The position numbers and the translations under genes are program-made. Positions 1 through 64,000 of a DNA stretch of 64,000 bases are shown here, piece by piece. Source of the stretch: Kiloniellaceae bacterium (lineage in GTDB: Bacteria; Pseudomonadota; Alphaproteobacteria; Kiloniellales; Kiloniellaceae); assembly GCA_009377535.1 (NCBI GenBank), contig WHTV01000004.1, positions 25,351-89,350 of the forward strand. Direction: 5' to 3'. Numbering within the stretch: position 1 is the first letter of the stretch; the number at the start of each line of letters is the position of its first letter. The notes beneath the pieces are model-generated. The model was not told the origin of the DNA. It saw only the letters and a list, made by a program, of their open reading frames with translations, and made no database searches.

Positions 1-1488
1 CGGCACCGCGGCGTAGCCGAGCAGCAGGCCCTGGCGGTCGGGCCTGCCGGTGAAGTACTCGCAGAGCGGCGAGACCGCAATGCCCGTCGCGGCTGCAACC
101 TCCGCCGCGCCGCGGTCGCCGAGACCTTCGGCAACGGCCGGCGTCAGCCAGGCCATGAGGTGCAGGCCGGTGTCGTCGGGCGCCACAGAGAGAAAGTCAC
201 CGAGGTGGCGCTCCGCCGCCGCCACCAGCGCGGCCTGGCGCGCCGCGTAGAGCCGGCGCATGCGGCGCACATGGGTGGCGAAGTGGCCTTCTTCGATGAA
301 GGCGGCGAGCACCGGCTGGACCAGCGCCGTCGGCTGGGCGCCGAGGGCGCCCTGGGCGGCGCTGACCGCATCGACGAGGTTCTCCGGCACCACCAGGTAG
401 CCGACACGGATGGAGGGGAACAGCACCTTGGAGAAAGAACCGATGTAGATGACGCGCCCGGCCTCCTCGCGTCCAGAGGCAAGGCCGAGCAGCGAGGCCA
501 GCGGCCGCCCGGCGTAGCGGTACTCGCTGTCGTAGTCGTCCTCCAGGATCCAGGCGCCGCTGTCGCGCGCCCACTCCAGCAGTTCCAACCGCCTTGCCAG
601 GGAGAGTGTCGTGCCGAGCGGGTAGTGGTGGGTCGGCGTGACGATGGCCGCGCGCGCCGCGGGCCCGAGTCGCCGCCCCTGCTCGACCACCAGGCCCTCG
701 CCGTCCAGCGGCACCGGCACCGGCCGCGCGCCGGCAGCGATGAGGGGTCCGCGCAGACCGGGATAACCAGGCTCCTCGATCCATACCGCGTCACCCGGTT
801 CGAGCAGCAGCTGGATCGTCAGGTCGAGGGCCTGCTGGGCGCCTGCTGTGATGATGACCTGGCGCCAGTCGCAGGCGAGGCCGCGGAAGGTGGCGAGATA
901 GCGGGCGATGGCCTCGCGCAGGGCTTGCAGGCCGGCCGGGGCGCCGAGTCGCAGGAGCTGCGCCGAGGGGTGGCGCCAGAGGCGGCTGTGCAGCCGCGCC
1001 CAGACGTCGAAGGGGAACTCGTCGGTCTCCGGCACCCCCGGCATGAAGGCGCGCTCGGGGTCGTGTTGGCGCCGGCGTAGGCCGACCAGCGCACGACCAC
1101 GGGCGGAGAGGCGCGGCGGTTCCGCAGGCGGCGTAGGGCCGGCGCGGCCGCCGCGCGGCTCGGCCGGCGGCAGGCCCAGCAGGTCTTCCGGCAGTACCCG
1201 GCTGACGAAGGTGCCGGAGCCGGCATGGCCTTCCAGGTAGCCCTCGCTGAGGAGCTGGTCGAAGGCGCTGACCACGGTGTTGCGCGAGCAGCCGAGTTCC
1301 TCCGCCAGGGCGCGGCTGGAGGGCAGGCGCGACCCCGGCGCGAGGCCGCCGGCCAGGATGATCGCGCGCACCTGGTCATAAAGCTGCTGCTGCAGCGAGG
1401 CCTCGGCGCCACGGTCGAGCGCCAGGGCCAGCAGCGGCGTGCGGCGGCGCCCCGGCAATGGCTTATCGGGGGAAGAGCTCCCGTTCAC
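1..1488 (-). CDS. MocR/PdxR-family transcriptional regulator (GntR wHTH + aminotransferase-like domain), C-terminus cut by window edge
   Basis: Reverse-strand frame not in ORF track (no stop inside window). GTG start: VNGSSSPDKPLPGRRRTPLLALALDRGAEASLQQQLYDQVRAIILAGGLAPGSRLPSSRALAEELGCSRNTVVSAFDQLLSEGYLEG... then WILEDDYDSEYRYAGRPL and YIGSFSKVLFPSIRVGYLV, typical of MocR fold-I PLP domain. Confidence 0.9.
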   Translation of the reverse strand, partial: MNGSSSPDKPLPGRRRTPLLALALDRGAEASLQQQLYDQVRAIILAGGLAPGSRLPSSRALAEELGCSRNTVVSAFDQLLSEGYLEGHAGSGTFVSRVLPEDLLGLPPAEPRGGRAGPTPPAEPPRLSARGRALVGLRRRQHDPERAFMPGVPETDEFPFDVWARLHSRLWRHPSAQLLRLGAPAGLQALREAIARYLATFRGLACDWRQVIITAGAQQALDLTIQLLLEPGDAVWIEEPGYPGLRGPLIAAGARPVPVPLDGEGLVVEQGRRLGPAARAAIVTPTHHYPLGTTLSLARRLELLEWARDSGAWILEDDYDSEYRYAGRPLASLLGLASGREEAGRVIYIGSFSKVLFPSIRVGYLVVPENLVDAVSAAQGALGAQPTALVQPVLAAFIEEGHFATHVRRMRRLYAARQAALVAAAERHLGDFLSVAPDDTGLHLMAWLTPAVAEGLGDRGAAEVAAATGIAVSPLCEYFTGRPDRQGLLLGYAAVP

Positions 1489-1616
1489 GGCTGGGGTCCG
1501 GCGCTCGGTGCGGGCGAAGTGGCACCTGAAAATATCAAGAAGCGGTCCTTTCTATGAAACCACTATCCCTCTAGCGTGACGCAGTTTCCAGCAAAACATC
1601 CGCAGAGTTCGCGTCC

Positions 1617-2282
1617 ATGAGCACGTTAGAGGCCGACTACCCGCCGACCGAGCGCACCCGCGTGAAGCGCTCCCACGAGCGCGGCCGCTATGACCGCGAG
1701 ACCGTGCACGCGATCCTCGATGCCGGCCTGATGTGCCATGTCGGCTACGTCATCGACGGCCACCCCTATGTGACGCCGACCGCCTACTGGCGCAGCGGCG
1801 AGCGCGTCTATTGGCACGGCTCCTCCGCCAGCCGCATGCTGCGCCACCTGAAAGCGCGCCCGCGGGTCTGCTTTACCGTCGCGTTGATGGACGGGCTGGT
1901 GCTGGCGCGCTCCGGCTTCCACACCTCGGTGAACTACCGCTCTGTCATGGCCTTCGGCGCGGCAGAGGTGGTCGAGGATGCGTCCGAGAAGCTGGCCGGT
2001 CTCGAAGCCATGATGGAGCGCATCGTGCCCGGACGCTGGCCCGAGCTGAAGCCGCCGACGACGCAGGAGTTGAAGGCCACCACTCTGGTCTCTCTGCAGC
2101 TGGAGGAAGTGGTGGCCAAGGTGCGCAGCGGCCCGCCGAAGGACGAGGCGGAGGACTACGCCCTCGAGGTCTGGGCCGGCGTGGTGCCGACCGCCACGAC
2201 GATCGGCAAGCCCGAGAGCGACCCGGACCTGAAGCCTGGCATTGCTGTGCCGGAGAACCTTTCCCTCGTCCGCATCGGCTAG
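1617..2282 (+). CDS. Pyridoxamine 5'-phosphate oxidase-like FMN-binding family protein (NimA-like)
   Basis: 221 aa, VKRSHERGRYDRETVHAILDAGLMCHVGYVIDGHPYVTPTAYWRSGERVYWHGSSASRML; divergent from MocR gene. Confidence 0.85.
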   Translation: MSTLEADYPPTERTRVKRSHERGRYDRETVHAILDAGLMCHVGYVIDGHPYVTPTAYWRSGERVYWHGSSASRMLRHLKARPRVCFTVALMDGLVLARSGFHTSVNYRSVMAFGAAEVVEDASEKLAGLEAMMERIVPGRWPELKPPTTQELKATTLVSLQLEEVVAKVRSGPPKDEAEDYALEVWAGVVPTATTIGKPESDPDLKPGIAVPENLSLVRIG

Positions 2283-2300
2283 CCCCGGCGGGACCCACCC

Positions 2301-3296
2301 ATGCGGGAACCGCGTTTGTCCGCGCCGGCCGCAGCGGCTATCAGCGGGGGCATGACCGTCGACGCCCCCATAGCCAAGCCCGCGGGCAGCACGCCCCACG
2401 ACCTGCAGGGCCTCGGCGCCGCCGCGCTCTTCGTGCTGCTGTGGAGCACCGGCTTCATCGGCGCCAAGCTCGGCGTGCCGCACGCCGATCCCTTGACCTT
2501 CCTGGCGCTGCGCTTCCTCTTTGCCACCGGCCTGCTGTTCTGCCTGGCGCTGGCGATGCGCGCACCCTGGCCGCGCGATCCCTGGCAGATCCTGCATCTC
2601 TGCGTCGCCGGGGTGCTGCTGCATTCGATCTATCTGGGTGGCGTCTACGTCGCCATGTCGCTCGGCGTCGAGGCCGGCCTCTCGGCCCTCATTGTCAGCA
2701 CCCAGCCGCTGCTGGTGGCGGCCATGGCCGGCCTGCTGCTGGGCGAGCGGGTGACCGCGCGTCAGTGGCTCGGGCTCGCACTGGCCGTCGTCGGGGTGAC
2801 GCTCGTGGTATGGCGCAAGCTGGAGGCCGGCATCGGCACGCCGGAGGGCGTCGCGCTCTGCCTGCTCGCCCTCTGCGGCATCTCCGCGGCGACGCTCTAT
2901 CAAAAGCGCTTCTGCGGCAGCATGGACCTGCGCAGCGGTTCGGTCATCCAGTACGCCGCCGCCGGCACTGCCGCCGGCCTTGGATCGCTGATCTTCGAGC
3001 AGCAGCGCGTCGACTGGACAGGTGAACTGGTCTTCGCGCTGGCCTGGCTGGTGCTGCTGCTGTCGCTTGGTGCCGTCAGCCTGCTCTACTGGCTGATCCG
3101 CCGCGGCGAGGCTTCGCGCGTCTCCAGCCTGTTCTTCCTGGTGCCGCCGGTGACCGCCCTGGTCGCCTGGCCGGTGTTCGGCGAGACCTTCGGGCCGCTG
3201 GCGCTGGCCGGCATGGTGGTCACCGTGGTCGGCGTGGCGCTGGTCAATCTGGAAAAGCGCGGCGGCGAGGCCGAGCGCCTCAAGACGCGGTCTTAG
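2301..3296 (+). CDS. DMT superfamily (EamA) transporter; start may be ATG at 2352
   Basis: Two EamA-like halves of 5 TM each; VLLWSTGFIGAKLGVPHADPLTFLALRF; ISTQPLLVAAMAGLLLGERVT. Confidence 0.85.
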   Translation: MREPRLSAPAAAAISGGMTVDAPIAKPAGSTPHDLQGLGAAALFVLLWSTGFIGAKLGVPHADPLTFLALRFLFATGLLFCLALAMRAPWPRDPWQILHLCVAGVLLHSIYLGGVYVAMSLGVEAGLSALIVSTQPLLVAAMAGLLLGERVTARQWLGLALAVVGVTLVVWRKLEAGIGTPEGVALCLLALCGISAATLYQKRFCGSMDLRSGSVIQYAAAGTAAGLGSLIFEQQRVDWTGELVFALAWLVLLLSLGAVSLLYWLIRRGEASRVSSLFFLVPPVTALVAWPVFGETFGPLALAGMVVTVVGVALVNLEKRGGEAERLKTRS

Positions 3297-3304
3297 AGGT
3301 CGGC

Positions 3305-3484
3305 TTAGAAGTCGACGCAGATCCCCTTGCGCTCCCAATCGCCGTAGCGCGTCGGCTCCGGACCGCTGGGACCGCCGAGTTCTTTCGGCCGTTGCGCTGC
3401 TTTCTCGGCAGGCGCCGGGTCCTTCAGGGGCGCGGCGGCGGCCGGGCGCGGCTTGGGCTGGCGGGCGGTGAACGTCAGGGGCAT
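3305..3484 (-). CDS. DUF1674 / succinate dehydrogenase assembly factor 4-like small protein
   Basis: 59 aa ORF not in track: MPLTFTARQPKPRPAAAAPLKDPAPAEKAAQRPKELGGPSGPEPTRYGDWERKGICVDF; C-terminal EPTRYGDWE.KG..DF is the family hallmark. Confidence 0.88.
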   Translation of the reverse strand: MPLTFTARQPKPRPAAAAPLKDPAPAEKAAQRPKELGGPSGPEPTRYGDWERKGICVDF

Positions 3485-3603
3485 CGCCCCTATATGGCAC
3501 CACCCGGCAGCGCTGCCAAGCCTTGAAGCGGCACCCTGAGCCGCCTACTTGAGGGAAGCCTGATCTACCTAATTTGTCTCGGAAATCTGCGGATCTCAAG
3601 GCG

Positions 3604-4479
3604 ATGAACTCCCTGCGTACCGGTATCCTGATGGCGGCCATGACCGGCCTCTTCCTGGCTATCGGCTTCCTGTTGGGCGGCACCGGCGGCATGCTGATCG
3701 CCTTGGCGATCGCCGTCGTCATGAATGCCTTCGCCTACTGGAACGCCGACAAGGTTGTGCTGCGCATGTACCGCGCGCGCCAGGTCGATCGCTCAAGCGC
3801 CCCGGCCCTGGTCGGCATCGTCGAACAACTGGCCGACAACGCCGGCCTGCCGATGCCGCGCGTCTACATCATCGACGACGAGCAGCCCAACGCCTTTGCC
3901 ACCGGGCGCAACCCGGCCAACGCCGCGGTCGCCGCCACCAGTGGCCTCTTGAGTCGCCTCTCCGCCGAGGAGATCGCCGGCGTCATGGCGCACGAGCTGG
4001 CGCATATCAGGAACCGCGACACCCTGACCATGACGATCACCGCGACCATCGCGGGCGCGATCTCCATGCTGGCCAACTTCAGCCTGTTCTTCGGCGGCGG
4101 CCGCAACAACCCGCTGGGCATTTTCGGCGCCATCCTGGTGATGATCCTGGCGCCGCTGGCCGCCGCCCTGGTGCAGATGGCGATCTCGCGGACCCGCGAG
4201 TACGCCGCCGACCGCGCCGGCGCGGAGATCTGCGGCCAGCCACTGTGGCTGGCGGCGGCGCTGGAGAAGATCGACCGCGCCGCGCGCGGCATCGATAACC
4301 GCACCGCCGAAGGCAACCCGGCGACGGCGCACATGTTCATCATCAATCCGCTGCACAGCCACCGGGTGGACAACCTCTTCACCACCCATCCGCGCACGGA
4401 AAACCGCATCGAGCGGCTGCGCCAGCTGGCCGGCGAGATGGGACGGGTGGCCGCCGGCCCCGCCGGTCCGTGGGGCTGA
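3604..4479 (+). CDS. htpX: M48 family zinc metalloprotease HtpX
   Basis: [26 protein letters not shown], zinc motif [11 protein letters not shown]-terminal [18 protein letters not shown] track extends to 3574 but ATG 3604 fits family. Confidence 0.93.
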
Positions 4480-4530
4480 GCCGGCGTCGGACCTTGCAGT
4501 TCGCCGGCCCAGGTCTTACAGCCTAGCGCC

Positions 4531-5862
4531 ATGATCGAAACCCCCAAGGGCTCCTCTCCGAAGGGCCGCGACCTGAGAGGCCAGAACGCCCGCAAATCGG
4601 CCCTCGCGCTGCTGCGCGCGGTGCTCGACGACGGCCGGCCGCTCGACGAGGCGCTGGCCCGCAATCCTCACCTCGACAAGCTGGAGGCGCGCGACCGCGC
4701 CTTCGCCCGCCTGCTGCTGGCGACCATGCTGCGTCGCCTGGGTCAGATCGACGCAGCGCTCGACGCCTGCCTCGACAGGCCGATCCGCGCCAAGGACATC
4801 ATCCTGCGTCACATCCTGCGGCTTGGCGCCGTGCAGCTGCTGTTCCTCGAGACGCCGCCGCACGCGGCGGTCAGCACCGCCCTCGACCTCGCCAAGGGAC
4901 CGCGGCTGGCCGGCCAACGCGGCCTGCTGAACGCCGTGCTGCGCCGGCTGTCCCGCGAGGGCCGGGCGATGGTCGCGGCGCAGGACGCCGCGCGCCTCAA
5001 CACGCCGGACTGGCTGTGGCAGCCCTGGTGCGCCGCCTACGGCGAGGCGACCGCCCACGCCATCGCCGAGGCACACCTCGTCGAGCCGCCGCTGGATCTT
5101 TCCTGCAGAAGCGACCCCGCCGGCTGGGCGGAAAAGCTGGGGGCGACGCTGCTGCCTGGCGGCACGCTGCGCCTGGCCGCCGGCCAGGGCGACGTCGCCC
5201 GGCTGCCCGGCTACGCCGAGGGCGCCTGGTGGGTACAGGACGCGGCGGCCGCCCTGCCGGCACGCCTGCTGGGTGCGGTCGCCGGCAAGCAGGTCATCGA
5301 TCTCTGCGCTGCGCCGGGCGGCAAGACGGCGCAGCTCGCCGCCGCCGGGGCCGAGGTCATCGCGGTAGAGCGCAACGCCGAGCGTCTGTCCCGCCTGCAG
5401 GAGAACTTGCAACGCCTGCAGCTGGGCGCCGCCACCGTGGCCGCCGACGCTGCGCAATGGCACCCACCGGCCCTGGCCGACGCGGTACTGCTGGATGCCC
5501 CCTGTTCATCCACCGGCACCCTGCGGCGGCATCCCGACATCGCTTATCTGAAGGACAGCGCGCAGATCGCCGCGCTGACCCAGGCGCAGGACCGCCTCCT
5601 CGCCCGCGCCGTAGCGATGCTGAAGCCGGGCGGCCTGCTGGTTTATGCCGTCTGCTCGCTGCAGCCGGAAGAAGGGCCGCAGCGCATCCACGCGCTGCTG
5701 TCGTCGGATGACCGCGTCGAGCGGCTGGCGCTGACGCCCGATGATCTGCCTGGGCTGCCCGAAGCGGTCACCCCCGAGGGCGACCTGCGCAGCCTGCCCT
5801 GCCACCTGGCTGACCAGGGCGGCATGGACGGCTTCTACGCCTGCCGCCTGCGCCGGCGTTAG
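4531..5862 (+). CDS. rsmB: 16S rRNA (cytosine(967)-C(5))-methyltransferase RsmB-like
   Basis: N-terminal NusB-like domain, IDLCAAPGGKTAQLAAAGAEVIAVERN, LLDAPCSSTGTLRRHPDI, YAVCSLQPEEG. Confidence 0.92.
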   Translation: MIETPKGSSPKGRDLRGQNARKSALALLRAVLDDGRPLDEALARNPHLDKLEARDRAFARLLLATMLRRLGQIDAALDACLDRPIRAKDIILRHILRLGAVQLLFLETPPHAAVSTALDLAKGPRLAGQRGLLNAVLRRLSREGRAMVAAQDAARLNTPDWLWQPWCAAYGEATAHAIAEAHLVEPPLDLSCRSDPAGWAEKLGATLLPGGTLRLAAGQGDVARLPGYAEGAWWVQDAAAALPARLLGAVAGKQVIDLCAAPGGKTAQLAAAGAEVIAVERNAERLSRLQENLQRLQLGAATVAADAAQWHPPALADAVLLDAPCSSTGTLRRHPDIAYLKDSAQIAALTQAQDRLLARAVAMLKPGGLLVYAVCSLQPEEGPQRIHALLSSDDRVERLALTPDDLPGLPEAVTPEGDLRSLPCHLADQGGMDGFYACRLRRR

Positions 5863-6626
5863 CTGGCCTCGGGCAGCACGATGGTCGGTGGGATGACCAC
5901 CAGCAGAGTGTTGTCGGCCCCGATGTAGACTTTCCCGATGAGCAGCTTGCGCAGCAGCAACAGGTCGCTCAGATCCGGCGGGGTCAAGTTCGCCGAAACG
6001 TCGCCGGTCGGGTTCATCTCAGCCATCAGCTTCACGCCCTCCGGATGGAGGGTGTGGTTGAGCAGCGCGGCCGCCATGGAAATGGCGCCGAATTTCGCCA
6101 GCAGATTCCGGTCGATCTGGCGGATCGCCGGCCGGTCACGCATGTCGTACTGGTTGTCGCCGTTGAACACCAGGATGCGATAATCCTCCAGCCGCAGATC
6201 GCCCTTCAGCGCCACGGCGATGCTGTCGTCGCCGGCCTGATAGACCGAGCCGACCTCAAGCGACTTGAGGAAGTCCTCCGCGGAGTAGGTCTTGGCGAAG
6301 ATGCCGCCGAACAGCCCGCCGAGGCCGACGCGATTCTGGCTGGTGACCTCGACCCCCGGTGCCATCAGCAGGTTGTAAGTCAGGTTCTGCATCATGAACA
6401 CCATCATGGCGACCCGCAGTCGGACGTTGGCGGCCAGCACCAGCGGCAGATAGTTGTAGGGCCCGATCTCGTAGCGCGACTGGCCGTCGCGCTGCTGGTC
6501 CCTCTGCTGGTCCGGATTGGCCAGAGCGCCGGCCGGCCCCTGCACCACCAGTATCGCCGCCACGATGGCAGCGATGAAACGTTGCTTGCTCATCATTACC
6601 CCTTTGTTCCCCGAGACCCGAAGCAA
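5859..6626 (-). CDS. Hypothetical exported protein; start probably at M in MSKQRF (6593)
   Basis: Signal-peptide-like [25 protein letters not shown]; rest unrecognised; stop overlaps rsmB stop (convergent). Confidence 0.7.
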
Positions 6627-6846
6627 GAAAACGACGGCAGATCAGCGCTGCCTTTCCCCAAGGGTATGGAAGCACACGATACCAGAGTTGACCGGCGATG
6701 GGATTCAGAACCCGCCGCCCCTGGAGGTTACCCCTTTTGAGGCAGTGCCCCATTCCGCTCCATGTCTTTTCCCGGCTCCGGCTTGCGGGCGCGGAATCTT
6801 GCTGATACCAAGGGCGGAGAGCGAGACTCCAGCGGGACCCGAGCCC

Positions 6847-7512
6847 ATGCAGCAAGCCGTCCGGATCGCCCCTTCCATCCTGGCCGCCGATTTCGCCCGC
6901 ATGGGCGAGGAAGTGAGCGCCGTCGCCGCAGCCGGCGCCGACTACATCCACGTCGATGTCATGGACGGTCACTTCGTGCCGAACATCACCCTCGGCCCCG
7001 ACATGGTGGCGGCCCTGCGTCCCTACACCGACAGGGTATTCGACGTGCACCTGATGATTTCGCCCATCGATCCCTACATCGAGGCCTTCGCCAAGGCCGG
7101 CGCCGACATCATCACCGTGCATCCGGAGGCGGGTCCGCACCTGCATCGCACGCTTCAATTGATCAAGGGGCTCGGCAAGAAGGCCGGCGTGTCGCTCAAT
7201 CCGGCGACGCCGCCCGAGGTGGTCGACCCGGTGCTGGGCGACATCGACCTCATCCTCTGCATGAGCGTCAATCCCGGCTTCGGCGGCCAGAGCTTCATTC
7301 CCGCCACCCTGGCGAAGATCGCGGCCCTGCGCCGCAAGATCGACGACAGCGGGCGAGCCATCGACCTGGAGGTCGATGGCGGGATCAATCCCGAAACCGC
7401 CCCCCGGGCCATCGCCGCGGGTGCCGACGTGCTGGTCGCCGGCAGCGCCACCTTCAAGGGCGGGCCCGAGGCCTACGCCGGCAACATCCGCAAGTTGCGC
7501 GGCGCGGCGTAA
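6847..7512 (+). CDS. rpe: Ribulose-phosphate 3-epimerase
   Basis: [58 protein letters not shown]. Confidence 0.95.
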
Positions 7513-9275
7513 TGGCGAGCCGCAGCCACGCCGATCCAGCGCAGGCTGGCCTGGCGGCAGGCCGCAGAGGACTGTTTGGCCGCACGACCCTTGCCGCGCC
7601 GGGTCTCGGCCGGCTGCGCGCTTGGCTGGCGCTGCCGCGCGAGCTGGCCCTCGGCCGCCTCTGCTACGTCCTGAAACGCCCGCTCTTCGCCCTGCCGGAA
7701 GGGCCCTGGCGGTGGCGCGGCAACCCGCCGGCGACCGCCGCCCTGGTGCCGCCGGACCCCTGGCCGGGCAACGCCCAGCGCGGCCTCGCCCTGCTCGACG
7801 ACAGCTTCCACTTCCTCGGCCGCAGCCTGACGCGACCGGCACCGCAATGGAATCCCGTCGGCGTCGACCCGGCCTGGCTCGAAGTCCTGCACGGCTTCGG
7901 CTGGCTGCGCGACCTGCGCGCCGCCGGCGGCGACAACGCCCGGCGCAAGGCGCGCGCGCTGGTGGCCGACTGGATCGCCGTCAACGCCGCCTGGTCGCCG
8001 GTCGCCTGGCATCCGGTCGTGACCGGCAACCGCCTGTCCCACTGGTTCAGCCAGTACGAGTTCTACGCCGCCAGCGCCGATGTCGAGTTCCGCCAACGCC
8101 TGCTGGCCGCCGCCGCACGCCAGGCGCGACACCTGGCCGGAGTGCTGCCGGCCGGCCTCAGTGGCGCCGACGAGGTCGCGGCCGCCAAGGGGCTCTGCAT
8201 GGCCGGGCTTTGCCTGCCGGACGGCGCGGCCTGGTTGAGCCGCGGCCTCGAGCTGCTGGCCGCTGCCCTGGACGCGCAGATCCTCTCCGACGGCGGCCAG
8301 CGCGAGCGCTGCCCCATCCTGCTGCTCTCGGTGCTGCGCGACTGCATCGACCTGCGTGCCGCGCTGCTGGCTGCCGGGCGGGAGGTGCCGGGCGACCTCG
8401 GCCTGCGGATCGAAGGCATGGCCGCCATGTTGCGGTTGCTGCAGCACGGCGACGGCGGGCTCGCCCTGTTCAACGGCGGCAACGAAGGCGAGGACCTGCA
8501 GATCGGTCTGGTGCTGCAGCGCGCCGCCAGTGGCAAGGGCCCGCTGCAGAGCGCGCCGGCAGGCGGCTTCCAGCGCCTGCAGGCCGGGCGCAGCCTGGTA
8601 CTGGTCGACTGTGGTCGGCCGCCGCCGCCCGGCTACGACCGGCAGGCGCATGCCGGCACGTTGAGCTTCGAGATGTCGGTCGGCCGCGACCGCCTCATCG
8701 TCAACTGCGGTGCCCAGAGGGGCGCCGGCGACTGGCGCGCCGCCCAGCGCAGCACGGCGGCCCACGCCACCGCGACACTGGCCGACACCAACTCCTCCGA
8801 ACTGCTGGCCCAGGGCGGCTTTGGCGGACGCCGCGCAGCGGTCACCTGCCGGCGTGACGAGGACGAGGGCAATCTCTGGCTGGAGGCGAGCCATGACGGC
8901 TACCAGCCGCTCTTCGGCGTCACTCACCAGCGCCGGCTGTTCCTCTCTGCCAACGGCGAGGACCTGCGCGGCGAGGACCGCTTCACCGGCGAAGCGGCGC
9001 CGGCCAAGCCTTGCGGTTTCGCGCTGCGCTTCCACCTGCATCCCGAGGTACAGGCCATGTCGGCGCAGGACGGCCGCTCCGTCGTGCTGCGGCTGCCCAA
9101 GGGCGGCGGGTGGCGCCTGCGCAGCGCCGGTGGCGCGCTGGCATTGGAGTCGAGCGTCTACCTCGGCCAGCCCGGCCAGATCCGGCGCAGCCAGCAGATC
9201 GTCCTCAGCGGCACCATCGCGGCGAGCGAGACCGTGGTGAAGTGGGCGCTGCAGCGCATGGAGAGCGCGCGCTGA
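7512..9275 (+). CDS. Heparinase II/III family protein
   Basis: ATG overlaps rpe stop (TAATG). HPVVTGNRLSHWFSQYEFYA, HDGYQPLFGVTHQRRLFLSANGEDLRGEDRF; ORF track start at 6762 is too far upstream. Confidence 0.88.
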   Translation: MASRSHADPAQAGLAAGRRGLFGRTTLAAPGLGRLRAWLALPRELALGRLCYVLKRPLFALPEGPWRWRGNPPATAALVPPDPWPGNAQRGLALLDDSFHFLGRSLTRPAPQWNPVGVDPAWLEVLHGFGWLRDLRAAGGDNARRKARALVADWIAVNAAWSPVAWHPVVTGNRLSHWFSQYEFYAASADVEFRQRLLAAAARQARHLAGVLPAGLSGADEVAAAKGLCMAGLCLPDGAAWLSRGLELLAAALDAQILSDGGQRERCPILLLSVLRDCIDLRAALLAAGREVPGDLGLRIEGMAAMLRLLQHGDGGLALFNGGNEGEDLQIGLVLQRAASGKGPLQSAPAGGFQRLQAGRSLVLVDCGRPPPPGYDRQAHAGTLSFEMSVGRDRLIVNCGAQRGAGDWRAAQRSTAAHATATLADTNSSELLAQGGFGGRRAAVTCRRDEDEGNLWLEASHDGYQPLFGVTHQRRLFLSANGEDLRGEDRFTGEAAPAKPCGFALRFHLHPEVQAMSAQDGRSVVLRLPKGGGWRLRSAGGALALESSVYLGQPGQIRRSQQIVLSGTIAASETVVKWALQRMESAR

Positions 9276-9276
9276 G

Positions 9277-10350
9277 ATGTCTGCAGCGGAGACCCCTGGC
9301 TGGCTCTCAGATCCCTGGAATCTCGGCCTCGCCATCGCTTTGACCGGTCTGGCGAGCTGGGCGGCCACTGGTGCGGTGCTGCGCCTGCTGGTCGCCTGGC
9401 GGGTCTACGACAAGCCGAACCACCGCAGCAGCCACGGCCGGGCGAGGCCGCGCGGTGGCGGCTTGGCGGTGGTGCCGGTGGCGCTCGTCGCCTGGATCGC
9501 CACCACCCTGGCCGGCGGCGGTGCCGACCGGGGTTTCTGGCTGATCGTCGCCGGCGCCTGCCTGCTTGGCGCGATCTCCTGGGCCGATGATGTGAAGCCG
9601 CGACCGGCCAGCCTGCGTTTTGGCGTGCAGGTGGCCGCCGTCACCCTCGGGCTCTGGGCCCTCGACCCGGCGGGGCTGGTGTTCCAAGGCCTGCTGCCGC
9701 CGGCCGCCGACCGCCTCGCCGCCGCGCTGGTCTGGCTGTGGTTCATCAATCTTTTCAACTTCATGGACGGCATCGACGGTATCACCGCGGTGGAAACCGT
9801 CGCCATCGGCGGCGGCTTGGCGCTGGTCGCGGTCCTGCAGGACCTCGCACCGGTTGCGATCTTCCAGAGCGCGGCGCTGGCTGCCGTCGCCATCGGCTTT
9901 CTGTACTGGAACTGGGCACCGTCGCGCATCTTCCTCGGCGACGTCGGCTCGGTGCCGCTCGGCTACCTGCTCGGCTGGCTGTTGGTCGGCGCGGCGGCCG
10001 ACGGGTTTTGGGCCGTCGCCGTCATCCTGCCGCTCTACTATCTGGCCGATGCCACCTGGACCTTGCTGCGGCGTGCCGGGCGACAGGAGAAGCTGTGGCG
10101 GGCCCACCGGGAGCATTTCTACCAGCGCGCCGTGCAGCGCGGTTTCGGCCATGGCGCCATCGCCCTGCGAATCCTGCTGTGCAACGCCGTGCTGGTGGCG
10201 CTCGCCCTCGCGGCCTCCGTCGGCGGCGCTCCGCTGCTGCCGTGGATCAGCCTGGCGCTTGCCTCGCTTGCGGTTGCCGTTCTTCTGTTTATTCTGGCGC
10301 GACAGGCACCTCCGTCGACGCGGTCCGAATCGGCGCCCCCTCCGGACTAG
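9277..10350 (+). CDS. MraY/WecA-like polyprenyl-phosphate sugar-1-phosphate transferase (GT4-type)
   Basis: Multi-TM; NHRSSHGRARPRGGGLAVVP, NLFNFMDGIDGITAVET, FLGDVGSVPLGYLLGW, RAHREHFYQRAVQRG. Confidence 0.88.
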   Translation: MSAAETPGWLSDPWNLGLAIALTGLASWAATGAVLRLLVAWRVYDKPNHRSSHGRARPRGGGLAVVPVALVAWIATTLAGGGADRGFWLIVAGACLLGAISWADDVKPRPASLRFGVQVAAVTLGLWALDPAGLVFQGLLPPAADRLAAALVWLWFINLFNFMDGIDGITAVETVAIGGGLALVAVLQDLAPVAIFQSAALAAVAIGFLYWNWAPSRIFLGDVGSVPLGYLLGWLLVGAAADGFWAVAVILPLYYLADATWTLLRRAGRQEKLWRAHREHFYQRAVQRGFGHGAIALRILLCNAVLVALALAASVGGAPLLPWISLALASLAVAVLLFILARQAPPSTRSESAPPPD

Positions 10351-10428
10351 GCGCGCTCTGCACCGCGGCGGCGGCCACAGCGGCCGAGCAGTGCGCAGTG
10401 ATTTCGCGAAGAGGGCCAAGAAGCCGGC

Positions 10429-12360
10429 ATGAAATTGGGCTCCCCCAGATTCCCCAGGCAGATTGTCGCCTTTCTGCACGACCTGACCATGGCGGCGGCG
10501 GCCTTCATGATCGCTCTGCTGCTGCGTCTCGGCAACGAGGCCTGGACGTCGCTGATGACGGCGCTGTGGCCCGCCATGCTGATGTTCACCGCGGTCTGCG
10601 GCCTGGTCTTCCTGATCACCGGCCTCTATCGCGGCGTCTGGCGCTATGCCTCGATGAACGACCTCGTGGCGATCATCAGGGCGGTCAGCCTGTCGCTGGC
10701 GGTCTTCCTGCCGATCACCTTCCTCATCACCCGCCTCGACAGCCTGCCGCGGTCCTGGCTGGTGATCTCCTGGTTCGTGCTGATCTTCCTGCTCGGCGCG
10801 CCGCGCATGCTCTACCGCGTGTTCAAGGACCAGGGCTTCCGCCACCTGCTGGAGCGCGACCGCCACCGCCGCGTGCCGGTGCTGCTGATCGGTGCCGGCG
10901 ATGCCGCCGAGACCTTCATCCGTGAGATGGCACGTGACCGTGACGGCCCCTTCGAGGTGCTCGGCGTCGTCGACGAAAAAGGTACCCGCATCGGGCGCAA
11001 CATCCACGGCGTGCCGGTCTTCGGCGAGCTGGACGACATGCCGGAGATCTTCCGCCGGCTGGCCAAGCGCGACCGTAAGCCGCAGCGGGTCATCCTGACC
11101 AAGCCGCTGGAGCGCGACGAACTCGACTATGTGTTGGAGCTGGCCGACAGCCACGGTGCCACGGTAGCCCGCCTGCCGCGGCTGACCGACTTCAGCGGCG
11201 GCGTGGAGGAGCGCCTGCAGATCCGCCCGATCGCCATCGAGGATCTGCTGGGCCGGCCGCAGACGCCGCTCGACCGCCCGGCCATGCAGCGACTCATCGA
11301 AGGCCGCCGCGTGCTGGTCACCGGCGCCGGCGGTTCCATCGGAGCCGAGCTGACGCGCCAGATCGCCGCCTATCGCCCGGCCCAACTGACGCTCTTCGAC
11401 AGCTCCGAGTACAACCTCTACAGCATCGACCTCGAGCTCGGCGAGCGCTGCCCCGCGCTGCCGCGCACCGCCCTGATCGGCGACGTGCGCGACAATCGGC
11501 GGGTCGAACGCCTCTTCGCCGAGGCGCAACCGGACCTGGTGTTTCATGCTGCTGCCCTGAAGCACGTGCCGATGGTCGAGCACAATCCGCTGGAAGGCTT
11601 GCACACCAACGTGTTGGGCACCCGCAACGTCGCCGATGCTTGCCGTCGCAGCGGGGTCTCGGCCATGGTGCTGATATCGACCGATAAGGCGGTCAATCCG
11701 CCCAACGTGATGGGCGCCAGCAAGCGGCTGGCAGAGAGCTACTGCCAGGCGCTCGATTTGCTACGCGGCTCGAGCGGCGGCGGCACGCGCTTCGTCACCG
11801 TGCGCTTCGGCAACGTGCTGGGATCGACAGGGTCTGTGGTGCCGCTGTTCCAGCGCCAGCTGGCCGCCGGCGGGCCGCTGACCGTGACCCATCCGGAGAT
11901 GACGCGCTACTTCATGACGGTACGCGAGGCGGTCGAGCTGGTGCTGCAGGCCTCGGCGCTGGGCACCGCGAGCCCGCCGGCGCGAGCCGGGTCGATCTAC
12001 GTGCTCGACATGGGCGACCCGGTGAAGATCACCGATCTGGCGCGCCAGATGATCCGCCTCGCGGGCCTGCGCCCCGACAAGGAGATCGAGATTCGCATCA
12101 CCGGCCTGCGCCCCGGCGAGAAGCTGCACGAGGAGCTGTTCCACGGCAGCGAGGTCCTGATGGCGACGGAGCATCCGGGCCTGAAGCTGGCCACCCCGCG
12201 CACCGCCGACGCCGAGCTGCTCGCCCGCAGCCTCGATGAGTTGACCGCCCTGCTGCAGCAGGGCGACCGCGGCAAGGCCGTGCGTCTGCTGCAGCAGCTG
12301 GTGCCGGAATTTCGCGGCGGGCACGCGGCGGATCGGCGTAGCGCCGCTGCCGGTGCTTGA
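10429..12360 (+). CDS. Membrane NDP-sugar 4,6-dehydratase/epimerase (PglF/CapD/WbpM-like)
   Basis: N-terminal TM domain, second Rossmann domain RVLVTGAGGSIGAELTRQIAAYRP, HAAALKHVPMVEHNP, STDKAVNPPNVMGASKRLAE, MTRYFMTVREAVELVLQA. Confidence 0.92.
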   Translation: MKLGSPRFPRQIVAFLHDLTMAAAAFMIALLLRLGNEAWTSLMTALWPAMLMFTAVCGLVFLITGLYRGVWRYASMNDLVAIIRAVSLSLAVFLPITFLITRLDSLPRSWLVISWFVLIFLLGAPRMLYRVFKDQGFRHLLERDRHRRVPVLLIGAGDAAETFIREMARDRDGPFEVLGVVDEKGTRIGRNIHGVPVFGELDDMPEIFRRLAKRDRKPQRVILTKPLERDELDYVLELADSHGATVARLPRLTDFSGGVEERLQIRPIAIEDLLGRPQTPLDRPAMQRLIEGRRVLVTGAGGSIGAELTRQIAAYRPAQLTLFDSSEYNLYSIDLELGERCPALPRTALIGDVRDNRRVERLFAEAQPDLVFHAAALKHVPMVEHNPLEGLHTNVLGTRNVADACRRSGVSAMVLISTDKAVNPPNVMGASKRLAESYCQALDLLRGSSGGGTRFVTVRFGNVLGSTGSVVPLFQRQLAAGGPLTVTHPEMTRYFMTVREAVELVLQASALGTASPPARAGSIYVLDMGDPVKITDLARQMIRLAGLRPDKEIEIRITGLRPGEKLHEELFHGSEVLMATEHPGLKLATPRTADAELLARSLDELTALLQQGDRGKAVRLLQQLVPEFRGGHAADRRSAAAGA

Positions 12361-12440
12361 CGCTCGGGTGCCCGCCTCTTACTAAGCCGGCATCCTGAAG
12401 CCGCTTTTCGCCCATCGCTGCCGAGTGGAGTTGCCAGCCC

Positions 12441-14021
12441 ATGCCCGTCGACACCCCCATGCAGATCAAGCGCGCGCTCGTTTCGGTCTCCGACAAGACG
12501 GATCTGGTCGAGTTCGGCCGCTTCCTCGCCGGCCACGGCGTCGAGGTCCTCTCCACCGGCGGCTCGGCCAAGGCGCTTGCTGCCGCCGGTGTGGCAGTGG
12601 TCGAGGTGGCTGTCCACACCGGCTTCCCGGAAATCATGGGCGGCCGGGTGAAAACCCTGCACCCCAAGATCCACGGCGGCATTCTCGCGCGCCGCGATCG
12701 CACCGACCACGTCGCAGCAATGCAGGAGCACGGCATCGACGGCATCGACATGGTGGTCTCCAACCTCTACCCCTTCGAGGCGACGCTGGCCTCCGGCGCC
12801 GACTACGACAGCTGCGTCGAGAACATCGACATCGGCGGCCCGGCCATGGTGCGTGCCTCGGCCAAGAACCACGATTTCGTCACCATCGTCACCGACCCCG
12901 GCGACTACGCCGCGGTGATGGCGGAGATGACCGCTAACCAGGGTGCCGTCGGGGCCGCCCTGCGCCGCCGCCTCGCCATGACCGCCTTCAGCCACACCGC
13001 TGCCTACGACGCCATGATCGCCGGTTGGCTGGCGCGCGAGCAGGGCGAGACCTTCCCTCAGCGCCTCGTCATCGCCGGCCGGCGGCAGCAGAACCTACGC
13101 TATGGCGAGAACCCGCACCAAGCGGCCGCCGCCTATGCCACAGGGGCGCCGCGGCCCGGCGTTATCGGCGCCACGCAGTTGCAGGGCAAGGAGCTCAGCT
13201 ACAACAACCTGAACGACACCAACGCTGCCTTCGAGCTGGTGGCCGAGTTCGCGGTGCCGACGGTGGCTATCATCAAGCACGCCAATCCTTGCGGCGTGGC
13301 CAGCCGGGACAGCCTCGCGGCGGCCTACGCCGAAGCGCTGGCCTGCGACCCGGTCAGCGCCTTCGGCGGCATCGTCGCGGTGAACCGGGTGCTCGACGCC
13401 GCCACCGCCGAGGAAGTGGCCAAGCTGTTCGCCGAAGTGGTGATCGCGCCGGCGGTCGACGACTCGGCCAAGGCGGTGCTGGCTGCGAAGAAGAACCTGC
13501 GGGTGCTGGTCACCGGCGGATTGCCCGACCCCGCTGCCGCGGGACTGCAATTGAGCCCGCTGGCCGGCGGTTTCCTGGCCCAGAGCCGCGACAATGGACG
13601 CATCGATCCCAAAGCCCTGAAGGTGGTGACCCGGCGCGCGCCGAGCGAGCGGGAACTGGCCGACATGGTCTTTGCCTTCTGCGTTGCCAAGCATGTGAAG
13701 TCGAACGCCATCGTCTATGCGCGCGACGGCGCCACCGTCGGCATAGGCGCCGGGCAGATGAGTCGCGTCGACTCTTCACGCATCGCCGCCTGGAAAGCGC
13801 GCGAGGCCACGCCCGAGGGCGCGCCGGCGAAAACCCAAGGTTCGGTCGTCGCCTCCGATGCCTTCTTCCCCTTCGCCGACGGCCTGCTGGCCGCGGTCGA
13901 GGCCGGCGCCACTGCGGTGATCCAGCCTGGCGGTTCGATGCGCGACGAAGAGGTGATCGCAGCGGCCGACAGCGCGGGCATCGCCATGGTATTCACCGGC
14001 CTGCGTCACTTCCGGCACTGA
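12441..14021 (+). CDS. purH: Bifunctional AICAR formyltransferase / IMP cyclohydrolase
   Basis: [72 protein letters not shown]. Confidence 0.96.
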
Positions 14022-14127
14022 GCCCCTGCCGCCGACCGCCGCCGATTTGTTGAAGGACATCGAGCGGGCGGTGGAGAAGTACAGCGAAACGCCGCTGACC
14101 GGCGCGACCGCATAGGCTGCCGAGCAG

Positions 14128-15015
14128 CTATTCGGCGAACTGCTCCACCAGGAAGTCGACAAAGCTGCGCACCCGGGCGGAAAGATGCCGGCCCGGCGGG
14201 TAGACCGCCTGGATCGCACTGTCCGGCCAGTGATAGTCCGGCAGCAGGCGCAGCAGCCGCCCGGCCTTGATGTCCGGGCCGATCAGCCAGAGCGGCGAGA
14301 GGATGACCCCGTGCCCGTTCAGCGCGGCGGCATGCAGCATCATCGGATTGTTGGTCTCCAGATTGCCCGACACCGTGATGGTGCTTTCCTGGCCGCGCTG
14401 GTCGATCAAATGCCAGTCGTAACGCTGGGCCCGGTAGGTGTAGATCAGACAGTTGTGCGCGGCGAGATCCTCCGGCCGGCCGGGCGCAGGGCGGCCGGCG
14501 AGATAGGCCGGGGCGGCGGCCAGCACCCGGCGGTTGGCCGCCAGGCGGCGGCCGATGAGGCTGGAATCCTCCAGGTCGCCGACACGCAGGGCGAGGTCGA
14601 AGCCCTCCTCGATCATGTTCACGAAACGGTCGTTGAGATCGATGTCCAGGGTCAGCTCCGGATGGCGCGCGAGAAACGTCGGCAGCACCGGCAGCAGATG
14701 GAGGATGCCGAAGGCGGTGGGCAGCGTGACGCGCAATCGCCCGCGCACGACCGTGCGGTTGCTGGAGACCGCGGCCGCGGCATCTTCCAGGTCGCTGAGG
14801 ATGCGGCTGGCGCGCTCGAAGAAGGCGGCGCCCTCCTCGGTCAGGCTGAGGCGGCGGGTGGTGCGGTTGAAAAGGCGCACCGTCAACTGGTCCTCCAGGC
14901 GACCAATCTGCTTGCTGACCGCCGAGGGTGTCAAGCCGAGCGCCCGCGCGGCCGCCGAGAAGCTGCCCTCCCGCACCGCCCGGACGAAGACCGGAAGCCC
15001 TTCCAGGTTGTCCAT
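14128..15015 (-). CDS. LysR-family transcriptional regulator
   Basis: MDNLEGLPVFVRAVREGSFSAAARALGLTPSAVSKQIGRLEDQLTVRLFNRTTRRLSLTEEG. Confidence 0.93.
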   Translation of the reverse strand: MDNLEGLPVFVRAVREGSFSAAARALGLTPSAVSKQIGRLEDQLTVRLFNRTTRRLSLTEEGAAFFERASRILSDLEDAAAAVSSNRTVVRGRLRVTLPTAFGILHLLPVLPTFLARHPELTLDIDLNDRFVNMIEEGFDLALRVGDLEDSSLIGRRLAANRRVLAAAPAYLAGRPAPGRPEDLAAHNCLIYTYRAQRYDWHLIDQRGQESTITVSGNLETNNPMMLHAAALNGHGVILSPLWLIGPDIKAGRLLRLLPDYHWPDSAIQAVYPPGRHLSARVRSFVDFLVEQFAE

Positions 15016-15082
15016 TGCTGTCTCATCTTTGCCAATTCAGAACAAATCATATGATGAATTACCAGATTATCAATTCAAAAGA

Positions 15083-15388
15083 ATGGCCATAGCGTCAATC
15101 CGACGACAGGCCACTCCAGCCGACGCGAGGCAGCAGAGCATGACAAGCAGAGCCGGCAGCACGACCAGCGCAACCCTTCTTTCCTATGCCCGTCGGGCTG
15201 GCAGGCCGGCGGCCGCAGCGATTTCGCACGCCGAGATCGAACGCGCCGTCGGGCGCGGGCGAAGGCTTCAGGGCGAAGCCCTGCGCCACGGGTTCGGGCA
15301 GTTCTTCCGCTTCCTGGTGGCCGGCTGCAGCCTGCGCAAGCTGCGGATTCCCGGCCAGCTGCCGGGCCAGCCTCACTCCTGCTGCTGA
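15083..15388 (+). CDS. Small hypothetical protein, divergent from LysR gene
   Basis: ATG at 15083; HAEIERAVGRGRRLQGEALRHGFGQFFRF resembles short basic helical proteins common in alphaproteobacteria; last 16 nt overlap convergent MFS gene. Confidence 0.45.
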   Translation: MAIASIRRQATPADARQQSMTSRAGSTTSATLLSYARRAGRPAAAAISHAEIERAVGRGRRLQGEALRHGFGQFFRFLVAGCSLRKLRIPGQLPGQPHSCC

Positions 15389-16716
15389 CCGGACGGCGCC
15401 GCGGCGCGCCGCTGGGGATCGGCGAGGGGCCAGAGCAGCAGGAAGCCGGCAAGGAAAAACAGCAGGATGGTCGCCATGCCGACGCGCTGGCTATCGGCCC
15501 AGACGGTGGCCCAGCCGACCAGCGCTGGGCCGAGGAAGGCGGTCACCTTTCCCGAGAGAGCGTAGAGCCCGAAGAATTCGGTCGCCAGCGCCGGCGGTGC
15601 GATGCGCGCGAAGTAGGACCGGCTGGCGGTCTGCGCCGGGCCGATGAAGGTGCCGATGCCGCAGCCGAGGACGTAGAACCAGGTCTGGCTTTCGATCAGC
15701 AGGATCGCCGCGCCGAGCACGACCAGCGCGGCCAATGAGGTGAGGATGGTGAACTTGGCGCCCACCAGGTCGTCGACCCAGGCGAAGCCGAAGGCACCGA
15801 GCCCGGCAGTGACGTTCAGCAGGATCCCAAAGATCAGGATGTCCTGGAAGGACATGCCGAAGCTGCCGGCAGCGTAGATGCCGCCGAAGGCGAAGAGCGT
15901 GTTGAGGCCGTCGGTATAGAGCATGCGCGCCACCAGGAAACGCCAAGTCTGGCCGTGGCTCGGCAGCAGCTTCAGCGTCTGCCACAGGCTGGCGAGGCCG
16001 TTACGTACGGCGCCGGCGAGGTGGAAGGGTGGCGGGGTTTCGCGCACCAGGAAAAACAGCGGCAGCGCGAAAACGGCGAACCACAGGCCGACGAAGGGTC
16101 CGGTGATGCGGACCTCCTCCGCCCGGCCCTTGTCGAGGCCGAGGAGCGGCGCCTCCGGCATGACGAAGAGCACGAGGCAGAGAGACAGGCTGGCGAGCCC
16201 GCCGGCATAGCCGAGCCCGCCGGCCCAACCGGAGAGCCGGCCGAGGTGGCCGGGCGGCGCCACCTGCGGCAGCATGGCATTGACGAAGACCTGGCCGAAC
16301 TCGAAAGCCATGTTCCCAAGGGCGACCAGCAGCAGCGCCGGCACCACGAAGCGCGCCTCGGGCTCGATCCACCACAGGCCGAAGACGCAGGCCACGGCAA
16401 CGGCGGTGAAGGCACCGATCCACGGCTTGCGCCCGCCGCCCTGGTCGGCGATGGCACCCAGCACCGGCGCCAGCACCGCGAGCGCGAGGCCGGAGAGGCT
16501 CAGCATGAGTCCCCATTGGCCGGTGCCGGCCTCCGGCGTTTCGGCCACGCCGCGCGTGAAATAGGCAGCGAAGACGAAGGTGATGATCACCGTGGGGTAG
16601 GAGGAATTGGCCCAGTCGAAGAGGCACCAGGCAAAGGCCGCGGCGCGGCGGCCCTCCCAGCCGCCGGGCTGCCCGGAGGATTGCGCGGCAGCGTCGATGT
16701 TGGAGTCGGAAACGAT
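15373..16716 (-). CDS. MFS transporter, UMF1/Atg22-like family; probable non-canonical start
   Basis: FAWCLFDWANSSYPTVIITFVFAAYFTRGVAE at N-terminus; conserved N-terminus lies upstream of the ORF-track start (16590) but no ATG/GTG/TTG/CTG is in frame; ATC at 16716 has GGAGG 9 nt upstream. Confidence 0.8.
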   Translation of the reverse strand: MVSDSNIDAAAQSSGQPGGWEGRRAAAFAWCLFDWANSSYPTVIITFVFAAYFTRGVAETPEAGTGQWGLMLSLSGLALAVLAPVLGAIADQGGGRKPWIGAFTAVAVACVFGLWWIEPEARFVVPALLLVALGNMAFEFGQVFVNAMLPQVAPPGHLGRLSGWAGGLGYAGGLASLSLCLVLFVMPEAPLLGLDKGRAEEVRITGPFVGLWFAVFALPLFFLVRETPPPFHLAGAVRNGLASLWQTLKLLPSHGQTWRFLVARMLYTDGLNTLFAFGGIYAAGSFGMSFQDILIFGILLNVTAGLGAFGFAWVDDLVGAKFTILTSLAALVVLGAAILLIESQTWFYVLGCGIGTFIGPAQTASRSYFARIAPPALATEFFGLYALSGKVTAFLGPALVGWATVWADSQRVGMATILLFFLAGFLLLWPLADPQRRAAAPSGQQQE

Positions 16717-16819
16717 CGCGGCGGTCCTCCGGCGGGCGGGCCCTTTCCGCTAGCAGCTTTCTGAAGAGCGCTCAAGCGGTGTAGGCTCCCGGCTTCCAGC
16801 AAGACTGCGAGAGGACGTG

Positions 16820-17134
16820 ATGCTGATCGTCACCACCGATGGAATCGAAGGCCGCAAAGTCGTCGAGTACCTGGGCATCGTCTCGGGCGACGCCATCGTC
16901 GGCGCCAATGTGTTTCGTGATGTCTTCGCGCGGGTGCGCGACGTCGTCGGCGGGCGCGCCGGTGGCTACGAGAAGGCGCTGCGCGGCGCCAAGGAGCATG
17001 CCATCGAAGACATGGTGCGGGAGGCCGAGGCGGCCGGTGCCGACGCCGTGCTGGCGGTCGACCTCGACTACGAGGTGGTCGGCGAGTCCATGCTGATGGT
17101 CTCGGCCAACGGCACCGCCGTGCGGCTCGGCTGA
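16820..17134 (+). CDS. YbjQ/UPF0145 family heavy-metal-binding-domain protein
   Basis: MLIVTTDGIEGRKVVEYLGIVSGDAIVGANVFRDVFA...GADAVLAVDLDYEVVG. Confidence 0.9.
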   Translation: MLIVTTDGIEGRKVVEYLGIVSGDAIVGANVFRDVFARVRDVVGGRAGGYEKALRGAKEHAIEDMVREAEAAGADAVLAVDLDYEVVGESMLMVSANGTAVRLG

Positions 17135-17231
17135 GCGCAAACCATCATCGCCAGGGCCAGGGCCGAGTCGACGGTGAGCAATTCACTGGCCTGCGGCCTC
17201 CCCGTCGAGGCGGCCGCGGCGTGAAGCGCGC

Positions 17232-20200
17232 CTAGCCGGAAACCATCGACTTCAGCTGGCGGTTGGCCACCGCCAGCATGGCGAAGTCCGGCGCGCCGGA
17301 GGATTTCAACTCCTCCAGCAGCTGCTCGGTGCGCGCCACCAGCGGCTCGCGCCCAGCCGACCAGGAAGCGATCACCTTGTCGGTGTCACTGCCCCCGCTC
17401 TTGTTCTTCCCCGCACCCTTGCCGTTGCCGTCCAGCACCCGTGTAGTCAGGTCGCTCTGGTGGCCGTAGAAGTCGTCGATGATGGCGGAAACCGCCAGCT
17501 TGTCCCAGCCGGTATCGGTCGGCAGTGAGCCTGCCGAGCGGCGCAGCCAGTCGAAGCCGAAGCGCTCGCCGATCTTGAAATAGGCATCGGCCACCTGCTC
17601 CACCGGCAGCTGCAGCGTCGCGGCGATGCGCACGATGTCGCACACCGGCGCCAGCAGCGGCAGGCTGGCGATGCGCCGGGCCAGGTCCTGCGGCGCGCCC
17701 TCGGCGACGAACCGTGCGCTGTTCTGGTCGAGCAGCGCGCGCTCGGCCGGCGGCAGCAGGGTTTCGATGCGGCTGACGAGGGTGGCGACGCCGACGCCGA
17801 AGCGCCCGACCTCCCCGGCGATATCGAGTGGGATCCCGACTTCGCGCAGGAACCATACGGTCTCGCGCTCGATCAGCCTGCCACACTCCACCAGCATACG
17901 CGCCTGCAGGGGCGCGGGCACCTTGTTGTCGAGCGCCTCGATCTCCGCCCAGAGCCCGCGCATGCCAAAGATCTCTCGGGTGATGACGTAGGCCTTCACC
18001 ACCTCCTCCGGCGGCATGCCCGTCTTCTCGCGCACCTCGTGCACGAAGTTGATGCCGAGGCGGTTGATCAGGTTGTTGCTGACCACGGTGACCACGATCT
18101 CGCGCCTCAGCCGGTGGCGTCCGATCTGAGCCGCGTAGGGTCCGCGCAGCGGCTTCGGGAAATAGGTCGTGAGATCGGCGGCAAAGTAAGCATCGTCCGG
18201 CAGGTTGGACTCCAGCAGCTGTTCGTAGAGCACCAGCTTGGAGTAGGACAGGAGGACCGCGATTTCCGGACGGGCCAGGCCTTCGCCGCGCTTCATGCGC
18301 TCCTGCACCTCCTCATCATCGGGCAGATACTCGATGCGGCGATTGAGCTGGCCTTCCTTCTCCAGTGCCCGCATGAAGCGCGCGAAGCGGTCGATCAGGT
18401 GTCCGCCGAGCATATCGGTGACGGTGATCGCCTGGCCCTGCAGATAGTTGTCCCGCAGGCACTGGCGGGCCACCTCATCGGTCATCTTCTCCAGCAGCTT
18501 GTCACGCTCCTTGCGAGTCAGCTTGCCGGCCTGTTCGGCGTCACCCAGCAGGACCTTGATGTTCACCTCGTGGTCGGAGCAGTCGACGCCGGCCGAGTTG
18601 TCGATGAAGTCGGTGTTGCAGCGCCCGCCGGCCCTGCAGTATTCGATGCGGCCGAGTTGGGTGACGCCGAGGTTGGCTCCCTCACCGATCACCTTGGCGT
18701 GCAACTCCCGGCCGTCGACGCGCAGAGCGTCGTTGGCGCGGTCGCCGACGTCGAGATGGCTCTCGGTGGAGGCCTTCACGTAGGTGCCGATGCCGCCGAA
18801 CCACAGGAGCTCGACTTCGGCCAGCAGCATGGCCTGGATCAGCTCGTTCGGCGTCAGGCTATCTTTCACAATGCCGAAGCACTGTTTCATCTCCGCCGTC
18901 ATCTTGATCGACTTGGCGCTGCGCTCGAAGATGCCTCCGCCCTTGGAGATCAGCGCACTATCGTAGTCGCTCCAGGCCGAGCGCGGCAGGTCGAAAAGGC
19001 GTTTGCGCTCGGCCCAGCTGCGTACCGGATCGGGTTTGGGATCGACAAAGATGTGGAGGTGGTTGAAGGCACCGATCAAGAGGATGTGCTCGGAAAGCAG
19101 CATGCCGTTGCCGAAGACGTCGCCCGACATGTCGCCGCAGCCGATGCAGGTGAAATCCTCCCGCTGAATGTCCTTGCCGCGCTCGCGGAAGTGACGCTTC
19201 ACGCACTCCCAGGCGCCGCGCGCGGTAATCGCCATCTTCTTGTGGTCGTAGCCGGCCGAGCCGCCGGAAGCGAAAGCGTCGTCGAGCCAGAAGCCGTAGT
19301 CTGCCGAGACCGCGTTGGCGATGTCCGAGAAGGTCGCCGTACCCTTGTCAGCGGCGACCACCAGATAGAGATCGTCGCCGTCGTAACGCGCGACATGCTT
19401 GGGGGGCACGACCTGGCCGCGCTTGAGATTGTCGGTGATGTCGAGCAGGCCGCGGATGAAGGTCTTGTAGCACTCGATGCCGGCGGCGAGGAAAGCGTCC
19501 CGCCCGGCCTCTGGCGGCGGGGGGTGCTTCATCACGAAGCCGCCCTTGGAGCCCACCGGCACGATGACCGTGTTTTTTACCTGCTGCGCCTTGACCAGAC
19601 CCAGCACTTCGGTGCGGAAATCCTCCGGCCGGTCGGACCAGCGCAGGCCGCCGCGCGCCACCATGCCGAAGCGCAGATGTATGCCTTCGAAAGCCGGGCT
19701 GTAGACGAAGATCTCGCGCAGCGGCTGCGGCTGCGGCAGCTCCTCGATGGCGCGCGAGTCGAACTTGAAGGAGCAGTAGACCTTGTCGCCGCCATCCTCC
19801 GCGGGCTGAAAGAAATTGGTCCGCAGGGTGGCCAGGATCAGGTTTAGATAACGCCGGATGATACGGTCTTCATCGAGGTTGGCAACCTGATCGAGCTGCC
19901 TCTGAATGCTCGACACGAGCTTCTCGCAGGTCTTCGCGGCATCCTTGGCGGGCGCCGGCCCGAAGCGCGCCAGGAAGAGGTCCACCAGATTGCGCGTCAG
20001 CGCCGGATTGCGTACCAGCGTCGCTTCCATATAGGCCTGGCTGAAGGGGATGCGCGCCTGACGCAGGTACTTGCAGTAAGCACGCAGCATAGTGACCTTG
20101 CGCGCCGTCAGGCCGGCGTGCAGCACGAGCTTGTTGAAGCCGTCGTCCTCCATGCGCCCATGCCAGACGCGGGCGAAGGCTTCGTGGAAGGCATCGCGCA

Positions 20201-22115
20201 CTGCCGCCAAGTCGATGTTGGCCTTGCCTTCGGCCACCATGTCGAAGTCGTGCAGCCAGACCGGGGCTTCGCGATCCGGCAGGTGGATATCGTAGGGCAC
20301 CTCGCCGATCACCTTGAGGCCCATGTTCTCGAGCATCGGCAGAATGTCGGAGAGCGGTACCGGTTTGTTCAGAACATAGACCTTGAAGCGCAGGTCCTCG
20401 GGCGGCGCGCCGTCCGGGCGATAGAGGTTCATCGAGAGGTCGTTGCTGACGATTGCCTCCTCGATGTTGTGGATATCCTCCACGGCGATCGTGGAATCAA
20501 AGTGCTGCTGGTAGCTGGGCGGGAAGGCGCGCTCGAAGCGCCGGTGGACGCGGATGCCTTCCTGCTCGCCGACCGCCTCGATCAAGGTCTCTTCCAACAG
20601 GTCGGACCAGGAGCGCGCAGCCTCGGCCAGGCGGGCTTCCAACTCGTCCAGCTCGACTTTGGGGATGCGGCCCGGCTCGGTCTTGACGATGACGTGCAGG
20701 CGCGCCAGCACCTCGTCGCTCATCTGGGTAGAGAAATTGGCGCAATGGCCTCGGTAGGCCTCGGCCAGGATGTCCTGCAGCTTGCGTCGCAGCGTGGTGT
20801 CGTAGCGGTCGCGCGGCACGAAGACCATGCAGGAGACGAAACGCTCGAAGGGATCGCGGCGCACGAAGAGGGCGGTGCGCTGGCGCTCCTGCAGATGCAG
20901 CACGCCGATAGCAATCTGGTGCAGGTCCTCGACGGAGATCTGGAACAGCTCGTCGCGGGGGTAGTTCTCGAGAATGTGCAGCAGGGACTTGCCGTCGTGG
21001 CTGCGCGGCGAAAAGCCGGAGAGCTTCACTACGGCGTCGACCTTCTGACGCAGCAGCGGAATGATGCCCGGCGAGCGTGAATAGGCCATCGAGGTGAAGA
21101 GACCGACGAAGAGACGCTCGCCGGTAACCTTGCCTTTGGCGTCGAAGGTCTTCACCGCAATGGTGTCGAGGGGCACCGCGCGGTGCACCGTGGCGCGGCT
21201 GTTGCCCTTGGTGACGCGCAGCAGTTGGGGCCGGTGCATGAAGTCGCGCACCTCCGGCGGTAGTTTGCCGAGGTTGCGCAGGCCGTCGAAGACGCGCACC
21301 TCGGGATTGCGCAGGATGCCGAGTCCGCGTGTTTTGGCGACCTTGGAGACCGCATTGGCTCCGCGGCCCTGGAAGGCGATTTCGCGGTAGCCGAGATAGG
21401 TGAAATGGTCGTCGTCCAGCCATTTGAGGAACTCGACGCCTTCGGCGATTTCGGCCACCGGCAGCATCGGCGGGCGCGTCTCCAGCTCGGAGATCACCTC
21501 GCGGCAGCGCTCGCGCATGGTCATCCAGTCTTCGACGGCGGCGCGGACGTCTTCCAGCACCGCGGCGACGCCGGCGGCGATCTCCGCCAGCCGCTTGGCC
21601 GGCTGCTCGCTGATCTGGATCTGCATCACCGATTCGCCGCTGAATCTGGCGGGGCCAGGTTTGGCTTTCGTCGGCACCTTGGGATCGGCCAGTTCCAGCA
21701 GCTTGCCCTTGGCGTCGCGGCGCAGGCTGATGACGGGGTGGATGACGAGATGCACCTCCGCATCACTCCGATTGATCTCTGCTGTGACCGAATCGACGAG
21801 GAAAGGCATGTCGTCGTTGACGACCTCGATGACGCTGTGCGGCGTTTCCCAGCCGTCCTTGCCGGGATCCGGGTTGTAGGCCCGCACGCTTGCCTTGCCT
21901 GGTGGGCGCTGCTGCAGGCTGTCCCACAGCGCCAGCGCGCCACCTGTGAGGTTTTCCACCGTTGCCCCGCGCAGGTCCCTCGACGGCACGTTGGCAAAGA
22001 ACTGTCGGATGAAGACCTCGGCGCGCTTGGCCCGGGCTGCAGGCAGGCGCTGGTGCAACGCCCGCACCACCTGTCCGATAAGTCGGGACCGCGTCTGCGC
22101 GCTCCTGTCTGCCAT
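17232..22115 (-). CDS. gdhB: Large NAD-dependent glutamate dehydrogenase (180 kDa class)
   Basis: 1627 aa; [75 protein letters not shown]. Confidence 0.93.
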   Translation of the reverse strand: [1627 protein letters not shown]

Positions 22116-22375
22116 GGCGATTTCCCCTTCACGCAGATTCTTGGTTTGCCTGCTCGGTCGCTGTCGTACTGGCCTGCCAGGGCGACCGCATCGCCTCGAC
22201 GGCCGAATCGGGCACCCTTGCGGCCACTCTGATCACCTGGGCTACACGCTAAACCATTCCGGTGCCGCAGGTTAAGGATGGAAAGCGGCGTTTTGAAGAA
22301 ACTGCCGGGCGGGTCCTGCAGGCGGGTACCGCCTTCTGCGCGCGGTTACCCAGACCCGCCTGGGCACAGAATTCG

Positions 22376-22389
22376 TGATAGCGCTAGCA
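22376..22389. promoter_or_regulatory. LacI-family operator-like site upstream of 22460 regulator
   Basis: TGATAGCGCTAGCA, near-perfect palindrome fitting TGNTANCGNTANCA. Confidence 0.65.
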
Positions 22390-22459
22390 ATTTGGTCTTT
22401 CCTGCTGGAAAGTGCTGCAATGCGCGCCGCGACGAAGGGGCCGAGACCGAAGGGGCAGC

Positions 22460-23542
22460 ATGACGAGACGTAAGAAGGGGCGGATGACCATCGCCGACGT
22501 GGCGGCGCGGGCCGAGGTGAGCCCGATCACGGTGTCGCGCGCGCTGCGCGAACCGGCCCGCGTATCCGAGCCCCTGCGCCGGCGCATCGACGCCGCCGTG
22601 CGCGCCCTCAACTACGTGCCCGACCAGCATGCCCGCGCGCTGGCCTCGGCGCGCACCAACGTGGTCGGTGTGCTGGTGCCCTCGCTGACCAACACCGTCT
22701 TCGCCGACGTGCTGCGCGGCATCCACGACCGCGCCGGCAAGACCGATCTGCAGGTGCAGTTCGCCAACACCCGCTATTCCCCCTTGGAGGAAGAGCGGCT
22801 GATCCGCCTCTTCCTCAGCCAGTCACCCGCGGCGCTGATCGTCGTCGGCATCGACCAGACCCAGGCGGGCGCCAAGCTGTTGCGCGCCGCCGAGTTGCCC
22901 GTCGTGCAGATCATGGAGCTCGGCCCCGAGCCCTTCGACATGATGGTGGGCTTCTCGCAGTTCGGCGCCGGGCGGGCGATGACCGAGCACCTGCTGGGCG
23001 CCGGTTACCGTCGCATCGCCTTTCTGGCGGCACGGCTCGACCCGCGCAGCAACCGCCGCATGGCCGGCTACCGCGCGGTCATGGCCGAGGCCGGCCTCGC
23101 CGACGACAGTTTGATGGTGCAGACCAAGGCCCCTTCCTCCGTCCAGGTCGGCTGCGAGCTGCTGCGCGAGATCATGGCGCGCCGGCCCGACATCGACGCG
23201 GTGTTCTGCAACAACGACGACATCGCCCTCGGTGCCCTCTTCGAATGCCAGCGCCTGGGCATCGCCGTGCCAGAGCACCTGGGCGTCGCCGGCTTCAATG
23301 ACTTCGAGATGTCCGCCGCCGCGGAGCCGCCAATCACCAGCGTGGCGACCGAACGCTATGCCATGGGGGTCACCGCCATGGACATGATTGCCAAGTCGAT
23401 CATCGGCGAGCCGCCGGAACACAAGGTGGTCGACCTCGGCTTTCACCTTTGCCCGCGCGCCAGCACCCGGCCAAGCCGGGCGGAAGCCGCCGCGCGCCCG
23501 CGGAAGCCGGCCCGCCCCAAGGTGGCCAAAGAAACCCGCTGA
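22460..23542 (+). CDS. LacI-family transcriptional regulator
   Basis: MTIADVAARAEVSPITVSRALREPARVSEPLRRRIDAAVRALNYVPDQHARALAS; periplasmic-binding-like C-terminal domain. Confidence 0.94.
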   Translation: MTRRKKGRMTIADVAARAEVSPITVSRALREPARVSEPLRRRIDAAVRALNYVPDQHARALASARTNVVGVLVPSLTNTVFADVLRGIHDRAGKTDLQVQFANTRYSPLEEERLIRLFLSQSPAALIVVGIDQTQAGAKLLRAAELPVVQIMELGPEPFDMMVGFSQFGAGRAMTEHLLGAGYRRIAFLAARLDPRSNRRMAGYRAVMAEAGLADDSLMVQTKAPSSVQVGCELLREIMARRPDIDAVFCNNDDIALGALFECQRLGIAVPEHLGVAGFNDFEMSAAAEPPITSVATERYAMGVTAMDMIAKSIIGEPPEHKVVDLGFHLCPRASTRPSRAEAAARPRKPARPKVAKETR

Positions 23543-23621
23543 AGGCTGACGCGGCCCGGCAGGGATCGCTCAGCGGCTCCGCCGCGATGGCTTCACCGCC
23601 TAGGCGGCAAGAGCGACAGGG

Positions 23622-24305
23622 CTAGAATGTCTCGACCCAAGGGCGCAGCTCCACCTCCCAGCTCCAGGCCGAGCGGTGCTGCCGCGTCACCTGGTAGTAG
23701 GTCTCGGCGATGGCGGCGGGATCGAGCAGAGCGTCCGAGCCGTCGTCCGGCCTGCTGGCGGAGCGGATGGCGCCGTCGATCACGAAATGGGCGATGTGCA
23801 GGCCCTGAGGCTGGAACTCGCGGGCCAGCGACTGGGCGAGACCGCGCAGGCCGAACTTGCCCATGGCGAAGGAGGCCGACTGCGCATAGCCCTTCACGCT
23901 GGCTGAAGCGCCGGTCAAAAGGAGGGTGCCGCTGCCGCGGGCGGCCATGCCCGGCACCACGGCGTTGCAGACGAGATAGCCGCCGTAGCAAGTGACCAGC
24001 AGCGCCTGCTTCACCGCCTCGGGATCGAGCTCGACGAAGGGGCCGCGGGCGCGGGCGGAAGGATTGAACATGACCACGTCGGGCAAGCCGAGTTCCGCCG
24101 TCACCTGTGCCACCATGTCATCGACCGCTGCGCGGTCGGTCACATCGCAGGCGTAGGCCCGCGCGCCCAGCTCCGCCGCCAGGCCGTCCAGCTTATCCGG
24201 ATGGCGTGCCGCTAGTGCGATCTGGGCGCCCTGCTTCGCAAAACGCCGCGCCACTGCGGCACTGAGCCCCGCGCCGGCGCCGACGACCAGTACGATTTCG
24301 GACAT
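23622..24305 (-). CDS. SDR-family NAD(P)-dependent oxidoreductase
   Basis: MSEIVLVVGAGAGLSAAVARRFAKQGAQIALAARHPDKL; Rossmann motif; SFAMGKFGLRGLAQSLARE (atypical, no YxxxK). Confidence 0.83.
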   Translation of the reverse strand: MSEIVLVVGAGAGLSAAVARRFAKQGAQIALAARHPDKLDGLAAELGARAYACDVTDRAAVDDMVAQVTAELGLPDVVMFNPSARARGPFVELDPEAVKQALLVTCYGGYLVCNAVVPGMAARGSGTLLLTGASASVKGYAQSASFAMGKFGLRGLAQSLAREFQPQGLHIAHFVIDGAIRSASRPDDGSDALLDPAAIAETYYQVTRQHRSAWSWEVELRPWVETF

Positions 24306-24409
24306 GGATGCCTCCTTTCCCAATCATCGCAGCCGGCAGTCTGGCAAAAGAATCCGGACGGCGACAGCGCGCTGTTCAGGCCCTTTGTGCCGGCGCGATT
24401 CTCCGGCGC

Positions 24410-24832
24410 TCAGACCAGCGAGAGGCGCACGTCGAGGCCGTTGCGGGTGGCGTGCGAATAGGGGCAGACGATGTGGGCCTGGTCGACGATGGCCTGGGCG
24501 ACGTCGCGCTCGAGGCCCGGCAGGCTGATCGCCAGTTCGACGTCGAGGCCGAAGCCCTCGCCGTCATCGCGCGGGCCGATGCCGACCTGCGCCGTCACTT
24601 TGCTGTCCTCTGCGACCTTCACCTTCTTCTGCCCGGCGACGAACTTGATGGCGCCGAGGAAGCAGGCGGAGTAGCCGGCCGCGAAGAGCTGCTCTGGGTT
24701 GTTGCCCTCGCCGCCCGGCCCGCCGAGCTCCTTCGGGGTGGTGAGGGTGACGGCGAAAGCGCCATCGGTGGTCTTGGCGGAGCCGGTGCGGCCGCCGGTG
24801 GCGCTGGCTTCGGTCTTGTAGAGGGCTTTCAT
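24410..24832 (-). CDS. ohr: Organic hydroperoxide resistance protein (Ohr)
   Basis: MKALYKTEASATGGRTGSAKTTDGAFAVTLTTPKELGGPGGEGNNPEQLFAAGYSACFLGAIKFVA...HIVCPYSHATRNGLDVRLSLV; two redox Cys. Confidence 0.96.
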   Translation of the reverse strand: MKALYKTEASATGGRTGSAKTTDGAFAVTLTTPKELGGPGGEGNNPEQLFAAGYSACFLGAIKFVAGQKKVKVAEDSKVTAQVGIGPRDDGEGFGLDVELAISLPGLERDVAQAIVDQAHIVCPYSHATRNGLDVRLSLV

Positions 24833-24914
24833 GGTTTCGTTCCTTTTCGTCCGGGAGCCCGCAGGGGCCCTTCGCGGTTGTTGCCGGAGGGCTTCCGCCC
24901 TCGCGATGGAGATT

Positions 24915-24934
24915 ATATATCGTGCACGATATGA
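24915..24934. promoter_or_regulatory. Putative OhrR operator proximal to ohr
   Basis: Perfect 16-bp palindrome ATATCGTGCACGATAT at 24917-24932. Confidence 0.7.
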
Positions 24935-25006
24935 TCGTTCAACAGGCAAAAGTGATTTTCCTTGCAAGCTCATGTTTCGGCGTGGTTATTTTTACCCGAT
25001 CTGCTT

Positions 25007-25038
25007 GTGCACGATATAATCGCGCATATATCTTGTAC
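25007..25038. promoter_or_regulatory. Putative OhrR operator proximal to ohrR
   Basis: GTGCACGATATA-N8-TATATCTTGTAC imperfect inverted repeat sharing GTGCACGATAT with the ohr-proximal site. Confidence 0.65.
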
Positions 25039-25074
25039 GCGGCAGTGTCATGTTGTGGATTTTCGGAGGGGATC

Positions 25075-25530
25075 ATGCCGGGCAAGAAATCGAACCTGCT
25101 CGACCTCGACGCCCAGTTCTGCTTCGCTGTCTATTCGGCGGGCCACGCCCTGAACCGGGCCTACAAGCCGCTACTGGATGCCCTCGGCGTGACCTACCCG
25201 CAGTACCTCGTGCTGCTCACCCTCTGGGCCGAGGACGATCAGAGCGTCGGCGGCATCGGCGAGCGCCTGATGCTGGAATCGAGCACTCTGACGCCGCTGC
25301 TGAAGCGACTGGAAGCGGCCGGGCTGATCCGCCGCGCGCGCAACCCGGAGGACGAGCGCCAGGTGCGCATCCGCCTGACGCCACGCGGGCGCCGGCTGCG
25401 CGACAAGGCGCAGGCCGTGCCGCCGGCCGTCCTGAAGGCGACGCAGTGTGATGGAGACAGCCTCGGCCGGCTGCGCGAGCGGATCGTCGCGGTGCGCGAC
25501 GCGATCCTGGAATCGGTCGACGAGGGCTAG
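25075..25530 (+). CDS. ohrR: MarR-family OhrR-like organic hydroperoxide sensor/regulator
   Basis: LLDLDAQFCFAVYSAGHALNRAYKPLLDALGVTYPQYLVLLTLW with conserved N-terminal Cys; divergent from ohr. Confidence 0.93.
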   Translation: MPGKKSNLLDLDAQFCFAVYSAGHALNRAYKPLLDALGVTYPQYLVLLTLWAEDDQSVGGIGERLMLESSTLTPLLKRLEAAGLIRRARNPEDERQVRIRLTPRGRRLRDKAQAVPPAVLKATQCDGDSLGRLRERIVAVRDAILESVDEG

Positions 25531-25551
25531 GAAGGCCGAGGGGATGATCGG

Positions 25552-25749
25552 TCAGGCCTTCGGGCGGATGCGCTGCAGCAAGTCCCACACCGGCAACGCG
25601 GCCAGGCCGCCGACCAGCCCGGCGAGGTAGCTCGGCAGGGCGAAGCCGAGCACGGCGTTCCAGACCAGGGCGGCGACGTAGCTCGCCCCCAGCATCACCA
25701 GGACAGTGATCAGGAGGCGCTGCCAGAGCGGCAGGTGCGGTTGGGACAT
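25552..25749 (-). CDS. Small two-TM hypothetical membrane protein
   Basis: MSQPHLPLWQRLLITVLVMLGASYVAALVWNAVLGFALPSYLAGLVGGLAALPVWDLLQRIRPKA; C-terminal part of a longer track ORF. Confidence 0.6.
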   Translation of the reverse strand: MSQPHLPLWQRLLITVLVMLGASYVAALVWNAVLGFALPSYLAGLVGGLAALPVWDLLQRIRPKA

Positions 25750-25841
25750 GGCGGGCCCTTTGGATTGTGAAGGCGGGTTCCTTGTTCGCCCTTTTGCCGC
25801 TGCTGTCAGATCCGGCAGCGGCCGAGCGCGAAGCAGCCTCG

Positions 25842-26636
25842 TCAACCGGCGCGCTGCAGGAAGGGTTCCACCAGATCGAGCAGCGCGTCGGGCGCCTCCA
25901 TGGGGGCGGCGTGGCCGCTGTCCAACTCGGCGTAGGTCGCGCCGGGAATGCGCGCGGCCAGGTCGCGCGCATGGGTGGGGGGAACCATTTGGTCCTGGCG
26001 GCAGCCGATGACCAGCGCCGGCGCGGCGACGCGGGCGGCCTCGGCGCCGATGTCGATAGCCAGGTCGAGGTCGATCTGGCGGGCGATGGCTTCCCAGTTC
26101 TTGCCCTCGAGGTTGAGGGCAACGATTTGCTCCAGGCTTTGCGAGTCGAGGCGGGAGAGAAATGCCGGACTGAAGCCGGTCAGCACCCAGTGGCGGGCGA
26201 GGGCTTCGCGGTCGCGATCGACCAAGGTCCTCCAGAACTTCATCTGCAGCTGGAACCGGCTGTCGGCGCTGCTGACGAAGCCGCCCAGCGGCACCACCGA
26301 GCGCACCTTGTCGGGATGCTCGGCGGCCGCTTTGACCGCTACCACCGCGCCGAGCGAATAGCCGAGCACGTGGAAAGGCACGATCCCGGCGGCCTCTGCC
26401 GCCGCGACGACCTGCCGGGCCAGGCCCGCGACCGTCAGCGGAGCGCCGTCGTCCTCCGGAGCCCCCGACCCCGAATAGTCCGGCCGCACCACCGTCCACC
26501 GCTCAGCCAGGCGGTCGACCGTCAGGTTCCAATTGGTTTCGCTGTCTCCGGCCGTGCCGTGCACCAGCAGCAGGCCCGGCCCCCGGCCGTCCACCCGATA
26601 GGCGACCTTCGCCGCCGCGACGTCGACGATAGGCAT
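25842..26636 (-). CDS. Alpha/beta-fold hydrolase
   Basis: MPIVDVAAAKVAYRVDGRGPGLLLVHGTAGDSETNW; nucleophile elbow GYSLGA; terminal LDSGHAAPMEAP. Confidence 0.92.
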   Translation of the reverse strand: MPIVDVAAAKVAYRVDGRGPGLLLVHGTAGDSETNWNLTVDRLAERWTVVRPDYSGSGAPEDDGAPLTVAGLARQVVAAAEAAGIVPFHVLGYSLGAVVAVKAAAEHPDKVRSVVPLGGFVSSADSRFQLQMKFWRTLVDRDREALARHWVLTGFSPAFLSRLDSQSLEQIVALNLEGKNWEAIARQIDLDLAIDIGAEAARVAAPALVIGCRQDQMVPPTHARDLAARIPGATYAELDSGHAAPMEAPDALLDLVEPFLQRAG

Positions 26637-26784
26637 ATAGAATCCTCGTTTCGTTCGATGCGCGGCGGCGAGACTAAAACCAGAGGGCGGCCCCCGGGTC
26701 AAGAGCGCGCGTCTGGCGCGGCGCCGGGATGACAAGACGCCCGTCCCTTGCCTATATGAAGGTCTGTCCGTTGCGAGAGATCCG

Positions 26785-27600
26785 ATGCCGCCTGCGCCGC
26801 AAACCGTCGACCGCCTGCCCAGCCTGTTCCTGCCCCATGGCGCCGGGCCTTGCTTCTTCATGGACTGGAACCCGCCTGATGCCTGGGACCGCATGGCGAG
26901 TTACCTTCGAGGCCTCGCCGCCTCGCTGCCGGCGCGTCCGAGAGCCATCCTGGTGATTTCCGCCCACTGGCTGGAAGCAGACTTCACCGTCGCCAGCGCC
27001 GCCCGGCCCGAGCTGATCTTCGACTATTCCGGCTTTCCCGAGCATACCTACCGCCTGGCCTACCCTGCGCCGGGCGACCCGACCCTGGCGGATCGAGTGG
27101 TCGCGCTGCTCGAAGGCGCCGGCCTGGCAGCACGCGAGGACCCCGCGCGCGGCCTGGACCACGGCGTCTTCATTCCCCTGAAGCTGGTGTTCCCGGAGGC
27201 GGACATCCCGGTAGTGCCGCTGTCGCTGCGCCGCGACCTCGACCCCGCCGCCCACCTCGCCGCCGGGCGGACGTTGGCGCTCTTGCGCGACGAGGGTGTG
27301 CTGATTCTCGGCTCCGGCATGAGTTTCCATAACATGCGCGGCTACGGCGACCCGCGCTTTGGCCCGGTCTCCGACGCCTTCGACGCCTGGCTGGTCGAGG
27401 CCGCGGCACGGCCCGACGCGGCGCGCGACGCCGCCCTGGCCACCTGGGCCGCGGCGCCCGGCGGCCTGCAGTCGCATCCCAAGGGGCAGGAGGAGCACCT
27501 GCTTCCCCTCATGGTGGCAGCCGGCGCCGGCGGAGCGGGGCGGCGCGATTTCAGCGACCGGGTGATGGAGACCACGCTGTCGGCCTTCCGCTTCGATTGA
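26785..27600 (+). CDS. DODA-type class III extradiol ring-cleavage dioxygenase
   Basis: LPSLFLPHGAGPCFFMDWNPPDAW, VISAHWLEADFTV, GLDHGVFIPLKLVFPEADIPVVPLSL, GSGMSFHNMRGY. Confidence 0.92.
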   Translation: MPPAPQTVDRLPSLFLPHGAGPCFFMDWNPPDAWDRMASYLRGLAASLPARPRAILVISAHWLEADFTVASAARPELIFDYSGFPEHTYRLAYPAPGDPTLADRVVALLEGAGLAAREDPARGLDHGVFIPLKLVFPEADIPVVPLSLRRDLDPAAHLAAGRTLALLRDEGVLILGSGMSFHNMRGYGDPRFGPVSDAFDAWLVEAAARPDAARDAALATWAAAPGGLQSHPKGQEEHLLPLMVAAGAGGAGRRDFSDRVMETTLSAFRFD

Positions 27601-27757
27601 GCGGCGGATTGGGACCCCGGGTCCGCGTGTTGCGGGGGCGTCGCCGCGCGATCCCTGCTGCGCGGCCCCTGCGAACTGTGCTATCGAACCCGCCGCATGA
27701 CATGAAGCGGCGGCCCTCGTCAGGCCGCCTTCAGGATGTTCCCCAGGGAGTTTCAAC

Positions 27758-29146
27758 GTGACCGACACCATCTGCATTTCCCCCGTCGACAACAGCGAGT
27801 ACGCCCGCCGGCCCGTCGCCGGGGACGATGAGATCGAGGCCGTCTTCGCGCGCGCGCGCCTGGCACAGCGCGCCTGGGCGCGCCTGTCGATTGCCGAAAG
27901 GGCGCGCTATTGCGGCGCCCTGGTCGATGCGATGCTGGCCCTGCGCGACGAGATCGTGCCGGAACTGGCTTGGCAGATGGGCCGCCCGGTCGGCGCCGGA
28001 GCCGGCGAGCTGCGCGGCTTCGAGGAGCGCGCGCGGGCCATGATCGAGCTCGCCGAGACGGCGCTGGCGCCGGTGGTACCGGCCGAGAAGAGCGGCTTCA
28101 AGCGCTACATCCGCCGCGACCCCCTGGGCGTGGTGCTCACCATCGCGCCGTGGAACTTCCCTTATCTGACCGCGGTGAACTCCATCGTGCCGGCGCTGAT
28201 GGCCGGCAACGCGGTGGTCTTGAAGCATGCCGCGCAGACCCTGCTGGTCGGCGAGCGCTTCCAACAGGCCTGCGACAGGGCCGGCCTGCCGCTGGGCCTC
28301 TTCACCAACCTCCGCATGAGCCACGGCCAGGTGAGCAAGGCGATCGGCGCGCGCCTTGCCGACCAGGTGAACTTCACCGGCTCGGTCGAGGCCGGCAAGG
28401 CGATCGAGCAGGCCGCCGCCGGACGGTTCATCGGCCTCGGCCTCGAGCTCGGCGGCAAGGACCCCGCCTACGTGCGCGCCGACGCCGACCTCGCCTTTGC
28501 GGTCGAGAACATCGTCGACGGCGCCTTTTTCAACTCCGGCCAGTCGTGCTGCGGCATCGAACGCATCTACGTCCACGAGAGCCTCTACAGGCCTTTCGTC
28601 GAGCGCTTCGTCGAAGTCACCGGCAACTACCTGCTGGGCGACCCGCTCGACCCCGGGACCACCCTGGGGCCGATGGTGAAGACCTCGGCCGCCGACTTCG
28701 TGCGCGGCCAGATCGCCGCCGCCGTGCAGGCCGGCGCCACCGCCCACCTCGACCCCAAGGACTTCCCGCGCGACGCAGCGGGCACGCCCTACATGGCGCC
28801 GCAGGTGCTCACCGACGTCACCCATGACATGTCGGTGATGACCGAGGAAAGCTTCGGCCCGGTGGTGGGCATCATGAAGGTGGCGGGCGACGAAGAGGCA
28901 GTGCGCCTGATGAACGACTCCGCCTACGGTCTTACCGCTTCGATCTGGACGGCGGATCTCGCCGCCGCCGAAGCCATCGGCGGCGAGATCGCGACCGGCA
29001 CGGTGTTCATGAACCGGGCCGACTACCTCGACCCCATGCTGGCCTGGACCGGCGTGAAGGACACCGGGCGCGGCGCCACGCTGTCGCAGGTCGGCTACGA
29101 GATGCTGACCCGGCCGAAGTCCTTCCACCTGCGCCACGCGATCTGA
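27758..29146 (+). CDS. Aldehyde dehydrogenase family protein
   Basis: VVLTIAPWNFPYLTAVNSIVPALMAGNAVVLKHA, GLELGGKDPAYV, GAFFNSGQSCCGIERIYVH, EESFGPVVGI. Confidence 0.94.
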   Translation: MTDTICISPVDNSEYARRPVAGDDEIEAVFARARLAQRAWARLSIAERARYCGALVDAMLALRDEIVPELAWQMGRPVGAGAGELRGFEERARAMIELAETALAPVVPAEKSGFKRYIRRDPLGVVLTIAPWNFPYLTAVNSIVPALMAGNAVVLKHAAQTLLVGERFQQACDRAGLPLGLFTNLRMSHGQVSKAIGARLADQVNFTGSVEAGKAIEQAAAGRFIGLGLELGGKDPAYVRADADLAFAVENIVDGAFFNSGQSCCGIERIYVHESLYRPFVERFVEVTGNYLLGDPLDPGTTLGPMVKTSAADFVRGQIAAAVQAGATAHLDPKDFPRDAAGTPYMAPQVLTDVTHDMSVMTEESFGPVVGIMKVAGDEEAVRLMNDSAYGLTASIWTADLAAAEAIGGEIATGTVFMNRADYLDPMLAWTGVKDTGRGATLSQVGYEMLTRPKSFHLRHAI

Positions 29147-29158
29147 AGCCTGCGGCGA

Positions 29159-29890
29159 TCACCGGTTGAGGGCGAGAACGACGCGCTCCATGCCGACCAT
29201 GATGACCCGCTCCATCGCCTTGCGCGCCGCTTCCACGTCGTGGCGGGCGATGGCTTCGACGATGGCCCAGTGCGACTGCGCGACCTCCTCGATCTTTTCC
29301 GGATCGGCGGCGGGCGAGCTGAGGGTGAAGATGCCGACCAGGGCCGCCTCGATGAGGCTGCTGACCGAGCGCATGAAGGGATTCCTGGACGCCTCGGCGA
29401 TCGCCAGGTGGAATTCCAGATCGGCCAGCGCGAGGCTTTGCGCCGTGTGCGTCGGCGCGCCCATCGCCTCGGCAAGCGCCTTCAGCCCCGCGACGTCGTC
29501 GGGCGTCGCCTTCTCGGCCGCGAGGCCTGCCGCGAAGGGCTCGAAAGCGAGGCGGATCTCGCAGACGTGGGTGAGAAAGGCCTCGTCGATCCCCGCATCG
29601 AAGTGCCAGGTCAGCACGTCCGAATCGAAGAGATTCCAGTGCGCCCGATCGGTCACCTTTGTGCCGATGCGCGCGCGCGGCACGATGAGGCCCTTGGCCG
29701 AGAGCGTCTTCATCGCCTCGCGCAGCACGGTGCGGGAGACATGGAAGCGCGCCTCCAGCTCGGCGTCGCTCGGCAGCAGGTCGCCCGCGGCGAACTCGCG
29801 GGCTACGATGGCGCGGCCGAGCTGGTCGACCACGTGGGCGTGGCTGGTGCGCGTGGTGCGCCCGGCGATGGTGTTTTCCAACAAGCCCAT
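29159..29890 (-). CDS. GntR/FadR-type (FCD domain) transcriptional regulator
   Basis: HAHVVDQLGRAIVAREFAAGDLLPSDAELEARFHVSRTVLREAMKTLSAKGLIVPRARIGTKV; FCD C-terminal domain. Confidence 0.93.
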   Translation of the reverse strand: MGLLENTIAGRTTRTSHAHVVDQLGRAIVAREFAAGDLLPSDAELEARFHVSRTVLREAMKTLSAKGLIVPRARIGTKVTDRAHWNLFDSDVLTWHFDAGIDEAFLTHVCEIRLAFEPFAAGLAAEKATPDDVAGLKALAEAMGAPTHTAQSLALADLEFHLAIAEASRNPFMRSVSSLIEAALVGIFTLSSPAADPEKIEEVAQSHWAIVEAIARHDVEAARKAMERVIMVGMERVVLALNR

Positions 29891-30891
29891 CAGCGTAATG
29901 CCTTGCTTCTCAGCAGCCGCCGGCGCAACACCGCACGGTCGCTTTCGGAGGCCCAAACAAGGGCTTTCTGCAACAGTATGAAGCTGAACAGCAAGAGTCC
30001 GATGACGATCTTGGTCCACCAGCTGGACAGCGTACCATCGAAAATGATGTAAGTCTGGATCAACCCCATGATGAGGATGCCGATCAGCGTGCCGGCGACG
30101 AAGCCGGCGCCGCCGGTCAGCAGCGTGCCGCCGATGACCACGGCGGCGATGGCGTCGAGTTCGACGCCGACCGCGGCCAGCGAGTAGCCGGCCGAGGTGT
30201 AGAGCGAGAAGACGATGCCGGCGAGCCCGGCGAGAAAGCCGGAGAGCGCGTAGATGGCGATGGTGGTGCGCGCGACCGGCACGCCCATGAGCCGCGCCGT
30301 CGGAACGCCGCCGCCCAGCGCAAAGACGTAGCTGCCGAAGCGCGTGCGGTGCGCAAGCAGAATGCCGGCCAGGAAGACCGCGACCATGAGGCCGCCGATG
30401 AGCGTCAGGCGGCCGCCGCCGGGCATGCGGTAGTAGAGGCCCTGCAGCAGGCCGTAGAAGTCATGGTGGATCGGCACCGATTCGACCGACAGCACGTAGG
30501 CCATGCCGCGCGCCAGGAACATGCCGGCCAGGGTGACGATGAAGGCCGGCATTTCCAGGTAGTGGATGATGGCGCCCATCACGCCACCGAAGGTCGTGGT
30601 GATGGCGAGCACGAGGACGAAGGCGGCCAGCGGATGGATCGCGGTCGAGTCCAGCACCACCGCGAGGAACACGCCGGTGAAGGCGATCACCGAACCGATG
30701 GACAGATCGATGCCGCCGGAGATGATGACGAAGGTCATGCCGACCGCGGCGATGCCGAGGAAGGCATTGTCGGTCAGGAGATTGCCGACAACCCGCGTCG
30801 ACAGCATGTTCGGGTATTGCAGGTAGCAGGCGGCGTAGGCGATCAGGAAGATCAGCAGCGTGGCAGCCAGCGGCAGGAAGCGTGCCTTCAT
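29890..30891 (-). CDS. yjfF: Sugar ABC transporter permease, YjfF-like
   Basis: BPD_transp_2-type permease; AAVGMTFVIISGGIDLSIGSVIAFTGVFLAVVL; overlaps upstream permease. Confidence 0.86.
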   Translation of the reverse strand: MKARFLPLAATLLIFLIAYAACYLQYPNMLSTRVVGNLLTDNAFLGIAAVGMTFVIISGGIDLSIGSVIAFTGVFLAVVLDSTAIHPLAAFVLVLAITTTFGGVMGAIIHYLEMPAFIVTLAGMFLARGMAYVLSVESVPIHHDFYGLLQGLYYRMPGGGRLTLIGGLMVAVFLAGILLAHRTRFGSYVFALGGGVPTARLMGVPVARTTIAIYALSGFLAGLAGIVFSLYTSAGYSLAAVGVELDAIAAVVIGGTLLTGGAGFVAGTLIGILIMGLIQTYIIFDGTLSSWWTKIVIGLLLFSFILLQKALVWASESDRAVLRRRLLRSKALR

Positions 30892-31948
30892 TGCGGCCTC
30901 CCCAGCGATTCAGGCGCCTCGGCCTCGCCCGGCAGCTGCCGCGGCGTTTCGGTCGGCACCTCGGACGGGCTGCGCAGGAAGTCGTAGAGCGTCTGCACCG
31001 CAGGCGACTGCATCACCAGGATGACGACGATGATGGCGGCCTTGATGATGAGGTTGAATTCCGGCGGGAAGCCCGACAGCAGGATGCCGGTGTTGATCGA
31101 CTGGATGATCATGGCGCCGAGCAGCGACGCGACGATGCTGAAACGGCCGCCGAGCAGCGAGGTGCCGCCGATCACCACCGCGAGGATGGCGTCGAGTTCG
31201 AGCCAGAGGCCGGCGTTGTTGGCGTCGGCGCCCTTGATGTCGGCGGCGATGATGACGCCGGCGACGGCGGCGCAGAAGCCGGAGACGGCATAAACTGCCA
31301 GCAGCAGGACCAGGCTGTTGATGCCGCAGAGCGTGCTGGCGCGCCGGTTGATGCCGGTCGCCTCGATCAGCATGCCGAGCGCCGAGCGGCGCACCGCCAG
31401 AGTCACCGCCGCCCCCAGTGCCAGCCAGATCAGCACCGGCATGGGCAGGCCGGCGAAGGCGCCGCTGCCGATGAAGATGAGACCCTGGTGGTTGAAGGTG
31501 AGGATGGCGCCTTCGGTGATCAGCTGGGCGATGCCGCGCCCGGCAACCATGAGGATGAGCGTCGCGACGATGGGCTGCATGCCGAGCACGGCCACCAGGA
31601 AGCCGTTCCACAGGCCGCAGGCGATGCCGGCCGCGGCGGCGAACAGCAAGGCCGTCGCCAGGCTGGCACCGCCGGCGACGGTGGCGGCCACCACCGCGCC
31701 GGCGATGGCCATGACGGCGCCAACGGAAAGGTCGATCCCCTTGGTCGCGATGACCAGGGTCATACCGATGGCGAGAAGCGCGACCGGCGCGCCGCGGTTC
31801 AGCACGTCGACGACGCTGCCGTAGAGCCGGCCGTTCTGGAATTCGATGTCGAAGAAGCCGGGAAACACCAGCGCGTTCAGTGCCAGGATGGTTGCCAGCG
31901 CGATGAGCTGCGGGACGAAGCGCCTTAGCGCTGCCTGGGCAGCGGCGA

Positions 31949-31952
<4 letters not shown>
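30888..31952 (-). CDS. ytfT: Sugar ABC transporter permease, YtfT-like
   Basis: LLAIGMTLVIATKGIDLSVGAVMAIAGAVVA; SLLGGRFSIVASLLGAMIIQSINTGILLSGFPPEFNLIIKA. Confidence 0.87.
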
Positions 31953-33475
<1,523 letters not shown>

Positions 33476-33551
33476 GGAGCCGGCCCTGCCTCCCTCGCCC
33501 CCCTCGCGGCGCGCGCCGCCGCATCGAGGGAAGCCATCACCGAAATCAAGG

Positions 33552-33581
33552 GCCTGCCGGCCCCCTGCGGGACCGGCAGGC
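33552..33581 (-). other. Stable RNA hairpin between ytfQ and ytfR
   Basis: GCCTGCCGG-N12-CCGGCAGGC inverted repeat in the 124-nt gap; no T-tract. Confidence 0.6.
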
Positions 33582-33599
33582 GGGTGATCGGGAGAAGCC

Positions 33600-34574
33600 T
33601 CAGTAGCCGAGGTTCTTCTTCTCTTCGTAGATCTTCAAAGGATCGTCGTTCTGGGTGAAGAGCTTCGATTCCGTCTGGATCCACTTCGGCGGCAGGATGC
33701 CGTCCTTGAAGAAGGCCTCAAGCACGTCGAAGGCGGGGCCCGCCATGTTCGGCGTCAGCTCGACCGTAGCATTGGCCTCACCCGCCGCCATGGCCTGGAA
33801 GATGTCCGGCACCGCGTCGATGGAGACGACGAGGATGTCCTGGCCCGGCTTCAGGCCGGCTTCCTTGATCGCCTGGATCGCGCCCACTGCCATGTCGTCG
33901 TTGTGGGCGTAGAGCGCACAAATGTTCCTGCCGCCGTTCTCGGCCTTGATGAAGCTCTCCATCACTTCCTTGCCCTTGGCGCGGGTGAAGTCGCCGGTCT
34001 GGCTGCGGATGATCTTGAGATTGGCGTGATCGGCAATGGCCTGTTCGAAGCCGTTCTTGCGGTCGATGGCCGGCGAGGAACCCGTGGTGCCCTGCAGTTC
34101 GACCACGTTGCAGTCCTTGCCGGCGACGGAATCGGTCAGCCACTGGCCGGCAACCCGACCTTCGTGGACGAGGTCCGAGGTTACCGCGGTCATGTACAGA
34201 TCGTCGCGGGCGTCGACCGTGCGGTCGAGCAGCACCACGGGGATCTCGGCGTCCTTAGCTTCCTCCAAGACGGCGTCCCAGCCGGTCGCCACCACGGGCG
34301 CCAGCAGGATGGCGTCGACGCCCTGCGCGATGAAGGAGCGCACGGCCTTGATCTGGTTTTCCTGCTTCTGCTGGGCGTCGGCGAATTTCAGGTTGATGCC
34401 GCGTTCCTCGGCCTGCAGCTTGGTCAGGGTGGTCTCGGCGGCGCGCCAGCCGGATTCCGACCCGATCTGCGAAAAGCCGATGGTCATCTCTGCGGCCAGC
34501 GCCGGCGGTGCGGCCACCGCCGCAAGCAGCGTGGCGCCGGCGAAAAGCGTTCTGAAGTCGTGCTTGAAGTGCAT
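33600..34574 (-). CDS. ytfQ: Sugar (galactofuranose-type) ABC transporter substrate-binding protein YtfQ
   Basis: MTIGFSQIGSESGWRAAETTLTKLQAEERGINLKFADAQQKQENQIKAVRSFIAQGVDAILLAPVVATGWDAVL; DFTRAKGKEVMESFIKAENGGRNICALYAHNDDMAVGAIQAIKEAGLKPG. Confidence 0.93.
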   Translation of the reverse strand: MHFKHDFRTLFAGATLLAAVAAPPALAAEMTIGFSQIGSESGWRAAETTLTKLQAEERGINLKFADAQQKQENQIKAVRSFIAQGVDAILLAPVVATGWDAVLEEAKDAEIPVVLLDRTVDARDDLYMTAVTSDLVHEGRVAGQWLTDSVAGKDCNVVELQGTTGSSPAIDRKNGFEQAIADHANLKIIRSQTGDFTRAKGKEVMESFIKAENGGRNICALYAHNDDMAVGAIQAIKEAGLKPGQDILVVSIDAVPDIFQAMAAGEANATVELTPNMAGPAFDVLEAFFKDGILPPKWIQTESKLFTQNDDPLKIYEEKKNLGY

Positions 34575-34617
34575 GTGTTCCTCCCGGTTACGGCTGTCTT
34601 GAATGCAGCTGAACCTA

Positions 34618-34640
34618 AAAAATCATATAGTATGATTTTT
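34618..34640. promoter_or_regulatory. Putative GntR/FadR-type operator upstream of ytfQ
   Basis: Perfect 10-bp inverted repeat AAAAATCATA-TAG-TATGATTTTT. Confidence 0.7.
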
Positions 34641-34724
34641 GTAAACAGGGGAACGAAAGAGCCTGCTCGATTTCGGCTCATGCGGGTATTGGCGGGTCGT
34701 TTAGAGGAGGTCCGGGGCCAGAAC

Positions 34725-34756
34725 GCAAAAGGCGGCCCGGAAAGGCCGCCTCTTTG
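34725..34756 (-). terminator. Rho-independent terminator downstream of tRNA-Gly (possibly bidirectional)
   Basis: On minus strand AGGCGGCC TTTCCG GGCCGCCTTTTGC. Confidence 0.75.
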
Positions 34757-34785
34757 CTATTGCGCCCCTCCCGCAGGAGAGGAAT

Positions 34786-34860
34786 TGGAGCGGGCGATGA
34801 GATTCGAACTCACGACCCCAACCTTGGCAAGGTTGTGCTCTACCCCTGAGCTACGCCCGC
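34786..34860 (-). tRNA. tRNA-Gly(GCC)
   Basis: Reverse strand GCGGGCGTAGCTCAGGGGTAGAGCACAACCTTGCCAAGGTTGTGGTCGTGAGTTCGAATCTCATCGCCCGCTCCA; cloverleaf pairs, anticodon GCC, encoded CCA. Confidence 0.97.
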
Positions 34861-35098
34861 ACCGGAGAGCGGGGAGATACCCGCTTTCGTACCACTTTGC
34901 AAGTCCCTCTTTGAGCCGGCGGCACCCGGCCTGAGCGGCTTCGGGCGGTCCGGCGGAGGCACCGCAGCGAATGCTATTCGCCTTTTGCTACCCAAGACTT
35001 AATGGCTCTGGTGCCGGTCGGATGGAGTGACAAATCGGCGCCGGTCTGCTACGGCCTTTCGGCGAGGGAACCGCTCCTCCTGCAACAGCTAGGAAGCC

Positions 35099-35620
35099 AT
35101 GCCAGAACGCGAAACCGCCGCCGAGATGCCGCTGCCCACCGCCCCGGCGGCCCTGCTGGCGCGCCTCGATGCGATGGGCATCAACTACCGCTGCGTGACC
35201 CACCCGCCGGTCTTCACGGTGGAGGAGGCCAAGGCGCTACGCGGCGAGCTGCCGGGCGCCCACATCAAGAACCTCTTCCTGCGCAACAAGAAGGGCCGCA
35301 TGTGGCTGGTCACCTGCCTGGAGGACCGCGAGATCGACTTGAAGGTGCTCGGCGAGCGCCTGGAGGCCGGGCGCTTCTCCTTTGGCAGCGCCGAGCGCCT
35401 GATGACCTATCTCGGCGTGCGTCCAGGCGCGGTGACGCCCTTCGCGGTGATCAACGACACTGCCGGCGCGGTCACCATGGTACTCGACAGCGGCGTGATC
35501 GGGGCCGGCCCGGTGAACTGCCACCCGCTGGTCAACACCATGACCGCGGCGCTGGCACCGGAAGATCTTGTGCGCTTCCTGGAGGCGGAGGGTCATGCCC
35601 CACTGCTGCTGGCACTCTGA
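35099..35620 (+). CDS. Prolyl-tRNA deacylase/editing-domain protein (YbaK/ProX family)
   Basis: INYRCVTHPPVFTVEEAKALRGELPGAHIKNLFLRNKKGRMWLV...VTPFAVINDTAGAVTMVLD. Confidence 0.92.
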   Translation: MPERETAAEMPLPTAPAALLARLDAMGINYRCVTHPPVFTVEEAKALRGELPGAHIKNLFLRNKKGRMWLVTCLEDREIDLKVLGERLEAGRFSFGSAERLMTYLGVRPGAVTPFAVINDTAGAVTMVLDSGVIGAGPVNCHPLVNTMTAALAPEDLVRFLEAEGHAPLLLAL

Positions 35621-35760
35621 CGCGCCGGGGCGGAACCAGCGGGTGGACTTGCCCTGGGACCCGAAAACCGCCATTTATTGAGTGGAACCGCCGGGACGGG
35701 CCGCAAGCGCCCCGCCCATGACGGCGGTCGAAGACTCATGCAGCCAAACGGAAAGATATT

Positions 35761-36696
35761 ATGGAACCGATCATCGGCGGCCTGAGCGGCCAGGGCAGTG
35801 CAGGACAGGCCGGCGCCGACCTCATCAAGGAAAGCAACCAGCAGGCCTTCATGCAGGACGTCATCGAGGCCTCGATGACGGTGCCGGTGATTGTCGACTT
35901 CTGGGCCCCCTGGTGCGGCCCCTGCAAGCAGCTCGGCCCCTTGCTGGAGAACGCCGTGAAGGCCGCCGCGGGCGCCGTGCGCATGGTGAAGATCAACATC
36001 GACGAGAACCAGCAGTTGGCCGCGCAGCTGCGCATCCAGTCGATTCCCACGGTCTATGCCTTCTTCCAGGGCCAGCCGGTCGACGGCTTCCAGGGCGCTC
36101 AGCCGGAAAGCGAGATCAAAGCCTTCGTCGATCGCTTGCACAAGGCAGGCGCGGCCGGCCAGGGACCGAACCCCATCGACCAGGCCCTCGAGCAGGCCGC
36201 CGCCGCGCTGGAGGCCGGCGACGCGCAGACCGCCGCCGCCATCTTCTCCCAGGTGCTGCAACACGATGCCGAGAATGCCGCGGCCCTGGCCGGCCTCATT
36301 GCCTGTCACCTGGCCGACGGCGACGTCACTGGCGCGCGCGAGATGTACGACGGCCTGGACGACAAGATGCGAGCCGATCCCGCCTTCGCCTCGGTCGCCG
36401 CGCAGATCAGCCTGCAGGAACAGGCCGCCGGCGCCGGCGAAATTCCGCTGCTGATGGAGAAGGTGGCGGCCAACCACAACGACCATCAGGCGCGCTTCGA
36501 CCTCGCCATGGCGCTGCACGGCGCCGGCAAGCGCCAAGCCGCCGCCGACGAGCTGCTGGAGATCATCCGACGCGAGCGCAAGTGGAACGACGAAGGCGCG
36601 CGCAAGCAACTGGTCACCTTCTTCGAGGCCTGGGGACCGGCCGACCCGCTGACGATCGAAAACCGCCGGCGTCTGTCCTCACTGCTGTTCGCATGA
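35761..36696 (+). CDS. Thioredoxin-TPR co-chaperone-like protein (CnoX/YbbN family)
   Basis: VIVDFWAPWCGPCKQLGPLLENAV with CxxC, followed by TPR-like helical region. Confidence 0.91.
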   Translation: MEPIIGGLSGQGSAGQAGADLIKESNQQAFMQDVIEASMTVPVIVDFWAPWCGPCKQLGPLLENAVKAAAGAVRMVKINIDENQQLAAQLRIQSIPTVYAFFQGQPVDGFQGAQPESEIKAFVDRLHKAGAAGQGPNPIDQALEQAAAALEAGDAQTAAAIFSQVLQHDAENAAALAGLIACHLADGDVTGAREMYDGLDDKMRADPAFASVAAQISLQEQAAGAGEIPLLMEKVAANHNDHQARFDLAMALHGAGKRQAAADELLEIIRRERKWNDEGARKQLVTFFEAWGPADPLTIENRRRLSSLLFA

Positions 36697-37352
36697 GTCG
36701 CACGGCCTTCGATCCGGCCTTCGAGGACCTGCCGCGGGTCCTGCCGATCTTTCCGCTGGAGGGCGTTCTCCTGCTGCCCGGCGGCCGCCTGCCGCTCAAC
36801 GTCTTCGAGCCGCGCTATCTGGCCATGTTCGATGCCGCGCTGGCGAGCAACCGGCTGATCGGCATGATCCAGCCCTGCGAGGATAGCGGCGACGCCGAGA
36901 CGCCCAAGGTCTACGAGACAGGCTGCGTCGGGCGCATCACCTCCTTCACGGAGACCGACGACGGGCGCTACCTGGTGACGCTCTCCGGCCTGCTGCGCTT
37001 CGACGTGCTGCGCGAGATGCCGTCGGGCAGCTACCGCCAGGTGGAGCCGGATTACCGGCGCTTCGCTGGCGACCTGGATGAGGACCGCAGCACGATCGAC
37101 CGTGATCGCCTGATAAAGGTGTTGAACGCCTACTTCGAGGCCAACTCCATCGAGGGTGACTGGGAAGCCATCGAGCAGACCGGCGACGAGCGCCTGGTCA
37201 CCTCACTGGCGATGATCTGTCCGCTGGGCGCGCCGGAAAAGCAGGCCCTGCTGGAATCGATCACCCTCACCGAGCGCGCCGAGGCGCTGACCGCCATCAT
37301 GGAGATGGCGACCCATGGGCGCGACGGCGAGAGCGAAGCAAAGCATCACTAA
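36693..37352 (+). CDS. LON peptidase substrate-binding domain-containing protein
   Basis: [54 protein letters not shown] overlap with preceding gene. Confidence 0.93.
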
Positions 37353-37375
37353 GCGGCACCGACAGGAGCAGGAAC

Positions 37376-37555
37376 ATGAACAACACCGTCGATCCGAAGC
37401 TGCTGGAGATTCTGGTCTGTCCGCTGACCAAGGGCCCGCTGGACTACGACGCCAAGGCGCAGGAACTGATCAGCCACCAGGCCCGCCTCGCCTACCCGAT
37501 CCGCGACGGCATCCCGATCATGCTGGTCGACGAAGCCCGCCAGATCGACGATTGA
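37376..37555 (+). CDS. Trm112/UPF0434 family protein
   Basis: 59 aa, not in ORF track: [59 protein letters not shown]. Confidence 0.93.
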
Positions 37556-37577
37556 TCCCGACAGCCGCGGAGCCGCA

Positions 37578-37979
37578 ATGAACGACAAGACGATCCAAGA
37601 GAACGAGGCGCAGGGCTTCGATACCACCCACTGGCCGACGGAGATACGCTACCTCTCGGCCGAAAAGCAGCTGGTGGTCAGCTTCGACAGCGGCGAGACC
37701 TTTGCCTATCCGGCAGAATTTTTGCGCGTGGAAAGCCCCTCCGCCGAGGTGCAGGGCCACGGGCCGAGCCAGAAGCAGATCGTTTCGCGCCGACGCCACG
37801 TCGGCATCATGGAGGTCGTGCCGGTCGGCAACTACGCCGTGCGCATCAAGTTCGACGACCTGCACGACAGCGGCATCTTCTCCTGGCAGTACCTCTACCG
37901 CCTCGGCCGCACCCAGGACGCCCTTTGGCAGGCCTACCTCGACAACCTCGCCGCTAAAGGCCTCAGCCGCGACCCCTGA
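37578..37979 (+). CDS. DUF971 (gamma-butyrobetaine hydroxylase-like N-terminal) domain protein
   Basis: PTEIRYLSAEKQLVVSFDSGETFAYPAEFLRVESPSAEVQGHGP...RIKFDDLHDSGIFSWQYLYRLG. Confidence 0.92.
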   Translation: MNDKTIQENEAQGFDTTHWPTEIRYLSAEKQLVVSFDSGETFAYPAEFLRVESPSAEVQGHGPSQKQIVSRRRHVGIMEVVPVGNYAVRIKFDDLHDSGIFSWQYLYRLGRTQDALWQAYLDNLAAKGLSRDP

Positions 37980-38074
37980 CGCAAAACCGCCGCGGCATAG
38001 GTCGTTTGGCGGCAAGACAGATCCCCATGCTGTGCAAAGCTTCGTCGGCTGCAGGAGCAGGAAAGGTCCGTCGC

Positions 38075-39298
38075 ATGGCACCCGATACCGCCGTTCGCGC
38101 AGGCGATGAGCCGGTCGACCTTGGCGCGCTGCGCGCCTGGCGACTCGCCCGCCTGCGTGCCGAGCTCCAGGCGCGCGACTACGCCGGCGTTCTGCTCTAC
38201 GACCCGATCAACATCCGCTACGCCTGCGATGCCCGCAACATGGCGGTGTGGTCGCTGCACAACGCCGTGCGCTATGTCTTCGTGCCGACCGAGGGGCCGG
38301 TGGTGCTGTTCGACTTCCACAACTGCGCCCACCTCTCCGCCGGCAACGCGGTGATCAGCGAGGTGCGCCCCGCCGTCGCCTGGTACTATTTTTCCGCCGG
38401 CAGCCGCTGCCGCGAGCTCGCCGGCCGCTGGGCGGCCGAGGTCGCCGATCTCGTCACGCGGCACGGCGGCGGCAACCGGCGCCTCGCCATCGACAAGTGC
38501 GAGCCGCTCGGCTGCGCCGGGTTGGCGGCTCGCGGCGTCGAGGTGTTCGACGGCCAGGAGGTCATGGAGCTGGCGCGCCGCGTGAAGGGGCCGGAGGAGA
38601 TCGCCTGCCTGAAGGCATCGGTCGCCGTCTGCGAGGAGGCCATCGGCGCCATGCGCGCCGCACTCGCGCCCGGCATGACCGAGAACGAACTGTGGTCGAT
38701 CCTCAACCAGGTGAACGCCGCGCGTGGCGGCGAGTGGATCGAGACAAGGCTGCTCGCGGCCGGCGGACGGAGCAATCCCTGGTTCCACGAATGCGGCGCC
38801 GACGTCATTCAGGCCGGCGACATGGTCAGCTTCGACACCGACATGATCGGCCCTTACGGCTATTGCGCCGACATCTCACGAACGTTTCTTTGCGGCGCCA
38901 CGGAGCCGCGCGACGAGCAGCGCCGGCTCTACCAGCTCGCCTGGGAGCAGATCCACTTCAACATGCAGCTGGTGAAGCCGGGCCTCGGCTTTCGCGAGCT
39001 GGCCGAAGGGGCCTGGCGGCTGCCCGCCAGCTGCCAGGCCAACCGCTACTCGGTGGTGGTGCACGGCGTCGGGCTCTGCGACGAATATCCGGCGGTGGTC
39101 TACCTGGAGGACTTCGGCGCTGCAGGCTACGACGGTGTCTTCGAGGCCGGCATGGCGGTCTGCGTCGAGAGCTATATCGGCGAGGAAGGCGGCCATGAAG
39201 GCGTCAAGCTGGAACAGCAAGTGCTGATCACGGAAACCGGCATCGAGCCACTCTCCACTTTTCCCTTCGAAGACGCGCTGCTGCGCAAGGAAATTTAG
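38075..39298 (+). CDS. M24-fold (creatinase/aminopeptidase) protein resembling DMSP lyase DddP
   Basis: DYAGVLLYDPINIRYACDARNMAVWSLHNAVRYV; GGEWIETRLLAAGGRSNPWFHECG; FDTDMIGPYGYCADISRTF; YSVVVHGVGLCDEYP; LCVESYIGEEGG-type and KLEQQVLITE. Confidence 0.85.
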   Translation: MAPDTAVRAGDEPVDLGALRAWRLARLRAELQARDYAGVLLYDPINIRYACDARNMAVWSLHNAVRYVFVPTEGPVVLFDFHNCAHLSAGNAVISEVRPAVAWYYFSAGSRCRELAGRWAAEVADLVTRHGGGNRRLAIDKCEPLGCAGLAARGVEVFDGQEVMELARRVKGPEEIACLKASVAVCEEAIGAMRAALAPGMTENELWSILNQVNAARGGEWIETRLLAAGGRSNPWFHECGADVIQAGDMVSFDTDMIGPYGYCADISRTFLCGATEPRDEQRRLYQLAWEQIHFNMQLVKPGLGFRELAEGAWRLPASCQANRYSVVVHGVGLCDEYPAVVYLEDFGAAGYDGVFEAGMAVCVESYIGEEGGHEGVKLEQQVLITETGIEPLSTFPFEDALLRKEI

Positions 39299-40581
39299 AG
39301 GGTCTCACCCTTCACCAGGCGGGGCAGGTCGCCGACCAGGCCCATGGCGTGGCGCATGAAGAAGCGCTTCAGCGGCGGCATCCGGTTGACAGCGGCGAGG
39401 CCGAGGTCACGCAACAGGCGGACCGGCGGCAGGTCGTTGGAGAACAGCCGGTTCAGTGAGTCGGTGGCGGCGATCAGCGCCACGTTGTCGAGGCGCCGCC
39501 AGCGCTGGTAGCGCTCCAGCACGGTAGCGCTGCCGACGTCGAGGCCGAGGCGGCGGGCATCGACGATGCACTCGGCCAGCGCCGCCACATCGCGCAGGCC
39601 GAGGTTGAGGCCTTGCGCGCCGATCGGCGGCATCACGTGCGCCGCATCGCCGATGAGAGCCAGGCGTGTGTCGATGTAGCGTTCGGCATGCAGCAGCGAG
39701 AGCGGATGGGTCCAGCGCCGGCCGCCCCAGAGCGACAGCTCCCCCAGGGAATCTCCGAAGCGGCGCTGCAATTCTGCGGCGAAGCCTTGCTCATCCAGCG
39801 CCATCATCGCCGCCACCAACTCGCGCCGCTCCGTCCACACCAGCGAGGAGCGGTGCAGCGGCTTGCCGGTCTCGTCGGCGGCGTCGGTCATCGGCAACAG
39901 GGCGAAGGGGCCCGAGGGCAGGAAGTGTTCGTGCGCGACGCCCCCATGCGGCAGGCTGTGGGCGACGGTCGCGACGATGGCGGTCTGGCCGTAGCCGATC
40001 TCCGTCACCTTGATGCCGGCGGCTGCGCGCTGGTCCGAGCCGCGTCCGTCGGCGGCGACCAGCAGGCACGCCTTCAGGGTAGTGCCGTCCGAGAGACGCG
40101 CGGTGACGCCGCCGGGCCGGCGGATCACTTCGGCAAAGTCGGCCGGTGCGCGCAGGTCGATGCGGGCGAGGGCACGGGCACGGTCGAGGACCGCCCGGCG
40201 GATCGCCGCGTTCTCGACGATGTAGCCCAAGGGACGGGCATCCTCCTCGCTCGCCACCTCGCTATGAGAAAAGTGCAGGTGCAGCGCCGAAGCGCCGCCG
40301 GCCCGGCCGGTGCCCAGCCGGCCGTCGGAGATGCGGATGTCGAGGATCGGCGCAGCGGCGGAGGCCATGCCCTGCCACAGGCCGAGCACCTGGAGTGCCT
40401 GCTGTGATCCGCGGGCGATGGCCGAAGAGCGGCCGTCGAAAGCCTCGTCGCGCTGTCGGGCGGGATCCATGCAGTCGACCACCACGACCTCGAGCCCGGC
40501 CTCGGCCAGAGCCACGGCAAAGGCGAGGCCGACCATGCCGCCGCCGGCCACCAGGATTTCCGCGTCTTTCGCTTCGGCCAT
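39295..40581 (-). CDS. UbiH/UbiF/COQ6-family FAD-dependent hydroxylase
   Basis: ILVAGGGMVGLAFAVALAEAGLEVVVVD; LLVAADGRGSDQRAAAGI; ALIGDAAHVMPPIGAQGLNLGLRDVAAL. Confidence 0.93.
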   Translation of the reverse strand: MAEAKDAEILVAGGGMVGLAFAVALAEAGLEVVVVDCMDPARQRDEAFDGRSSAIARGSQQALQVLGLWQGMASAAAPILDIRISDGRLGTGRAGGASALHLHFSHSEVASEEDARPLGYIVENAAIRRAVLDRARALARIDLRAPADFAEVIRRPGGVTARLSDGTTLKACLLVAADGRGSDQRAAAGIKVTEIGYGQTAIVATVAHSLPHGGVAHEHFLPSGPFALLPMTDAADETGKPLHRSSLVWTERRELVAAMMALDEQGFAAELQRRFGDSLGELSLWGGRRWTHPLSLLHAERYIDTRLALIGDAAHVMPPIGAQGLNLGLRDVAALAECIVDARRLGLDVGSATVLERYQRWRRLDNVALIAATDSLNRLFSNDLPPVRLLRDLGLAAVNRMPPLKRFFMRHAMGLVGDLPRLVKGETL

Positions 40582-40845
40582 GGGTCTCCTTCCCTGACGC
40601 CGCTAAAAGGTGTCGCGGGGCAGATTTACCGCCGCCGCCCGGCTTGTCCAGCCGCGCCTTGCCTCAAGGGAGCCGCGGCGATGCAACTCAGACAACCACG
40701 GGCGCTGTGCTGCACAAGATTTGGCCTTCTGTTGACGGCTGCCTAAAAAATAGGCGCAAGCAAACGATCGGCGGAGCAACGCCACGCGCCCGCTCGCGCC
40801 ACCCAAATGGCGGGTTCCGGGCGTTCCTTGGCAGTCGATGTGACT

Positions 40846-40860
40846 TGGCACGCTTCTTGA
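40846..40860 (+). promoter_or_regulatory. Putative sigma-54 (-24/-12) promoter of glnK-amtB
   Basis: TGGCACGCTTCTTGA: TGGCAC with TTG at the -12 spacing, 5' of glnK. Confidence 0.6.
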
Positions 40861-40977
40861 CTCTGGGAGGTACAGAGCCGCCGCCCGCAAGGCGTGGCGG
40901 CCGGAATTTCGAGCCAAGTGTTCGGCCAAGCGGATCAATTGCACCGTGGGCCCGCCCGCGCGGGAACCGGTGCGTAG

Positions 40978-41340
<363 letters not shown>

Positions 41341-41358
41341 GAAGGGGGATCTAGGGAA

Positions 41359-42735
41359 ATGAGAGTTATGGGCACATCATACGGCTGCAGGTTGGGCCTG
41401 GGGAGCCTTGCGCTGGTGGCCGTGGTACTCGCCAGCGCGCCGGCCCGCGCGGAGGTTTCCGCCGAAACGGCCTTCGTCTTCAATACCTTTTCGTTCCTGG
41501 TGCACGGTTTCCTCGTGATGTGGATGGCCGCCGGCTTCGCCATGCTGGAATCCGGCCTGGTGCGCACCAAGAACACCGCGACGATCTGCCTGAAGAACAT
41601 CGCGCTCTATTCCGTCGCCGGCATCATGTACTACCTGGTCGGCTACAACCTGATGTACATCGACGTCGGCAGCTACTTCGGCTCGTTCAGCTTCCTCTAC
41701 AACACCAGCGCCGAGGAACTGGCGCTGCTGAACGCCGATGAAGCGACGCCGGAAATGGTCGATGCCGTGGTCGCCGGCGGCTACTCGGTCATGTCCGACT
41801 GGTTCTTCCAGATGGTCTTCGTGGCGACCGCCGCCTCGATCGTCTCGGGCACCCTGGCCGAGCGCATCAAGTTCTGGCCGTTCATGATCTTCACGGTGAT
41901 CCTCACCGGCTTCCTCTACCCGATCCAGGGCTCCTGGAGCTGGGGCGCGGGCTGGCTCTCGGAGGCCGGCTTCTCCGACTTCGCCGGCTCGACCATCGTC
42001 CACTCGGTGGGCGGCTGGGCGGCCCTGACCGGCGCAGTCATCCTGGGCGCCCGCAAGGGCAAGTACGGCCCAGACGGGTCGGTGCACCCGATGCCGGGCG
42101 CCAATCTGCCGCTGGCCACGCTCGGCACCTTCATCCTGTGGTTCGGCTGGTTCGGCTTCAATGGCGGCTCGCAACTCGCGCTCGGGTCGGCCGCTGACGC
42201 GGCGGCCATCGCCATCGTTTACGTGAACACCAACCTGGCCGCCTGCGCCGGCGTGGTGGTCGCCATGATCCTGACGCAGCTGATCTACAAGAAGATCGAC
42301 CTGACCATGGCCCTGAACGGCGCCATCGCCGGCCTGGTGTCGATCACCGCCGGCCCGGACGTCCAGAACCACCTGATGGCGCTGTTCGTCGGTGGTGTCG
42401 GCGGCGCCCTGGTAGTCTTCGCCATTCCGCTGATGGACAAGCTGAAGGTCGACGACGTCGTGGGCGCGGTCTCCGCTCACCTGGTGGCCGGCATCTGGGG
42501 CACCCTCGCAGTTGCGCTGAGCGCCGACAGCTTCTTCGAGCAGTTCGTCGCGCAGATCAAAGGCATCGTCGCCGTCGGCGTCTTCATGGTGGTGACCAGT
42601 GCGATCGTCTGGCTGGTCCTGAAGTACACGATCGGTCTTCGGGTCGACGAGGAAGCCGAGGAAATGGGCCTCGACAAGGCGGAGCTGGGGATGGAAGCCT
42701 ATCCCGAGTTCGGCCATGGCTCGCAGTCCATCTGA
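41359..42735 (+). CDS. amtB: Ammonium transporter AmtB
   Basis: VSAETAFVFNTFSFLVHGFLVMWMAAGFAMLESGLVRTKNTATICLKNI; DFAGSTIVHSVGGWAALTGA. Confidence 0.96.
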   Translation: MRVMGTSYGCRLGLGSLALVAVVLASAPARAEVSAETAFVFNTFSFLVHGFLVMWMAAGFAMLESGLVRTKNTATICLKNIALYSVAGIMYYLVGYNLMYIDVGSYFGSFSFLYNTSAEELALLNADEATPEMVDAVVAGGYSVMSDWFFQMVFVATAASIVSGTLAERIKFWPFMIFTVILTGFLYPIQGSWSWGAGWLSEAGFSDFAGSTIVHSVGGWAALTGAVILGARKGKYGPDGSVHPMPGANLPLATLGTFILWFGWFGFNGGSQLALGSAADAAAIAIVYVNTNLAACAGVVVAMILTQLIYKKIDLTMALNGAIAGLVSITAGPDVQNHLMALFVGGVGGALVVFAIPLMDKLKVDDVVGAVSAHLVAGIWGTLAVALSADSFFEQFVAQIKGIVAVGVFMVVTSAIVWLVLKYTIGLRVDEEAEEMGLDKAELGMEAYPEFGHGSQSI

Positions 42736-42758
42736 GGCGGATTCCTCCGAGGCCACCT

Positions 42759-42789
42759 GATAATCGAGCCCTTTTAGGGCGCGATTATC
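42759..42789. repeat. Nested hairpin downstream of amtB
   Basis: GATAATCG-A-GCCC-TTTTA-GGGC-G-CGATTATC. Confidence 0.75.
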
Positions 42790-42802
42790 CTCTGCCAAGC
42801 CT

Positions 42803-42837
42803 GGGCCTGGGAGCCATCGCTCCCAGGCCCCTTTTTT
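42803..42837 (+). terminator. Rho-independent terminator after amtB
   Basis: GGGCCTGGGAGC-CATC-GCTCCCAGGCCC-CTTTTTT, 12-bp stem. Confidence 0.93.
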
Positions 42838-43032
42838 GCCTTATTTGCCGACTAGCTTCGCCCCTGATGGCGGGCCGGGGCAGGCTTGTCGCGCCCCGGC
42901 CACCCAGATAGAATCTACCGGATTCGTTTGCGCTTTGTACCGCCCCCAGGATGCCGCTACAGGGCCGGGGCCGCCCGCGCCCCAGCTGCGATCTCCCGGG
43001 GAGCCTCAACAAGACTTTCGGAACCGACGCAT

Positions 43033-44274
43033 TTGTCCGACCGCCGCAGCTTTCAATCCTTCCACCCCTTCGCCAGGCTGGCCCGCCTGCTCGATTCCTA
43101 TCCCGCCGGTGACGAAAATCCGATCCTGCTGTCGATCGGCGAGCCGAAGAACCAGCCGCCGGCCTTCGTCGCCGAGGAGATCGCCGGCGCCGCAGCGAGC
43201 TGGTCGAGCTATCCGCCGCCGCGCGGCAGCGAGACCTACCGCGCCGCCTGCGCCGACTGGCTGAGCGGGCGCTACGGCCTGTCGGCCGGGATGATCGACC
43301 CGCAGCGCCACCTGCTGCCGCTGCCCGGCAGCCGAGAGGGATTGTTCTTCGCTGTGGTGGCGGCAGTGCAGACTTATCGAGGCGCCGAACCGCCGGCCGT
43401 GCTGCTGCCCAATCCCTTCTATCATGTCTATGCCAGCTCGGCGCTCGCCGTCGGCGCCCAGCCGGTCTTCGTGCCGGCCACCGCGGCCAGCGGCTTCATG
43501 CCCGACTATCAGGCGCTCGACCCTGCGTTGCTCGACCGCACGGTCTTCTGCTTCCTCAACTCGCCGGCCAACCCGCAGGGCGCGGCGGCCGGGCTCGACT
43601 ACCTGGCGGAGCTTCTCACGCTCGCTCGCAAGCACGATTTCGTCGTCGGCTTCGACGAATGCTATGCGGAGATCTACGACAGCGCGCCGCCGGCCGGCGC
43701 GCTGCAGGCCGCCGCCGCGCTCGGCGGCTCGCTCGACCACCTTCTGGTGTTCCATTCGCTCTCAAAGCGCTCCTCGGCGCCGGGTCTGCGCTGCGGTTTC
43801 GTCGCCGGCGACGCGTCGCTGATCGACGGCCTCGACCTAGCGCTGCGCGTCGGCGGGGCCGGCGTCTCCCTGCCGATCCTCGCCGCCGGCACGCGCCTGT
43901 GGCGTGAGGAGGCGCACGTTGAGGCCAACCGGAACTACTACCGGCGCAACTTCGCCCTGGCCGAGCGGATTCTCGGCAACCGCTTCGGCTTCCGTAAACC
44001 GGACGGCGGGTTCTTCCTCTGGCTCGACGTCGGCGACGGCGAGGCCGCTGCGCTGAAGCTGTGGCGCGAGGCCGGCGTGCGCGTGCTGCCGGGCGCCTAC
44101 ATGGCCGAACCCGGACCCGACGGGATCAACCCTGGCGCGCGCTACATCCGCGTCGCCCTGGTCTACGACGCCGCCGTCACCGAAGAAGGCCTCAACCGCA
44201 TCGTGCAGGTGCTCGGTGAAGCCGACGACGCCCGGCTTGCGGCTGTGCCGCAGGCTGCGGCGGCGGAAGGTTGA
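43033..44274 (+). CDS. dapC: Aminotransferase class I/II, succinyldiaminopimelate transaminase-like; TTG start proposed
   Basis: LLSIGEPKNQPPAFVAEEIAGAAASWSSYPPPRGSETYRAACADWL; VLFHSLSKRS-type Lys motif (FHSLSKRSSAPGLRCGFVAGD). Confidence 0.85.
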   Translation: MSDRRSFQSFHPFARLARLLDSYPAGDENPILLSIGEPKNQPPAFVAEEIAGAAASWSSYPPPRGSETYRAACADWLSGRYGLSAGMIDPQRHLLPLPGSREGLFFAVVAAVQTYRGAEPPAVLLPNPFYHVYASSALAVGAQPVFVPATAASGFMPDYQALDPALLDRTVFCFLNSPANPQGAAAGLDYLAELLTLARKHDFVVGFDECYAEIYDSAPPAGALQAAAALGGSLDHLLVFHSLSKRSSAPGLRCGFVAGDASLIDGLDLALRVGGAGVSLPILAAGTRLWREEAHVEANRNYYRRNFALAERILGNRFGFRKPDGGFFLWLDVGDGEAAALKLWREAGVRVLPGAYMAEPGPDGINPGARYIRVALVYDAAVTEEGLNRIVQVLGEADDARLAAVPQAAAAEG

Positions 44275-44285
44275 GGGCCCGGGGG

Positions 44286-46708
<2,423 letters not shown>

Positions 46709-46712
<4 letters not shown>

Positions 46713-47395
46713 CTGCGAAGCCAACGCCAAGGCGGCGGCGCCTGTGGGGCGCTCTGGGCGCTTGGCTCTGCGCCGCCGCGCTGCTTGCCGGGATGCCGAC
46801 GGCGCTGGCGGAATCGCGCACGCAGACGGCGGCGCTTTCGCCGGACGACGTGGCGGCGATCAACCGTATCGAGCGTTATCTTAACGACATCAAGACCATG
46901 CGGGGCCGCTTCGTGCAGGTGTCATCGAACGGCGCCTACGCGGAAGGTGACGTCTACCTCGACCGTCCTGGCCGCATGCGCTTCGAGTACGATCCGCCGA
47001 CGCCGGTGCTGATCATCGCCAACGGCCTGTCGTTGCTCTACTACGACAAGGAGCTGAAGGAGGCGACTTTCCTGCCGCTGTGGGAAACGCCGCTGTGGTT
47101 CCTCATCCGCAAGGAAGTGCGCTTCGACGACAATGTCGACATCGTCGGCATCGAAGAGGCGCTGGGCACCCTGCGCATCACGCTGCGCGACCCCGATTCG
47201 CCGGACGGCGGCGAGGTGACCCTGGTGTTCTCCGACGAACCCCTGGCGCTGAGAAAGTGGGAGCTGATCGACCCGCAGGGCATTCAGACCCAGGTTTCGC
47301 TGGTCAACCTGGTCTTCGGCGTCGAGGTCGATCCTGAGCTCTTCAAGTCCGGCAACCTGGAAGTCTGGCACGGCGGCAAGGCTCGCGACCAGTAG
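46709..47395 (+). CDS. lolA: Outer-membrane lipoprotein carrier protein LolA family
   Basis: Signal peptide; INRIERYLNDIKTMRGRFVQVSSNGAYAEGDVYLDRPGRMRFEYDPPTPVLIIANG. Confidence 0.91.
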
Positions 47396-47428
47396 GGGGC
47401 CGCGGCCGCGAAGCACCGACAATAGCGG

Positions 47429-47466
47429 AACGGCATCTCCTTCTTTGGAGATGCCGTTTCTGCTTT
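47429..47466 (+). terminator. Rho-independent terminator after lolA
   Basis: AACGGCATCTCC-TTCTTT-GGAGATGCCGTTT followed by CTGCTTTT. Confidence 0.85.
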
Positions 47467-47505
47467 TCGGATATGATTGGCTTGGGAATGCCGGTAAGTC
47501 GCCGG

Positions 47506-47952
47506 TTACCAGTTGAAAGCGTAGTTATTGTTGTGCTCCTTGGTCTCAACGATGGCCTTGTTGTAGTCGGCCTCCACGAGGATGCGGTCTCCCGGCCGCG
47601 CCGGCTTGTTCAGTTCCGCCTTCACCCAGACGAACTGGCCGGCTTTGATCGCTGGGACGGCCGTCAACGCGACGCCGACGTTGCCAGGGGCCTTGTTCCG
47701 GTTGCGCAGGAAGGCGCTGGGGCTGTCGGCGGGGCCGTCGTTCTTCACCTGGATCATGAACTGGTTGTTGCTGCCGCCGACGGCGCCCGCATGCAGGATG
47801 ACGAAGTCCGGCTTCGCAGGCGCCGGGGCCTTCTTCTGCAGGGTCGGCGCCGGGGGCGTCGGCTGCAGCGGCTGGACGCGGGTCTGGGCCGAAGCGGCCT
47901 GCACGGCGGTCAGGGCAAGCCCGGCCGCGAGAGCGAGAGCAAGAATACGCAT
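47506..47952 (-). CDS. Exported CARDB-like domain protein
   Basis: MRILALALAAGLALTAVQAASAQ signal peptide; PDFVILHAGAVGGSNNQFMIQVKNDGPADSPSAFLRN...GDRILVEADYNKAIVETKEHNNNYAFNW. Confidence 0.75.
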   Translation of the reverse strand: MRILALALAAGLALTAVQAASAQTRVQPLQPTPPAPTLQKKAPAPAKPDFVILHAGAVGGSNNQFMIQVKNDGPADSPSAFLRNRNKAPGNVGVALTAVPAIKAGQFVWVKAELNKPARPGDRILVEADYNKAIVETKEHNNNYAFNW

Positions 47953-48285
47953 GTGATTTTCCTTTGGGTTGGCCTGAAGCGACGAAAATTGCGTGTTACA
48001 GGAAGGTAGTCGCCGGCCATCGCCGGAGGGTTCAAAGAAAGTTCGCCCCAGGGGCCTGAGCGCCCGGCAATCTCATGTTTTCCGTGGGGCTTCCGGGCCG
48101 GAGAGCGCCGCGGGGGGGACCGGAAGGGGTGCAGGAGCAGGGCGACGAGGCCAGCGGCCGGGCAGGCCACGCCGGCGCGGCCGGAGCGCGGACTCGGGCG
48201 TCGCACCAACGCCCGCTCCCTGCAACTCTGGCCCCCTGGCAGGGCGCTTGCCAGCCATTGCAGGCGGCGCTACCTAATTGGGGCC

Positions 48286-49104
48286 ATGACAACGACTTCC
48301 CCCCTGCCGCTGGTCGGCGTCCCGGCCTGCGTGCGCGACGTGGACGGCCAGCCGTTCCATACGGTCGGCGACAAATACGTGCGGGCCCTGGCGATCTCGG
48401 CCGGCGCGGCGCCCCTCATGATCCCCTCGTTGGGCGGCGACCTGGTCGATCTGCGCCGCCTGGTGCGGTCGCTCGACGGGGTGATGATGACCGGCAGCCC
48501 CTCCAACGTGCATCCCAGCCACTACGGCCAGGCGGAAAGCGTGGCGGCGGAGCCCTTCGACACCGCGCGCGATGCCACTGTCCTGGAGTTGATCCGCCTG
48601 GCCCTGGATGAGGGCGTGCCCCTGCTGGCGATCTGCCGCGGCTATCAGGAGCTGAACGTTGCCCTTGGCGGCAGCCTGCATGTGCGCGTGCACGAACTGC
48701 CCGGGCGAATGGACCACCGCCGGCCGCAGCATCGTGAGCTGGACGTGCAGTACGGCCCGCGCCACCCGGTGGTGCTGCGCGCGGGCGGACCGCTGGCCGC
48801 CTATGCCCGTGCCGCGGGGATCGAAGGCCCGCTGATGGTGAACTCGCTGCACTGGCAGGGGCTCGACCGGATCGCCGCGCGCCTTGTGGTGGAGGCTGAG
48901 GCCGAGGACGGCACGCCGGAAGCGGTCAGCGTGAAAAACGCCAAGGCCTTCGCCCTTGGCGTTCAGTGGCACCCGGAATACAAGGCTTGGGAGAACCCCT
49001 TCTCGCGCCAGCTTTTCGAGGCTTTCGGGGCAGCCGCCCGGGCCCGGGCCGTCGCCCGGGCGGCAGAGGACATCTTTCCCCTGGCCGAACTCGGCCAAGC
49101 CTAA
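48286..49104 (+). CDS. Gamma-glutamyl-gamma-aminobutyrate hydrolase family (class I GATase-like) protein
   Basis: GVMMTGSPSNVHPSHYG, VPLLAICRGYQELNVALGGSLHV, ALGVQWHPEY. Confidence 0.92.
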   Translation: MTTTSPLPLVGVPACVRDVDGQPFHTVGDKYVRALAISAGAAPLMIPSLGGDLVDLRRLVRSLDGVMMTGSPSNVHPSHYGQAESVAAEPFDTARDATVLELIRLALDEGVPLLAICRGYQELNVALGGSLHVRVHELPGRMDHRRPQHRELDVQYGPRHPVVLRAGGPLAAYARAAGIEGPLMVNSLHWQGLDRIAARLVVEAEAEDGTPEAVSVKNAKAFALGVQWHPEYKAWENPFSRQLFEAFGAAARARAVARAAEDIFPLAELGQA

Positions 49105-49359
49105 GCCGCAAGCCACCGCAAGGCCTCGGCCTGGGAATAGCGCCGGAATCCAACACCCAGAGCCTGTAAATTCGACGCAATCCCGCGCCTGCCTTGGGAT
49201 ATTGGCGATTTTGCAGAATCATCGCCGCGCACGCCGATGTGAGATTGTAAAGCCGACGATTCGTCCTAAATTAGGCTTAACAGCCGGTGCCGCAAAGACG
49301 CCGGCGATAGCGGAAGGATGCATTCCCCTGCCTTCCTTTCGCTTCTCCGCGGAGAAAAC

Positions 49360-49393
49360 GGAACGCCCGGATCCCCCCCCGACCGGGCGTTCC
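49360..49393. repeat. 11-bp inverted repeat between the GATase-like gene and xth
   Basis: GGAACGCCCGG-ATCCCCCCCCGA-CCGGGCGTTCC; minus-strand side followed by GTTTTC. Confidence 0.7.
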
Positions 49394-49474
49394 TCTCTGT
49401 GGGGCTCCGGCTTTCCTCTCTCTTCTTCAAATTTCGGCGCAAAGGCTCTAATTTGCCGTCCGGCTGCGCTTTCG

Positions 49475-49518
49475 TTCCAGCTGTGGAACGAGACGGCCGA
49501 TTTGTTCCGGATTCGGAA
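49475..49518. repeat. Two palindromes with 30-bp period upstream of xth
   Basis: TTCCA-GCTG-TGGAA (49475-49488) and TTCCG-GATT-CGGAA (49505-49518). Confidence 0.8.
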
Positions 49519-49550
49519 CAAGATGATTTTCCCTCTCTTCGGGAGCGCCC

Positions 49551-50342
49551 ATGGCCCTCAGAATCGCCACCTGGAACGTGAACTCCGTGCGCCAGCGCCT
49601 CGAGCACCTGGAGCGCTTCTGTGCGCTCTATGCGCCCGATGTGATCTGCCTGCAGGAGATCAAGGTGCGGAGCGACGACTTCCCGGCGGCGCAGATGGCC
49701 GCCTTCGGCTACCCGCACGCCCTCGTGCATGGGCAGAAGGGCTACAACGGCGTAGCCATCCTATCGCGTCTCGAGCTCGCAGCGCCGCGCAAGGAGATTT
49801 GGTGCGAGCGCGACGATTGCCGCCACGTCTCGGCCAGCGTCGGCGGCGTCGAGCTGCACAACTTCTATGTGCCGTCTGGCGGAGATATTCCGGACGCGGA
49901 ACAAAATACCAAGTTCGGCCACAAGCTGCAGTTCCTCACCGAGATGGCGGCCTGGGCCAAGAAGGACAAGCTGGCCACGCGCGGAGCGGTCATCGTCGGC
50001 GACCTGAACGTGGCGCCGCTGGAGCACGACGTGTGGAATCACAAGCGTCTGCAGCGCAGTGTCGGCCACACCCCGCTGGAGGCCGAGCACATGGCGCAGT
50101 TTTGGGCGGCCGGCGAACTGCTCGACGTGCCCCGCCATTTCATTCCGGAACCGGAACCACTTTACACTTGGTGGGGCTACCGCTTCCCGCAGGCCTTTGC
50201 CAAAGACTATGGCTGGCGCCTGGATCATGCCCTGACCACCCCGCCGCTGCGCAAGCGGCTGAAATCCCTGCAGATCGTTCGTGAAACCAGGACCTGGGAC
50301 AGGCCCTCCGACCACGTGCCGGTCGTTTTGGACCTGAAATGA
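49551..50342 (+). CDS. xth: Exodeoxyribonuclease III
   Basis: LRIATWNVNSVRQRLEHL, CLQEIKVRSDDFP, GYNGVAILSR, VGDLNVAPLEHDVW, WRLDHAL, PSDHVPVVLDL. Confidence 0.95.
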   Translation: MALRIATWNVNSVRQRLEHLERFCALYAPDVICLQEIKVRSDDFPAAQMAAFGYPHALVHGQKGYNGVAILSRLELAAPRKEIWCERDDCRHVSASVGGVELHNFYVPSGGDIPDAEQNTKFGHKLQFLTEMAAWAKKDKLATRGAVIVGDLNVAPLEHDVWNHKRLQRSVGHTPLEAEHMAQFWAAGELLDVPRHFIPEPEPLYTWWGYRFPQAFAKDYGWRLDHALTTPPLRKRLKSLQIVRETRTWDRPSDHVPVVLDLK

Positions 50343-50381
50343 ATTTCTGTCCCCTGTCAGGCCATACGCCTGTTGCGGCGG

Positions 50382-50882
50382 TCAGAAAGCCGCCGAACGC
50401 AAGAGATACATGAAATAGCGCCCCGCCTGTACGTCGGGCGGGAGCGCGACGGCGTCCGCGGTCGGCAGATATAGTTCCTGGTCCGAAACGACAATGCCGC
50501 CGGGGGCCACGAACTAGGTGAGCTTGGTGGAGATCATGGCCGCCGTGCAGGCGTCGCGCACCGCATGACCGCTGCCGAGGTCGGCATGTGCCAGGGCAAC
50601 CGTGCCGGCAAAGCGGCTCAACGCCCCATCCAGCGTTTCCTCAATTTCCCCCTCGAATAAATGTTCCGCATCCGGAATGCAATCGACGTGGGCGGAGACC
50701 CGGCGCTCGAAGACGAAGATCTCGCGGTCGGGGTAGGATTCGCGCAGATGATCGTACGTACGTCCGTTGCCGAGTCCGAGCTCGAACACCGGCCCGGGCA
50801 GATCCCGGACCAGGCGGATCGCCAGGTTGAGGCAATCGCGCTGGGCCTGCAGACGCCGCAGGACGCTGTCCAGGCGGCTCAA
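50382..50882 (-). pseudogene. Class I SAM-dependent methyltransferase interrupted by an in-frame TAG
   Basis: FELGLGNGRTYDHLRESYPDREIFVFERRVSAHVDCIPDAEHLFEGEIEETL...ISTKLT-[TAG]-FVAPGGIVVSDQELYLPTADAVALPPDVQAGRYFMYLLRSAAF-TGA; frame preserved after the stop at 50514-50516. Confidence 0.8.
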
Positions 50883-51328
50883 CGCGCCGCCTGGACTTGA
50901 CGCAGTTGAGCCGTTGTCTGCTCCAGACGATGCGCCAGCACGCGCATCACCTCTACGCCCATCTCCGGAAACTCCATGAGCATGCGTAGGAACAGATCCG
51001 ACGTGATCCTGAGGGTGGTGAGCTCCGTTTCGGCCTGCACCGTGGCGGTGCGCGGAATATCGCAGAGAATGGAAATCTCGCCGATGATTTCGTTTTCCGA
51101 CAGTGAGGCCACCCTGAGGAGGCCGTTGTCGGCATCGATCAACACGTCGGCGGTGCCGTGCAGCACGATGAATGCGGCGTCGCCCCGCTCGCCCTGTCTG
51201 AACAGCATCTGTCCCGGCTTATAGGTCACCCGCTCGCTGGCGAAGGCCATGAGCTTCAGTTTGGCCGGGTCGATCTTCGCGAAGATCGGAATGCGCCGCA
51301 GGATCTCAACCTCCTGGTCGATACTCAT
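50879..51328 (-). CDS. Stand-alone cyclic nucleotide-binding domain protein
   Basis: LRRIPIFAKIDPAKLKLMAFASERVTYKPGQMLFRQGERGDAAFIVLHGTADVLID...LSENEIIGEISILCDIPRTATVQAETELTTLRI; no HTH. Confidence 0.93.
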   Translation of the reverse strand: MSIDQEVEILRRIPIFAKIDPAKLKLMAFASERVTYKPGQMLFRQGERGDAAFIVLHGTADVLIDADNGLLRVASLSENEIIGEISILCDIPRTATVQAETELTTLRITSDLFLRMLMEFPEMGVEVMRVLAHRLEQTTAQLRQVQAAR

Positions 51329-51421
51329 CGCTCGTTCCTTCTTACCTTCCTTATGTGCCCCGGTAGGCTTTCTTGCTGCTTGTCTTTCCAGCGGGCGACC
51401 GCTTTGCCCGAGGGCCAGTGT

Positions 51422-54130
51422 TTACTCGGCGGCGACAAGTTCCTTGAAGGTGGAGTCGCGCCCGGTCAGCTCCTCATAGCTGCCCTGCTCGACGACACGA
51501 CCGTCGCGCATCACAAGAATGCCGTCAAAGAGCACGGCCATCTCCGGGCGGTACAGCGTCCAGATCACGCCCTGCCCGCGACGCAGGTCGAGGATGCGTT
51601 CGAGCAAGCGATTCTGGGCACTGCCGTCGAGCACCGAGACCGCCTCGTTGACGACCAGGATGTCGGGGCGTTTCAGCAGAGCGCGGGCGATCGCCAGCTT
51701 CTGTCGCTGCACCGAGTTCAGCCGCCCGCCGCCGATGCCCACATTGTAGTCCAGGCCGGCCTTGATGACGGTCTCGCGCAGCCCGAGATCGTCGAGCAGC
51801 TCCGCCAGGGCATCGCCGATGATCTGCTCGGCGCCGGCCTGCCCGAAGGCGAGTCGGCCAAACAAGATGTTGTCCTGCAGGGAGGCCGCCGCGTTGTAAG
51901 CATCGGCCCGGTAGAGTTCCACCGCAGCCGGCGAGTCGCGTTCCAGGCGTTCGGCCAGTCGCTGGCGCGCCTTCACCAGGCGTGCGGCCATGGCATCGTC
52001 GACCAGGCCGAGGCGGTGGCGCGCCTCGACGTAGTTGAAGGGCAGGCCGAGCAGCAGGTGGCGCGCCGTCTCATCGAGCGCGGCGACCCCCGCCTTGTCG
52101 ACGCGCCCGACAATAGCGCTGAATTCCGGCAGATCGTCATCCCCGATGAAGCTGAACTGTTCGAAGAAGGGATGGCCGGGCGGCAGGTCGGCAAAGATCT
52201 CGACCATGGTCTTGGCGATGGTCGCGCCCATGCCGACGAGGTCGTCGACCAGTCCTTCCTCGCGCAGCACCGCCGCGACCGTCGGATTCTTCGCGAGCGC
52301 GCCCGAGGCGAAGGCTGGCACGCGCGGCGTGCCGAACAGCAGGTTCTCCGCGACGCTGGCATTGCGGTTGTAGCTGTCTTCCGCAAAGCGCACGACGAGC
52401 TCTTCGTTGCCGCTGTCGCGCAGCCGGCCGAGGAGGGCGGCGCGGGCACGCAGGATACCAGCGGCGGCGTCAGGATGCTGGAGTGGGTCGATGGTTCCGG
52501 TCAGCCCGAAGCGGTAGACGTCGCTTTTCAGCTCGACCACGGCCAATACCTCGATCAGCCGCGCGGTGATGTCCTCCGCGCCGCTGGCACCGGCCGCCTC
52601 GTAATCGATCCAGTCGGCCTTGATGTCGAACTCCGGATTGCCCGCCCGCCTGGCCTCCGCCAGTTCGGCCGCCGAGGCCCCGCTGCCGGCCTTGGCCGCC
52701 CGGAGCGGGCGGTGCTTCAGGCCATAGAGCAGATTGTCGCGCAGCGTGCCGGCGAAGTGGTAGGCGTTGGCGCCGACATAGGCGATGCGGCGGCCGGTAA
52801 CCGCCGTCGGCAGGCGATCGATGTCGCTGCCGTCGATGCGCAACGTACCGGAGCTTGGCGTCACCAGTCCGGCCAGCATGTAGCTCAGCAGATCCATGCC
52901 GCTGTCGTTCGAGCCGACGATGGCGACGTGGTCGGTGACACCGATGGCAAAGCTAGCAGCGCGCACCACAGGTAGAGCATTCTCGTCCAGCAGGGTGAGC
53001 GCTGAAGCGACGATCTCGCCCTTCAGCGGCGGGCCGGGATCGTTCTCAGGCGCCTCCCGGGCGGGGTCGATCAACTGCGGCGGCTGGAACTGGTCGATCA
53101 CCTGTTCGTACTTGATCTGCACGTCGAGACGCTGCTGATCCCAGTCGATCAGCTCCTTGATCGGCGACGGCAGATCCTTGTAGGCGGCGATCACGGCAAC
53201 CAGCGCACCAATGTCGAGGCGGCCGGAAATCGCCAACAGGCCGCCGCCAGCGTAGAACATGAAGGGCGTCAGCTGGGCGAGCAGGTTGTTGATGAACTTT
53301 ACGAAGAACTTGCGCTGATAGATCTCGAAGCGGATGTGGAAGATGCGCCCGAGGCGCGCGACCAAGTCGGCGCGCTCGAAGTTGGTGGTGTCGTGCGCCC
53401 GCACCTCGATGCCGCCGTCGATGATCTCGCCGATGCGCCCGGCCAGCTGGCGGGCGGTCAACTGGCGCTCGCGCCCGAGCTCCAACAGGCGCCGGCGCAA
53501 GCGGGGAATGAGGTAGGACTGGAACGCCACCACCCCAGCCGCCACCAGGCCGAGCCAGAACGACTGCACCATGATGAACAGCAGTGCCGTCGCCGCTTGG
53601 CCGCCGAGGAACAAAGGCGTGGCGAAGGCATCGCCGGTGAAACCGCCGAGCGGCTCCACCTCGTCCTTGATCATGGTCGCCATTTCCGAGGGCTTCACCC
53701 GCTTCAGATGCGGCAGCGGGAAACGCAGAATGCGATCGGCAAGATCGAAGCGCAGGCGCCGCAGCAGGCGTTCGCCCAAGCGACCCTTGCGGGTGTTGAT
53801 CACCAGCTTGAACATGCCGTTGACCATGACCAGCGCCAGGAACGAGAAGCTGAGCGCCAGCAGCATGTCCTGCTGCACCAGGTCGAAGCCGCCGAACAGC
53901 GTCACCTGACGCCCGAAGATCTCCTCGCCGAAGGGCAGGTCCGCCGCCAGGAAAGGCTGGGTCGATCCCGGCTGGTCGAAGCCCTGGCCCTGGATGCCTT
54001 CGTTGACGATCTGCTTCGGCAGGTTGAGGGAGAGGTAGTAGAACGGCAGCGAGACGGCCACGAGCAGCAGAATGATGAGCTGCTCTGCCCGGCTGTGGCG
54101 CCAAACGTACTTGAAGATGTTAGGTTCCAT
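51422..54130 (-). CDS. ABC exporter-like protein (TMD + degenerate NBD with large insertion)
   Basis: Six-TM exporter domain; NBD alignment VAIVGSNDSGMDLLSYMLAGLVTPSSGTLRIDGSDIDRLP; IGGGRLNSVQRQKLAIARALLKRPDILVVNEAVSVLD; WTLYRPEMAVLFDGILVMRDGRVVEQGSYEEL. Confidence 0.9.
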   Translation of the reverse strand: MEPNIFKYVWRHSRAEQLIILLLVAVSLPFYYLSLNLPKQIVNEGIQGQGFDQPGSTQPFLAADLPFGEEIFGRQVTLFGGFDLVQQDMLLALSFSFLALVMVNGMFKLVINTRKGRLGERLLRRLRFDLADRILRFPLPHLKRVKPSEMATMIKDEVEPLGGFTGDAFATPLFLGGQAATALLFIMVQSFWLGLVAAGVVAFQSYLIPRLRRRLLELGRERQLTARQLAGRIGEIIDGGIEVRAHDTTNFERADLVARLGRIFHIRFEIYQRKFFVKFINNLLAQLTPFMFYAGGGLLAISGRLDIGALVAVIAAYKDLPSPIKELIDWDQQRLDVQIKYEQVIDQFQPPQLIDPAREAPENDPGPPLKGEIVASALTLLDENALPVVRAASFAIGVTDHVAIVGSNDSGMDLLSYMLAGLVTPSSGTLRIDGSDIDRLPTAVTGRRIAYVGANAYHFAGTLRDNLLYGLKHRPLRAAKAGSGASAAELAEARRAGNPEFDIKADWIDYEAAGASGAEDITARLIEVLAVVELKSDVYRFGLTGTIDPLQHPDAAAGILRARAALLGRLRDSGNEELVVRFAEDSYNRNASVAENLLFGTPRVPAFASGALAKNPTVAAVLREEGLVDDLVGMGATIAKTMVEIFADLPPGHPFFEQFSFIGDDDLPEFSAIVGRVDKAGVAALDETARHLLLGLPFNYVEARHRLGLVDDAMAARLVKARQRLAERLERDSPAAVELYRADAYNAAASLQDNILFGRLAFGQAGAEQIIGDALAELLDDLGLRETVIKAGLDYNVGIGGGRLNSVQRQKLAIARALLKRPDILVVNEAVSVLDGSAQNRLLERILDLRRGQGVIWTLYRPEMAVLFDGILVMRDGRVVEQGSYEELTGRDSTFKELVAAE

Positions 54131-54368
54131 GCAACCTCTTCGGCAGGCCGCAACGGCAGCGGCCCCAGGCCCCGACGGCGGGAAGGAGGGGCCCGGTTAC
54201 TTGCGCCTGCCGCAAGTTAGAGCATGACCGGACGAAAATGAACAATCCCAAAAGCGCCGCAAAGCAGCCGGGCGGGGTCGTCGCAGGGCGGGTCAGAGGA
54301 GCCTTTCCGCCGCGCCCCGGCCTGTGCCATAGTCGCCCCCGGCAGTCCGCGGAGAGGGAGAAGGCGGC

Positions 54369-55613
54369 ATGCAGGACAGCCGCAAAGGTAAGCGCGTCCT
54401 CATCTACAGCCACGACAGCTTCGGCCTGGGTCACCTGCGGCGTTGCCGCGAGATTGCCCATACCCTGGCTGACGCCCACAAATCGCTGTCGGTACTGATT
54501 CTTTCGGGCTCGCCCATCATCGGGTCGTTCGATTTCCGCGCCCGCGTCGATTTCGTGCGGGTACCGGGGGTGATCAAGCTGCGCAACGGCGACTACACCT
54601 CGCTGGCGCTGCACATCGATGTCGACCAGACCTTAGCGATGCGCGCCTCGATCATCGAACACACGGCCGAGTTCTTCGACCCGGACCTCTTCATCGTCGA
54701 CAAGGAGCCGCTTGGCCTGCGCGGCGAGGTGGAGGCCACCCTGGCGATGCTGCGCGACCGCGGCACGCCCTGTGTGCTCGGTCTGCGCGACGTCATGGAC
54801 GAGCCCGGATTGCTGGCCCCGGAATGGGAGCGCAAGCAGGTGGTGCCGGCCCTGCAGCGCTATTTCGACGACATCTGGATCTATGGCCTGCCGCAGATCT
54901 GTGACCCGCTGGAAGGCATCGAACTGCCGGATTCCGTACGCAAGCGCATGACCTACACCGGCTATCTGAAGCGCAGCCTGCCCAAGGTGAGCCCCCACGT
55001 GGCGCTGGAAAAAATCAGCGAGCCTTACCTGCTGGTCACCGTCGGCGGCGGCGGCGACGGCGAGGCCATCATCGACTGGGTGCTGCGCGCCTACGAAGCC
55101 GACCCCAAGCTGCCCTTCCCGGCCCTCCTGGTGCTCGGGCCCTTCATGAACAGCGAGGCCCAAAGCGACTTTCAGGCCCGCGTGGCGCAGCTCGCCAAGG
55201 TGGAAGCGGTGACCTTCGAGACCCACCTGGAAAGCCTGATGGACCGCGCCATCGGCGTGGTCTGCATGGGCGGCTACAACACCTTCTGCGAGGTCCTGTC
55301 CTTCGACAAGCGCGCCCTGGTGATCCCGCGCACCGAGCCGCGCATGGAGCAGCACATCCGCGCCTCGCGGGCTCAGGATCTGGGCCTGGTGCGCATGCTG
55401 CGCGACGACGGTCGCCGCGATGCCCAGCTGATGGCCACCGCCCTGCGCAACCTGCCGCAACAGGGCCGCCCCTCGGACGTGGTGGTGCCGGGCCTGCTGG
55501 ACGGCCCGGCCAACGTGGTGCGCCTGTCCGAATACTGGCTGCAGCGCGGTTCCAGCAACCTGAGCGTCGCCGGGCCGGCCAGCACCGGACCGCGCAAAAA
55601 GAGACGACTGTGA
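54369..55613 (+). CDS. COG4671-like predicted glycosyltransferase (MurG/GT28-like fold), copy 1
   Basis: KRVLIYSHDSFGLGHLRRCREIAHTLAD; LFIVDKEPLGLRGEV; GVVCMGGYNTFCEVLSFDKRALVIPRTEPRMEQHIRA. Confidence 0.87.
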   Translation: MQDSRKGKRVLIYSHDSFGLGHLRRCREIAHTLADAHKSLSVLILSGSPIIGSFDFRARVDFVRVPGVIKLRNGDYTSLALHIDVDQTLAMRASIIEHTAEFFDPDLFIVDKEPLGLRGEVEATLAMLRDRGTPCVLGLRDVMDEPGLLAPEWERKQVVPALQRYFDDIWIYGLPQICDPLEGIELPDSVRKRMTYTGYLKRSLPKVSPHVALEKISEPYLLVTVGGGGDGEAIIDWVLRAYEADPKLPFPALLVLGPFMNSEAQSDFQARVAQLAKVEAVTFETHLESLMDRAIGVVCMGGYNTFCEVLSFDKRALVIPRTEPRMEQHIRASRAQDLGLVRMLRDDGRRDAQLMATALRNLPQQGRPSDVVVPGLLDGPANVVRLSEYWLQRGSSNLSVAGPASTGPRKKRRL

Positions 55614-55632
55614 CGCCGCCCATTCCCCTGCC

Positions 55633-56934
55633 ATGAGCGCGATTCCTGCCTCTGCAGATCGCCCGGCAGCGCCCGCTGTCGGTGTCCTTGCCGTGGTCCT
55701 CAAGGGCTATCCACGCCTATCGGAAACCTTCATCGCCCAGGAGATCCTGGCGCTCGAGCGGCGTGGCTTCGCCCTCCGCCTGATCTCCCTGCGCCAGCCG
55801 ACCGACCGCAAACTCCATCCGGTGCATGACGAGATTCGCGCGCCGGTGGGCTACCTGCCGGAGTACCTCTACCAGGAGCCACTGAGGGTGCTGCGCAGCT
55901 GGTGGCGCGCCCGGCAGCAGCCGGGCTACGCGCGGGCCCGGCAGGCCTTCCTGCGCGACCTCATGCGCGACCTGACGCCGAACCGGGTGCGCCGCTTCGG
56001 CCAGGCCTGCGTGCTGGCCGCCGAACTGCCCGCCGAGGTGACGCGGCTCTACGCCCACTTTCTCCACACCCCGGCTTCGGTCGCCCGCTACACCGCCTTG
56101 CTGACCGGCCTGCCGTGGAGCGTTTCGGCCCACGCCAAGGACATCTGGACCATCCCAGACTGGGAAAAGCGCGAAAAACTGGCGGAAGCCGAGTGGCTGG
56201 TCACCTGTACCGCCGTCGGCGCGGACCACCTGCGCTCACACGCCCCCGGGCCGGGGCGTGTCACCCTGCTCTACCATGGCCTCGACCTCGACCGCTTTGC
56301 CGCGGCGGCGGCCAAACAAAGCGCCCGCGACGGCAGCGGGCCCCATCCGGTGCGCCTGCTGTCGGTCGGCCGGGCGGTGGAGAAAAAGGGTTACGACCTG
56401 CTGCTGGCGGCTCTGTCCGCGCTGCCTGCCGGGCTGCACTGGCAGCTCACCCACATCGGCGGCGGCCCGCTCCGACCAGCATTGGAACGCGAGGCCGCTG
56501 CCCTTGGCCTGGACGGGCGCATCGCTTGGCGGGGCGCCCAGGCCCAGGCGGACGTGCTGGAGCAGTATCGCAGCGCCGACCTCTTCGTGCTGGCCAGTCG
56601 CATCGCCAAGGACGGCGACCGCGACGGCCTGCCCAACGTGCTGATGGAGGCGCAGAGCCAGGGCCTCGCCTGCCTCGCCACCCGGGTCGCGGCGATCCCG
56701 GAGCTGATCGACGACGGAGTGACCGGTGCCCTGGTGCCGCCGGAGGACCCGGCGGCGCTGGCCGCCGGGCTGACTCGGTTGATCGTCGACCCGGCCGAGC
56801 GCCAGCGCCTGGGGCAAGCAGGACAGCAGCGCATTCGCGCGGACTTTGATATGAAGGGGGGAATCGACACCCTCGTGCGGCTGCTGAGCCGGGCAGACGG
56901 CGTCGATTCGCTGCCCGGCAGAGCCGCCGAGTAA
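55633..56934 (+). CDS. Glycosyltransferase family 4-type protein
   Basis: GYPRLSETFIAQEILALERRGF; LYHGLDLDRF; RLLSVGRAVEKKGYDLLL; DGDRDGLPNVLMEAQSQGLACLATRVAAIPELIDDG. Confidence 0.92.
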   Translation: MSAIPASADRPAAPAVGVLAVVLKGYPRLSETFIAQEILALERRGFALRLISLRQPTDRKLHPVHDEIRAPVGYLPEYLYQEPLRVLRSWWRARQQPGYARARQAFLRDLMRDLTPNRVRRFGQACVLAAELPAEVTRLYAHFLHTPASVARYTALLTGLPWSVSAHAKDIWTIPDWEKREKLAEAEWLVTCTAVGADHLRSHAPGPGRVTLLYHGLDLDRFAAAAAKQSARDGSGPHPVRLLSVGRAVEKKGYDLLLAALSALPAGLHWQLTHIGGGPLRPALEREAAALGLDGRIAWRGAQAQADVLEQYRSADLFVLASRIAKDGDRDGLPNVLMEAQSQGLACLATRVAAIPELIDDGVTGALVPPEDPAALAAGLTRLIVDPAERQRLGQAGQQRIRADFDMKGGIDTLVRLLSRADGVDSLPGRAAE

Positions 56935-56961
56935 TCAGATCATTCCTAACCCGAAGCCATC

Positions 56962-58092
56962 ATGCGCATTGCGTTCTATGCTCCGCTGAAGCCGCCAACT
57001 CACAGCAACCCCTCCGGCGATCGCCAGATGGCCCGGATGATTGTGCAGGCCCTGGAGCAGGCCGGGCACGAGGTGGAACTGGCGAGCCGCTTCCGCAGCC
57101 GCGAAGCGCTGGGCGACGCGCGGCGCCTGGAGCGCCTGCAGCGCCTCGGCGACAGGCTGGCCGAGCGGCTGGTCCGCCATTACCAGGGCCTGCCGCCACG
57201 CCGACGCCCGCAGCTCTGGTTCACCTATCACCTCTACTACAAGGCGCCGGACTGGATCGGCCCCAAGGTGGCGCGGGCGCTACGCATCCCCTACGTGGTG
57301 GCCGAGGGCTCGGTCGCCTACAAGCGGGCCGGCGGCCCGTGGGCGGCGAGCCACCGCGCGGTCCTGGAGGCATTGGACCAGGCCGCCGCGGTGGTCACCC
57401 TGAACCCGCTGGACGCCAAGCTGATCCCCGACCAGAGCAAGGTGCGGGCGCTGAAGCCCTTTATCGACACCACCCCCTACGAGGCGGTCAGGCCGCTGCG
57501 TGCGGATTACCGCGCGGTGCTGGCCAGCGAGCAGCAGCTCGACCCCGACCTGCCGTGGCTGCTTGCCGCTGCCATGATGCGCCCGGGCGATAAGCTGAAG
57601 TCCTACCAGATCCTGGCCCAGGCACTGCGCGCCATCCCGGACATCCCCTGGCAGCTGGTCGTGGCCGGCGACGGCCAGGCCTACGACGCAGTGGTCCAGG
57701 GCTTTGGCTGGGCCCTGCCGGGACGTGTTCGCTTCCTCGGCCTGGTGCAGCCGGAGGTCATGCCGGCGCTCTACGCTGCCTGTGACCTGCTGGTCTGGCC
57801 GGCAGTCAACGAGGCCTTCGGCATGGTGTTGCTGGAGGCGCAGGCCGCCGGCATCCCCGTGGTCGCCGGGCGCAGCCCGGGGGTGGAGAACGTGGTGGCC
57901 GAAGGCATCACCGGGTACCTCAGCGACCCTGGACTCGCCACCTTCGCCGCCAGCGTACGCGAGATGCTGTCGCAGAAGGCAAGCCGCCTGGCCATGGGCG
58001 AGGCCGCCCCCCGGTTGATCGCCGAGCAGCACAGCATGCTGGCTGCCGCGCGCCGGCTGAACGCCATTCTGGAAGAGGCAAGCCGACGGTGA
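56962..58092 (+). CDS. Glycosyltransferase family 4-type protein
   Basis: MRIAFYAPLKPPTHSNPSGDRQMARMIVQALEQAGHEVELASRF; NEAFGMVLLEAQAAGIPVVAGRSPGVENVV. Confidence 0.9.
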   Translation: MRIAFYAPLKPPTHSNPSGDRQMARMIVQALEQAGHEVELASRFRSREALGDARRLERLQRLGDRLAERLVRHYQGLPPRRRPQLWFTYHLYYKAPDWIGPKVARALRIPYVVAEGSVAYKRAGGPWAASHRAVLEALDQAAAVVTLNPLDAKLIPDQSKVRALKPFIDTTPYEAVRPLRADYRAVLASEQQLDPDLPWLLAAAMMRPGDKLKSYQILAQALRAIPDIPWQLVVAGDGQAYDAVVQGFGWALPGRVRFLGLVQPEVMPALYAACDLLVWPAVNEAFGMVLLEAQAAGIPVVAGRSPGVENVVAEGITGYLSDPGLATFAASVREMLSQKASRLAMGEAAPRLIAEQHSMLAAARRLNAILEEASRR

Positions 58093-58691
58093 GCCGGCTG
58101 CTGCTCATCCGCCACGGCGCGACCGACTGGAATGCGGCGGGGCGTATCCAGGGCCGCAGCGACCAACCGCTGTCGCCGGCCGGCCGCAGCGCCGTCGCCA
58201 CCTGGGGGCTGCCGCCCAACGCCGCCGGCGCGCGCTGGATCTGCAGTCCGCTGGTCCGCGCGCGCGATACCGCTGCGATCCTGCACGCCGGCCCGGTGGA
58301 GACCGAGCCTTGCCTCATCGAGACCGACTGGGGGGCCTGGGAAGGCCGGACCCTTATGGCCCTGCGTGCCGAGCTGGGCGCCGGGATGGCCGCGCAGGAA
58401 GCCCGCGGTCTCGACTTCCGCCCGCCCGGCGGCGAGAGCCCGCGCGACGTCCAGGACCGCCTGCGCCCGCTGCTGGCAAGCTTGGCGGAAGCCGCTGACG
58501 ACGTGGTAGCAGTCACCCATAAAGGCGTGATCCGTGCCGTCTACTCCCTGGCCAGCGGCTGGGACATGCGCGCCGAGCCACCGCAGAAGCTGACCGATGC
58601 CTGCATTCAGGTCTTCGCCCTGGTCCCTGGCGGCGCGCCGCGCATCGAAACCCTCAACCTGCCCCTGCGCGTCACATGCCGCACGCCATGA
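58089..58691 (+). CDS. Histidine phosphatase (phosphoglycerate mutase-like) family protein; GTG start
   Basis: SRLLLIRHGATDWNAAGRIQGRSDQPLSPAGRS; RHG motif; VVAVTHKGVIRAV. Confidence 0.92.
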   Translation: MSRLLLIRHGATDWNAAGRIQGRSDQPLSPAGRSAVATWGLPPNAAGARWICSPLVRARDTAAILHAGPVETEPCLIETDWGAWEGRTLMALRAELGAGMAAQEARGLDFRPPGGESPRDVQDRLRPLLASLAEAADDVVAVTHKGVIRAVYSLASGWDMRAEPPQKLTDACIQVFALVPGGAPRIETLNLPLRVTCRTP

Positions 58692-59881
58692 ACACGCGCG
58701 CCGACGTCCTGCTCTACGTGCAGCACCTGCTGGGCATCGGCCATATCCGCCGCGCCGCGGTGCTGGCCCGCGCCTTCCACCGCGCCGGGCTGAAGGTCGT
58801 CTTCGTTACCGGCGGGCTGCCGGTGGGCGGCCTTGAGTTCGGCGGCGTCGAAGTCGTGCAGCTGCCACCCGCGCGTGCCCAGGACGACCGTTTCGCCGTC
58901 ATCCTGGATGCGAGCGACCGGCCGATCGACGAGGCCTGGAGGGCGCGCCGTCGCGACCTGCTGCTGGAGGTCTACCGTCGCACCTGCCCGCGTATGGTGA
59001 TGACCGAGCTGTATCCCTTCGGCCGGCGCAAGATGCGCTTCGAGCTGGACCCGTTGATCGAGGCCGCGCGCACCGACGACCCGCCGGCGCTCATCGCCTG
59101 CTCGCTGCGTGACATCGTGAACCGGCCGGGCGACGCCGGGAAGACCGCCTGGATGGTCGATCGCTTCACCCGTCAGTTCGATCTGCTCTATGTCCACGGC
59201 GAGCCGCGCCTGTTCCGCCTCGAGGACTGTTTTCCGGAGAGCCCCGCCGTGGCGGAGCGCCTGCACTACACCGGCTACGTGACCGAGGCCGCCCAGGCGG
59301 TAGCCGCCGCGCGGGCGAGCCGGGTCGACACCGGCCCCGGTCAGCCGGGAAGCGGCGAGGTCATCGTCTCCGCCGGCGGCGGCGCAGTGGGGGCCGCGCT
59401 GCTGCGCTGCGCCCTGGCCGCCCGATCCCTGTCGCCGCTGGCCGAGGTCCCCTGGCGCCTGCTGATCGGCCCCAACCTGCCAGAGCCCGACTTTCGGGCC
59501 ATCGCCGCGGCAGCGCCAGCCGACGTCACCGTGGAATATGCGCGCAGCGACTTCGTGCAACTGCTGACCCGCGCCCGGCTGTCGATCAGCCAGGGCGGCT
59601 ACAACACCCTGATGGAGGTGCTGGCCAGCGGCGTGCCCGGCGTCGTGGTGCCCTTCGCCGGCGGCGCCGAGACCGAGCAGGCCCAGCGCGCCCAGGTCCT
59701 CGCCGCGCAGAATTTCATTACCGTGGTCGACGAAGCGCGCCTCGATCCCGCGCAGTTGGCGGCCGGCATCGAACGTGCCCTGGCCCAAGGGGGCGCCCGG
59801 GGCAAGGCGCCCCTCCGCATGGACGGCGCCGAGGAGACTGCGCGCCACCTGATCGCCCGACTGAAGGAAGTTGCGGCATGA
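58688..59881 (+). CDS. COG4671-like predicted glycosyltransferase, copy 2
   Basis: ADVLLYVQHLLGIGHIRRAAVLARAFHRAGLKVVFVTGG; ARLSISQGGYNTLMEVLASGVPGVVVPFAGGAETEQAQRAQ. Confidence 0.88.
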   Translation: MNTRADVLLYVQHLLGIGHIRRAAVLARAFHRAGLKVVFVTGGLPVGGLEFGGVEVVQLPPARAQDDRFAVILDASDRPIDEAWRARRRDLLLEVYRRTCPRMVMTELYPFGRRKMRFELDPLIEAARTDDPPALIACSLRDIVNRPGDAGKTAWMVDRFTRQFDLLYVHGEPRLFRLEDCFPESPAVAERLHYTGYVTEAAQAVAAARASRVDTGPGQPGSGEVIVSAGGGAVGAALLRCALAARSLSPLAEVPWRLLIGPNLPEPDFRAIAAAAPADVTVEYARSDFVQLLTRARLSISQGGYNTLMEVLASGVPGVVVPFAGGAETEQAQRAQVLAAQNFITVVDEARLDPAQLAAGIERALAQGGARGKAPLRMDGAEETARHLIARLKEVAA

Positions 59882-60699
59882 CCGGCGGCGAGACCGGCGC
59901 CTGGCAGCAACTCGAGCGCGAACTCGGGGCCTGGGCCGCGGCCAGCCGCCAGGCGGAGATCTGGTGGCGCGACGATGATGCCGGCGCGCCCGGCCCAGCC
60001 TTCGAGCGGCTGCTGGCCGTCGCGGCGGCGAGCCGCGCGCCGCTCGCCCTGGCGACGATTCCGGCCAGGGTGGAGCCCGCCCTGGCCGAGGTTCTGGAAA
60101 TCCAGGCCCCCGGTGCCGTCGTGCTGCAGCACGGTTACGCCCATGCCGATCATGCAGCGGCGGGAGCCAAGAAATGCGAACTGGTCGACCCGGCAAGGCG
60201 TCCGACGATCATGGACGAGCTGCGCCAGGGCCGCGCGCGGCTGGCCAGCCTCTTCGGCGCCCGCTTCCGGCCTGTGCTGGTGCCGCCGTGGAACCGCATC
60301 GACCCGGTCCTGCTCCCGCAGCTGCCCGCCCTCGGTTTCACGGGGCTGTCGACCTACACGGCCCGCACCGCGGCAACACCGGTCGTGGGCCTGCGACAGG
60401 CGAACTGTCATGTCGACATCCTGGAGTGGCATCCGCAGCGCCGATTCCTCGGGACGCGGGCGGCGCTCGAGTTGCTGGCCGGTCATCTCGCCGCCCGACG
60501 CCTGGGTAAAGTCGATGCCGCCGAGCCCAGCGGCATCCTCACCCACCACCACGTGCACGATGCAGCAGCCTGGGATTTCCTTGCGGAGTTGCTGGACCGC
60601 CTGGCGCGCCACGCCGCCGTGCGTCTGCTGTCGGCGCACGAGGTCTTCGCCAAGCCAACCGCCGACCGGCAGGCGACAGCAGGGGAGACGAGGGCGTGA
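59878..60699 (+). CDS. Polysaccharide deacetylase (NodB)-like protein
   Basis: EIWWRDDDAGAPGPAF; VLQHGYAHADHA; VLVPPWNRIDP; GILTHHHVHDAAAW. Confidence 0.83.
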   Translation: MTGGETGAWQQLERELGAWAAASRQAEIWWRDDDAGAPGPAFERLLAVAAASRAPLALATIPARVEPALAEVLEIQAPGAVVLQHGYAHADHAAAGAKKCELVDPARRPTIMDELRQGRARLASLFGARFRPVLVPPWNRIDPVLLPQLPALGFTGLSTYTARTAATPVVGLRQANCHVDILEWHPQRRFLGTRAALELLAGHLAARRLGKVDAAEPSGILTHHHVHDAAAWDFLAELLDRLARHAAVRLLSAHEVFAKPTADRQATAGETRA

Positions 60700-61217
60700 G
60701 GCAGTTCCGCTATCCCCTGCGCGTGCTGGTCGGTGACTATCTGCGCAGCGCCGCCGGCCTCTTCGTCGGTCTGGGCGTCCTCCTGGCGGTGCCGCCGAGC
60801 CTGCCGGTCATCGCCATCTTCGGCTCCCTGGCCGGCCTTTTCGCGGTTTTCGGCCTGCGCACCGCGCATCGCCACAGCCTCAGGGTCGCGGTGACCGACG
60901 ACGAGATTGCCTGCCGCGCCGCCGTCACCAGGGTGATTCCCTGGGATCGGCTCGACGAAGTGAGCCTGCGCTATTACGGCACGCGGCGCAGCAAGTGGCG
61001 TCCACTCGGAAGCGGCTTCATGCAGCTCACTCTCAAAGGGGCGGGCGTCGCCATGACCTTGGAATCCTCGATCGAGGGCTTCGAGTGGCTGGCCGAACGT
61101 GCCGCGGCGGCCCTGCGCGCCCGGGGCCTAACCCTCGATCCGGCCACTGCCAGCAACCTGATCGAACTGGGCATCGACCCGCAGAAGCCTGTCGGCAAGC
61201 ACGGCGGGCTCATCTGA
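60696..61217 (+). CDS. Hypothetical membrane protein with two N-terminal TM helices
   Basis: YLRSAAGLFVGLGVLLAVPPSLPVIAIFGSLAGLFAVFGLRTAHRHSLRVAVTDDEIACRAAVTRVIPWDRLDEVSL; ATGA-type overlap with preceding gene. Confidence 0.75.
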   Translation: MRQFRYPLRVLVGDYLRSAAGLFVGLGVLLAVPPSLPVIAIFGSLAGLFAVFGLRTAHRHSLRVAVTDDEIACRAAVTRVIPWDRLDEVSLRYYGTRRSKWRPLGSGFMQLTLKGAGVAMTLESSIEGFEWLAERAAAALRARGLTLDPATASNLIELGIDPQKPVGKHGGLI

Positions 61218-61302
61218 CGGGTGCGGTTTGCCGTCAAACGTCTTATAAACGCTGCCGACAGAACGACAATGCGGCGGGAATATCGGGGGAAGATTAGTAA
61301 GC

Positions 61303-63312
61303 GTGCGGGATTTGCTGCGCATACGGGATCTGCGGATCAGCTTCGTGCTGCCGGAAGGTCGTCTCGAAGCCGTCCGCGGCGTGAGCTTTCGCGTGCCCGC
61401 CGGCAAAACGGTGGCACTGGTCGGCGAGTCGGGCTCCGGCAAATCCGTGGTCAGCCAGGCGATCATGGGCATCCTGCCGCGCAGCGCGCGCATCGATGCC
61501 GGGCGCATCCTGTTCCACGACCCGGTGCTGGCGGCCGATCGCGCCGAGAGCATGATCGACATCACCGGCCTCGCCCCCGACAGCCCGCAGATGCGCGCCA
61601 TCCGCGGCGCGCGCATCTCCATCATCTTCCAAGAGCCGATGACCTCGCTGTCGCCGGTGCACACCGTCGGCAACCAGATCCACGAGGCGCTGCATCTGCA
61701 CCGCGATGTCAGCAGCACCGAGGGGCGCGAACTGATCGAGGAGATGCTGCACCTCGTCGGCTTCCCCGACCCGGGCAAGGCGCTGAAGACCTATCCCTTC
61801 GAGCTCTCCGGCGGCCTGCGCCAGCGCGCCATGATCGCCATGGCCCTGGTGTGCCGCCCGGCACTGCTGATCGCCGACGAACCGACGACGGCGCTCGACG
61901 TCACCATCCAGGCGCAGATCCTGAAGCTGCTCAAGGACCTGCAGGCCGAACTCGGCATGGCCGTGCTGATCATCACCCACGACCTCGGCGTGGTCGCCAA
62001 CCTGGCCGATGAGGTGGTGGTGATGTACCACGGCGAGGCAATGGAGAGCGGCACCCTGGAGGACATCTTCCGGGCGCCGCAGCATCCCTATCTGAACGCG
62101 CTGCTGCGCGCCGTGCCGCGCTTCCACATGAAGCCGGGCGAGCGCCTGGTGCCGATCCGCGAGATCAAGCAGCAGGACGACGACGCCTTCCTCGGCAAGG
62201 CGAACGCGCAGGCCGGCACGGCGGCCAGGCAGCGCGCCGGCGCGGTGCAGGATACCCTCCTCAAGGTCGCGCACGTCAGCAAGCGCTTCACCATCCGCAC
62301 GTCCGGCCTCTTCGGCAGCGGCGGCGACGCCGACAGCCTGCTGGCGGTCGACGATGTGAGCTTCACGGTGCAGCGCGGCGAATGCCTCGGCCTGGTCGGT
62401 GAAAGCGGCTGCGGCAAGACCACGCTTTCCAAGACGATCCTGCGCGCCCTGCAGCCCGACAGCGGCAGCATCACCTTCACCGACTGCGCCGAGGACGGAA
62501 GCCGCGAGGAGATCGATGTGCTGGCGCTGACCGGCGACGCATTGATGGCGTTCCGCAGGAAGATCCAGTTCGTCTTCCAGGACCCTTTCTCCTCGCTCAA
62601 TCCGCGTATGACCGTGGGCGAGATCCTGGCCGAACCGCTGGTCATCCACGGTATCGGCACGCCGGCAGAGCGGCGCCGGATTGTCGAGGAGCTGATGGCC
62701 GTGGTCGGCCTCAACCGCCAGCACATCCGGCGCTATCCGCACAGCTTCTCCGGCGGCCAGCGCCAGCGCATCGGCATCGCGCGCGCCTTGGCGCTGCGCC
62801 CGCAACTGCTGATCTGCGACGAGCCGGTCAGCGCCCTCGACGTATCGATCCAAGCGCAGGTTCTGAACCTGCTGAAGGATCTGCAGCGCGACCTCGGCCT
62901 CACCTACATCTTCGTCAGCCACAACCTCGCGGTGGTCGACTACATTGCCGACCGCATCGCGGTGATGTGCCGCGGGCGGCTCGTCGAATTGGCGCCGCGC
63001 GAGCTGTTGTTCCGCGCGCCGGTGCATCCTTACACCAAGGCCCTTCTGGCGGCCGTCCCGGAGCCGAGTCTGGAGCAGCGCCTCGATCTCAGCGCGCTGA
63101 TGGAGGGCCGCGCCTCGCAGCCGGATGCCTGGCCGGAGCCTTTCCGCATCGACGGTGAGGGCCACCTGTCGATGATCGACCTCGGCGGCGGCCACTGGGT
63201 GCGCGCGAGCGACACGGGCGCAGCGCAGCTCGAGCAACAGTACAGGCAAGCGCAGCTAAGCGGCGCGGCCGCCCACGGGATTCTAGACGGCGAAAACCTG
63301 ATGCCATGCTGA
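61303..63312 (+). CDS. Peptide/nickel-type ABC transporter ATP-binding protein with two fused NBDs (GTG start)
   Basis: Two Walker [13 protein letters not shown] and [27 protein letters not shown] and [23 protein letters not shown] / HPYTKALL. Confidence 0.94.
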
Positions 63313-64000
63313 GCTATTTCATCCGCCGCGTCCTGGTGATGATCCCCACCCTGCTGGTCATCAGCCTGGTGGTCTTCGTGATCATTCAGCTGCCACCCGG
63401 CGACTACCTGGAAACCATGATCAGCGAGCTGCGCGCGCAGGGCGAAAACATCGACCCCGCGCGCATCGCCTTCCTGCGCGAACAGTACGGCCTCGACAAG
63501 CCGCTGATCGAGCAGTACTGGCTGTGGCTCTTCGACCTGCTGCAAGGCGATCTCGGCTATTCCTTCGAGTTCGAGCTGCCGGTCGCCGACGTCATCGGCA
63601 ACCGCTTCTGGTTCACCGCCATCCTGGCGATCTCGACCACGCTGTTCACCTATGTCGTCGCCTTTCCCATCGGCATCTACTCCGCGGTCAGGCAGTATTC
63701 CGTCGGCGATTATGCAGCCACCTTCTTCGGCTACTTCGGCCTTGCCATGCCGAATTTCCTCTTCGCCCTGCTGCTGATGTACTACCTCAATCTCTGGTTC
63801 GGACTGTCCATCGGCGGACTGATGGATCCGCAGTACATTGGTGCACCCTGGTCGGCCGGCAAGGTGATGTCGGTGATCAACCACCTGTGGATTCCGATGA
63901 TCGTCATCGGCACCTCGGGCACCGCCGCAATGATCCGCCGGCTGCGCGCCAACATGCTGGACGAGTTGCAGAAGCAGTACGTGGTGACGGCGCGCGCCAA
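63306..64000 (+). CDS. Peptide-type ABC transporter permease (DppB-like), cut by window edge
   Basis: [42 protein letters not shown]; not in ORF track because no stop. Confidence 0.93.
   Translation, partial: MLSYFIRRVLVMIPTLLVISLVVFVIIQLPPGDYLETMISELRAQGENIDPARIAFLREQYGLDKPLIEQYWLWLFDLLQGDLGYSFEFELPVADVIGNRFWFTAILAISTTLFTYVVAFPIGIYSAVRQYSVGDYAATFFGYFGLAMPNFLFALLLMYYLNLWFGLSIGGLMDPQYIGAPWSAGKVMSVINHLWIPMIVIGTSGTAAMIRRLRANMLDELQKQYVVTARA

Follow-up and report, generated by a model that had tools for sequence, protein, structure and literature searches.

A Family of ABC Exporter-Like Membrane Proteins With a Degenerate, Probably Non-Hydrolytic Nucleotide-Binding Domain and a cNMP-Binding Partner in a Glycosyltransferase Locus

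Gene Organization of the Locus

The window analysed here is a stretch of 64,000 nucleotides from the genome of a Kiloniellaceae bacterium (contig WHTV01000004.1). Its minus strand carries an operon in which a gene for a pseudo-ABC exporter (51422..54130), specifying a transmembrane domain (TMD) and a pseudo-nucleotide-binding domain (pseudo-NBD) with an insertion, is followed by a gene for a protein with a cNMP-binding domain (50879..51328) and, in third place, by a Methyltransf_17 gene (50514..50882; PF12692, E 6e-44), which was found in 28 of the 80 loci of the family that were compared. The methyltransferase gene has an in-frame stop at codon 123, the coding frame seems to run on past the stop (after codon 122), and its relatives usually specify about 162 aa; it is possibly a recent pseudogene, or a sequencing error.

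Upstream of the ABC gene, a divergently transcribed cluster on the plus strand (54369..60699) encodes a PF04101-type glycosyltransferase, two GT4-type glycosyltransferases, a histidine phosphatase and a MurG-like glycosyltransferase, as well as a deacetylase-like protein recognised by a weak match. The locus is a conserved glycosyltransferase cluster, with the MurG-like glycosyltransferase family present in 63 of the 80 loci, the deacetylase-like gene in 29, and the Methyltransf_17 gene in 25-28. A common gene order was seen on pSymB of S. meliloti (peptide importer, glycosyltransferase, GT4, MurG-like glycosyltransferase, methyltransferase, ABC, cNMP), and the corresponding locus on a Mesorhizobium plasmid also includes genes for a nucleotide-sugar dehydrogenase, an MBL hydrolase and an adenylate/guanylate cyclase. 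Adjoining the glycan cluster of the window is the gene of an oligopeptide-type ABC importer ATPase (61303-63312, plus strand), and roughly 30-37 of the 80 loci have homologous importer genes close to the family gene.

Just past the right end of the window and about 11 kb away from the ABC gene, a class III adenylate/guanylate cyclase gene (G000:C262:90830-92158, minus strand; L315:3831-5159) adjoins a gene for an MBL-fold hydrolase. The same genome encodes 15 class III cyclase domains. A link between cyclase and the ABC/cNMP locus is only suggestive, with a cyclase gene found within 8 kb of the family gene in 11 of the 80 loci.

Fold and Domains of the ABC Protein

The open reading frame of the ABC gene runs for 902 codons without interruption. 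Pfam detected ABC_membrane (PF00664), corresponding to the TMD at residues 1-350 (53081..54130, minus strand), and a split ABC_tran domain (PF00005), with no match to a C39 peptidase anywhere in the 902-aa protein. An AlphaFold2 model built with 121 homologues as input (pLDDT 89.3, pTM 0.83) was compared with the PDB by Foldseek and returned the type IV exporter fold, a six-helix TMD followed by an NBD in one chain, with PCAT1, MsbA and TM287/288 as neighbours (E about 1e-16; TM-score up to about 0.6 on target length). The alignments spanned about 900 columns over targets of 570 residues, as expected of an exporter with a long insertion. Of the NCBIfam profiles MsbA (TIGR02203) matched best, at E 2e-45, a match that falls far short of the curated cut-off. 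A preliminary description made from the sequence had proposed an ABC exporter homologue with a dismantled NBD; the Pfam and Foldseek results bear out the fold, and each of the motif readings given there proved exact.

Loss of the Catalytic Consensus

The degenerate motifs are spread over both halves of the NBD, all on the minus strand: Walker A at residues 406-413 (GSNDSGMD; 52892..52915), where the Ser/Thr position 413 is Asp; the Q-loop region at residues 451-456 (YVGANA; 52763..52780), with Ala at the Gln position 454; the signature at residues 804-808 (LNSVQ; 51707..51721); Walker B at residues 824-829 (ILVVNE; 51644..51661), with Asn for Asp; and the H-loop at residues 857-862 (WTLYRP; 51545..51562), with Tyr for His at 860. 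Six catalytic residues were scored (Walker A Lys and Ser/Thr, Q-loop Gln, Walker B Asp and Glu, H-loop His), and the Walker B Glu is the sole survivor among them in the window protein, which does not carry the functional-ATPase consensus of type IV exporters (Walker A K[S/T], Gln, LSGGQ, Asp and Glu, His).

This loss is family-wide. When 206 distinct full-length homologues were aligned, not one had all six residues and one had five, while at most three are kept in 197, at most two in 153, and none in 53; these homologues share the architecture, and the canonical motif set that would have reduced the case to simple decay was found in none of the 206. The preliminary description had asked whether the individual Walker losses are conserved, and here the answer was divided. 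The replacement of Walker A Ser/Thr by Asp/Glu (173/206) and of Walker B Asp by Asn (144/206) are the steadier changes, and the commonest family pattern is GxxGSGK[E/D] with a Walker B Asn; the Walker A Lys position is variable (K in 109/206, R in 38/206), its loss being an additional change in the genus of the window protein. Near-canonical members also exist, one with GSSDSGKS and VVDE. From these alignments we infer that the family has probably lost ATP hydrolysis, but since some members are close to canonical, they may still bind ATP, and a few may hydrolyse it slowly.

Several homologues come from genomes titled Betaproteobacteria, Burkholderiales, Rhodoferax or Nitrosomonadales (L107, L111, L113, L119, L121, L128, L136 and L158), and in several of these the Walker B Asp is kept and the Walker A acid lies one residue later.

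The residues that persist raise the question of a nucleotide that is bound without being cycled. ATP might act as a structural or regulatory ligand of a homodimer without normal Mg2+ coordination, the Walker A acid compensating for the Walker B Asp. The retention of the P-loop glycines (191/206 and 196/206), the D-loop Asp (193/206) and the signature Gln (181/206), together with a Lys in more than half of the members, would suit such a role, as would the fact that an acid at 413 and an Asp at 828 seldom occur together (Fisher p 3e-13, raw counts, 206 homologues). When phylogeny was considered, however, this association was only suggestive (0 pairs the same way against 3.5 opposite, p 0.125), and a charge swap between Walker A and Walker B forming a compensating Mg2+ site was retained solely within this reading. 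The Lys, moreover, was lost repeatedly (25 changes on the family tree), and a divergent group with a fused cNMP domain has no recognisable P-loop. An ATP-binding, non-cycling homodimer is considered unlikely.

The Insertion and Its Triple Repeat

Between the two halves of the NBD lies an insertion (residues 471-744; 51899..52720, minus strand) that, on repeat comparison, consists of two extra partial helical-subdomain units. The recurring motif proposed in the preliminary description is present three times, at residues 457-470 (YHFAGTLRDNLLYG; 52721..52762), 587-600 (YNRNASVAENLLFG; 52331..52372) and 745-758 (YNAAASLQDNILFG; 51857..51898), again on the minus strand, and the same insertion with three copies of YNxxA[ST][LV]x[ED]N[LI]LFG occurs in all 206 homologues. 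The motif Asn is nearly invariant (Asn466 in 203/206, Asn596 in 206/206, and Asn754 along with Gly758 in 206/206). Profiles of segments 447-586, 577-744 and 735-830 were compared with column-shuffled controls, and scored 45 (first against second), 36 (first against third) and 73 (second against third), the controls reaching no more than 22. These scores and the conservation of the motif Asn indicate that the three copies are more than chance.

The suggested internal duplication of the helical subdomain was thereby upheld, and the unit is larger than the motif. It comprises a strand (IAYV, LVVRF or AVELY), the motif, and a helix pair (xVLxxxxLxxxVxxxGL), the helix 'ExLxxVxL..V..GL' coming after the motif, and units one and two have in common a further long helix and strand ('ILxARxxL...VExFD'). 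In our reading, the repeat is part of the helical subdomain, present three times, with a recognisable signature helix in the last copy only. Identity of the insertion with a known separate domain was ruled out, as a model of the region by itself, with short flanks (pLDDT 91.6, pTM 0.78), gave no PDB match below E 0.2.

Distribution and Selection

The family is mostly alphaproteobacterial. Among close relatives, a match was found in 36 of 41 genomes, one of them partial, and a class-wide sample gave full-length homologues in 131 of 385 genomes; the 31 matches of a phylum-wide sample all fell in the same class, yet some of the named loci are binned as Betaproteobacteria. A search of the open-access literature found no publication on the family, which is widespread in bacteria and apparently undescribed. 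In S. meliloti, the homologous ABC reading frame is broken in the Rm1021 reference (L230, NC_003078.1) and intact in strain 2011 (L231), and the broken frame may be one reason why the gene escaped notice.

Every part of the protein is under purifying selection and maintained, given that median dN/dS between close pairs was 0.042 in the TMD, and that both NBD halves and the insertion had values of 0.072-0.078. A decaying or mis-sequenced gene in the window's genome might have been suspected from the in-frame stop of the neighbouring methyltransferase gene and the broken S. meliloti 1021 frame, but in all seven further genomes of the genus included in the search the ABC gene is intact, and the low dN/dS (0.04-0.08) and the 206 full-length homologues rule out decay or sequencing error, leaving this explanation a negligible probability. 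The opinion that the gene is not obviously decaying, offered earlier from its open frame, was supported.

The distribution of conservation within the protein is inverted. A functional ATPase exporter is expected to have an NBD better conserved than its TMD, and MsbA from 20 of the genomes shows this pattern (NBD 8.5 identity points above TMD), whereas in the family from the same genomes the TMD stands 17.9 points above the NBD and is the best-conserved section of the protein. The weight of selection now falls on the membrane part instead of the ATP engine.

The cNMP-Binding Partner

The partner gene encodes a protein of 149 aa with a cNMP-binding domain (PF00027, E 5.7e-19) and an intact phosphate-binding cassette (GEISILCDIPRTAT), including the Gly, Glu and Arg. 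A cNMP gene lies directly downstream of the ABC gene in all 80 named loci. Among 205 homologues, 186 have it downstream and 12 carry it as a C-terminal fusion (198 together), while the remaining seven comprise one with too little DNA and six in which no cNMP gene was detected. Homology joins the fused domains to the cNMP protein of the window (up to 42% identity, E 5e-44), and a single change on the tree suffices to account for the fusion. The cassette is strongly conserved in the separate proteins (Gly 81/81, Glu 78/81, Arg 81/81), and Gly and Arg are present in all 12 fused domains. Judged by its residues, the pair has parted with the consensus for ATP hydrolysis and retained that for cyclic-nucleotide binding, and the cNMP protein is predicted to bind a cyclic-nucleotide signal. 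The ligand may be something other than a cyclic nucleotide, because the cNMP-like domain of HetC binds ppGpp (PMC10986499).

Relatives Without an NBD

The closest TMD relatives found have no NBD. In two genomes there is an NBD-less protein, 389-453 aa long, whose identity to the TMD of the window protein is about 39-40% (blastp); along with a third NBD-less TMD protein, these (L288:3829-4995, L289:3837-5195, L301:3546-4781) adjoin cupredoxin, CopA and CopB genes. More distant TMD-only reading frames, about 312-400 aa long, occur here and there across the class; divergent examples (L302-L310) are solitary ABC TMD proteins in varied contexts with no adjacent exporter NBD, and for most TMD-only genes no exporter NBD was found in the DNA nearby, although a partner may lie farther off. 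In a TMD search of 289 genomes, all matches at E <= 1e-25 fell in reading frames of at most 425 aa or at least 876 aa, with none in an exporter of normal size (426-860 aa). A TMD tree placed the family and the TMD-only proteins apart from canonical exporters (support 99), with the copper-locus proteins inside the family's 100-support group and the other TMD-only proteins outside it; finer placement is unsure, since the canonical branches are long. These relatives, the cNMP partner and the glycan-locus setting were all absent from the preliminary description.

These data bear on whether the protein is the degenerate half of a heterodimeric exporter, similar to TM287/288 or TAP, with its canonical subunit encoded elsewhere. 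Strong degeneration within a kept fold is known for heterodimer halves and for Pdr5 NBS1 (PMC7756269), and the window's genome encodes other exporters. In such systems the consensus-site partner is usually specified by an adjacent gene, but within 8 kb of the 80 loci the conserved neighbours include the cNMP gene and no exporter gene. Nor does the window hold a canonical exporter NBD, the ATPases examined besides the ABC protein being of importer types (31949-33475 and 61303-63312), which agrees with the earlier remark that no partner NBD is nearby. A TMD of the family clade was found on no canonical exporter at E <= 1e-25, and in this protein the Walker and signature halves are both degenerate in one polypeptide. 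That the protein is half of a heterodimer seems improbable, although a partner NBD may be encoded elsewhere in the genome.

The same TMD-only proteins are relevant to a non-transporting scaffold, in which the ABC fold would do no more than sit anchored in the membrane and give glycosyltransferases and the cNMP protein a place to dock, offering no substrate path. An enlarged helical subdomain and glycosyltransferase neighbours would suit a platform, but it is the TMD rather than the pseudo-NBD that is best conserved, and relatives reduced to a TMD persist in copper loci, which suggests that it is the membrane part that does the work. A pure scaffold is rated quite unlikely.

Proposed Function

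The preferred reading, to which we give about an even chance, is a membrane component with the ABC fold, controlled by cNMP and probably non-hydrolytic, in a machine for glycan synthesis or export. A family of membrane proteins with the ABC exporter fold would have given up ATP hydrolysis while retaining its six-helix TMD, the NBD becoming a pseudo-NBD as the residues for phosphate and Mg2+ disappeared and part of the helical subdomain came to be present three times. In ordinary exporters the helical subdomain contacts the coupling helices. The protein would form a dimeric ABC-fold membrane body lacking an ATP cycle, and the cNMP-binding protein, fused in one lineage, would bind a cyclic nucleotide or similar ligand through its intact cassette, dock on the enlarged pseudo-NBD and switch the TMD. 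Within a locus for glycan synthesis or export, the ABC protein would then most likely serve as a signal-controlled gate, a flippase-like path or an assembly platform for glycosyltransferases. The combination of a lost ATP site, a tripled motor part and near-constant pairing with a cNMP protein suggests a membrane gate that is signal-controlled rather than ATP-driven. A wider proposal, that a lineage of ABC-exporter TMDs freed from ATP, with a pseudo-NBD or none, constitutes a cyclic-nucleotide-gated conduit or flippase moving glycan without ATP hydrolysis, is tentative and somewhat doubtful.

ABC transporters are defined by their ATP engine, and to our knowledge CFTR is the single well-known example of an ABC protein turned gated channel. 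If the preferred reading is true, the family would show the ABC fold rewired from an ATP-driven pump to a signal-controlled device, and might tie cyclic-nucleotide signalling to the cell-surface glycans of rhizobia and their relatives. A testable system exists in strain 2011 of S. meliloti, an easily studied symbiont.

Comparison With Known Systems

The window protein shares the fold of TMD and NBD with the type IV exporters MsbA, PCAT1 and TM287/288, but its family differs from these in lacking an intact motif set, in an insertion of about 270 residues with a triple repeat, in a TMD that exceeds the NBD in conservation, and in having a cNMP partner. Pdr5 NBS1, TAP, TM287/288, CFTR and MRP1 have comparable replacements in Walker A, Walker B, signature and H-loop; the likeness is striking in Pdr5 NBS1, where the Lys is lost, His is replaced by Tyr and the signature reads LNVEQ, and degenerate ABC sites of known transporters still bind ATP (PMC7756269). 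Those transporters pair a degenerate with a consensus site, whereas in the family degeneration reaches all the motifs of a single polypeptide, and the neighbouring genes include no canonical partner.

HetC-type exporters resemble the family in linking an exporter fold to a cNMP-type sensor domain. In HetC itself the sensor is N-terminal and needed for function, and the protein also has a C39 peptidase and an ATPase with an essential catalytic residue (PMC10986499). In the window family, by contrast, the sensor sits at the C-terminus or on its own, no peptidase was matched and the ATPase consensus has gone, so the window protein lacks both the peptidase and the intact ATPase that mark the HetC/PCAT type. 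The NBD-less proteins of the copper loci (L288, L289, L301) and the divergent ones (L302-L310) belong to the same TMD clade as the family and have a conserved 'EPxGGF' segment in common, seen in translation, but at 312-453 aa they have no NBD at all, unlike the window protein.

On pSymB the homologue from S. meliloti maps to about 842-845 kb, and the msbA2 operon, with the SMb21188 fragment, at 938 kb (PMC3687685); identity or orthology with S. meliloti MsbA2 was ruled out by this different position and operon. The glycan ABC exporters and flippases PglK, NdvA and MsbA2 are ATP-driven, unlike what is proposed for the window family, but like the window protein they have an exporter fold and are encoded in a glycosyltransferase locus.
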